A stretch of DNA of 34,492 nt from a virus. The stretch is from positions 1 through 34,492 of the IMG/VR virus record IMGVR_UViG_3300036398_003711; one strand, given 5' to 3'. The notes beneath the pieces were generated by a model. It saw only the letters and a list, made by a program, of their open reading frames with translations, made no database searches and was not told the DNA's origin. Shown piece after piece: positions 1-34,492 of the stretch. Position numbers and translations under genes: made by a program. Positions within the stretch are counted from its first letter, which is position 1; each line of letters starts with the position of its first letter.

Positions 1-24
1 AGGGTTCGAATCCTTGGGGACCTG
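1..24 (+). tRNA. 3' end of a tRNA cut by the window edge
   Basis: The T-loop TTCGAAT (5-11) is followed by a T-stem 3' half (12-16), a seven-base acceptor strand (17-23) and a G discriminator. The anticodon lies outside the window, so the identity is unknown. It shows that the tRNA array continues to the left. Confidence 0.75.
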
Positions 25-53
25 CAAATTATTTAACCACAAAATAAAATGAG

Positions 54-242
54 ATGAAAACATTTGTAACTGTGTTCTTTTCTTTTTTAGTTTTCTTTTT
101 GATTATGATACCCCAGCTATTGATTAGCAAATATGTTTTGGGTATCTATTTCAACGAGGGATTAGTTTATGGTGTGATGTTTATTTCATTTTACATCAGT
201 AGTATGATAATAATTCCAAAATATTTCAAACAACTTAAATAA
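54..242 (+). CDS. small membrane protein, two TM segments
   Basis: A 62-residue protein of unknown function. Residues about 4-24 and 38-57 are strongly hydrophobic and would span the inner membrane twice, leaving a short basic C-terminus (KYFKQLK). It starts at an ATG shortly after the partial tRNA and is followed 8 bases later by the next gene, so it probably heads a co-transcribed run (54-2053). No family recognised. Confidence 0.7.
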   Translation: MKTFVTVFFSFLVFFLIMIPQLLISKYVLGIYFNEGLVYGVMFISFYISSMIIIPKYFKQLK

Positions 243-250
243 TACTTATA

Positions 251-571
251 ATGGTACGAGAATACATAATCGAAACTTTGTTAAAAATAAAAGAATACGA
301 TGAAAAGATACATAGGCTCTATGATTTGGGAGTTGATTTACTTGAGTTTAACAACACCACTCCGCAACTTGAAAAAAGTATTCCGACCCTCCTCAGAAAA
401 AAACAAGACGAACAATTCGGATGGATTCAGGACTTAGTTGGCTGGTGGTTATATGATGATGTTGATAAAAAAATCTGGCACGAAGAAGTTGAGTTCAATG
501 TTGAAAGTGTAGAAAATTTTACCGACTATTTAATAAGAGAGTATGGCTCAAATGACATACCAACAAGTTAA
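251..571 (+). CDS. hypothetical protein, 106 aa
   Basis: Cytosolic, charged protein with no signal or membrane segment and a Trp-rich centre (FGWIQDLVGWWLYDD, about residues 56-70). It sits between two close neighbours, with only two bases separating its stop from the next ATG, which points to translational coupling. I do not recognise a family. Confidence 0.75.
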   Translation: MVREYIIETLLKIKEYDEKIHRLYDLGVDLLEFNNTTPQLEKSIPTLLRKKQDEQFGWIQDLVGWWLYDDVDKKIWHEEVEFNVESVENFTDYLIREYGSNDIPTS

Positions 572-573
572 TT

Positions 574-1215
574 ATGGCTTATATCGAAAGTAATTTTTTC
601 CCACTTAAAGTTTATGTTCGAAATGAATATATGTATCAGCACCAAAAAGGATTTGGTGAGTTTACAGAAGGAATTGTTACTTCGATTCGGTGTATGCCAA
701 ACCAGGCGGTTTTGTTTCAGGTTTTATTGAACAATGGTGTAATGAGAGACAAATTACCATCTCATGCACTATTGACAAAACCTGAGACACCAAATCCTGA
801 TTTGTCTTTTCATTTTCTGCAATTATGGAATTGTTTTTCATATAACTTTTCCCTCATTCAACTTAGTTTTGTATATGGGATGCGGGTTTCAGTTTTTATG
901 AAAGATAAGAAATGGTATGATGGAAATTATTTTGGCACAATTAACTGGGGTTCAAGTGATATGAATACTGATTTAACATTGTCAGAAGACCCTATGGAAC
1001 ACAAGTGTCATCACATCATCTTATTAGATAATGGACAAATTGCCTTACAACCCAACAATAGAATAAGATGGAATGAACCTTCTTTTGTCACAAAAGATTT
1101 TCCTGAGAAACCTGATTATCTAGTTAATTTAGATTATTATAATTGTGAAGGACATAATAAATGGGCAACCGAAGACTCTGACTTAATGTTTTACGATACA
1201 GATTCGAAGGAATAA
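574..1215 (+). CDS. conserved phage protein of unknown function, 213 aa
   Basis: The middle and C-terminal parts carry motifs I associate with a widespread phage family of unknown role: an aromatic segment LWNCFSYNFSLIQ (about 84-96), a conserved HKCHHIILLDNGQIALQPNNRI (about 143-164, given in part), and RWNEPSFVTK followed by PDYLVN. No catalytic motif is evident. The DNGQIALQPNNRIRW stretch is the most family-like part. The position inside a run of small early genes fits an accessory role. Family resemblance is from memory and unverified. Confidence 0.8.
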   Translation: MAYIESNFFPLKVYVRNEYMYQHQKGFGEFTEGIVTSIRCMPNQAVLFQVLLNNGVMRDKLPSHALLTKPETPNPDLSFHFLQLWNCFSYNFSLIQLSFVYGMRVSVFMKDKKWYDGNYFGTINWGSSDMNTDLTLSEDPMEHKCHHIILLDNGQIALQPNNRIRWNEPSFVTKDFPEKPDYLVNLDYYNCEGHNKWATEDSDLMFYDTDSKE

Positions 1216-1235
1216 AATTAAATAACACTTTAATA

Positions 1236-1745
1236 ATGAAAGAAATGGTAGTTGTAAACTTTTATAAAATACATCAAACAAATTGGGATGAATTACAGAT
1301 GTTGGCCTTGGATACAATTGCCAAATATGAAGAAGAGGTTGATGATGTTGAGATTGGTAGTTTAACTGTTGAACAACAATATGAGGACTATAGAGTAGCT
1401 TGTATGCAGGGTTTAAAGACATTCATTCTTCAAGTTGTTAATGAGTGGGCTCAGGAACATATTCTAATGTACAACGATAATTTTTACAAAAGATTTGAAG
1501 TATTCGAAATGGATGGTATTTTGAAAACTTATCAATACCCAAATCTTTACAGAAATACAAAGGAACTTTTCAAATTATTTAAAGATGAACAAGTTCAAAT
1601 ATCTCCAGATGACTTTGATTATATACACGAAACATTCACTAAAGATGTAGTTTGTAATGTATCAAGTTTTGAGTTCGAGATAAGAGAAATAGATGAAGAT
1701 AACGATTTTTTAAGTAACAACGGATTTGACGATTTTATAGGATGA
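1236..1745 (+). CDS. hypothetical acidic protein, 169 aa
   Basis: Unknown function. The protein is acidic, with a C-terminus rich in Asp/Glu/Phe (EIREIDEDNDFLSNNGFDDF). A second in-frame ATG three codons in (MVVVNF) is an alternative start. Its stop overlaps the ATG of the following membrane protein by four bases (ATGA), implying coupled translation. No domain recognised. Confidence 0.75.
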   Translation: MKEMVVVNFYKIHQTNWDELQMLALDTIAKYEEEVDDVEIGSLTVEQQYEDYRVACMQGLKTFILQVVNEWAQEHILMYNDNFYKRFEVFEMDGILKTYQYPNLYRNTKELFKLFKDEQVQISPDDFDYIHETFTKDVVCNVSSFEFEIREIDEDNDFLSNNGFDDFIG

Positions 1746-2053
1746 AAAATAATTTATTTACAAGGGAAATTAAGGTTGCTGATGCCAATACATCAGTTTG
1801 GGAATTAATCAGGGAGACATTAATAAACTTCAGTTGGGGGTTCTTTGGAAACTCGATTGTTGTCTTTATGGCCAAGGAAATCGATATTGCTGTACTGATT
1901 AACTTCTTTCTTTATTATATCCTAATTTCATACATCGTTAATAGGGCAAAATATGAAAGTTTATTCGGTAAGTTCTTTGTTTTACCAGGTTCTGCGGCAT
2001 TGGGAGCCTTCACAGGATATAAAGTAGCACAAATTATTTCATCTTTTTTGTAA
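1742..2053 (+). CDS. small membrane protein, 103 aa
   Basis: The N-terminal about 25 residues are soluble, followed by hydrophobic segments near residues 30-45, 50-63 and 76-98. That suggests two or three membrane passes with an alanine/glycine-rich last one (GSAALGAFTGYKVAQI). It overlaps the upstream gene by four bases. Function unknown. The operon appears to end here, because a sigma70-like promoter for a separate RNA follows. Confidence 0.75.
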   Translation: MKNNLFTREIKVADANTSVWELIRETLINFSWGFFGNSIVVFMAKEIDIAVLINFFLYYILISYIVNRAKYESLFGKFFVLPGSAALGAFTGYKVAQIISSFL

Positions 2054-2058
2054 CATAC

Positions 2059-2087
2059 TTGACACTTTTCCGTTATATCATTATATT
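2059..2087 (+). promoter_or_regulatory. sigma70-like promoter TTGACA-N17-TATATT
   Basis: TTGACA at 2059-2064 and TATATT at 2082-2087 with an exact 17-base spacer. Transcription would begin near 2094, ahead of the structured RNA candidate that ends at the terminator near 2248. Its form differs from the Bacteroidetes-type promoters elsewhere in this region. Confidence 0.55.
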
Positions 2088-2092
2088 TAATA

Positions 2093-2248
2093 AAAAAATA
2101 GTAAGAAATTCAATGAAACGCAATCTCTATATGGACTTAACGACTGGAGCTGAGGGTAGAAATCCTCGGATGGAGATGGTATGAACTTAAGTTTTGAGTG
2201 TTAATAATGTCAAATCCATCTTCGTAAAAAAAGATGGATTTTTTTTTA
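2093..2248 (+). ncRNA. candidate independent small RNA
   Basis: A roughly 155-base segment has its own promoter and a strong intrinsic terminator and no convincing ORF. Visible pairing includes CTGAGG/CCTCGG around an eight-base loop (about 2153-2170), enclosed by ATCTC/GAGAT (about 2122-2176), and a self-complementary AACTTAAGTT near 2184-2193. The downstream gene at 2292 has its own promoter, so this is not simply its leader. No Rfam family recognised. Confidence 0.5.
2212..2248 (+). terminator. intrinsic terminator
   Basis: Perfect 11-bp stem AAATCCATCTT/AAGATGGATTT (2212-2222 with 2231-2241) closed by an eight-base loop and running into a long T tract (2239-2248). It ends the small RNA transcript. 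Confidence 0.9.
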
Positions 2249-2257
2249 TCACAAAGT

Positions 2258-2287
2258 TTGGAAATTAAAAATGGTTTTGTAACTTTG
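2258..2287 (+). promoter_or_regulatory. Bacteroidetes-type promoter for the gene at 2292
   Basis: TTG at 2258-2260, 19-base spacer, TAACTTTG at 2280-2287, matching TTG-N19/20-TAnnTTTG. The start codon lies only four bases beyond the -7 element, so the message would be leaderless or nearly so. Confidence 0.75.
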
Positions 2288-2291
2288 TAAT

Positions 2292-2771
2292 ATGAAAACG
2301 AAAACACCATACATATCATCATCAGTCGCCATCAAAGGGATTGCAGAATCGAAGTTAGCTCAAAGTGAGAAAGACGATTGTGTCGTCAGAGCCTTTGCTT
2401 CAGCGTTTGGAGTTACTTACGACTACGCTCACAAAAAAGTGGCAGAGGTTTTTGGTAGAAAAAATAGACAAGGGACTGCACTCTTTGGTTTAACTATGAA
2501 TGCACTTGCGTCAAAACAGATAAAGTTCAATCGTAAAGGTGTTACACCAATTAGAGAAGATATTCAAATGGCATATTGGGTTGAGGTGAAAGGAAGAAAT
2601 GTTTTGAGAAATATGACAACAGCTAAGTTCTTGGAAAAGTATTCAAAAGGAACTTACATTGTTACAATCAAGGGTCATGCTTTCACAATCAAAGATGGAG
2701 TTGTAATTGGAAACACAGAAGATGCACTACAGAGAAAAAAAGTTATCTATGGTGCTTGGAAAATTGGATAA
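2292..2771 (+). CDS. papain-like cysteine protease-fold protein
   Basis: 159 residues. DDCVVRAFASAFG places a candidate nucleophile Cys30 at the start of a helix. The C-terminal half has YIVTIKGHAFTIKDG, with candidate His129 and Asp135, followed by GNTED. The Cys-helix...GHA...D arrangement is the one seen in C39/papain-like small phage proteins. Whether it cuts proteins or only keeps the fold cannot be told. It has its own host-type promoter directly at the ATG. No signal peptide, so it acts in the cytoplasm or is packaged. Confidence 0.65.
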   Translation: MKTKTPYISSSVAIKGIAESKLAQSEKDDCVVRAFASAFGVTYDYAHKKVAEVFGRKNRQGTALFGLTMNALASKQIKFNRKGVTPIREDIQMAYWVEVKGRNVLRNMTTAKFLEKYSKGTYIVTIKGHAFTIKDGVVIGNTEDALQRKKVIYGAWKIG

Positions 2772-2786
2772 GATTGTTTAACTTTG
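2756..2786 (+). promoter_or_regulatory. Bacteroidetes-type promoter for the tRNA array
   Basis: TTG at 2756-2758, 20-base spacer, TAACTTTG at 2779-2786. The first tRNA (Asp) begins about 38 bases downstream, consistent with a short leader removed by processing. Confidence 0.75.
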
Positions 2787-2824
2787 TAAAGTTCATTGAC
2801 ATAGAGGGAAGAATTAATACAAAA

Positions 2825-2901
2825 GAGCTATTGGTGTAGGGGTTTAACATTTCAGCTTGTCACGCTGAAGACCAGGGGTTCGAATCCCCTATAGCTCGCC
2901 A
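2825..2901 (+). tRNA. tRNA-Asp (GTC)
   Basis: Acceptor GAGCTAT/ATAGCTC, anticodon stem CAGC/GCTG with loop TTGTCAC (anticodon GTC), T-loop TTCGAAT, discriminator G73 as expected for Asp, and an encoded CCA (2899-2901). Confidence 0.93.
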
Positions 2902-2909
2902 ACAAATAT

Positions 2910-2981
2910 GGCCCGTTCGTATAATGGTTAGTACTCCAGATTTTCATTCTGGCAATAGGGTTTCGACTACCCTACGGGCTA
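2910..2981 (+). tRNA. tRNA-Glu (TTC)
   Basis: Acceptor GGCCCGT/ACGGGCT, anticodon arm CCAGA-TTTTCAT-TCTGG (anticodon TTC), T arm AGGGT-TTCGACT-ACCCT. No complete CCA is encoded. The G1:U72 pair is unusual. Confidence 0.88.
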
Positions 2982-2989
2982 CAAATATA

Positions 2990-3061
2990 TGCAAAGAAGT
3001 GTAGTGGTTGCACATTGGGCTCATAACCCAAAGGTAAAAGGTTCGATTCCTTTCTTTGCGT
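2990..3061 (+). tRNA. tRNA-Met (CAT), first copy
   Basis: Anticodon arm TTGGG-CTCATAA-CCCAA. Three consecutive G:C pairs next to the loop and a non-Watson-Crick 1:72 pair recall initiator tRNA, but the D-stem 11:24 pair (T:A) is elongator-like. It could be initiator, elongator or an Ile2 precursor (lysidine). T arm AAAGG-TTCGATT-CCTTT. Confidence 0.85.
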
Positions 3062-3070
3062 CAAACACAA

Positions 3071-3145
3071 TGCAGGATGGACTGGAAGTGGTTCCAGCTC
3101 GGTCTCATAAGCCGTACCATACGGGTTCGACTCCCGTTCCTGCAT
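3071..3145 (+). tRNA. tRNA with CAT anticodon, second copy
   Basis: Acceptor TGCAGGA/TCCTGCA, D arm CTGG/CCAG, anticodon loop CTCATAA (CAT), T arm ACGGG-TTCGACT-CCCGT. The anticodon stem differs from the first CAT tRNA (CGGT/GCCG), so the two probably have different roles: Met elongator, initiator, or Ile2 reading ATA. Confidence 0.85.
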
Positions 3146-3156
3146 CAATTTATAAT

Positions 3157-3241
3157 GGGAGTGCGCCGAAGCTGGAGAGTCGGGGATGACTGTAAATCAT
3201 TTGCATTAGCTGAGGGGGTTCGAATCCCTCCATTCCCACCA
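3157..3241 (+). tRNA. tRNA-Tyr (GTA)
   Basis: Acceptor GGGAGTG/CATTCCC, D arm CCGA/TCGG, anticodon arm GATGA-CTGTAAA-TCATT (GTA), a long class II variable arm as expected for bacterial Tyr, T-loop TTCGAAT, A73 and an encoded CCA. Confidence 0.92.
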
Positions 3242-3257
3242 CAAAAAAAGAAAAACT

Positions 3258-3779
3258 ATGAATAGAACGCCAAACAAAAGTGGTGGGGGTGCAAACACAA
3301 ATGTTAACGGATTACATTTTGAAGCTACAACACACCTAAAAAAATTGTTAGTGGAACAAAGTGATTATGTGATGGATAATCAAGACCAAATTGTAAAAAA
3401 TGGTATAATTGTCGGTGAATATTTTGAGAAATATGGTCTGTACAAAAAATTGTTAAGTAGATATAATATTGACCACAATACGATTATCAGTAAAAAACTT
3501 TTACCTGATGCTGCAATATTAGTGGGGAATACCATCTACATAATTGAAAAGAAATACCAAAATGGTGCCGGTTCTGTTGATGAGAAATTACAAACTTGTA
3601 ATTTCAAAAAAAGACAATATAAAAAATTGTTTAGTCCAATCGGTATCCAAGTTGAGTACTATTATGTCTTAAGTAATTTTTTCAATAAAGATTGTTATAA
3701 GGATGTTTTTGAATATATAACAGATGTTGGTTGTAAATATTTCTTTGAGGTTTTACCTTTGGAGGAAATTGGGTTATAA
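3258..3779 (+). CDS. PD-(D/E)XK-type nuclease
   Basis: 173 residues. The N-terminus SGGGANTNVNGLHFE (8-22) and the core PDAAILVGNTIYIIEKK (83-99) fit a restriction-endonuclease fold. D84 and the E97-K-K99 triad would be the metal and catalytic residues, and E22 a helical acidic residue. GSVDEKLQTCNFKKRQY (105-121) is the part I most associate with a family spread across large phages. It sits in the tRNA array without its own promoter. It could act in DNA turnover or exclusion; the target cannot be inferred. Confidence 0.75.
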   Translation: MNRTPNKSGGGANTNVNGLHFEATTHLKKLLVEQSDYVMDNQDQIVKNGIIVGEYFEKYGLYKKLLSRYNIDHNTIISKKLLPDAAILVGNTIYIIEKKYQNGAGSVDEKLQTCNFKKRQYKKLFSPIGIQVEYYYVLSNFFNKDCYKDVFEYITDVGCKYFFEVLPLEEIGL

Positions 3780-3787
3780 ATAAAAAT

Positions 3788-3865
3788 GGGGGCACATGTA
3801 CCAAGACTTGGCGATGGATATTTGCAATATCTGTGAGGTGAGTTTGATTCTCACTGTCTCCACCA
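3788..3865 (+). tRNA. tRNA-Ala (TGC)
   Basis: Acceptor GGGGGCA/TGTCTCC contains G3:U70, the classic alanine identity pair. Anticodon arm GGATA-TTTGCAA-TATCT (TGC). T arm GTGAG-TTTGATT-CTCAC, A73 and encoded CCA. The D arm pairs weakly and the T-loop has TTTG in place of TTCG. Confidence 0.85.
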
Positions 3866-3878
3866 AAAAAATTGTTTT

Positions 3879-4475
3879 ATGAAGAAAATTAGTTTATTAT
3901 TGTTATGTGTTATTTTATTAACTTCCTTTTCAACCCCACCTTTGAGGGTATTATTCATCGGTGATAGTTTAACTTGTTATACTGGTGGTTGGCAAGATAT
4001 GGTAGCCAAGGAATTCGGTTATCAGAGTTTAAATAAATCAAGTGGTGGAAAGAGAACGGATTGGATGAGATTAACACTTAACGACCATTTGAAGAGAGAT
4101 TCAATGTTTACCAGTGTGTTTATTTATGGGGGTTGTAATGATGCTTTTTCTTATGTGAACTTACAGGGTGCCGTTAATAATATACAGATGATGGTTGATT
4201 CTTGTAATAGGAGGGGGATTAAACCGATTGTTATTGTTGGATATGACCCCATCAAAGTTATGGTTAGAACTGTATATGGTACTGAGACCACTGATAGATG
4301 TAGAGCAAGGTATGTTGAATTTCAAAAATTGATGGTTGACCCAAAGACAGGTTTGAAAAATTGTCTTATAATTCCAAAGGATACATCTGTAACATTCAAA
4401 GATGCTGGTGATGGGGTTCATGTAAGTTTATCAGGACAAAAGAAGTTTGCGGATTGGGTAATTAAACATTTATGA
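3879..4475 (+). CDS. secreted SGNH/GDSL hydrolase-like protein
   Basis: 198 residues. A signal peptide (KK followed by a hydrophobic core to about residue 18) precedes a compact SGNH core: block I LFIGDSL with nucleophile Ser30, block III YGGCND with Asn87, and block V DGVHVS with Asp178 and His181. The fold is that of small esterases/acyl-hydrolases working outside the cytoplasm, for example deacetylating cell-wall or surface polysaccharide. The substrate is inference only. The gene overlaps the following membrane-protein gene by four bases. Confidence 0.8.
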   Translation: MKKISLLLLCVILLTSFSTPPLRVLFIGDSLTCYTGGWQDMVAKEFGYQSLNKSSGGKRTDWMRLTLNDHLKRDSMFTSVFIYGGCNDAFSYVNLQGAVNNIQMMVDSCNRRGIKPIVIVGYDPIKVMVRTVYGTETTDRCRARYVEFQKLMVDPKTGLKNCLIIPKDTSVTFKDAGDGVHVSLSGQKKFADWVIKHL

Positions 4476-4720
4476 AAAAATATATTATAATTGGTATCGC
4501 ATCATTTGTTATTGAGTTGGCCGCAACTATGTATATTGCAACGGTTGCTGATAGAGATTTTATGATGATTTTTTGGGCTTGTATCGGGCCATTTTTGGGA
4601 TTACCATTTGTTGGTTATATGGTTGAATCAAAGAATTGGAATGAAAGAATCAAGATGGCCTTGGCATCCAGTATTGGTTATACTTTGGGTTCATTATTAA
4701 TTTATTTGTTAAAAGTTTAA
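4472..4720 (+). CDS. small membrane protein, 82 aa
   Basis: Hydrophobic segments at about 4-22, 29-46 and 62-81, with a short charged loop (VESKNWNERIK) between the second and third. Start overlaps the stop of the SGNH hydrolase gene (ATGA), so the two are co-translated and may work at the same membrane. No family recognised. Confidence 0.78.
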   Translation: MKKYIIIGIASFVIELAATMYIATVADRDFMMIFWACIGPFLGLPFVGYMVESKNWNERIKMALASSIGYTLGSLLIYLLKV

Positions 4721-4722
4721 AG

Positions 4723-4995
4723 ATGAAATATTTAATTCCTTGTTTGTTTTTATTTTTTGTTTCATTTGTTTTATTAGCTTCAATTCTAAATAGAACAAAC
4801 TATAATGAAATTGAAGATGGGGATATTGTTAAAAGATGTGTTATAGACACATTTTATGTTACAGAATCACCATCCACCATTGAATATGGGAAAAGATATC
4901 ATTATTCAACAGATTGTGATGAGTTTGTTATAACCAAGAGAAATGATGTTTATAAGATTGGTGATACAATAACTTATGTTTATAAAAAGCGATAG
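4723..4995 (+). CDS. membrane-anchored small protein, 90 aa
   Basis: One N-terminal hydrophobic segment (about 4-21) followed by a hydrophilic domain of about 65 residues, likely periplasmic, with two cysteines (CVIDTF, TDCDEF). The last codons and the TAG stop overlap the first seven bases of the following tRNA-Gly gene. Unknown function. Confidence 0.75.
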   Translation: MKYLIPCLFLFFVSFVLLASILNRTNYNEIEDGDIVKRCVIDTFYVTESPSTIEYGKRYHYSTDCDEFVITKRNDVYKIGDTITYVYKKR

Positions 4996-5064
4996 TAGCT
5001 CAGTAGGTAGAGCATAATCTTGCCAAGATTAAAGTCGCAAGTTCGAATCTTGTCTATCGCTCCA
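4989..5064 (+). tRNA. tRNA-Gly (GCC)
   Basis: Acceptor GCGATAG/CTATCGC, anticodon arm TAATC-TTGCCAA-GATTA (GCC), T-loop TTCGAAT, U73 typical of bacterial Gly, encoded CCA. Its 5' acceptor strand doubles as the 3' end of the preceding coding sequence. Confidence 0.93.
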
Positions 5065-5067
5065 TAA

Positions 5068-5160
5068 GGGACTCCCGTTTTAAGGTGAAGGACACACGGG
5101 CAGGTTATTGTAAAATAACTAAAAAACCTTAAGTCTATGGGTGGAAGTCCCTACCACCCA
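5068..5160 (+). ncRNA. candidate structured RNA within the tRNA array
   Basis: The 105-base gap between two tRNAs has no ORF but dense complementarity: TTAAGGT (5080-5086) with ACCTTAA (5126-5132); CCCGT (5074-5078) with ACGGG (5096-5100), crossing the former; hairpin GTTATT-GTAA-AATAAC (5104-5119); hairpin TGGGTGG/CCACCCA (5138-5160) whose loop contains AGTCCC, complementary to GGGACT at 5068-5073. It does not fold as a normal tRNA. Function unknown. Confidence 0.5.
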
Positions 5161-5169
5161 ATTATAAAT

Positions 5170-5244
5170 GCCGGTAAAGCATAAGTGGTGATGTACTTGA
5201 CTTGTAATCAAGATAATGGGGTTCGATTCCTCATACCGGCTCCA
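5170..5244 (+). tRNA. tRNA-Thr (TGT)
   Basis: Acceptor GCCGGTA/TACCGGC, anticodon arm CTTGA-CTTGTAA-TCAAG (TGT), T-loop TTCGATT, encoded CCA after U73. Confidence 0.92.
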
Positions 5245-5261
5245 CTTTTTATTCAAATACT

Positions 5262-5492
5262 ATGGAATCACTTATGGAACAAATAAGATTGTCTCAGTTT
5301 AAGAACCTCAAAAATGGGGATAAAATCCATATCAAATCTCGTAATGGTATTTATACCTTTCTCAAAAAGGATAAATGGACAGGAGAAATCTATATAACTT
5401 GTAATAGGTGGAAATATGAAGAAAACCCTATAAGAGTTACAAGTTACAATGACTTCAAGTGTTTTGCTGGTGGTATTTGGAATCTAAGGTAA
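5262..5492 (+). CDS. hypothetical protein, 76 aa
   Basis: Basic small protein with a beta-rich look: KNGDKIHIKSRNGIYTFLKKD and ITCNRWKYEENPIRV suggest a small SH3-like or OB-like barrel. No known motif. It lies between tRNA-Thr and tRNA-Gly(TCC), five bases before the latter, so it must be expressed from the same long tRNA transcript. Confidence 0.65.
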   Translation: MESLMEQIRLSQFKNLKNGDKIHIKSRNGIYTFLKKDKWTGEIYITCNRWKYEENPIRVTSYNDFKCFAGGIWNLR

Positions 5493-5496
5493 ATTA

Positions 5497-5567
5497 GCGG
5501 GTATAGCATAAAAGTAATGTTCTAGTCTTCCAAACTAGATAAGTTGGGGCGGTACCAACTATCCGCT
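5497..5567 (+). tRNA. tRNA-Gly (TCC) with an aberrant T-loop
   Basis: Acceptor GCGGGTA/TATCCGC, anticodon arm CTAGT-CTTCCAA-ACTAG (TCC), U73 as for Gly. The T arm pairs (GTTGG/CCAAC) but its loop is GGCGGTA rather than the near-universal TTCGANT. Function as an elongator is therefore uncertain. No encoded CCA. Confidence 0.75.
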
Positions 5568-5598
5568 CAAATATTTTCCCAAAAATATTCATCAAAGG

Positions 5599-5629
5599 TT
5601 GTGTAATTAAAAATCTATTTCTATATTTG
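5599..5629 (+). promoter_or_regulatory. Bacteroidetes-type promoter for the gene at 5652
   Basis: TTG at 5599-5601, 20-base spacer, TATATTTG at 5622-5629, 22 bases before the ATG. Confidence 0.72.
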
Positions 5630-5651
5630 TGAACACTTAAACGGAAACACA

Positions 5652-5879
5652 ATGGCAAAAGAGAAAAAAACAATCCAAGTTCAAGAAATAAAAGATTATG
5701 CTAACTTGGTACTCAGTAACACCAATATATCTTTGGATGAAAAAATGGGGGTTATTACAATGATTGAACATATCTTACATAAATCTAATGCTTACAATGG
5801 TTTTATGTTTTTATCTCTACCTAATGGTAATGCTCCTGAGTTTTATACATATGAATGGGCGACAAGAAAATATTTCTAA
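5652..5879 (+). CDS. hypothetical protein, 75 aa
   Basis: Lysine-rich N-terminus, then a predicted helix with hydrophobic spacing (YANLVLSN...DEKMGVITMIEHILH) and an aromatic end. It has its own host-type promoter, so it is probably expressed early. No family assigned; similar small proteins are common in phages of this type. Confidence 0.75.
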   Translation: MAKEKKTIQVQEIKDYANLVLSNTNISLDEKMGVITMIEHILHKSNAYNGFMFLSLPNGNAPEFYTYEWATRKYF

Positions 5880-5941
5880 TGGTTGTGACACCTAATAATT
5901 CACAAGTAGTGGCTGACACTTAGATTGTTGCCTGACGTTAA

Positions 5942-5964
5942 GGTTTTGAATAGGAAAACCGAAA
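5942..5964 (+). repeat. GAATAGG hairpin, copy 1
   Basis: Stem GGTTTT/AAAACC with loop GAATAGG, followed by GAAA. The same loop and 3' flank recur at 6992-7018 with a stem two base pairs longer. It precedes the tRNA-like gene at 5980 by about 15 bases. Confidence 0.6.
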
Positions 5965-5979
5965 AGTTTAAACAAACAA

Positions 5980-6060
5980 AGTCAGGTGGCAGAATTGGAG
6001 CTGCCAAGATGAGGTACACATCTGCGTTTATCGTCACAAGTTCGAATCCTGTCCTGACTA
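5980..6060 (+). tRNA. tRNA-like gene with abnormal anticodon loop
   Basis: Acceptor AGTCAGG/CCTGACT, D arm GCAG/CTGC and T arm with loop TTCGAAT are normal. The anticodon arm AGATG/CATCT encloses AGGTACA, which lacks U33 (formal anticodon GTA). A short extra arm (about CG-TTTA-CG) suggests class II. It may be a decaying tRNA or a tRNA-like RNA with another role. Confidence 0.6.
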
Positions 6061-6092
6061 CTAACTTATTTAAAAAAATAAAAATTATAAAT

Positions 6093-6473
6093 ATGGAAAA
6101 TATAATTTTAGAAGTAGGTAAAACTTACAAGAGTAGAGATGGTAGATTAGTAAAAATTATCAAGGGTAATCCACCAATAGAAGGGAAAAGAGATGGATGG
6201 GATGGAATTTATTTTGGTAAAAGCATTGACAATAAAAAACCAAAAATAGACCATGAAAGATATGTTTTTGATGGAAAGTGGTGGTCTTATATTTCTGACT
6301 TTTCAATGTTTGGTTATCAAGAATTATCTGACCCAGAAATGGATTTGGTGGAAGTCGTAAAAACAAAAGAAAAAAAAATAAAAGAAAAAAAAGGAAAAGA
6401 AAAAAATAAAAAAAAAAGAAAAAAAAAATTGACAAAAATTAATATAAATAAAAGTTTACAACAATGGCACTAA
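6093..6473 (+). CDS. hypothetical protein with lysine-rich tail
   Basis: 126 residues from the ATG at 6093; the frame is open further upstream, but that part overlaps the tRNA-like gene and is rejected. Residues 1-90 look globular (VGKTYKSRDGRLVKIIKG, GWDGIYFGK, WWSYISDFSMFGYQEL) and resemble a small beta-barrel fold. The last 35 residues are almost pure Lys/Glu, from an A-rich tract at about 6357-6430. The tail overlaps the next gene by ten bases. Confidence 0.65.
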   Translation: MENIILEVGKTYKSRDGRLVKIIKGNPPIEGKRDGWDGIYFGKSIDNKKPKIDHERYVFDGKWWSYISDFSMFGYQELSDPEMDLVEVVKTKEKKIKEKKGKEKNKKKRKKKLTKININKSLQQWH

Positions 6474-6724
6474 TATATCTTATAGTAGATAGGGAAGATA
6501 AAATCCCAGTACTAACTGCAACGACAGTTGAAAAGGTCAAACAACTCTTGGATGAGTATATGGGATTACCACCCTACTTTGAAGATAAGGATGTTGAATA
6601 CTTGGGTTATTTTCCTTATGATAGTAGTTATCCCGACATATATGAGGGAACTTACAAGTATAGATATGGTGATGAAATACAAGAGTTCGGTTTGTATTGT
6701 ATGGAAATAGATGCACTGAATTAA
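6464..6724 (+). CDS. hypothetical acidic protein, 86 aa
   Basis: N-terminal strand (IYLIVDREDKIPVLTATT) and helix (VEKVKQLLDEYM), then an acidic aromatic-rich second half. No motif of known function. It overlaps the lysine-rich gene and ends six bases before the next tRNA-like gene. Confidence 0.7.
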   Translation: MALIYLIVDREDKIPVLTATTVEKVKQLLDEYMGLPPYFEDKDVEYLGYFPYDSSYPDIYEGTYKYRYGDEIQEFGLYCMEIDALN

Positions 6725-6729
6725 AATTT

Positions 6730-6836
6730 AGCCAGGTGGCGGAATGGTAGACGCTATATGTTTTGGAAGGAGATAGGAATAGAACCTACCCTAAACCAGA
6801 TAAAAGATTTTACAGGTTCGAATCCTGTCCTGACTA
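6730..6836 (+). tRNA. long tRNA-like gene, Leu-like ends, 107 nt
   Basis: The D-arm region TGGCGGAATGGTAGACGC is that of class II Leu tRNAs, as in the tRNA-Leu at 8215. The T arm ACAGG-TTCGAAT-CCTGT and acceptor strand CCTGACT nearly duplicate the 5980 gene. Acceptor pair 3:70 is C:A. Between D and T arms are about 57 bases with no proper anticodon arm; TAGG-AATAGAA-CCTA (6774-6788) would give TAG but lacks U33. It is about 20 bases too long. Insertion, decay or a specialised RNA are all possible. Confidence 0.55.
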
Positions 6837-6840
6837 CAAT

Positions 6841-7050
6841 GAGTAAGAGATACTCAGCAGTCTTTGGTTCAAGACTCATTTAACAATGAACTCGTTCAAA
6901 TCGGACAACGGAATGCCGATTCTTAGGGTTAAAGGCGGCAGCACACCCCCTCCTTCGTATGTGTGACTTTTTTCAGTGGGGATGCCCAACAGGTTTTTTG
7001 AATAGGAAAAAACCGAAATAACTACTCACCAGTAATCTCAAGGTGGGGAA
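6841..7050 (+). ncRNA. candidate structured RNA, multi-hairpin
   Basis: No ORF is supported here. Successive hairpins are visible: GAGTA/TACTC (6841-6855), AGTCTT/AAGACT (6860-6877), TCATT/AATGA (6877-6890), AATCGG/CCGATT (6899-6921), GGCA and CCCC pairing with GGGG and TGCC (about 6937-6985), the GAATAGG hairpin (6992-7014) and CTCACC/GGTGGG (7025-7047). It lies between a tRNA-like gene and tRNA-Arg. Could be one RNA or several tRNA remnants. Confidence 0.45.
6992..7018 (+). repeat. GAATAGG hairpin, copy 2
   Basis: Stem GGTTTTTT/AAAAAACC, loop GAATAGG, then GAAA. It matches copy 1 at 5942 in loop and flank, while the stem is lengthened on both sides. Confidence 0.6.
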
Positions 7051-7055
7051 ATTAT

Positions 7056-7129
7056 GCACCCATAGCTCAGCTGGATAGAGCAACTGCCTTCTAAGCAGTA
7101 GGTCTTTGGTTCGAATCCAAATGGGTGTA
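7056..7129 (+). tRNA. tRNA-Arg (TCT)
   Basis: Acceptor GCACCCA/TGGGTGT, D arm GCTC/GAGC, anticodon arm ACTGC-CTTCTAA-GCAGT (TCT), T arm TTTGG-TTCGAAT-CCAAA. It reads AGA, a codon frequent in this AT-rich genome. Confidence 0.92.
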
Positions 7130-7143
7130 CTAAAACAAAAATT

Positions 7144-7548
7144 ATGAAAAAAACGATTTTATTTCTATTATTATTTTTACCATTTTTAACATTTGCACAA
7201 CTAGGTTTATCTCCCCAACAAATTGAAAAAAATCTAGGTACAAATCACAAAACCGAATTCATTGATGGATTAAAGATTTTTACTTATTATTATGATATTG
7301 TGTATATGGACGAGAAACAATTGGAAAGTTATGGGTTCATTTTTGTTGAAAGTAATGGGGTAGAATATTGTGCAAATTGGAGTGTTTACAGACCAATCAA
7401 GATGTTAAACAAATCTTATAAAGATTTGGAGCCATATGTGAAAGTTGGTGAAAATGTTTGGGTTGATTATGTTACTGGTTCAAGGATGGAATTAAAAATA
7501 AATAGGAGTGAGGGTTTTCATTCAATACATGTTAATTATTTAAAATAG
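7144..7548 (+). CDS. secreted protein of unknown function, 134 aa
   Basis: Clear signal peptide: MKK, hydrophobic core to about residue 16, cleavage near TFA-Q as typical for Bacteroidetes exports. The mature part is about 115 residues with no recognised domain; one Cys (GVEYCANWSVY). Located right after tRNA-Arg. Confidence 0.8.
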   Translation: MKKTILFLLLFLPFLTFAQLGLSPQQIEKNLGTNHKTEFIDGLKIFTYYYDIVYMDEKQLESYGFIFVESNGVEYCANWSVYRPIKMLNKSYKDLEPYVKVGENVWVDYVTGSRMELKINRSEGFHSIHVNYLK

Positions 7549-7554
7549 AAAAAA

Positions 7555-7731
7555 ATGAAGTTCAAAGTAGGAGACAAGGTTTACAAACCAAAAGGGTATA
7601 AGTTCCCTGGTATCGTAGTGGCGGTATTTCAAACCACATCAGGTGAAACAAGAATTGTTGCTGAATTAATCGACAATGGAATGTTGCACATATTTAGTGA
7701 GAGTCAGTTGGAACTTGACATTAACAATTAA
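7555..7731 (+). CDS. small SH3-like/KOW-type protein, 58 aa
   Basis: MKFKVGDKVYKPKGYKFPGI resembles the opening of small KOW/SH3-like barrels found in phages (VGDxVYxPKG...PGxV), followed by strands IVVAVFQTT, TRIVAELI and MLHIFSESQLE. Likely a soluble nucleic-acid or protein adaptor; no catalytic residues. Starts six bases after the upstream stop. Confidence 0.7.
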   Translation: MKFKVGDKVYKPKGYKFPGIVVAVFQTTSGETRIVAELIDNGMLHIFSESQLELDINN

Positions 7732-7747
7732 AAAAATTAAAGTTGTG

Positions 7748-7990
7748 ATGAAAAACACCCCCATTCAAAATGTTATAGCAAAGTTAGAAAAACTTGTCAG
7801 AGAGTCCGAGGTTGGTACTGAGGAAAAACGGAAATTAAACTTGGCGATATCTTATCTTTGGGATGAGTTAGATAATGAAAGAAAAACGATGGTTGAAATT
7901 TTCGACCTAAGTAAACGAGAACATCCAACTCAAGTAACAGGTAAAATGTGGGTAAATAAACATTTTATGGATTATCAAAAATTTTTATGA
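7748..7990 (+). CDS. hypothetical protein, 80 aa
   Basis: Starts at the ATG at 7748; a longer frame from 7676 would run through the preceding gene. Mostly helical: TPIQNVIAKLEKLVRE and EKRKLNLAISYLWDELDNERKTMVEIFD suggest a two-helix coiled coil. Its stop and the ATG of the next gene share one base (TGATG). Confidence 0.7.
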   Translation: MKNTPIQNVIAKLEKLVRESEVGTEEKRKLNLAISYLWDELDNERKTMVEIFDLSKREHPTQVTGKMWVNKHFMDYQKFL

Positions 7991-8118
7991 TGGAGAACAA
8001 GAATCAAGGAAAAAGTGAAGAACAAGTTAAGTTTTCTTTACAGATGTTTGCAGGTACGATGTTAGCTTTAATTGTACTGGGTTTGGTATATCTCATTAAG
8101 TTGGGATTTGGTTTGTAA
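7990..8118 (+). CDS. single-pass membrane peptide, 42 aa
   Basis: Charged N-terminus followed by one hydrophobic helix (about residues 20-40, MFAGTMLALIVLGLVYLIKL). Coupled to the preceding gene by a TGATG overlap and ending five bases before tRNA-Leu. Function unknown; small membrane peptides of this kind are abundant in the region. Confidence 0.65.
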   Translation: MENKNQGKSEEQVKFSLQMFAGTMLALIVLGLVYLIKLGFGL

Positions 8119-8122
8119 TGTA

Positions 8123-8207
8123 GGTCGGGTGGTGAAATTGGTATCCACGCAACACTTAAACCGTTGTGGTCAGTAAGACCTTATGAGTTCGAGTCTCATC
8201 CCGACTA
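8123..8207 (+). tRNA. tRNA-Leu (TAA)
   Basis: Acceptor GGTCGGG/CCCGACT, anticodon loop CTTAAAC in a CAAC/GTTG stem (TAA), class II variable arm GGTCAGTAAGACC, T-loop TTCGAGT, A73. Confidence 0.9.
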
Positions 8208-8214
8208 CAAAAAT

Positions 8215-8291
8215 ACCCCCTTGGCGGAATAGGTAGACGCGCATCATTTAGGATGATGTTTTGATTGAGAGTTCGATTCTCTCAGGGGGTA
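8215..8291 (+). tRNA. tRNA-Leu (TAG)
   Basis: Acceptor ACCCCCT/AGGGGGT, D region TGGCGGAATAGGTAGACGC, anticodon arm CATCA-TTTAGGA-TGATG (TAG), short class II arm, T arm GAGAG-TTCGATT-CTCTC, A73. Confidence 0.9.
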
Positions 8292-8304
8292 CAAAAATTA
8301 TCTT

Positions 8305-8373
8305 ATGCTTTATGTAATGTTAATTGTACTATTAATATTTTATATGTTGGGATTTTTAGATACTGACATTTAG
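8305..8373 (+). CDS. possible tiny membrane peptide, 22 aa
   Basis: ATG followed by an almost entirely hydrophobic sequence ending GFLDTDI. It sits 13 bases after tRNA-Leu and 8 bases before the next gene. Its IFYMLGF motif resembles FYMLGAYHF in the protein at 8593. Too short to be sure it is translated. Confidence 0.35.
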   Translation: MLYVMLIVLLIFYMLGFLDTDI

Positions 8374-8386
8374 GATATTTATGATA

Positions 8387-8566
8387 ATGAAAAAGATATT
8401 AATATTATTTTTATTTTTTACACTTTCATCTTGTGTTGTATTTCAAAGACCCTCTTGTCATTCTTATCCACAAGCGAGCTTAAGACACAAAATGAAAAGT
8501 CCAAATCTCAAAAAGAGGGGAAGTACACATAGAATGTTACCAATCCATATGAGAAACAGAGATTGA
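8387..8566 (+). CDS. small lipoprotein, 59 aa
   Basis: MKKILILFLFFTLSSCVVF shows a lipoprotein signal with lipobox LSSC; Cys14 would be lipidated. The mature part is basic (His/Arg/Lys-rich). I chose the second in-frame ATG (MKK); the first at 8381 adds MI. Likely outer or inner membrane associated; role unknown. Confidence 0.68.
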   Translation: MKKILILFLFFTLSSCVVFQRPSCHSYPQASLRHKMKSPNLKKRGSTHRMLPIHMRNRD

Positions 8567-8592
8567 TTTATTTACCACAATAATTTTTTCAA

Positions 8593-8808
8593 ATGAATAT
8601 CCGTGTTTTACTTGTTTTACACCTAATGTTTTATATGTTGGGTGCTTATCATTTTGGTACTTTTAATATTTTCGAGTTTGAGGAGGTTAAAAGTATAATT
8701 ATGAATTACTCACATGCAGATACTTCATTTTGTTTCTTGTTGACCTGTGAGGTTATAATTCTTATATTTTCATATCTAATATCAAAACACTTCTTCAATG
8801 AAAAATGA
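8593..8808 (+). CDS. small membrane protein, two TM segments, 71 aa
   Basis: Hydrophobic helices at about 4-22 and 47-65 separated by an acidic loop (EFEEVKSI...SHADTS). The stop overlaps the start of the next gene by 11 bases. Function unknown. Confidence 0.72.
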   Translation: MNIRVLLVLHLMFYMLGAYHFGTFNIFEFEEVKSIIMNYSHADTSFCFLLTCEVIILIFSYLISKHFFNEK

Positions 8809-9112
8809 CAAACTTGTAGTTAAAAAGAAACCAAATATAACCACAATATATCCCCACGGAATATCTGAGCCATATGTAGTTTATATATTTCGTTCAGGAT
8901 GGGAACAAAGATACCATATCATAAGTGAGTGGGGTGAAACTGATGAAACAACTCACAAACTTATGAAAGTTATTGAACTACTCGATTTCTATGGTATTGA
9001 TGCAATTGACTTACCTTCTAAAGATTTACATTGTGTGAATAGGGAAGAAATCTTGAGTCATCCAAATGATGCAGATTTGGGAGAGTTTGTTCGAAAAAAG
9101 TTGTACGAATAA
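8798..9112 (+). CDS. hypothetical protein, 104 aa
   Basis: Soluble alpha/beta-looking protein (PYVVYIFRSGWEQRYHIISEWG, THKLMKVIELLDFYGIDAIDL given in parts). No motif recognised. It overlaps the membrane protein before it by 11 bases, so it is translationally coupled. Confidence 0.75.
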   Translation: MKNDKLVVKKKPNITTIYPHGISEPYVVYIFRSGWEQRYHIISEWGETDETTHKLMKVIELLDFYGIDAIDLPSKDLHCVNREEILSHPNDADLGEFVRKKLYE

Positions 9113-9131
9113 AAAATTGTTTTTATATTTG
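9101..9131 (+). promoter_or_regulatory. Bacteroidetes-type promoter for 9152-10222
   Basis: TTG at 9101-9103, 20-base spacer, TATATTTG at 9124-9131, 21 bases before the ATG at 9152. It overlaps the end of the preceding coding sequence. Confidence 0.72.
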
Positions 9132-9151
9132 TTGGACAAACAAAGAACACT

Positions 9152-9316
9152 ATGAAAACGAAGAATAAAATCAATATAACCCTGAATGCCATTGGTAATG
9201 GTGCTCGATTGGTATATTTAGAGAAGAACCCCCACGGTTTTTCAGCTGTGACTAAAGTTCATAAGAGTTCAAAACAATATTCTCGTAAAAACAAAAAACT
9301 GGTCTATGAAATATAA
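9152..9316 (+). CDS. hypothetical basic protein, 54 aa
   Basis: Very basic (MKTKNKINI..., KVHKSSKQYSRKNKKL), no hydrophobic segment, could bind nucleic acid. It is the first gene after a host-type promoter and overlaps the cREC gene by 11 bases. Confidence 0.68.
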   Translation: MKTKNKINITLNAIGNGARLVYLEKNPHGFSAVTKVHKSSKQYSRKNKKLVYEI

Positions 9317-9728
9317 AATCTATTTGGATGATGAAAGAACACCTAATGACAAGGATTGGATTGTTGTTAGAAACTATGGGGCTTTCATCAAAAAAATCAA
9401 CGAACTTGGTTTGGACAATGTTGATGTTATTTCATTTGACCACGATTTGGGTGATACTGCGGTTGAGGAATATTTTAGAAATGTAATTAAAAAAGGAATA
9501 TTGGATTATGATAACATCGAAGAAAAAACTGGATATGATGCAGCAAAATGGTTGGTTGGTCACTATATGGACAACTTTACAAGTCCTTTCCCTCAAATAT
9601 ATGTTCACTCCGCCAATCCTGTTGGAGCTGCTAATATTGTTAATTATATTAATGGTTTCTTAAAACATTTGGATAAGGAACAAACCGCAAAATTGAAAGT
9701 TCATCCGTTCACCATTCAAGAAAAATAA
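9306..9728 (+). CDS. cyclic-phosphate-type receiver (cREC) domain protein
   Basis: 140 residues. LDDER at 7-11, SFDHDLG at 43-49 and YVHSANPVGAANI at 99-111 are the signature of receiver-like domains described as cyclic-phosphate processing (cREC), which keep the receiver fold with altered acidic residues. Such proteins occur in phages and near RNA/DNA repair genes; a role in processing nucleic-acid end phosphates is family-level inference. The next gene is a possible DNA-repair protein three bases away, consistent with that theme. Confidence 0.75.
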   Translation: MKYKIYLDDERTPNDKDWIVVRNYGAFIKKINELGLDNVDVISFDHDLGDTAVEEYFRNVIKKGILDYDNIEEKTGYDAAKWLVGHYMDNFTSPFPQIYVHSANPVGAANIVNYINGFLKHLDKEQTAKLKVHPFTIQEK

Positions 9729-9730
9729 TA

Positions 9731-10222
9731 ATGAATATCTTCTTTTTAGATTATGATGTCATCAAGTGTGCAAGATATCATTGTGATAAACATTGTGTTA
9801 AACAACTATTGGAGGCGGCTCAACTTTTGTGTGGTGCTCACCATGTTACAAACTCAGGTTTAGATATTCCATATAAATTATCACACAAAAACCACCCCTG
9901 TTCAATATGGGTTAGAGAGTCATTATCTAACTATTATTACCTATGTGAATTGGGGTTGGAGTTGTGTAAAGAATACACTTATCGTTATGGTAAAAGACAT
10001 AAATCACAAGATGTTATTGAATGGTGTGTGATGAATCCAATTAATGTAAAAGATAAGGATTTCACTGAACCACCCAAAGCAATGCCTGATGAATATAAGG
10101 TTAAGGATGTAATTCAATCATATAGAAACTATTATATTGGTGCAAAAAAAGATTTTGTTTCTTGGAAAAATCGTGATGTTCCCTCTTGGTTTTGTGAAGA
10201 AAATAACTTACAATTAGTATAA
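9731..10222 (+). CDS. phage protein of the family often annotated pyrimidine-dimer glycosylase
   Basis: 163 residues. MNIFFLDYDVIKCARYHCDKH with VKQLLEAAQLLCGAHH (parts of 1-38) is characteristic of a phage family usually named after pyrimidine-dimer DNA glycosylase. The C-terminal part has SYRNYYIGAKKDFVSWKNRDVP, also family-like. The enzymatic function of this branch is not demonstrated to my knowledge. It follows the cREC gene directly, so a nucleic-acid repair pair is plausible. Confidence 0.68.
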   Translation: MNIFFLDYDVIKCARYHCDKHCVKQLLEAAQLLCGAHHVTNSGLDIPYKLSHKNHPCSIWVRESLSNYYYLCELGLELCKEYTYRYGKRHKSQDVIEWCVMNPINVKDKDFTEPPKAMPDEYKVKDVIQSYRNYYIGAKKDFVSWKNRDVPSWFCEENNLQLV

Positions 10223-10228
10223 AATATT

Positions 10229-10489
10229 ATGACAGAAGAAAAATACAATGAGATAAAAAAACTCAAAGAAACAATAGTTAATTTGGAGTTCAAGTTATCA
10301 ACAATCAATAACTTAATTGAGTCAAAAAAATTGGAAATGGAGATAAAGGGGACATCAACTTGTAACTTTAAAATCAATCGTTTTATCAAGTTAGGTGGTG
10401 ATGATTTTATCAAATCAATCTTAGATAGTGAAAGAAAAACAACGGAATATCAACTCTCAAAAATGAGAGAAGATTTCGATAAATTATAA
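10229..10489 (+). CDS. coiled-coil protein, 86 aa
   Basis: N-terminal helix with heptad spacing (EIKKLKETIVNLEFKLSTINNLIESKKLEMEI in parts), a short central segment, then another helix ending in KMREDFDKL. Soluble. No family recognised. Starts six bases after the previous stop. Confidence 0.72.
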   Translation: MTEEKYNEIKKLKETIVNLEFKLSTINNLIESKKLEMEIKGTSTCNFKINRFIKLGGDDFIKSILDSERKTTEYQLSKMREDFDKL

Positions 10490-10494
10490 TATTT

Positions 10495-10584
10495 ATGGAT
10501 ACCTACAACATTATTATGGCAAGCATTCTTACATCCCTTTTTATAATTTTAGCTTTACGAATTAGAAATAACAGAAAAGCATGA
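10495..10584 (+). CDS. tiny membrane peptide, 29 aa
   Basis: One hydrophobic helix (about 5-22) and a basic tail RIRNNRKA. The stop overlaps the ATG of the next gene (ATGA), which supports real translation. Function unknown. Confidence 0.55.
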   Translation: MDTYNIIMASILTSLFIILALRIRNNRKA

Positions 10585-10850
10585 TACACAACTTAACAAA
10601 GTTTCAGCTCGAAGTTTGGAATAAAATCAAACCACACCTCAAAGAGGAATATGGTACTCAAATCAATTTCGATGATGAACTACAGATAAACTTTAGTTTT
10701 GGGAACGGAAAGATTGTCTTAGATGTTTTTCCACAAGATGAAGTATTGTTATTTATACATTTCGAAAATGAGGGGTTTGAAAAACATTTTTTTAATAGTA
10801 GTAATTTAGATAGTTTAATAGAAATTTTAAAGAAAAATGAATATCAATGA
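10581..10850 (+). CDS. hypothetical protein, 89 aa
   Basis: Soluble, alternating strand/helix character (IQINFSFGNGKIVLDVFPQ written in part). No motif recognised. Coupled to its upstream neighbour by ATGA and overlapping the next gene by 14 bases. Confidence 0.75.
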   Translation: MIHNLTKFQLEVWNKIKPHLKEEYGTQINFDDELQINFSFGNGKIVLDVFPQDEVLLFIHFENEGFEKHFFNSSNLDSLIEILKKNEYQ

Positions 10851-11142
10851 AGCATATGACTTTCTAATGAAGAAAGTTGATGAACTAAAAGAACAAGGAA
10901 TAGAAGTATTAATCAAAGATTCTATAGTAACACCTGACACAAAAGAAAAATATAACAGACCAGATAGATTACCCTCAACAGAATGGAAAACTATTTGTTT
11001 AGGTCTTCAGTGTGAAGGTGACTTAGGTAAAGTTCGTGAAATTGAACATTTATGTAGTATGGTTGGTATCTATTTCGACACAGGTTATGGTGGTGGTCAA
11101 AGAGAGTGGGAAATAGATTGGTCTTTCAGAGTTTCCCAATAA
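10837..11142 (+). CDS. hypothetical protein, 101 aa
   Basis: N-terminal helix (EAYDFLMKKVDELKEQG), then a glycine/tryptophan-rich C-terminus (YFDTGYGGGQREWEIDWSF). This C-terminal pattern recurs in small phage proteins, but no function is known to me. Last gene before a terminator. Confidence 0.76.
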   Translation: MNINEAYDFLMKKVDELKEQGIEVLIKDSIVTPDTKEKYNRPDRLPSTEWKTICLGLQCEGDLGKVREIEHLCSMVGIYFDTGYGGGQREWEIDWSFRVSQ

Positions 11143-11153
11143 AATTTAAAAAA

Positions 11154-11196
11154 AAACCCATTTTGATTTTGAAATTAGAATGGGGTTTTCTATTTT
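11154..11196 (+). terminator. probable intrinsic terminator
   Basis: AAACCCATT (11154-11162) pairs with AATGGGGTTT (one bulged G) around 11179-11188 and runs into TTTTCTATTTTT. The T-rich end overlaps the next promoter's -7 element. Confidence 0.6.
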
Positions 11197-11198
11197 TG
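11169..11198 (+). promoter_or_regulatory. Bacteroidetes-type promoter for 11222-12517
   Basis: TTG at 11169-11171, 19-base spacer, TATTTTTG at 11191-11198, 23 bases before the ATG at 11222. Confidence 0.75.
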
Positions 11199-11221
11199 TA
11201 AGACAATAAAACAATATCACA

Positions 11222-11701
11222 ATGGGAACAAATTACTACAGAATACCAAGTGTCCAAGAAATGGAACAAAAAAAAGCTAAGTTAATTGAGAATGTTACCA
11301 ACTTAGTAGTCTCACCATATATGATTGAACGTAAGTTCACAAATTTTGAGGTAGGATTTGATAGATATTCTGCTTGGGACATATTCACTATGGGGACTTC
11401 AATACATTTGGGTAAAAGAAGTAGTGGTTGGAAATTCTTATGGAATTTTCACGATAACAATTATTACTCAAACAAAGAGGAATTATTTAACTTTATACGA
11501 ACTGGTAGAATAGTTGATGAATATGGTGAAGAAATGGATGTTGAGGAGTTCATCAAAATGGCCTTAGAATGGGGACAACCTGATGGATTGGATGGGGAAA
11601 CATATCGTAGACAACATCCTCGTCAATACTCCCACGATTTTGAAAAAAAAGAACAATATATTGATGGTTTAAGAGTTGCACCTTATACTGATTTTTCATA
11701 A
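11222..11701 (+). CDS. conserved phage protein (MGTNYY family), 159 aa
   Basis: Begins MGTNYYRIPSV and contains SIHLGKRSSGWKFLWNF (about 60-76), a combination I know from a recurring phage family of unknown function. The second half is acidic helix (EEMDVEEFIKMALEWG). Soluble. First gene of a five-gene run with its own promoter. Confidence 0.78.
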   Translation: MGTNYYRIPSVQEMEQKKAKLIENVTNLVVSPYMIERKFTNFEVGFDRYSAWDIFTMGTSIHLGKRSSGWKFLWNFHDNNYYSNKEELFNFIRTGRIVDEYGEEMDVEEFIKMALEWGQPDGLDGETYRRQHPRQYSHDFEKKEQYIDGLRVAPYTDFS

Positions 11702-11721
11702 CAATTAAAATAATTATTACT

Positions 11722-12027
11722 ATGGCTAAGAGATTATCATACGAACAAAAAAAAGAACAATTACTAATAGACATCATCAACAAGATGTTCGAATTTGCTG
11801 GTCATAATGTTACATTCGAAGATATCAAAGATAGAAAAGATGATTGGTATGCTCAATGGACAATAACTGAAGACCAATATGACCAATGGCAAAAGTGGGG
11901 TGTGAAAGAAGTTAAGAAAAAGATGAAGATGACCGAAGATTTTGCTAAGAGACAAATGGCAATGATTGGTTTGAATTATGGTTTGAAATTCGCAGACCAT
12001 AATATTTATCAAGAAAAAGAATTATGA
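11722..12027 (+). CDS. conserved small phage protein, 101 aa
   Basis: Highly charged helical protein; DWYAQWTITEDQYDQWQKWG (about 39-58) is a Trp/Gln-rich stretch seen in small phage proteins of unknown role, followed by basic helix KEVKKKMKMTEDFAKRQ. Stop overlaps the next start (ATGA). Confidence 0.75.
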   Translation: MAKRLSYEQKKEQLLIDIINKMFEFAGHNVTFEDIKDRKDDWYAQWTITEDQYDQWQKWGVKEVKKKMKMTEDFAKRQMAMIGLNYGLKFADHNIYQEKEL

Positions 12028-12101
12028 AAAAATTTATCTGTAATTTCATTTCCAAAATAACATTCGGTAAAGTTTGTTTTGGGTGGTGTAAATTAAAATA
12101 G
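12024..12101 (+). CDS. possible cysteine-containing micropeptide, 25 aa
   Basis: MKKFICNFISKITFGKVCFG then WCKLK: basic, with three cysteines. ATGA overlap with the upstream gene and two bases before the next ATG support translation. Function unknown. Confidence 0.45.
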   Translation: MKKFICNFISKITFGKVCFGWCKLK

Positions 12102-12103
12102 AA

Positions 12104-12517
12104 ATGAATCAAGATATCATATCATATCCGAGTGTTTTTGTTGATGATGTTACCATCTCTGTAATTTTCAAAGAAAATGAGAATTACGATATGATGACAA
12201 GATTATTTGACAAATATGGTTTTGGTTTTTATTACCCAAAGACCAAAACCATTATGATTGATGGTGAACTTTTTGTTGATACAGATTTGACATTTGATGA
12301 TTTACGATTTGTTGAGGCACACGAAGTTTCTCATTTATTATTAGGACACACTGGTGGAATAAGATACGATGAAGATGAAATTGATGCAGATTTAATGGCA
12401 TATCTTCTACTAAAAAAACAAGGATTGTCAACAGATAGATTAACAAGTACATTCCAAGAACGACATGGAATTGAGTTCACAAAAGAATTATTAAGTGATT
12501 TCCAATCAAAATTATAG
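12104..12517 (+). CDS. HExxH metalloprotease-like (ImmA/IrrE type)
   Basis: 137 residues. HEVSH at 73-77 gives two zinc ligands and the catalytic Glu; DEDEIDADLMAYLLL (89-103) supplies the downstream acidic ligand in the position used by ImmA/IrrE-like zincins. The enzyme may cleave a host or phage regulator, as ImmA does; that role is inference. Last gene of the region-1 run and followed directly by a strong terminator. Confidence 0.72.
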   Translation: MNQDIISYPSVFVDDVTISVIFKENENYDMMTRLFDKYGFGFYYPKTKTIMIDGELFVDTDLTFDDLRFVEAHEVSHLLLGHTGGIRYDEDEIDADLMAYLLLKKQGLSTDRLTSTFQERHGIEFTKELLSDFQSKL

Positions 12518-12546
12518 AAGTACAACATAGTGTTGTACTTTTTTTG
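12518..12546 (+). terminator. strong intrinsic terminator
   Basis: Perfect 10-bp stem AAGTACAACA/TGTTGTACTT with a three-base loop and a T tract. It marks the boundary between the host-promoter region and the TATTTATA-promoter region. Confidence 0.93.
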
Positions 12547-12564
12547 TTAAAGGTCAATATTTAT

Positions 12565-12572
12565 TATTTATA
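12565..12572 (+). promoter_or_regulatory. TATTTATA late-promoter candidate
   Basis: Ends 23 bases before the ATG at 12595. First plus-strand example of the motif that precedes late genes in this window. Confidence 0.5.
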
Positions 12573-12594
12573 ATAACTAAAAATATTTAACCTT

Positions 12595-13200
12595 ATGTCA
12601 TCAGATATTATTGTAGCGTTTATAACAGGGGTGATGGGACCTGTGACATTGTTATATGTTAAAAATCTATTAGATAAGAAAAAGAAAAAACCCGATATGT
12701 TACACGATGCCCTGAAAGTTGGGGAATTGGTAATGTCAAAAATCGAACACATCAGGGAAGAAATCAATTGTGATAGAGTTTGGGTTACTCAGTTCCACAA
12801 TGGTGGTAATTTTTATCCTACGGGCAAATCTATGGCCAAATTCAGTATGATTTATGAAGCTGTCGGTCCTAATGCTACCTCAAAACAAAATACCTTCAAA
12901 AACCTACCTGTAAACCTCTTCACAAAATCAATCAATCAGTTATTCGAAAATGATGTTATTGAAATTGTTGATTTTAAGGATGAAACAATTGCAACTTATG
13001 GGTTGAAGTATATTGCCGAAGAAACGGCTTGTAAATCTCAATATATATTTGCCATCAAAACAATTGATAACAAATTCATTGGTACACTAGGAATTGATTT
13101 TACCAAAAGAAAAACAAAATTGGATATGGAAACCATAAATCACCTCGCAGTTCATGCAAGTTCTTTAGGTGGGGTGTTAATGAATCACCTGAAACAATAA
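12595..13200 (+). CDS. membrane-anchored GAF-like domain protein
   Basis: 201 residues. N-terminal hydrophobic segment (about 3-23) then a basic KKKKK stop, so the rest is cytoplasmic. The domain (about 35-200) has strand RVWVTQFHNGGNFYPTG, a middle region, and SQYIFAIKTIDNKFIGTLGIDF, a pattern typical of GAF-like sensory folds found in phages. The HNGG loop is notable. Ligand and role unknown. It opens the late region and is followed four bases later by the next gene. Confidence 0.65.
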   Translation: MSSDIIVAFITGVMGPVTLLYVKNLLDKKKKKPDMLHDALKVGELVMSKIEHIREEINCDRVWVTQFHNGGNFYPTGKSMAKFSMIYEAVGPNATSKQNTFKNLPVNLFTKSINQLFENDVIEIVDFKDETIATYGLKYIAEETACKSQYIFAIKTIDNKFIGTLGIDFTKRKTKLDMETINHLAVHASSLGGVLMNHLKQ

Positions 13201-13204
13201 ATTT

Positions 13205-13849
13205 ATGGTAAAATTTTATCCACCAACAACAGATGCTAATTTAGATACAAGTAAATTCAAAAGATGGACTTATACCCCTTATAGAAATGGTGTTGATGTT
13301 TACGCCCCTTTTGATGGAAAGATTTATGGTGTTGATAAGAAGAAGGGACTAGTTAAAATTAAACACTTTTTTTCAAAAGACACTTATACTACTAAATTTT
13401 ATGAATTAGGTGACATATATAAATCTAATGGGGATACTGTAAGAATGGGGGAAATTATAGGTAAAACAAGTTCAAGTCCTTTCAGTATGGAAATTGTAGA
13501 TTCAGGTAATTTGGAACAATTGATAACACCATTCTTCACTGGTAGTGTAAATCTTAGAACAGAACCTAAACAAGAAAAAAATGTATCAAAAGAAAAGGAA
13601 ATCCAAATTAAAGACAAAGAAACTTCAGATAAATTCGAAAAACAAAAAGAAAAAAATAAGAAAGAAAAATATGTACCTGGTTTAAAAACTTATGAACCTG
13701 GTAAACTTTCTTTACTAGATGTTGGTTTAGTCCCCTTTCATTTATTAGGAATGGCTGGTACTTATCTTCAAAATAGAATGAAAAGGAAAAAAGCAGAAAA
13801 AGAAAATTTAGAAGAGGAAGTGCAAAGAATTAAACAACTTATAAAATAA
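13205..13849 (+). CDS. degenerate M23/LytM-like protein with KQLIK tail
   Basis: 214 residues. Residues 25-100 follow the M23 (LytM) barrel pattern: GVDVYAPFDGKIYGV (29-43), VKIKH, TVRMGEIIGKT (78-88), SMEIVD. The expected zinc ligands are missing: Arg27 stands where HxGxD has His, and the HxH near residue 94 is absent, so peptidase activity is unlikely. A Lys/Glu linker and a hydrophobic stretch (LLDVGLVPFHLLGMAGTYL) follow. The last 16 residues resemble those of the protein at 18129. Probably a virion component. Confidence 0.65.
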   Translation: MVKFYPPTTDANLDTSKFKRWTYTPYRNGVDVYAPFDGKIYGVDKKKGLVKIKHFFSKDTYTTKFYELGDIYKSNGDTVRMGEIIGKTSSSPFSMEIVDSGNLEQLITPFFTGSVNLRTEPKQEKNVSKEKEIQIKDKETSDKFEKQKEKNKKEKYVPGLKTYEPGKLSLLDVGLVPFHLLGMAGTYLQNRMKRKKAEKENLEEEVQRIKQLIK

Positions 13850-13851
13850 AA

Positions 13852-13886
13852 AAATCCCCATCTTAAAAAGTGGGGATTTATTTTTT
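13852..13886. terminator. bidirectional terminator
   Basis: AAATCCCCA (13852-13860) pairs with TGGGGATTT (13871-13879), with A-rich left and T-rich right flanks. It lies between the converging genes 13205+ and 13901-. Confidence 0.85.
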
Positions 13887-13900
13887 GTAAGAAATTATAA

Positions 13901-14065
13901 CTATTTCTCAACTTTAGCTGAATCAACAGATGGAGTTGTAACTGTAGTAGTTTCAACGGCTGTAGAATCTGTAGTTGTAGTTTTTTCTTCAGTAGCTGCA
14001 GTAGTTCCACAAGAAGCAAGAACAGTGCTAAGAACAACGATTGTTCCAAAAAGTAATTTTCTCAT
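13901..14065 (-). CDS. small threonine-rich lipoprotein, 54 aa
   Basis: Minus-strand frame: MRKLLFGTIVVLSTVLASCG is a textbook lipoprotein signal with lipobox LASC (Cys19). The mature 36 residues are mostly Thr/Val/Ser/Glu (TTAATEEKTTTTDSTAVETT...). It stands alone on this strand, with a shared terminator and an upstream TATTTATT. It may coat the cell envelope or alter surface properties, for example in superinfection exclusion; that is speculation. Confidence 0.78.
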   Translation of the reverse strand: MRKLLFGTIVVLSTVLASCGTTAATEEKTTTTDSTAVETTTVTTPSVDSAKVEK

Positions 14066-14114
14066 TTTGTCTAAAAAATTTAAGATTTTAATTTGATTTA
14101 GTTATTAAACACTT

Positions 14115-14122
14115 AATAAATA
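14115..14122 (-). promoter_or_regulatory. TATTTATT late-promoter candidate (minus strand)
   Basis: Reads TATTTATT on the minus strand, about 50 bases upstream of the lipoprotein ATG. One base from the consensus and further from its gene than the plus-strand sites. Confidence 0.3.
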
Positions 14123-14198
14123 CGCATTAAACTTTAATAAGTCAAATGGTGTTGAAAAATTTTTTGTTAAAATTATAATTATAAAAAAACTAAATAAT

Positions 14199-14555
14199 AT
14201 GAATTGGAAACACACCTTGATTATTGTGGTGTCTATTTTGTTTATTGGAATGGGTTTGGGTTATTTGATAAGTTATAACGCAAAGGAAACTAGAAATCTC
14301 CACCAACAACTAATAGATGCTGAAAGAAAAGCTATTGATTCTTTATATAAAGAATTGGAAGTTATGAAAACTGAAAGGGAAACTATGGAATCCCAACTAA
14401 ATGCACTTACTACTGGTATTAGAATTAGTGAGTCAAACTTATCAACAAAAATAAACCAACTAAAAATTCAAAACAATGTTAAGATTGAAGCTATTACTAA
14501 TAGTACTAATGATGAGCTGCTCGATGGTTTACGCACAAGATTTGGCAAAAAGTAA
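14199..14555 (+). CDS. putative inner-membrane spanin (Rz-like)
   Basis: 118 residues: one N-terminal membrane anchor (about 6-25), then a long periplasmic coiled coil (KETRNLHQQLIDAERKAID..., heptads to about residue 105). That is the layout of an i-spanin, which links inner to outer membrane during lysis. The following gene starts inside this one in another frame and has an export signal, a typical Rz/Rz1 arrangement. Sequence alone cannot rule out another membrane coiled-coil protein. Confidence 0.55.
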   Translation: MNWKHTLIIVVSILFIGMGLGYLISYNAKETRNLHQQLIDAERKAIDSLYKELEVMKTERETMESQLNALTTGIRISESNLSTKINQLKIQNNVKIEAITNSTNDELLDGLRTRFGKK

Positions 14556-14970
14556 CAAAGATTCCGTAAGTCCTAAAATAGATTTAGTTGTTATAGATGG
14601 AGATACACTTTTTACAATCAATAGAAAGGTTGCAATACAAATAGCAATTGAACATGATTCCTTAGAAATCGTAACAAGTAAATTGAAAGAATGTAATGGT
14701 GTATTAGATTATTGTCTTGAGGTTAAAAATCAGTACAAAACTGCATTAGACCAATCCCAAGGTGTGAGTGATATGTTGAGAAAAGAAATTGAAAAGAAGG
14801 ACAAAATTATTGGTAGTTACAAAAAGATTGATGAATCTCAACAAGCTATGTACAAAGAACTGAATACTGAATTTAAGAAAGCTAAGAACAGAAACAAGTG
14901 GTTAACAGGATTAAGTATTGGTGGGGTTACAGTAGGATTCACTTCAATTATCCTTTTACTTCTTAAGTAA
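14476..14970 (+). CDS. putative outer-membrane-side spanin partner
   Basis: 164 residues, overlapping the previous gene by 80 bases in a different frame. MLRLKLLLIVLMMSCSMVYA is an export signal; MMSC could be a weak lipobox or cleavage may fall after VYA. The mature part is coiled coil (about 60-140) with two Cys (KLKECN, DYCLEV), then a C-terminal hydrophobic segment (145-163). I associate such proteins with Rz-like spanins of Bacteroidetes phages. The C-terminal membrane segment is not classic for an o-spanin. Confidence 0.55.
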   Translation: MLRLKLLLIVLMMSCSMVYAQDLAKSNKDSVSPKIDLVVIDGDTLFTINRKVAIQIAIEHDSLEIVTSKLKECNGVLDYCLEVKNQYKTALDQSQGVSDMLRKEIEKKDKIIGSYKKIDESQQAMYKELNTEFKKAKNRNKWLTGLSIGGVTVGFTSIILLLLK

Positions 14971-15022
14971 TCATATTATATTTTTTATGTCTTAGGACAT
15001 AAAGATTAAATAATTTATTATT

Positions 15023-15391
15023 ATGGAAATTACTTATTTTGCTTTGGGTATGCTTTCGATGGTTGCTTTAACATTTGTTGGAGTTGTTGTTTGGGGTTTG
15101 TTCAGGGTCAGTAAAATTGAAAGACAAATTGCTGTCATAAAACAAAACGATAGATTCGAGTTTGACAACGTTCAACGACAATTTGAAAATGTTTATCGTG
15201 GTATCGATAGTCAAAGGGATGATTACAGACACGAATTTGAATCCGTGTTTCGTAGGTTTGAAACAATCGAGGAGAATTCAAGGTTGAATACCGATAACTT
15301 GGTGAGAATGATGAATGATAGATATGATGATTCAATTCGTTACACAGACAAAAGAATTGATAAGTCATTAAATCAAAAAGAAGTATTATAA
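15023..15391 (+). CDS. membrane-anchored coiled-coil protein, 122 aa
   Basis: N-terminal TM (about 5-27) followed by a charged helix with regular spacing (FDNVQRQFENVYRGIDSQRDD in part, HEFESVFRRFETIEEN). Cytoplasmic coiled coil on a single anchor. Follows the spanin-like pair and precedes a terminator, so it may belong to the lysis group; unproven. Confidence 0.75.
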   Translation: MEITYFALGMLSMVALTFVGVVVWGLFRVSKIERQIAVIKQNDRFEFDNVQRQFENVYRGIDSQRDDYRHEFESVFRRFETIEENSRLNTDNLVRMMNDRYDDSIRYTDKRIDKSLNQKEVL

Positions 15392-15395
15392 CAAC

Positions 15396-15428
15396 AAACC
15401 CCTCCTAAAAAGAGGGGTTTATTTTTTT
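15396..15428. terminator. terminator between gene 15023+ and the tmRNA
   Basis: AAACCCCTC (15396-15404) pairs with GAGGGGTTT (15412-15420) and is followed by a T tract on the plus strand. On the minus strand it lies just past the tmRNA 3' end and could serve that transcript too. Confidence 0.85.
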
Positions 15429-15432
15429 CTGC

Positions 15433-15813
15433 GGTGGAGGTATAGGGAGTCGAACCCTTTCCTGTCCATCTTAACTATTAAGGACTACATGCTTAGGACA
15501 ACATTATTCGCAGTGCTCCGAGCTATTTGATTTTAATTACTACCAAAACCAACAAAATCAGCCAATTCATTTTTAGGGATGAGAATTAGTTAGACAACCC
15601 TTCAGTGCTCCTGTTCCTGAGTTAATGCACCCCGACTCGAAAGTAATATCCTATTGACTAGGCTACTACCGCTTCTTCAGCACGGATTAAACCTACTGCA
15701 GAAAGTTTGTTGATAACGTTGCCGTGTATCGTTTCAAACCAGTTTAACGGACTTAGTTCAGGTCCGGCATGCCCCGAATAACTAACAACGTCAGTCGATT
15801 CCAGATTACCCCC
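15433..15813 (-). ncRNA. ssrA: tmRNA (transfer-messenger RNA)
   Basis: On the minus strand the 5' end GGGGGTAATCTGGAATCGAC and the later GGGGCATGCCGGACCTG match the tmRNA 5' domain, and the 3' end has CCTAAGCATGTAGTCC and T arm AGGG-TTCGACT-CCCT. Acceptor GGGGGTA/TACCTCC has G3:U70 for alanine charging; A73 then CC, with the final A not encoded. Most likely tag frame (15723 to 15658): GNVINKLSAVGLIRAEEAVVA then TAG, longer than usual but with a small hydrophobic C-terminus. tmRNA with SmpB rescues stalled ribosomes and tags the product for proteolysis. No smpB in this window. Confidence 0.93.
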
Positions 15814-15844
15814 ATATTTTCAATTAACTTTATACAAGGATAAA

Positions 15845-15852
15845 TATAAATA
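15845..15852 (-). promoter_or_regulatory. TATTTATA late-promoter candidate for tmRNA
   Basis: TATAAATA on the plus strand, hence TATTTATA reading toward the tmRNA, ending 32 bases before its 5' G. Confidence 0.45.
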
Positions 15853-15867
15853 ATGAATAAACCAAGG

Positions 15868-15875
15868 TATTTATA
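15868..15875 (+). promoter_or_regulatory. TATTTATA late-promoter candidate
   Basis: Ends 17 bases before the ATG at 15892, divergent from the tmRNA copy of the motif. Confidence 0.5.
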
Positions 15876-15891
15876 AAGAAAAATATTTTTT

Positions 15892-17286
15892 ATGACACCG
15901 AAGGAATTAGCTGATGAAGAATCAGAGATTAAATTTGAGGATGATAAGGTTTTATTTATCAAAGTGAAAGGGTATGACGCTATGGACTACTACGCTTCTG
16001 AAAAATTGAAGAGAGAATATAATAAGTTCAATAGATATGGTGATGTCTATTTAATCGTTGATAAAGATGGTGAGAATAGTTATGTATTGAATCAAGTAAG
16101 AAATGGCTATACTGATGTGTTGGATTTTGATGGGATGGTAAATAACTTTATGGATGTAATTGAGGATTATCCACAATTAGAATCGAAACTTGTTGAGTTC
16201 ATTAAACCTGAGAACCCTTATGAAATGTTGTTATTAATTAAGGCGGGTAAAAAATATGATAAATGGGATATGAGAAGCATTGATGAATCTTTAAATGGGA
16301 TGACACTTAACGAAAAGAATCCTGGTAAGAGTATGATTCAACTTATGTTTGATGCTGATGAATATATATCTTTTTTTGACTATAAAGAAGGTGAATGGGA
16401 TGCAAGGATATTGGGGTCTATATTTGGAAATAGTTATTATGGTAGTTCTTTTGATTTGATACCTAGTGATATGACTTGGGACGATTGGAAAGAAGGTTAT
16501 ATGTTTGGTTCATTTGATGATAAAAACAAAAAAAAGTTGGATGATATTGTTTCATTTCTAATTCCTGGTGTAAAAGATTTAAAAGACAAAGATGAGGATA
16601 AATATAATAAGAGTGTTGTTCAGTTCTTAGATACCAATTTTCCGGTGGTTGGTGAAAGGATTGCTGATGAGTACAATTCATTAAGAAACGAATCCGCAGT
16701 AGAAAAAATCAAAGAAATTGGTATAAAAGATATTGCGGATGTATTCCAACAATATGGGGTTTTCAGAAAATCAGGTGTTTTTACAAATTATGTGACAACC
16801 GTAAATATCCTATTAAGTTTATATAAAAAAACTCAAAGTAAACAAGCAACAATTGTTGAACTATTTAAGGAATTGGGTGAAGAAATGGACTTAGATATTG
16901 GTTATTATAATGAAGTGGCTATGGATAGTTGGGATTTTGATTTTGAACAATTTAATGATGTTGTTGGTGACCAATTGGATACAATATTAGAAGAAATAGA
17001 AGATGAACCTGAAAAGTTTGAGGCCTTCAAAAACTATGCCGATGTATTGAAAAAACTTAATGATATGGGTTACCAAATTGGTGGTCAATATAAATTACCA
17101 AACACGGAAAATTCATTCAGAATTGACGAAATTAGAAAAGACGACTCAAAAGTAGTAATAGTTCATTGGAATAAATCATCAGGAAGGGGAGAAAGAAGAA
17201 GTTACACAATAGAAGAGTTTGTTAATTATTTACATTCACCAGAACTTTTTGAAAGTTTAGTAAAAAGATTGAAAAGAATTATGTAA
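15892..17286 (+). CDS. large hypothetical acidic protein, 464 aa
   Basis: No recognised domain. Acidic and soluble, with many Asp/Tyr/Trp, for example SDMTWDDWKEGYMFGSFDD (about 192-210). The N-terminal part contains a possible strand-rich module (YGDVYLIVDKDGENSYVLNQ, about 49-68). The end SPELFESLVKRLKRIM is a basic amphipathic helix, like the C-termini of several neighbouring probable virion proteins. It has its own late motif. Could be a virion-packaged protein; no enzyme motif seen. Confidence 0.8.
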   Translation: MTPKELADEESEIKFEDDKVLFIKVKGYDAMDYYASEKLKREYNKFNRYGDVYLIVDKDGENSYVLNQVRNGYTDVLDFDGMVNNFMDVIEDYPQLESKLVEFIKPENPYEMLLLIKAGKKYDKWDMRSIDESLNGMTLNEKNPGKSMIQLMFDADEYISFFDYKEGEWDARILGSIFGNSYYGSSFDLIPSDMTWDDWKEGYMFGSFDDKNKKKLDDIVSFLIPGVKDLKDKDEDKYNKSVVQFLDTNFPVVGERIADEYNSLRNESAVEKIKEIGIKDIADVFQQYGVFRKSGVFTNYVTTVNILLSLYKKTQSKQATIVELFKELGEEMDLDIGYYNEVAMDSWDFDFEQFNDVVGDQLDTILEEIEDEPEKFEAFKNYADVLKKLNDMGYQIGGQYKLPNTENSFRIDEIRKDDSKVVIVHWNKSSGRGERRSYTIEEFVNYLHSPELFESLVKRLKRIM

Positions 17287-17295
17287 TATTGTTCT

Positions 17296-18087
17296 ATGGA
17301 ACAAAATATCAATTTTTTAAAAAGGGTTTTATCTGTCCCCACAAAAACATATAAAGAGGATTTAATGATTCAATTTTTAACCGAATGGTTGGTTGAAAAT
17401 AATATTCCTTATTTTGTTGATAAGATGGGAAATGTTTATGCAACCAAACAAACTGATGAGGTTGAATATTTTCCTTGTGTCGTTGCCCACACAGATACCG
17501 TTCACGAGCTCGATACAATCAATATTCGTGAGATGATGTTACCCAATGACCAAAACGAATTAAAGATGGCCTTAAAGGCTTTTAATGACCAAGGATTACC
17601 CACTGGAATTGGGGGTGATGACAAATGTGGTGTTTATGTTTGTTTGGAGTTATTAAAACAATTACCAAATGTCAAAGCAGCTTTCTTTGTATCGGAAGAA
17701 ACAGGATGTCATGGGTCAAAAAAAGCCGATAAAGATTTCTTCTCAAATGTTGGTTATGTTATGCAATTTGATGCTCCTGGTAATTGGATGGTCAGTGAGT
17801 ATTGTATGGGTGTCAAACTATTTGATAAGGGTAGTGATTTCTTCGATAAATGTGACAAAGTATTAACGGAGGGTTTTAATAGTCGAAACAAATACCAATC
17901 CCACCCTTATACTGATGTTTACGCACTTAAACAACTATTTGATTTTTCCTGTATAAACTTTGCTGTTGGTTATTACAACTATCACACAGAACACGAATAT
18001 GTAATTGTTGATGATGTATATAATACTTTGGATATTGCTAAGAAAATGATATCTGAGTTGGGTACAAAAAAATACACTAAAAAATAA
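17296..18087 (+). CDS. M20/M42-type zinc metallopeptidase
   Basis: 263 residues, shorter than cellular M20 enzymes because no dimerisation lid domain is evident. Metal ligands are in order: His65 and Asp67 (VAHTDTVHEL), Asp108 (GIGGDDKCG), Glu134/135 (FVSEETGCHG), Asp159 (QFDAPG) and His233 (YHTEHEYV). The general base would be Glu134. It likely acts as an aminopeptidase or deacylase in the cytoplasm. Placed between the tmRNA and the ClpC-type gene, it could trim peptides released by proteolysis; this is inference. Confidence 0.78.
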   Translation: MEQNINFLKRVLSVPTKTYKEDLMIQFLTEWLVENNIPYFVDKMGNVYATKQTDEVEYFPCVVAHTDTVHELDTINIREMMLPNDQNELKMALKAFNDQGLPTGIGGDDKCGVYVCLELLKQLPNVKAAFFVSEETGCHGSKKADKDFFSNVGYVMQFDAPGNWMVSEYCMGVKLFDKGSDFFDKCDKVLTEGFNSRNKYQSHPYTDVYALKQLFDFSCINFAVGYYNYHTEHEYVIVDDVYNTLDIAKKMISELGTKKYTKK

Positions 18088-18108
18088 TTTTTTTTTCATA
18101 TATTACTA

Positions 18109-18116
18109 TATTTATA
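18109..18116 (+). promoter_or_regulatory. TATTTATA late-promoter candidate
   Basis: Ends 13 bases before the ATG at 18129. The wider sequence TATTTATAAATA is palindromic and also contains TATAAATA, the T4 late -10 form, at 18113-18120. Confidence 0.5.
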
Positions 18117-18128
18117 AATAAAAAAATT

Positions 18129-18800
18129 ATGAGTAAGTATAGAAATATTAATGAAAGTGACATCGAAAGATTATCTAATATAATTTTAGAAACTGAATCT
18201 CAAACAGAAGAATTAGACGAAATTCTAAGTGGTACTAAAGCTAGTGACTTTTTCCAAGGTGTAAGAGGTTTTATGAAAGGTGAAAGTTTTGGTTATTTTA
18301 AATTTTTGAGTAAAATTAAAAATAGAAGTCAAAAAGTAATTAAAGAACTTGATGACATTGAAAAATTTATGGAAGAACTCAAGGAGTTAAAACCAAGAGT
18401 TGATAAGTTATCAATCGCACCTGAGAAAAAAATGAGATTGTTAAAACTTTTGGATTTTGTTATTACAAAGTGGGAACCATTTTTTCCTGGTTACAAAAAA
18501 GCTTTAGGTGAAATAAATCTTTTATCTACTGAAAAATTGAGTGGACAACGATTAGATGTTGTTCCTGGTTCAAAGAGAGCGCAAATAGGTAAAGATTTGA
18601 TGATGTCAAAGGATGAAATGAGTCCTGAAGAAGATTTGAGTAAACCTGAAGTGGTTGATTTTGATACTACAACAACTACAACAACTAAGAAGTCAACAAG
18701 TCCTTTAACAAGTACAGGTGAAACAAAGGGTACAGAGGAAAAGAAAAAAGAAGAAAATTTAAAAGAGGAAATTGATAGATTCAAACAATTAATAAAATAA
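18129..18800 (+). CDS. probable virion protein with KQLIK tail, 223 aa
   Basis: Starts with NINESDIERLSNIILETES, a leader style I associate with prohead-delivered proteins in this phage group. A helical body (about 30-135, KIKNRSQKVIKELDDIEKFM...) follows, then a Thr/Lys-rich linker (TTTTTTKKSTSPLTSTG) and a final ENLKEEIDRFKQLIK close to the end of the 13205 product. Function unknown; packaging in the capsid is a hypothesis. Confidence 0.75.
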   Translation: MSKYRNINESDIERLSNIILETESQTEELDEILSGTKASDFFQGVRGFMKGESFGYFKFLSKIKNRSQKVIKELDDIEKFMEELKELKPRVDKLSIAPEKKMRLLKLLDFVITKWEPFFPGYKKALGEINLLSTEKLSGQRLDVVPGSKRAQIGKDLMMSKDEMSPEEDLSKPEVVDFDTTTTTTTKKSTSPLTSTGETKGTEEKKKEENLKEEIDRFKQLIK

Positions 18801-18802
18801 TA

Positions 18803-18831
18803 AAAAAAGGGACTATTCAGTCCCTTTTTTC
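18803..18831. terminator. bidirectional terminator
   Basis: AAAAAGGGACT pairs with AGTCCCTTTTT around a four-base loop ATTC, between the converging 18129+ and clpC-like genes. The clpC-like stop codon lies inside the stem. Confidence 0.9.
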
Positions 18832-20843
18832 TTTTTGGTTTTTTTGGTTTCCTTTTCTTTGAAAATTATACTTTCATTATCTACGGTTAGAATGTATTGT
18901 TCATTTTCTATAATTTTACCATTTAACACCTCTTCTGATACAAAATCTTCAATTTTATCTTGAATTGCTCTTTTGATTGGTCTGGCACCATATGTTTCAT
19001 CAAAACCAACTTTAGAAATTAATTCTAAAACTGAATCATCACAAGAAATATTATAATTCAAACCTTCTAATCTTTTAATTAGTTTATCGACCTCTAATTT
19101 AACAATTTGTTTTACTTCGTCTTCCTTCAATGTATTAAAAACAATAATTTCATCAATACGATTAAGGAATTCAGGGGCAAAGAATTTCTGCAATTCCTTT
19201 TTTAACATATCCCTTTTATGTTCCTCTTCAATGTAAACATTCGCGTTTGTTTTGAATCCAACACCAGTACCAAAATCTTGTAGTTTTTTGACACCAAGGT
19301 TTGAGGTCATAATAATGATACAATTCTTGAAATTAATTTTTCTTCCAAGACCATCAGTAAGATGTCCATCGTCTAAAACTTGGAGTAACGTTGCAAACAC
19401 GTCTTTATTTGCTTTCTCAATTTCATCGAATAAAATAACTGAATATGGTTTATTTTTCACTTGTTCGGTAAGTTGTCCCCCTTCATCGTAACCAACGTAA
19501 CCTGGAGGTGAACCAATTAATCTTGATATTGAATGTTTTTCTTGGAATTCTGACATATCAACACGGATTAGATTTTCTTCACTACCAAATATTTCCTTAG
19601 CTAATTGTTTGGCTAAATAAGTTTTACCCACACCTGTTGAGCCTAAGAAAATAAATGAACCAATTGGTTTATTAGGGTCTTTAATCCCCAATCTATTTCT
19701 CCTTATTGCTTTTGCGATTTTAAGAACAGCTTCTGATTGTCCAATAACTTTCGAAGCCAAATTGTTATCAAGAGATGAAAGTTTATTAGTTTCATCAGAA
19801 TCCATTTTTGAGACAGGAATCTTAGTCATATTAGATACAACTTCATAAACTAGTTCCACACTAACTTCTTTCTTTTTGTTTAATAAATCAAATTCGAATT
19901 TCTTTTTTTCCTCTTCTAACTTATCTAATATTTTTGTTTCCTTATCTCTTAAATCTGCAGCCAGTTCATAGTTTTGACTTTTTACAACATCTATTTTTTG
20001 TTTTTTTATTTCTTGGGCTTGTGTTTTCAAATCCTCCACAATTTGGGGCATTTTAATTTCAACCTGACTTCTTGCTCCGACTTCATCAATAATGTCAAAT
20101 GCCTTATCCGGAAATTCTCTATCTGTAATATATCTTTCTGCTAAATCAACACAAAGTTTAAGTACATCATCACTATAATTTACTTTATGGTAATTTTCAT
20201 ATTTGTCTTTGACATTTAATAAAATTTGTAATGTTTCATCTTTAGTTGATGGGTCAACAATTACTTTTTGGAATCGTCTTTCTAATGCCCCATCTTTTTC
20301 AAAATTCTTTCTATATTCATCCAAAGTGGTTGCACCAATACATTGGATTTCCCCTCTTGCTAAGGCTGGTTTAAATATGTTAGAGGCATCCAATGAACCT
20401 GATGAATTACCTGCACCAACAATTTGATGGATTTCATCGATAAACAAAATGATATTTGGGGCGGCTTGTAGTTCTTCTATAATCACCTTCATTCTTTCCT
20501 CAAATTGTCCTCTATATTTTGTACCTGCAACAATTGAGGTCATATCTAAGGACATAATTCTTTTATCCATTAGATTTCTTGGACAATCTCCCTTCAATAT
20601 TTTCAAGGCCAAACCTTCTACTATAGCGGTTTTTCCACAACCTGGTTCACCGATTATAATTGGATTATTTTTCTTTCTTCTTGATAATATTTGGGCTATT
20701 CTTGTTATTTCTCTATCTCTACCTACAACAGGGTCTAATTTTCCCTCCTCCGCAAGTTTAACCAAATCTTTTGCAAAATTATTTAATACTGGTGTGTCGC
20801 CCTTACCTTTACTTGAGTAATCTCCATCTTTAGATTCTATCAT
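18813..20843 (-). CDS. clpC: ClpC-type AAA+ unfoldase lacking the N-domain
   Basis: 676 residues from the ATG at 20843; the frame extends to a TTG at 20888, which I reject. It begins where cellular ClpC leaves its N-domain: GKGDTPVLNNFAKDL. D1: Walker A GEPGCGKTA (65-73), pore Tyr110, Walker B FIDE (134-137), Arg finger near 189-190. M-domain with a UVR-like stretch KSQNYELAADLRDKE (288-302). D2: Walker A GSTGVGKT (401-408), pore Tyr449, Walker B LFDE, sensor 2 GARPIKR. DFGTGVGF (523-530) matches the ClpP-docking loop position, so it probably feeds host ClpP. Lys-rich tail. Confidence 0.93.
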   Translation of the reverse strand: MIESKDGDYSSKGKGDTPVLNNFAKDLVKLAEEGKLDPVVGRDREITRIAQILSRRKKNNPIIIGEPGCGKTAIVEGLALKILKGDCPRNLMDKRIMSLDMTSIVAGTKYRGQFEERMKVIIEELQAAPNIILFIDEIHQIVGAGNSSGSLDASNIFKPALARGEIQCIGATTLDEYRKNFEKDGALERRFQKVIVDPSTKDETLQILLNVKDKYENYHKVNYSDDVLKLCVDLAERYITDREFPDKAFDIIDEVGARSQVEIKMPQIVEDLKTQAQEIKKQKIDVVKSQNYELAADLRDKETKILDKLEEEKKKFEFDLLNKKKEVSVELVYEVVSNMTKIPVSKMDSDETNKLSSLDNNLASKVIGQSEAVLKIAKAIRRNRLGIKDPNKPIGSFIFLGSTGVGKTYLAKQLAKEIFGSEENLIRVDMSEFQEKHSISRLIGSPPGYVGYDEGGQLTEQVKNKPYSVILFDEIEKANKDVFATLLQVLDDGHLTDGLGRKINFKNCIIIMTSNLGVKKLQDFGTGVGFKTNANVYIEEEHKRDMLKKELQKFFAPEFLNRIDEIIVFNTLKEDEVKQIVKLEVDKLIKRLEGLNYNISCDDSVLELISKVGFDETYGARPIKRAIQDKIEDFVSEEVLNGKIIENEQYILTVDNESIIFKEKETKKTKKKKGTE

Positions 20844-20890
20844 AACTTTTTTATTTAATAATAATGTTTTATTTGGTATTTTCAACAATC

Positions 20891-20925
20891 TTGTAATGAC
20901 AAAATGTCAGTATTTTTAATTACAA
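20891..20925. promoter_or_regulatory. inverted repeats in the clpC/UVR divergent intergenic region
   Basis: TTGTAAT (20891-20897) and ATTACAA (20919-20925) form a perfect inverted repeat, and TGAC-AAAAT-GTCA (20897-20909) a second one inside it. Placed between divergent genes, they could be an operator or a transcript-end hairpin. Confidence 0.4.
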
Positions 20926-20935
20926 AGTGACATTA

Positions 20936-20964
20936 TTGATTATCTTAATTAATTGGTATATAAT
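20936..20964 (+). promoter_or_regulatory. sigma70-like promoter TTGATT-N17-TATAAT
   Basis: TTGATT at 20936-20941 and TATAAT at 20959-20964 with a 17-base spacer, 45 bases before the ATG at 21010. One of two sigma70-like promoters in the window. Confidence 0.55.
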
Positions 20965-21009
20965 TCGTACAATACTAAGTAAAATAAACTTAATAACAAA
21001 CAATTTATT

Positions 21010-21447
21010 ATGGATAACGATTTTTATAAAAAATTTGAGAAAATTTTGGATGAGATTTTCGGTGGAAAACATAAACCAACAATTCCATTTGAAAGTTTCT
21101 TGGAGAATTTAAAGTATGATGACATTGATACTGATTTTAGTAAACTAAGAAATTCAGTTAGAAAGACAAAGGATGGAATTATTACTTCGATTCATTTTGT
21201 GATTAACCCTAACACAAAATGGTCAGCATCTAATTCAAATACAAAGAGGGATTTGGAAACTAAATTAAACGAATGTATCCAAAACCAAGATTTTGAACAG
21301 GCGGCTAAAATCAGAGACGAAATAAAAGAACTTCAGAAAAACAAAGGGAAAATTGAAACTCTCAAAAAAGAAATGGAAATAGCTATTGAAAAACAAGATT
21401 TCGAAAGGGCTATAGAAATCAGAGATGAATTAAAAAAAATTAATTAA
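21010..21447 (+). CDS. two-UVR-motif protein, candidate ClpC adaptor
   Basis: 145 residues. The C-terminal half has two UVR motifs in tandem: LETKLNECIQNQDFEQAAKI..RDEIKEL (82-108) and LKKEMEIAIEKQDFERAIEI..RDEL (118-141), each with the FExAxxxRDEI core. UVR motifs occur in UvrB/UvrC, the ClpC M-domain and McsA-type ClpC partners. The N-terminal 75 residues contain an FGGKHKPTIPFESFLENLKYDD segment (written here for position 17-38) and have no family I know. Divergent from the clpC-like gene; an adaptor or activator role is inferred. Confidence 0.8.
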   Translation: MDNDFYKKFEKILDEIFGGKHKPTIPFESFLENLKYDDIDTDFSKLRNSVRKTKDGIITSIHFVINPNTKWSASNSNTKRDLETKLNECIQNQDFEQAAKIRDEIKELQKNKGKIETLKKEMEIAIEKQDFERAIEIRDELKKIN

Positions 21448-21451
21448 CTTT

Positions 21452-21478
21452 AACCCCCGATATAAATGGGGGTTTTTT
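21452..21478 (+). terminator. intrinsic terminator
   Basis: AACCCCC (21452-21458) pairs with GGGGGTT (21468-21474), followed by TTTT. It ends the UVR gene transcript. Confidence 0.9.
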
Positions 21479-21490
21479 AAATTTAAAAAA

Positions 21491-21733
21491 ATGGCAATAT
21501 TAAAAGAAGAAATAGTAGGTACAAAAATTATAAATGAAGTACAATCAAGTAATTTAGTAAGAAGTGAGTATGATACAGCAACTAAAAAAATGATTGTTGA
21601 ATTCAAAAATGGAACTAAATATGAATATGATGAAGTACCGCACACAATTTACACTAGATTCAGGTTATCGGAATCCCAAGGTAAGTTTTTTAGTTCCACC
21701 ATCGCTAAAAATTACAAGTACAAAAAGGTTTGA
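21491..21733 (+). CDS. KTSC domain protein, 80 aa
   Basis: The protein is essentially one KTSC domain: SSNLVRSEYDTATKKMIVEF, NGTKYEYDEVPHTIYTRF, and SESQGKFFSSTIAKNYKYKKV (parts of 19-80) follow the family pattern, including SxGKFFxxxI. KTSC domains occur in phage and bacterial proteins, sometimes attached to lysyl-tRNA synthetase-like or RNA-related proteins; biochemical role unclear. Its TGA shares one base with the next ATG. Confidence 0.85.
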   Translation: MAILKEEIVGTKIINEVQSSNLVRSEYDTATKKMIVEFKNGTKYEYDEVPHTIYTRFRLSESQGKFFSSTIAKNYKYKKV

Positions 21734-22530
21734 TGTATATTTCCAATGTATGTGAATATTTATCAGACATGGATAATATTGAAAATATTTTAAGTAGTTT
21801 CGAGGTACAAGACCAGTTGTATCCAAAAATATGGTATCTACCAAATGAAAAACATATGGGTGACCCTGAAGGTCAGAAATATAAAATAAACCCAAAGGTT
21901 AGAAAAAATTTACTTGAGATAACTTACCAATTTATTGAAAGTTTGGACATTGACGTTGTTATTGAAGACATTATTGTAGTTGGTTCAATAGCTAACTATA
22001 ATTGGTCTAAGTTCTCAGACATTGACGTGCACATATTAGTTGATTACAAACAATTTTCCAATGAACTTAAAGATATGTACGTTGAATATTTTGATTTGAA
22101 AAAAGTAATTTTCAATCAAAAAAGAGATGTAAAAATGTTTGGTTTTGATGTTGAGTTTTTCATTGAGGATACTGATATGCAAGGTATCAGTGGAGGTGTT
22201 TATTCGTTACTGAATGATGAATGGTTAAAAACACCCAAAAGGTTTGATTTTAAAGTGGATTTGAAAGATGTAAAAAATAAATCTAAACAATGGATGAGAA
22301 CTATTGATTCTTCGATAAAAAATATGGAAGACCAAGATATTGACACAATCGAAAAAACACTAAATCAATTTAAAAATAAACTTAAAAAGTTTAGATTAAG
22401 TGGTTTAAAAGGGGGTGGTGAAATGAGCTTGGAAAATTTGGTTTTTAAAGTATTACGAAGAAATGGGTATATTGACAAATTATATAAAACGCCTTTAAAA
22501 CTTATAGATAATAAACTTTCTATTGAGTAA
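21733..22530 (+). CDS. nucleotidyltransferase-fold protein, 266 aa
   Basis: From ATG 21733 (an in-frame TTG at 21730 is rejected). DIIVVGSIANYNWSKFSDID (79-98) contains the polymerase-beta-type signature GS...DxD: Gly84-Ser85, Asp96 and Asp98. FDVEFFIED (138-146) supplies the third acid. Such enzymes transfer nucleotides to proteins, RNA or antibiotics. Related proteins occur next to T4-like structural genes, but the substrate here is unknown. C-terminal half helical and basic. Confidence 0.8.
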   Translation: MYISNVCEYLSDMDNIENILSSFEVQDQLYPKIWYLPNEKHMGDPEGQKYKINPKVRKNLLEITYQFIESLDIDVVIEDIIVVGSIANYNWSKFSDIDVHILVDYKQFSNELKDMYVEYFDLKKVIFNQKRDVKMFGFDVEFFIEDTDMQGISGGVYSLLNDEWLKTPKRFDFKVDLKDVKNKSKQWMRTIDSSIKNMEDQDIDTIEKTLNQFKNKLKKFRLSGLKGGGEMSLENLVFKVLRRNGYIDKLYKTPLKLIDNKLSIE

Positions 22531-22553
22531 ATGTAGAATTGATTAATTGTACA

Positions 22554-22561
22554 TATTTATA
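22554..22561 (+). promoter_or_regulatory. TATTTATA late-promoter candidate
   Basis: Ends 31 bases before the ATG at 22592, extended as TATTTATATATA. Confidence 0.48.
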
Positions 22562-22591
22562 TATAAAAAATAATAACAAAAAAATCGAAAT

Positions 22592-23839
22592 ATGGGAAAA
22601 TTAAAACCTATTGGTAGTGAAAAATTAGGAGGAATGGAAAAAATTCAAAGGATTTTGGAAATTTCTAAATATAATTTAAATACTCCTCAGTCAATTAACG
22701 AGAGTGAATCTTTAGAATATTCAAAAACATTAGCTGATGGAAATACATATCATATCACAAAAGAAAAAAATGGATATGTTATTAAAAAAGGGTTGACCGA
22801 ATCAGTTAGTGAATATATTGAGCCGATGAAAAATAGAAAGTATTATTCGTCTTATTCACAAGCATTGAAACGTTTAAACCTTATTGTGAAAGAGGTAAAT
22901 GTAAATGAGGGTTATAGAGGAAACTTGTCATTATTTAACGAACAAGAAAATATTGATGACAAAAAATATTTTTTAGTAAAAGGTGGTGAAACCAATGAAC
23001 AAGAAGAAACTCAAATTCCACCAGCACCAGCAGCACCTGCGACACCACCAGCTGTACCAGCAACACCTGAAACTGAAATGCCTATCGAAGAACCATTACC
23101 CGCTGAAGAACCTATGACAGATGAGATGCCAATGGATGATGAAGTTCCTATGGATGGTGAGGGTGAAACTCCACAAGAGGAAGATGTTGTTACTTTCAAA
23201 AGTATTCAAAAACTTACTGGTAAATTAGCTCAAAAACTTAGAACATTTGGTACTGATGAAGATAATGATATGTCATCCCAAGATGTAAAATATGTTATTA
23301 ATTCAATTTTGTCTGCTTTGGACTTAAGTAAACTTGAACCTGACGACATTGAAGAAATTACTTCAAAATTTGAAGAGGGGGAAGAAATTGAAGAACCTGA
23401 AATGAGTGATGAGGAATTACCTGAACCTGAAATGGGTGGTGAAGAATTACCTGAACCTGAGATGGGTGGTGAAGAATTACCTGAACCTGAAATACCAGTT
23501 GCACCAGAAGGTGAAATGGCTGAAATGTACCCAAGACACGGAAGAAGAGAAAGTTTTGAGGAACGTCAACACAAAATGAGGATGAAAGAAATGGGATATG
23601 GTGTATCTGAATCAAAAGTTGACAGAATATTACAAAAGTATTTCAATGAAACTCCAAAAAATATTAATGAAAGTAAGTTGGAAAGGTTATCCGAAAACTT
23701 TAAACAAGAATCAACTTCAAAAAGATTTTTGAACAAATACCCCTCCGCTAAACTTATTGGTAAAAACAAAAAGGGAACTTTAGTTTTTGAAATGGAAGGA
23801 GAAAAATTTGGCGTAACAACAAGTGGTAGATTGATATGA
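22592..23839 (+). CDS. probable virion protein with acidic Pro-rich repeats, 415 aa
   Basis: N-terminal part (1-130) globular; then a Pro/Ala/Glu linker (about 140-200); a helical section (about 205-255, VTFKSIQKLTGKLAQKLRTF); three tandem EELPEPEM-GG repeats (about 273-304); and a C-terminal module (about 335-415) with SESKVDRILQKYFNE, NESKLERLSENFK and FLNKYPSAKLIGKNKKGTLV. The C-terminal motifs recall prohead-delivered proteins. Overlaps the next gene by four bases. No enzyme motif. Confidence 0.75.
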   Translation: MGKLKPIGSEKLGGMEKIQRILEISKYNLNTPQSINESESLEYSKTLADGNTYHITKEKNGYVIKKGLTESVSEYIEPMKNRKYYSSYSQALKRLNLIVKEVNVNEGYRGNLSLFNEQENIDDKKYFLVKGGETNEQEETQIPPAPAAPATPPAVPATPETEMPIEEPLPAEEPMTDEMPMDDEVPMDGEGETPQEEDVVTFKSIQKLTGKLAQKLRTFGTDEDNDMSSQDVKYVINSILSALDLSKLEPDDIEEITSKFEEGEEIEEPEMSDEELPEPEMGGEELPEPEMGGEELPEPEIPVAPEGEMAEMYPRHGRRESFEERQHKMRMKEMGYGVSESKVDRILQKYFNETPKNINESKLERLSENFKQESTSKRFLNKYPSAKLIGKNKKGTLVFEMEGEKFGVTTSGRLI

Positions 23840-24246
23840 ACTATTTGATATATGTTAATGAATTAGGTCCGAATTATAAAGGTGATAACATTTACGAGTT
23901 TATATTTAGTGATAATATTACTGATGTTTGGGGTGAAATGTGGGAATCAAAACCATCTAATGGTTATCCACTACCACCTGATTTAGAACATATAAAAAAA
24001 GTAGGTGTTTTAAAAAATGATAAAATTTCTCTATCAGTCATACAAAAATCAGATTATTTTTCAATGATTGATGCAATAGATGATGTTGTAGCTTTAGGTT
24101 GGGAAAATGAATCTGAGTTAATTAATTTTGATTTAGTTAAAAGATTAGTTTTCAGATTTGGTGAAACTGAGGAGAATGTAAAAAATAAATTATATGAAAG
24201 GGATATAGTCCTTGAATTTGAAAAAAAATTTTCTTATGAATCTTAA
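23836..24246 (+). CDS. hypothetical protein, 136 aa
   Basis: Soluble protein that looks like a small alpha/beta fold: NYLIYVNELGPNYKGDNIYEFIF at the start and DVWGEMWESKPSNGYPLPPD in the middle (in parts). The position upstream of terminase is where T4 carries neck, tail-completion and small terminase genes, so it could replace one of them. No direct evidence. Coupled to both neighbours by overlaps. Confidence 0.75.
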   Translation: MNYLIYVNELGPNYKGDNIYEFIFSDNITDVWGEMWESKPSNGYPLPPDLEHIKKVGVLKNDKISLSVIQKSDYFSMIDAIDDVVALGWENESELINFDLVKRLVFRFGETEENVKNKLYERDIVLEFEKKFSYES

Positions 24247-25309
24247 TAATAAAGTTGGATTTTTATTGGATATTGGTCTCACTCCTGATTTTATTGTATC
24301 ATTAAATGAAAGTACAATAAACGCATTGTATGAAAGAATGAACAAAAAAAAGGTTGAGGAACAAACAACACAACCTATTAATGCGACCAAATCAACAAAG
24401 ACAACTGACATCTACACATTGAATCCTGGTGGGTCAATGGACGTAAAAAACGCTGTAGTATCAAACAAGGATGGGAAAACTACTGTTGAAATGATGGAGG
24501 ATGATAAGTTAGATGAAAAATTCGAGTCAAAAGCACAACAAGGATTATTTTGGGCTCGTTGTAACAAATGTAAAAGTGATGATTGTAAATGGTGTAAAAT
24601 GGCTAAAGAATTTTCTAAGAGTACATCAAAGAAACAATATAAAAATATGCCAGAAAAAAAACATCCTGAAAAAACAGTAAAATACAAAAAGAAGGAAACT
24701 AAGGAGAATTTCACGATGGCAAACTATTTGGAAAAAATAGGTTCTGTTGCGGCATCTCAAATGGGAAAAAATGTTAATAAGTCGATGAGACCAACGTTTG
24801 AAAATTTTATGACAGAAAAGAATTTGGATAAATTGGTTAAAGAATCATTACAACCAACTATAACTAAAAAGGATTTATTAGGTTTATTAAAAAATAGAAT
24901 TAACGAGGATTTCTATTTCGGTGAATCCGAAATGTTAGAAGATTTTGAATTTATGGCAGAACCTGGTGTAAAAGAACCAGTAACAAAACCTAAAACTCCA
25001 ACTGAAAAACCTAAGGAAAAACCAAGAAGAAAACCATCACGTGAAACACCATACGAAAACCCTGAGACAAGACCTCAAGGGGAAGATGAAGATTTTGATT
25101 TGGATATGATGGACTTTGAATTTATGTCTGAACCAGGTGTAAAAGAACCTGCTACCAAACCAAAAACCCCAACAGAAAAACCAAAAGAAAAACCAAGAAG
25201 AAAACCTGAAAGAATTACGCCATACGAAAATCCTGAAACAAGACCTCAAGGGAAAGAAGAATTTGATTTTGTGATGGAAAAACTTTATAATAAATTAAAA
25301 AAGAAGTAA
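24236..25309 (+). CDS. probable virion protein with Cys4 motif and duplicated tail, 357 aa
   Basis: Starts at ATG 24236 (the TTG at 24212 is rejected). Cys109, 112, 117 and 120 (CNKCKSDDCKWC) form a tight possible zinc site. A basic helical region follows. The C-terminus has two near-identical units of about 50 residues, DFEFM-EPGVKEP-TKPKTPTEKP..., at 24941-25090 and 25112-25261. It ends VMEKLYNKLKKK. Overlaps the upstream gene by 11 bases and the downstream one by one base. Function unknown. Confidence 0.75.
   Translation: MNLNNKVGFLLDIGLTPDFIVSLNESTINALYERMNKKKVEEQTTQPINATKSTKTTDIYTLNPGGSMDVKNAVVSNKDGKTTVEMMEDDKLDEKFESKAQQGLFWARCNKCKSDDCKWCKMAKEFSKSTSKKQYKNMPEKKHPEKTVKYKKKETKENFTMANYLEKIGSVAASQMGKNVNKSMRPTFENFMTEKNLDKLVKESLQPTITKKDLLGLLKNRINEDFYFGESEMLEDFEFMAEPGVKEPVTKPKTPTEKPKEKPRRKPSRETPYENPETRPQGEDEDFDLDMMDFEFMSEPGVKEPATKPKTPTEKPKEKPRRKPERITPYENPETRPQGKEEFDFVMEKLYNKLKKK
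24941..25261 (+). repeat. two-copy in-frame tandem repeat, 171-nt period
   Basis: Unit 1 at 24941-25090 and unit 2 at 25112-25261 encode almost the same Pro/Lys-rich segment (EPGVKEP, KPKTPTEKPKEKPRRKP, TPYENPETRPQG). Nucleotide differences are mostly silent, so the duplication is not brand new. Confidence 0.85.
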
Positions 25310-26454
25310 TGAAAAAAAATTGGTTATTTGAAGCACCGATTAGTGACTACTTACCTGATGATGTAAAAAACAGAATAGAACGAACAGCTAAAAATCTGTA
25401 CGACAATCCTGAAAACAAAGCACCAAGTTCACAAGAATTCACATCTTTAATGTTTGGGTTACCAAATATAGAATCAAGTCACAAAAGTGATTTACAAGAT
25501 TTAGCTTTAGTTACATTTTTTAATATGTACCCTCATATAAAAAATGGGGTTGATAATGGTAAAATAAAGGTAAATGCAATTTTAGGTCAAGGTAGTGGTG
25601 GTAGAAGATTATCTCAAGAAATACCTACAACAAAAATAGAAAAGGCAAAACAAGTAGATTCATCATTTGACGAAAGAATAAAACAAAGACATATACAAAA
25701 TGCTTTAACACAAGGAGCTGCTTGGAGGGATGGATTTAATGCTGTTAACAATATTGAGGATGAATTAAATTCGATTGACCCAAGATTAGTTGACTTATAC
25801 AAAAAGTTCGGTTCGGGGGCTTCTCGTTTTTATTGGGAAAACACGGCACAATTAGAAAGAATGGCTCAAAGTGTTACAGGGAGAGTCGCATATTGTGATG
25901 TCTATTTAGATAAAAATGGGGTTTGGATTATTGATGCTGCCGCACCAAATTTTCCTTTACTTATGCACGAATTGGTTAAAGGGGCGAGATATTATGATTC
26001 TATTTTCACATTACCTAAAAACAAAGAAGTGGGTGATACAATTATGGGTGTAGCTGATGCCCACAAACACGAAATCAAAAATATGAATTATGGTAGAGCC
26101 CTAATAGAACAATTAAGATTTTTATGGGATATGGAACTTGATGGTTATTCATATGAAATTGAACCCGATTTATTATTGATGTTGGCTCAAGAATTTGAGG
26201 GGAAACCTGATGATTACAATAAAATGATGTTAGGGGTTTTTAAAAATGACAAAGAACAAATCGATAGATTTTTAGATTTGTCACAAGAAATTATAGATGA
26301 TATTAATTACGAAAAGAAAAAAGAAAAACCATTAGAAAAAATGAAGTTTGAAAAGAAGAAACCAATTGAACCAGAGGAAAAAGAAGATGATGATGACGAT
26401 TTCAATCCCGATGATTGGGATACATTCGATTTTGATGATGAAGATGAAGATTAA
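25309..26454 (+). CDS. hypothetical protein upstream of terminase, 381 aa
   Basis: A conserved-looking core (about 165-250) includes SRFYWENTAQLERMAQSV, RVAYCDVYLDKNGVWIIDAA and FPLLMHELVKGARYYDS. HELVKG is not an HExxH site. The N-terminal 100 residues are helical with ILGQGSGGRRLSQE near 92-105. The last about 45 residues are strongly acidic (EDDDDDF...DDEDED). The T4-like position suggests a neck or packaging-related role; I do not recognise a family. Confidence 0.78.
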   Translation: MKKNWLFEAPISDYLPDDVKNRIERTAKNLYDNPENKAPSSQEFTSLMFGLPNIESSHKSDLQDLALVTFFNMYPHIKNGVDNGKIKVNAILGQGSGGRRLSQEIPTTKIEKAKQVDSSFDERIKQRHIQNALTQGAAWRDGFNAVNNIEDELNSIDPRLVDLYKKFGSGASRFYWENTAQLERMAQSVTGRVAYCDVYLDKNGVWIIDAAAPNFPLLMHELVKGARYYDSIFTLPKNKEVGDTIMGVADAHKHEIKNMNYGRALIEQLRFLWDMELDGYSYEIEPDLLLMLAQEFEGKPDDYNKMMLGVFKNDKEQIDRFLDLSQEIIDDINYEKKKEKPLEKMKFEKKKPIEPEEKEDDDDDFNPDDWDTFDFDDEDED

Positions 26455-26459
26455 CTTAC

Positions 26460-26492
26460 AAACCCCCATTTATAATTAAGTGGGGGTTTTTA
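26460..26492 (+). terminator. intrinsic terminator
   Basis: AAACCCCCA (26460-26468) pairs with TGGGGGTTT (26481-26489), followed by T-rich sequence that overlaps the next late motif. Confidence 0.88.
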
Positions 26493-26500
26493 TATTTATA
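26493..26500 (+). promoter_or_regulatory. TATTTATA late-promoter candidate
   Basis: Ends 14 bases before the terminase ATG, immediately after the terminator hairpin. Confidence 0.55.
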
Positions 26501-26513
26501 TAAAATACAATTT

Positions 26514-28277
26514 ATGAGTTTAACAAAAGAACAAGTAATGATAGAATATGTAAGATGTATGAAAGATACACCTTACGCATTAAGAACATACCTTGAAACA
26601 TATGACAACACAGTTTCAAAATATGTCCCACTAGAGTTGTTTCCTGACCAAATATCATTATTAAATGACTACGAGGAATACAATGAAAATATTGCCTTGA
26701 AGTACAGACAAGCAGGAGTATCAACAGTTACGGCAGCATGGATATCTAAAAGAATAGCGTTTGCTAAAAAAACAAAACCTGAAAAGATTTTGATTATCGC
26801 AAATAAACTAGATACTTCTATGGAAATGGCCAATAAAATCAGGATGTTTATTGGACAATGGCCATCTTGGGTTGGTATTGATTTTTCAAGTGATAAAAAT
26901 TCACAAAAACACTATAAAACAAATAATGGTTGTGAGGTAAAAGCTGTTGCTACCTCTAAGGATGCCCTACGTGGTTTCACACCAACAATTCTTGTATTTG
27001 ATGAAGCTGCGTTCATTGATGCAGATTCTGACTTCTGGGCAGCTTGTATGGCCTCACTTTCTACTGGTGGTAAAGTTATTGTGGTGTCAACACCAAATGG
27101 TTATGACCCAATTTATTATGAAATATATAATCAGGCACATAGAAATATGAATGATTTCAAAATATCTGAAATGTTTTGGTACAGAGACCCAAGATATACA
27201 AAAGATTTATTTTTAGTTAAAACTCAAGATACTATTCACTACCTTCTAAACAAAGAAGAATATCCTAAAGATGAAATTATTAGTTGGGAAACTATACCAT
27301 TTGAAGAAAGAAATTTTGAGGAACTCAAGTTGATAATGGATTCAGGTTATAAACCTTGTTCTTCTTGGTTTGAAGGTATGGTTAAAAAATTGAAATATGA
27401 TAAAAGAAAAGTATCACAAGAGTTAGAGTGTAACTTCCTTGGTTCAGGTGATAACGTTTTTGATTCACTATTGATGCAAAGGGTAAAAGAGAATATGATT
27501 AGAGAACCCCAAAATAAAATGATTGGTAACTCTTTATGGATTTGGAAAGAACCTGTGATGGGTCACAAATATGTGATGGGTGTGGATGTGAGTAGAGGGG
27601 ATAGTGAGGACTTTAGTTCATTTCAAATTATTGACTTTGATGAAAGAGAACAAGTTGCGGAATATGTGGGTAAACTTCCACCTGATACGATGGCAGAAAT
27701 TTGTTATAAGTGGGGTAATATGTATAATTGTTTCATTGTAATAGATATAACAGGAGGAATGGGTGTTTCAACATCTAGAAAACTTCAAGAAATGGGTTAC
27801 AAAAATTTATATGTTGATGGTATTGATTTAGCCAATAAGTGGAAATATGACCCAAAGGCTTTAGAAAAGATACCGGGTTTAAATTTCAACAACAAACGTG
27901 TACAAATTATAGCATCATTTGAGGAAGCTATGAGACATCAGTTTAAAATTTATAGTTTACGATTATTCAATGAAATGAATACATTCGTATATGTAAATGG
28001 AAGACCAGACCATCAAAAGGGTCAACACGATGATTTAATTATGTCAATTGCAATGGCAACTTATGTTGCGGAATCATCATTCAGTAGTTTAGAAAAGGTG
28101 ACCGAACAAACTAAAGCTATGTTAGAATCTTGGTCTGTTACTAACAATGAAACTGCAGCTAAACAGATTGATTTCAATCCCGTGATACCTTTTGGAACTG
28201 AGAGAATTAATCAAAGAAATCAAAACGCAAGTAAGGAGGACTATATGAAATACTCTTGGTTATTCGGAGGTAGATAA
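26514..28277 (+). CDS. terminase large subunit (T4 gp17-like)
   Basis: 587 residues, near T4 gp17 length (610). The ATPase domain has a Walker A-like KYRQAGVST (63-71), Walker B ILVFDE (159-164) and coupling motif VSTPNG (191-196). The RNase H-type nuclease has MGVDVSRGDSED with Asp358, FIVIDITGGMG with Asp411 in the slot where T4 has Glu, and QHDDLIMS with Asp506. It packages DNA through the portal from the prohead and cuts concatemers. Own late motif and terminator-isolated start. Confidence 0.96.
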   Translation: MSLTKEQVMIEYVRCMKDTPYALRTYLETYDNTVSKYVPLELFPDQISLLNDYEEYNENIALKYRQAGVSTVTAAWISKRIAFAKKTKPEKILIIANKLDTSMEMANKIRMFIGQWPSWVGIDFSSDKNSQKHYKTNNGCEVKAVATSKDALRGFTPTILVFDEAAFIDADSDFWAACMASLSTGGKVIVVSTPNGYDPIYYEIYNQAHRNMNDFKISEMFWYRDPRYTKDLFLVKTQDTIHYLLNKEEYPKDEIISWETIPFEERNFEELKLIMDSGYKPCSSWFEGMVKKLKYDKRKVSQELECNFLGSGDNVFDSLLMQRVKENMIREPQNKMIGNSLWIWKEPVMGHKYVMGVDVSRGDSEDFSSFQIIDFDEREQVAEYVGKLPPDTMAEICYKWGNMYNCFIVIDITGGMGVSTSRKLQEMGYKNLYVDGIDLANKWKYDPKALEKIPGLNFNNKRVQIIASFEEAMRHQFKIYSLRLFNEMNTFVYVNGRPDHQKGQHDDLIMSIAMATYVAESSFSSLEKVTEQTKAMLESWSVTNNETAAKQIDFNPVIPFGTERINQRNQNASKEDYMKYSWLFGGR

Positions 28278-28285
28278 TATTTATA
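28278..28285 (+). promoter_or_regulatory. TATTTATA late-promoter candidate
   Basis: Begins one base past the terminase stop and ends 12 bases before the ATG at 28297. Confidence 0.52.
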
Positions 28286-28296
28286 AAAAAAAGATT

Positions 28297-28461
28297 ATGG
28301 GATTTGTAAACAGAAAAAAAAGTGGAGATAAGAAATTCAATGGGTCAAAATTGAATGTTCCAGGTCAGGGTATATCAACTACAAAAATTAGTCCTCCTGA
28401 TAAAGTCCCATTCAAAAACAATAATACGAATAGTACAACTAATAATAATACATCAAATTAG
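28297..28461 (+). CDS. small hydrophilic protein between terminase and portal, 54 aa
   Basis: MGFVNRKKSGDKKFNGSKLN, then PGQGISTTKISPPDKVP and an Asn/Thr-only tail (NNTNSTTNNNTS). Basic at the start, disordered throughout. It has its own late motif and a clean ATG, so it is likely real. It lies where T4 has the sheath and tube genes 18 and 19, but it is neither. Confidence 0.68.
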   Translation: MGFVNRKKSGDKKFNGSKLNVPGQGISTTKISPPDKVPFKNNNTNSTTNNNTSN

Positions 28462-28504
28462 GTAGAACTATTTAAAACAATAGAAATATATTTAAAATTT
28501 CTTT

Positions 28505-30292
28505 ATGGAAAATAATCAAAATAATTTAACAGTTTGGCAAAGATTAACACAAGCATTCGGTCCTAATGCTTTACTTAATCAAGATTACCCAACTTATAGT
28601 TTCGATAGAAAGGAGTTATTAAAAACTAAATCAAAACAAGAATTTGATAAGGAATTACTCCAAGCACAACAAACTTACTACTTAGCAAATCAATGGACTA
28701 AGATTGAAAGTAACTTATACACTCAGGCTGTATATTACGAACCAACTAGATTGGCTTCGTTTTATGATTATGAATCTATGGAATATACACCCGAAATATC
28801 TGCTGCGTTAGACATTTATGGTGAGGAATCTACTACGGTTGACCAGAATGGGTATATGTTACAAATATACTCAGAATCAAAACGTATCAAGGGTATTTTA
28901 ATAGATTTATTTTTGAATGTTTTAGATTTAAATACAAATCTACCAATGTGGACTAGAAATACTTGTAAGTATGGTGATAACTTTGTCTATCTTAAACTTG
29001 ACCCTGAAAAAGGAGTTGTTGGTTGTATGCAATTACCAAATATCGAAATTGAACGTTTGGAAAGAGGTATGCCAGCGCAAGCAAGTAGACAAAACGTAGA
29101 AGAGCCAGCTGAAAACAAAGGACTAAGATTCAAGTGGAAAGCTAAAGATATGGAATTTAATTCTTGGGAAATAGCACACTTTAGATTATTAGGTGATGAT
29201 AGAAAGTTACCATATGGTACATCAATGTTAGAAAAGGCAAGGCGTATTTGGAAACAACTATTGTTATCTGAAGATGCGATGTTAATTTATAGAACATCAC
29301 GTGCACCTGAAAGAAGGGTGTTCAAAGTATTCGTTGGTAATATGGATGATAAAGATGTTGAACCATATGTACAACGTGTTGCAAACAAGTTCAAAAGAAG
29401 TCAGGTTGTTGATTCTCAAACAGGTAATGTGGATATGAGATTTAATCAAATGGCTGTTGACCAAGATTATTTCATTCCTGTACGTGATGCCGCTGCGGCA
29501 AGTCCGATTGATACATTACCTGGTGGTCAAAACTTAGGTGAGATTGCTGATATTGAATACATCCAAAAGAAACTACTTACTGCTTTACGTGTACCTAAAG
29601 CGTTTTTAGGTTTTGAAGAACCAGTTGGTGATGGTAAAAATTTATCATTAATTGATATTCGTTTTGCAAGAACAATTAACAGAATCCAAAAATCTATGGT
29701 TGCTGAGTTAAATAAGATTGCGATTGTACATTTATTCCTTTTAGGTTTTGAAGATGAATTATCCAATTTTACTTTAAGTTTAACAAACCCATCGAGTCAA
29801 GCAGATTTATTAAAAATTGACATATGGAAAGAGAAGGTCGCATTATATAAGGAATGTGTTACATCAATTGAGGGTATTGCACCAACTTCTGTTTCATGGG
29901 CTAAGAAACACGTTATGGGATTCTCTGATGAGGAAATCAAACTTGATTTACAACAACAGAGAATTGAAAAAGCTGTAGGTGCTGAGCTTACAAATACCGC
30001 AACAATTATAACAAATACTGGTGTGTTTGATAATGTTGATAAATTATATACTCAAACAACAGGTACAACATCAGGTGGGGCACCACCACCTCCAGGAGGA
30101 GCTGAAGGGGGAACTCCACCACCAGCAGGTGGTCCTGAAGGTATGGGTGAAACATTTAACAATAGAGATAATTTAAACATATTGTTGGAAAACGAAGGGA
30201 TATTTGAGGAAATGAGTTTTATTGATTTGTCCAAAGCCAAAAATTATTTGGGGGAAATGGAGAGTCAACTAAGTAAACTCCTAAAAGATTAA
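28505..30292 (+). CDS. portal protein (T4 gp20-like)
   Basis: 595 residues against about 524 in T4. Portal features: SFYDYESMEYTPEISAALDI (about 80-99), WEIAHFRLLGDDRKLPYGTS (about 221-240), RAPERRVFKVFVGNM, and YIQKKLLTALRVPKAFLGFE (about 355-374). It forms the dodecameric ring at the prohead vertex for DNA entry and exit and docks terminase. A Gly/Pro-rich insertion (TTSGGAPPPPGGAEGG) near 525-545 precedes a C-terminal helix. Position between terminase and prohead genes fits. Confidence 0.95.
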   Translation: MENNQNNLTVWQRLTQAFGPNALLNQDYPTYSFDRKELLKTKSKQEFDKELLQAQQTYYLANQWTKIESNLYTQAVYYEPTRLASFYDYESMEYTPEISAALDIYGEESTTVDQNGYMLQIYSESKRIKGILIDLFLNVLDLNTNLPMWTRNTCKYGDNFVYLKLDPEKGVVGCMQLPNIEIERLERGMPAQASRQNVEEPAENKGLRFKWKAKDMEFNSWEIAHFRLLGDDRKLPYGTSMLEKARRIWKQLLLSEDAMLIYRTSRAPERRVFKVFVGNMDDKDVEPYVQRVANKFKRSQVVDSQTGNVDMRFNQMAVDQDYFIPVRDAAAASPIDTLPGGQNLGEIADIEYIQKKLLTALRVPKAFLGFEEPVGDGKNLSLIDIRFARTINRIQKSMVAELNKIAIVHLFLLGFEDELSNFTLSLTNPSSQADLLKIDIWKEKVALYKECVTSIEGIAPTSVSWAKKHVMGFSDEEIKLDLQQQRIEKAVGAELTNTATIITNTGVFDNVDKLYTQTTGTTSGGAPPPPGGAEGGTPPPAGGPEGMGETFNNRDNLNILLENEGIFEEMSFIDLSKAKNYLGEMESQLSKLLKD

Positions 30293-30300
30293 TATTTATT
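30293..30300 (+). promoter_or_regulatory. TATTTATT late-promoter variant
   Basis: Ends 14 bases before the ATG at 30314; one mismatch to TATTTATA. Confidence 0.4.
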
Positions 30301-30313
30301 AATAAAAAAAATT

Positions 30314-31030
30314 ATGAAATTTGGTATAATTAAATCGAAAATTGATAAGATTTTGTTGGAATCATTTTCCAATAAAAATGAATTTAAATCTGAACTTAAA
30401 AATTTTCAAAATACAATTTTAGAAAATAAAAATCTTACTAAATTATTTTGGATTTATGATGAATTAAAAAATAAATCAAACATAGATAGTACGATTGTTA
30501 ACGACTATGTTAATGAAACTATTAACCAATACAAAAATATTGTGAGCAAAATTAACCCAAAGAAATTGAGGAAACTTGAACTATGGGTTGAGGGTGTTGA
30601 TGTTGAAAACGAATATACTGACATTGACAATTTGTTTTCTGATAGTGTTCTAACTATTGAACAAAAAATTAATAGTAGAAAGAAAATAACAGAATCCCTT
30701 AAAAGAAAGGTTAAAAAAGAAAAAGAATCAATTAATTTACCAATATCAACAATGGTTAATATAGCAAATAAAACAATCAAAAACTACGTACAACAATTAG
30801 ACGAAAACACTAAGGGTAAGTTGTTGAGATTTCTTTCTTCAGATGTTACTGAAATGGAATCTAAGTACAAAGTAGTTAAAGAAAGTGTTTTAAATAAACT
30901 AAGTAACATCAAACAAAATTCAGAAGAAGAAGTAGTCACCAAAATTGATGAAACAATTTCGAAGATTACAAATGAAAAGTTTGATAAATTGAATTTATTT
31001 AGATTGGAGGAATTGGATAATAGTATCTAA
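30314..31030 (+). CDS. helical protein in the prohead cluster, 238 aa
   Basis: Lys/Glu/Asn-rich, largely helical, with likely coiled coil from about 125 to 225. The N-terminus IIKSKIDKILLESFSNK resembles SESKVDRILQKYFNE in the 22592 product. The position between portal and protease is where T4 encodes minor prohead-core proteins (gp67, gp68), so a core role is plausible but unproven. Its stop overlaps the stop of the antisense bS21 gene. Confidence 0.75.
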   Translation: MKFGIIKSKIDKILLESFSNKNEFKSELKNFQNTILENKNLTKLFWIYDELKNKSNIDSTIVNDYVNETINQYKNIVSKINPKKLRKLELWVEGVDVENEYTDIDNLFSDSVLTIEQKINSRKKITESLKRKVKKEKESINLPISTMVNIANKTIKNYVQQLDENTKGKLLRFLSSDVTEMESKYKVVKESVLNKLSNIKQNSEEEVVTKIDETISKITNEKFDKLNLFRLEELDNSI

Positions 31031-31218
31031 TCTATTTTATTTTTGATTTTTTGAACATATTTTGCTTTGTTCAATTCAGTTCTTCTTTTGACTGAATTTT
31101 TAACAAATTCCTTTCTGTTTTTTAACTCAGTCATCAATTTGGTCTTGATAACTTTACTTTTAAAAAGTTTCAAGGCCTTTTCTATTGGTGTTTTATTATC
31201 GACTTTGATTATTAGCAT
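31027..31218 (-). CDS. rpsU: ribosomal protein bS21
   Basis: 63 residues from ATG 31218 (a TTG three codons upstream is rejected). MLIIKVDNKTPIEKALKLFK, a basic middle, then FVKNSVKRRTELNKAKYVQK follows the bS21 pattern of Bacteroidetes (MLII-V...AL+-F+...KPSV-+R...KA-Y-Q+). bS21 sits on the 30S subunit near the 16S 3' end and affects initiation. A phage copy could replace the host protein to favour phage mRNAs. It lies antisense inside the head gene cluster. Confidence 0.9.
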   Translation of the reverse strand: MLIIKVDNKTPIEKALKLFKSKVIKTKLMTELKNRKEFVKNSVKRRTELNKAKYVQKIKNKID

Positions 31219-31312
31219 ATGATACAAATATTTGTTAAAACAATTTATTTTTGACTATTAAGTAAATATCCCCTATTTTTATGAAAAAATAAACTGAAAA
31301 TGTTACAAATTA

Positions 31313-31768
31313 ATGAAAAAAGGGAAAACCTCAAAAATACAAGGTTTTAAAATTGCAAAAGTTGTTTATGGTACTGTAGATTCGTTTGAATTGAACTCCA
31401 TTTACCTAAACATACAAACATGGGTAGAACCAAAAGAAGACGTAGAGAATTGGAATAGAGTTGTTTTGAATCTAAGTAGAAGTATCAAACATACAATTTA
31501 TCACAATATAAACAAAGAATTATTCAACGAAAATTTTATTGTGGACTTAGATTTAAGGTCGAGTGGTATAAACTTAAATAAAAAATCTTTTCTCAACTTA
31601 GAAATAAACTTTTTTACAAAACAACCTTACTTAGATTTCAAATCTTCTGAAATAAAGGATTGTTTGAAAAACATCACAAAAGACGTTTTCAGAGAAAACT
31701 TTCACAATAACAAATATTTTTCATTTACCTTAACCAAAAAGGATAAAAATAACTCTTCAGAAATATAA
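31313..31768 (+). CDS. hypothetical protein, 151 aa
   Basis: Basic, strand-rich middle (LNLEINFFTKQPYLDFKSS) with helix (KDCLKNITKDVFRENF). No motif recognised. It lies between bS21 and the prohead protease, with 94 bases upstream that contain no clear TATTTATA. Could be a virion or prohead-associated protein by position only. Confidence 0.72.
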   Translation: MKKGKTSKIQGFKIAKVVYGTVDSFELNSIYLNIQTWVEPKEDVENWNRVVLNLSRSIKHTIYHNINKELFNENFIVDLDLRSSGINLNKKSFLNLEINFFTKQPYLDFKSSEIKDCLKNITKDVFRENFHNNKYFSFTLTKKDKNNSSEI

Positions 31769-31784
31769 AACTATATTTGATTTA

Positions 31785-31792
31785 TATTTATA
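31785..31792 (+). promoter_or_regulatory. TATTTATA late-promoter candidate
   Basis: Ends 16 bases before the prohead protease ATG. Confidence 0.55.
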
Positions 31793-31807
31793 TAGTAAAA
31801 TTCAAAT

Positions 31808-32530
31808 ATGAACTTAGAAGTAATCAAACCAGGACACGTGGGTAAAGGTATATTAATCGAATATGATGCAGGTTATGTTTCTCCTTCAATGGATGAAAAT
31901 GCCAAAATAATAAAAGAATCTAAAAACTTTTTAGACCACTCCAAACCATTCGAATTTTATGCTGTATTACAAAAATATAACACCCCAAATCGTAATGGAA
32001 GAGTTTATCCTGAAAGAATCTTAAAAAGAGAAGCAGAAAACTACAAAAAAATGATTGCTAAAGGTACTTCATTGTCTGAGTTAAATCACCCTGAGTCCTC
32101 CTTGATAGATTTAGATAGAGTTTCTCATATTATTACTGAAGTATGGTGGGAAGGACCTATATTGATGGGTAAACTAAAATTACTAACCTCACCAGGTTTT
32201 CACGAGAGGGGAATAGTTTCAACAAAAGGAGATATGGCTGCGAATTATCTCAGACAAGGAGTTACGTTAGGTATTTCATCTCGTGGTGTTGGTTCACTTA
32301 AAAAGGTTGGGGAACAGAATGAAGTACAAGATGACTTCGAGTTAATTTGTTTTGACTTAGTATCTTCACCATCAACACCAGGGGCTTACCTTTTTATAAA
32401 TAAAGAGGATAGAGATATGTACGCTGAAAACTTAGACGAAGATAAAAAAATGGCTATAGAAAGAAATGTTGGTGAAAAAGGTAACGCTACTCTTGATTTA
32501 ATGAAAAAATTGGCTAAACTTGGGTATTAG
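31808..32530 (+). CDS. prohead protease (T4 gp21-like)
   Basis: 240 residues. Herpesvirus-assemblin-type serine protease signature: NHPESS with His94, GISSRGVGS with Ser157/158, and CFDLVSSPSTPGA with Asp183; NTPNRNGRVYP (58-68) is the usual upstream motif. In T4-like phages it cleaves scaffold and capsid proteins during head maturation, so many proteins in this block are its likely substrates. Length close to T4 gp21 (212). Confidence 0.94.
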   Translation: MNLEVIKPGHVGKGILIEYDAGYVSPSMDENAKIIKESKNFLDHSKPFEFYAVLQKYNTPNRNGRVYPERILKREAENYKKMIAKGTSLSELNHPESSLIDLDRVSHIITEVWWEGPILMGKLKLLTSPGFHERGIVSTKGDMAANYLRQGVTLGISSRGVGSLKKVGEQNEVQDDFELICFDLVSSPSTPGAYLFINKEDRDMYAENLDEDKKMAIERNVGEKGNATLDLMKKLAKLGY

Positions 32531-32554
32531 TTAAATTAAAAAAATCATTAAGAT

Positions 32555-32770
32555 ATGGAAGATGGACAAAAGTATTTTGTAGCAAAAATTGCCGAGGATT
32601 TAGTTGATGAAGAATCAGGTAAAGTAAAAAAAATAAAATTAGAAAAATTAGTTCTTGGTTACAATCCCACAGATGTTGAAGCAAAAGTAACTAAAATCTA
32701 TGAGCACTATACACAAGATTGGCGTATTACCGCAATAGTCGAGAGTAAAATAGATGAAGTAATTGAATAA
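32555..32770 (+). CDS. small protein, possibly DUF4494-like, 71 aa
   Basis: YFVAKIAEDLVDEESGKVKKIKLEKLVLGYNPTDVEAKV (in parts) recalls the short Bacteroidetes family DUF4494 (FVKV-YE...GK-KKV-E-YLV-A-S-TEAEA). The match is from memory and weak. Between protease and core protein and ended by a terminator, so it is expressed late; T4 has no equivalent I can name. Confidence 0.7.
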   Translation: MEDGQKYFVAKIAEDLVDEESGKVKKIKLEKLVLGYNPTDVEAKVTKIYEHYTQDWRITAIVESKIDEVIE

Positions 32771-32792
32771 TTTTTTTATCTAATTAAAAAAT

Positions 32793-32819
32793 AAAGGAGG
32801 ACTTTGTTCCTCCTTTTTT
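32793..32819 (+). terminator. intrinsic terminator
   Basis: AAAGGAGGA (32793-32801) pairs with TCCTCCTTT (32808-32816), then a T tract. Confidence 0.92.
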
Positions 32820-32839
32820 CATTTTATAGATTTTGGGGA

Positions 32840-32847
32840 TATTTATA
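32840..32847 (+). promoter_or_regulatory. TATTTATA late-promoter candidate, distal
   Basis: About 90 bases before the core protein ATG, part of ATATTTATAAATA. It would be the upstream one of two promoters for that gene. Confidence 0.42.
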
Positions 32848-32904
32848 AATAAACTTTTTTGGGTTTGTTTATAACTCTACAAAAGTTTTTTTAAAGTATT
32901 AACA

Positions 32905-32912
32905 TATTTATA
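32905..32912 (+). promoter_or_regulatory. TATTTATA late-promoter candidate, proximal
   Basis: Ends 25 bases before the ATG at 32937. Confidence 0.52.
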
Positions 32913-32936
32913 GAATAAAAATACAAAAAACCAAAA

Positions 32937-34487
32937 ATGGCTGAAGAAAAAAACATTTTAGAAGAGGCAATCATTCAAATGAAAAATTTGGAAGAAGCGG
33001 TTGCTGAGAATGCAAAAGGAATACTTGGTTCAGTAATGAGACAAGAAATCAAGGAATTAGTAAAAGAATCTCTTAACGAACAAGAAGACGAAGAAGAGGT
33101 TGATTCAGAAGAAGAAGAATCTGACATTGCTGATGTTGAATTCGATGACGAAATGGATGATGAAGACATGGAAGACGAAATGGACGATGAAGACGAAATG
33201 GATGATGAAGACATGGAAGACGAAATGGATGATGAAGACATGGAATTTGAAGACGATGAAGAAATGGAAGATGATGAAGATGTTACAATTGATTTAACAA
33301 ATGAACCAATCGAAAACGTAATGAAAGTATTTTCAAGAATGAAAGATACTGACAAAATATCGGTGGTTGAAGATGGTGAAGGTAACATTGAACTATCTGA
33401 TGATGAGACTAATAAAGAGTATTACATTGTACGTGAAGGGTTAGATATGGATGAAGAAATGTATGAAATGGATGAACCAATCTATGAACTCGAAATGGAA
33501 ACTGACGAAGAAATGGATGACATGGATATGATGGAAATGGATGACATAGATATGATGGAAATGGATGACATGGATATGATGGAAATGGATGACATGGATA
33601 TGATGGAAATGGATGAACCAATCTATGAAATCGAAATGGACGAGGAAATGGATGATTCTATGGACGAGGAAATGGATGATTTAATGGAAGCAAAGAAAGC
33701 CAGAAAACCGAAAGGAGTTGGTATTGGACACGGACCTAAATTTAACTATGGAAAGGTTATGGACTTCCCAACAAAGAAAATGAAAAAGGGTGATGAAGCA
33801 CCATATACTGGTAAAGGACCGAAGTATGAATTCGACAAAAAATCACCAAGTTTACAAGGTGAATTTAAGGAGGGTAAATATGGTATGAACAAAGGCGATA
33901 AATCAAAAACTCACAAAGGTGAAGAAGATTATACCGGAAAAAAAGGTATGAAATCAAAAACTCACAAAGGTTCAGATTTTGAAAAAAGGGAAACTAAAGA
34001 AGCTTCAAGAACACTAGGTAATGGTAAATATTGGGGTAGAGAAGGTCTTCCAAAACCAAAAGCAGCACCACGTCATATCAGAAAAGAATCTATCGAATCT
34101 CAAGAAGTAAATTTACTTAGAGAAAAAAATGAGGAATACAGAAAAGCATTAAACGTTTTCAGAAATAAATTAAATGAAGTTGCAATATTTAATTCAAACT
34201 TAGCTTATGCGACAAGATTGTTTACAGAACATTCAACTTCAAAACAAGAAAAAATTAACATTCTGAAAAGATTTGATGGTGTAGAAACTCTTAAAGAATC
34301 AAAAAATCTTTACAAAATTATTAAAGACGAATTAACTCCTTCTACAGGAAAACAAGTTAATGAATCAATCGAAAGAACAATTCAAAAAAGTCCTTCAAAT
34401 GGTTCATCAATTAACTTGATTGAGTCAAAAACTTACGAAAATCCTCAATTCCTTAGAATGAAAGATTTAATGTCAAAATTAAAATAA
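32937..34487 (+). CDS. acidic prohead core/scaffold protein (gp22-like)
   Basis: 516 residues, much larger than T4 gp22 (269). N-terminal helix (NILEEAIIQMKNLEEAV), then an extremely acidic Asp/Glu/Met region (about 48-250) with short repeats. A basic linker with GKGPKYEF and SKTHKG repeats (about 255-370) follows, then a C-terminal helical part (about 385-516) ending NPQFLRMKDLMSKLK, a scaffold-like end. Position after the protease matches gene 22. The scaffold would be degraded by the protease before packaging. A capsid protein gene (gp23) is expected just beyond the window. Confidence 0.82.
   Translation: MAEEKNILEEAIIQMKNLEEAVAENAKGILGSVMRQEIKELVKESLNEQEDEEEVDSEEEESDIADVEFDDEMDDEDMEDEMDDEDEMDDEDMEDEMDDEDMEFEDDEEMEDDEDVTIDLTNEPIENVMKVFSRMKDTDKISVVEDGEGNIELSDDETNKEYYIVREGLDMDEEMYEMDEPIYELEMETDEEMDDMDMMEMDDIDMMEMDDMDMMEMDDMDMMEMDEPIYEIEMDEEMDDSMDEEMDDLMEAKKARKPKGVGIGHGPKFNYGKVMDFPTKKMKKGDEAPYTGKGPKYEFDKKSPSLQGEFKEGKYGMNKGDKSKTHKGEEDYTGKKGMKSKTHKGSDFEKRETKEASRTLGNGKYWGREGLPKPKAAPRHIRKESIESQEVNLLREKNEEYRKALNVFRNKLNEVAIFNSNLAYATRLFTEHSTSKQEKINILKRFDGVETLKESKNLYKIIKDELTPSTGKQVNESIERTIQKSPSNGSSINLIESKTYENPQFLRMKDLMSKLK
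33513..33611 (+). repeat. 24-nt in-frame tandem repeat, about four copies
   Basis: Unit ATGGATGACATGGATATGAT plus GGAA encodes MDDMDMME. Copies are nearly identical (one has ATA for ATG), so copy number probably varies by slippage. Confidence 0.85.
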
Positions 34488-34492
34488 ACAAT

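Follow-up and report, generated by a model that had tools for sequence, protein, structure and literature searches.

A phage double-UVR protein encoded divergently from an N-domain-less ClpC is a putative, optional M-domain-acting regulator or adaptor

A 34,492-nt virus record, analysed over its whole length and hereafter called the window, encodes a 145-residue protein with two UVR motifs, next to and divergent from a gene for a ClpC-like unfoldase that lacks the N-domain. The same arrangement recurs in related viruses. We describe the double-UVR protein as a putative M-domain-acting regulator or adaptor, optional for the phages that carry it; judged by its place beside clpC and by a DNA control element common to it and the other heat-shock proteins of the virus, it is probably the dedicated switch or adaptor of the N-domain-less ClpC. 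The window also carries a terminase gene (26514-28277) and a portal gene (28505-30292). It probably belongs to a large virus infecting Bacteroidota-type bacteria, and the Moraphages, a large freshwater phage lineage with predicted Bacteroidota hosts, or their kin, are the probable candidate lineage. The available part of the article on these phages reports DnaK, DnaJ, small heat-shock proteins and a ClpA-like core gene (Arch Virol 2025, PMC12619734); the term UVR has 0 hits in that text, which describes no ClpC-UVR pair or shared operator. Our data throughout are fragments of uncultured viruses, so that the absence of a gene from a fragment is weak evidence. The features of the locus are collected in the table.

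Table. Features of the double-UVR/clpC locus in the window.
Feature	Coordinates	Strand	Remarks
N-domain-less ClpC-like unfoldase	18813..20843	-	ORF open to TTG 20888; likely start ATG 20843-20841
ClpP-docking loop V-G-F of D2	19254..19262	-	[VIL]GF in 73/73 relatives
UVR-like M-domain motif, residues 291-320 of 691-aa ClpC ORF	19929..20018	-	21.3 bits, slightly below cut-off
Candidate clpC promoter TTGAAA-16-TATTAT	20858..20885	-	consensus match only
Operator-like palindrome TGACAAAATGTCA	20897..20909		sole window match at up to 1 mismatch
Second operator half-site TGACA	20928..20932		centre about 31 bp from first
Candidate UVR-gene promoter TTGATT-17-TATAAT	20936..20964	+	consensus match only
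Double-UVR protein gene	21010..21447	+	ATG start, 145 aa; Pfam UVR x2; 47-member family
N-terminal amphipathic, aromatic-containing helix, residues 2-17	21013..21060	+	AlphaFold2, pLDDT about 56-65, low confidence
Beta-hairpin, residues 48-62	21151..21195	+	AlphaFold2, low confidence
UVR motif 1, residues 80-110	21247..21339	+	Pfam UVR
UVR motif 2, residues 116-144	21355..21441	+	Pfam UVR
Terminator-like hairpin downstream of UVR gene	21452..21474	+	1 found, 0.2 expected
KTSC-domain gene, conserved far border of variable slot	21491..21733	+	Pfam

The Pfam UVR model (PF02151) matches the protein in two stretches (E 2.3e-22, 78.4 bits), above the curated cut-off of 21.5 that defines membership among UVR-motif proteins. 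The initial annotation was thus right in describing two tandem UVR motifs at the C-terminus, preceded by an N-terminus of unrecognised type: the first ~78 residues matched no family, Pfam and NCBIfam included. Two motifs are also present in every standalone UVR protein found in 50 records. In an alignment of 47 homologues the contact-type residues of both motifs are retained, namely F95 (F/Y, 47/47), R102 (47/47) and D103 (46/47) in motif 1, and F131 (F/Y, 47/47), R138 (47/47) and D139 (44/47) in motif 2, and residues E96, A98, R102, E132, I135 and R138 are invariant. The N-terminus is less conserved than these contact residues; its beta-hairpin follows the family consensus W-x-K-x-T-x-x-S-x-D-G-x(4)-T, with D55 in 41 and G56 in 45 of the 47 sequences. 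Two AlphaFold2 runs, one of them built from the 47 homologues, gave mean pLDDT values of 57 and 60. The UVR part was modelled as a chain of three helices (77-91, 95-127 and 131-144; pLDDT ~70), the long middle helix being common to both UVR hairpins, and the prediction of the N-terminal half is unreliable (pLDDT about 50). Searches for homologues in annotated phages gave no match above noise.

The nearest solved sequence in a PDB profile comparison is the UVR region of McsA (8wtb, E 6e-7), followed by the ClpC M-domain. McsA is also the best NCBIfam match (NF053706), restricted to the UVR part and scoring 40.3 bits against a cut-off of 210. The phage protein resembles McsA in being small, in its C-terminal UVR and in its position beside clpC in a heat-shock-type unit (ctsR-mcsA-mcsB-clpC for McsA). 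In contrast to McsA, it has two UVR motifs instead of one, a single cysteine in all and no CXXC zinc fingers, and its gene is divergent from clpC, not co-directional with it. The low score and the missing paired CXXC zinc fingers ruled out identity with McsA. Searches for McsB gave no match, and the control genomes gave none either. No UvrB/UvrC-type match of the N-terminus, which by the initial annotation would have spoken against its reading, was obtained with Pfam or NCBIfam; only the UVR part matches these repair proteins and no helicase or GIY-YIG/endonuclease domain accompanies it, so a role in DNA repair was discarded. MecA was likewise set aside, as no Pfam or NCBIfam match was obtained and the partner ClpC offers no N-domain for docking, and so was a CLPF-type protein, as Pfam detected no YccV/HspQ-like domain beside the UVR motifs.

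Among the cellular matches listed from a scan of 84,980 genomes, only the UVR part is shared with the phage protein, and those inspected among them were UvrB, UvrC or zinc-finger McsA-like genes. Together with the scores of the UVR motifs against the McsA, UvrB and UvrC families, these matches speak for an action on host machinery, in which the protein would activate host ClpC, a McsA/McsB-like system or UvrABC, or serve them as a decoy. We regard such a target as very improbable: the scores lie far under every family cut-off, zinc fingers are missing from the protein, and its gene is syntenic with clpC of the phage itself.

The divergent gene proved to be of the N-domain-less ClpC type that had first been ascribed to it. 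Its ORF (18813-20888, minus strand) contains the Pfam domains AAA, AAA_lid_9, AAA_2 and ClpB_D2-small, while Clp_N (PF02861) is absent from the window by Pfam and above cut-off in 0 of 29 records. The alignment with S. aureus ClpC (E 1e-221) begins at residue 155 of the latter, showing that the N-domain is absent; only 35-58 residues precede D1 in the ClpC of all 73 relatives, so that it is missing throughout. The other features of the ClpC class, D1, D2, a short UVR-like M-domain and the ClpP loop, are all present, and the aromatic residue and the R-D pair of the M-domain are kept in 73/73 relatives. Since the first in-frame ATG of clpC lies at 20843-20841, the true divergent spacer spans 20844-21009 (166 nt). 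Five of the 29 phage records (G011, G013, G018, G020 and G024; loci L093-L096 and L100-L103) encode their own ClpP. Taken with the intact docking loop, this sequence evidence suggests that the phage ClpC works in a protease and is more than a mere unfoldase.

In some relatives split inteins break clpC up into two or three separate ORFs (L004:6124-9879; also L005, L007, L010, L198, L206-L210 and L212). The interruptions lie in the Walker A motif of D1 (GEPG|C...HN|CGKT) and in that of D2 (GVGK|C...HN|TYLAK), L212 having both, and the C-terminal splicing region of the inteins matches TIGR01443. Several split genes have a free-standing ORF between their halves, endonuclease-like by inspection and without Pfam match, a layout that recalls the known 'fractured gene' arrangement. 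Introns were considered as an explanation of the splits and dismissed, as Rfam gave no match and split inteins were found instead.

Co-occurrence of the two genes in related phages, proposed in the initial annotation as a check, was assessed on 80 related virus loci collected starting at ClpC and another 80 starting at the UVR family. The nearest divergent neighbour of the UVR gene is clpC in 76 of the 78 UVR loci with readable upstream DNA, at a distance within 400 nt in 74 cases, of 450 nt in one and of 1,021 nt in one. The UVR-side loci comprise 55 distinct UVR proteins; the pairing is therefore not that of one phage sampled over and over. On a tree of 73 ClpC proteins, well-supported branches force at least 4 changes of the UVR label, which indicates that the association was repeatedly lost or regained and not inherited as one block. 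The conservation of the motifs in the 47 homologues and the recurrence of the pair in dozens of virus contigs show that the pairing is more than chance.

The position between clpC and the KTSC-domain gene is a variable slot, occupied, depending on the locus, by the UVR protein, Hsp20, DnaK, a 113-residue protein or nothing. About two thirds of the 73 N-domain-less ClpC loci have no UVR protein in it, among them contigs of 322 and 304 kb, so the UVR protein is optional, an accessory. The initial annotation had proposed a bespoke adaptor that replaces N-domain recruitment. This proposal is partly supported: the phage protein is tied to an N-domain-less ClpC (76/78), and its slot and operator, common to Hsp20 and DnaK, put it in the company of chaperone partners. 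To say that it replaces N-domain recruitment is too strong: none of the 73 ClpC proteins has an N-domain, yet most of their loci lack a UVR protein in the slot, showing that the machine can manage without it.

In 7 relatives Hsp20 lies divergently at exactly this place, with PF00011 confirmed in the three slot proteins tested (L066, L067 and L074), and the slot of L084 contains DnaK (PF00012). Two swaps can be seen on the ClpC tree: L083 (UVR) groups with L074 and L088 (Hsp20), and the sister group of L073 (Hsp20) consists of three loci that carry UVR. UVR and Hsp20 were found together in no slot, a non-overlap that is only mildly unexpected by chance. These swaps, the slot and operator common to both proteins and the aromatic helix at the N-terminus of the UVR protein would suit a holdase or sequestrase co-chaperone, whose N-terminal arm binds unfolding phage or host proteins and passes them to ClpC or DnaK in the manner of small heat-shock proteins, with the UVR motifs serving mainly for self-assembly. 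However, Pfam did not detect the alpha-crystallin domain (PF00011) in the UVR protein, which thus lacks the Hsp20 fold, and the N-terminus is less conserved than the UVR contact residues. Kinship with the N-terminus of phage Hsp20 was rejected after a profile comparison gave a weak result (probability 22%). Given also how little the non-overlap departs from chance, we consider a holdase unlikely.

The 113-residue slot protein (range 95-124 aa; KHYxKYIxTLGADxE...REGWTEKDLExPPYYPNDIM), found in L026-L035, L049-L064 and others, has no Pfam match. It was discarded as a partner because its occurrence is independent of the operator and overlaps only in part with that of UVR. Past the KTSC gene, at 21730-22530, the window carries a nucleotidyltransferase-like gene (PHROG 36119; weak NTP_transf_2), which keeps this place beside most slot types.

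The spacer of the window contains an operator-like palindrome and a second half-site (table). The consensus is TGACA-N3-TGTCA; relatives carry one or two copies, and full copies are mostly spaced by 31-32 or 20-22 bp, corresponding to three or two DNA turns. We compared the spacers of 73 distinct clpC loci, allowing at most one mismatch: the operator is present in 30 of 31 UVR/Hsp20/DnaK-type spacers versus 1 of 42 others, for a background of 0.9% of 305-nt windows. This association is strong when kinship is ignored (Fisher p 3e-18); in a kinship-aware comparison 4 of 5 well-supported independent pairs agree and 0 oppose it (sign test p 0.125, significance being out of reach). The exact palindrome has 45 matches in 37 large records against 2 for a reversed-pattern control, and it precedes 11 of 12 phage dnaK genes or operons, about 35-125 nt upstream. 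Candidate sigma-70-like hexamers flank the palindrome of the window, in a scan that yields no more of them than shuffled sequences do. We found no named regulator of the palindrome, and the literature provided nothing useful on a Bacteroidota heat-shock inverted repeat. The slot and operator common to UVR, Hsp20 and DnaK place the UVR protein among chaperone partners, and on these grounds it seems to belong to a chaperone regulon carried by the phage.

The palindrome was also observed elsewhere. It lies 20-110 nt upstream of a family of ~100-aa proteins (L170:2323-2619, L171, L172, L173, L177 and L178), possibly a further regulon member or the regulator itself, and one copy (L179:2181, or G001:12680) precedes a sigma-factor-like phage gene by about 270 nt. 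No exact palindrome is present near clpP in the five ClpP-encoding records; those loci have one-mismatch matches only, none of which was accepted as an operator, and clpP genes were not retained as targets.

Four loci have the UVR gene unlinked from clpC (L098, L099, L233 and L254). The operator is still present in L098 and L233, and in L098 dnaK begins 1 nt downstream of the UVR gene, away from clpC. This is compatible with a co-regulated stress gene that has no physical tie to ClpC, the pair persisting only through the common operator region. Against it stand the 76 linked cases and the failure of the other neighbour, the 113-residue protein, to follow the operator, and we judge it the least probable of the readings considered.

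Activation of ClpC normally runs through the N-domain. The usual activators would be powerless on the phage ClpC because their docking needs this domain. Control through the M-domain is documented: in S. aureus ClpC, F436, R443 and D444 form the head-to-head M-domain contacts of the inactive state, and their mutation activates the protein (PMC5699869). According to the available part of a further study, the same contacts join S. aureus delta-N-ClpC into head-to-head ring dimers, and this protein degrades casein and GFP-ssrA only when F436 is mutated as well (PMC12583610). ClpS retains its control over delta-NTD-ClpC1, exerted via the M-domain (PMC6274998), and plant UVR proteins are among those trapped together with CLPC1 (PMC8889267).

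The reading that we hold to be rather probable is that the phage ClpC has in the UVR protein a dedicated partner, which licenses ClpC(P) by capping its M-domains and binds clients with its N-terminus. The N-domain-less ClpC would be held inactive as head-to-head ring dimers via pairs of M-domains. As the aromatic, R and D residues are retained in both UVR motifs, the two hairpins could mimic the M-domain tip and pair with the M-domains of ClpC; this pairing would split the ring dimers and license ClpC(P), and the variable N-terminal part may bring the clients. Both proteins would be produced together, under proteostasis or infection-stage control. Binding, activation and client delivery are each inferred, with the conserved residues as the starting point. 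UVR motifs can also self-associate or bind UvrB/UvrC, so that M-domain binding is not the sole option.

The two motifs could conversely clamp the M-domains in a negative sense, keeping the phage ClpC inactive until needed and sparing the cell unrestrained ClpCP. Divergent co-expression from one operator suits a machine and its brake, M-domain-deregulated delta-N-ClpC is highly toxic according to the available text (PMC12583610), and ClpS inhibits delta-NTD-ClpC1 through the M-domain (PMC6274998). However, M-domain pairing already inactivates delta-N-ClpC, making a brake less needed, the ClpC of relatives without a UVR gene would be unbraked, and the company of Hsp20 and DnaK suggests a positive role. 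A brake is therefore quite unlikely, though less so than a host target or mere co-regulation.

The proposed activating partner has parallels in known systems. The plastid UVR proteins (CLPF, EXE1/2 and UVR1-4) are physically associated with the ClpC chaperone (PMC8889267), but they carry YccV-like, DUF151 or transglutaminase-like domains, none of which occurs in the phage protein, and their CLPC partner bears an N-domain. MecA, an established activator of ClpC, touches the M-domain and disrupts the head-to-head resting states (PMC5699869); it requires the N-domain, which the phage ClpC lacks. ClpL and delta-N-ClpC provide M-domain-linked head-to-head rings of an Hsp100, whereas the available part of that article describes no M-domain-mimicking partner protein (PMC12583610).

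A broader proposal, which we put forward tentatively and hold to be possible though doubtful, is that these phages have a heat-shock-like regulon with one phased palindromic operator for ClpC, DnaK, Hsp20 and the double-UVR protein, and that within it a UVR mimic of the M-domain would alone switch on an N-domain-less ClpCP, amounting to Hsp100 control without an N-domain. If this is true, a natural N-domain-less ClpC and its partner with a double contact motif would present M-domain control in isolation and directly testable. Large phages would then come equipped with a coordinated programme of proteostasis and not just with stray chaperone genes, and a DNA element would be available for finding its members.
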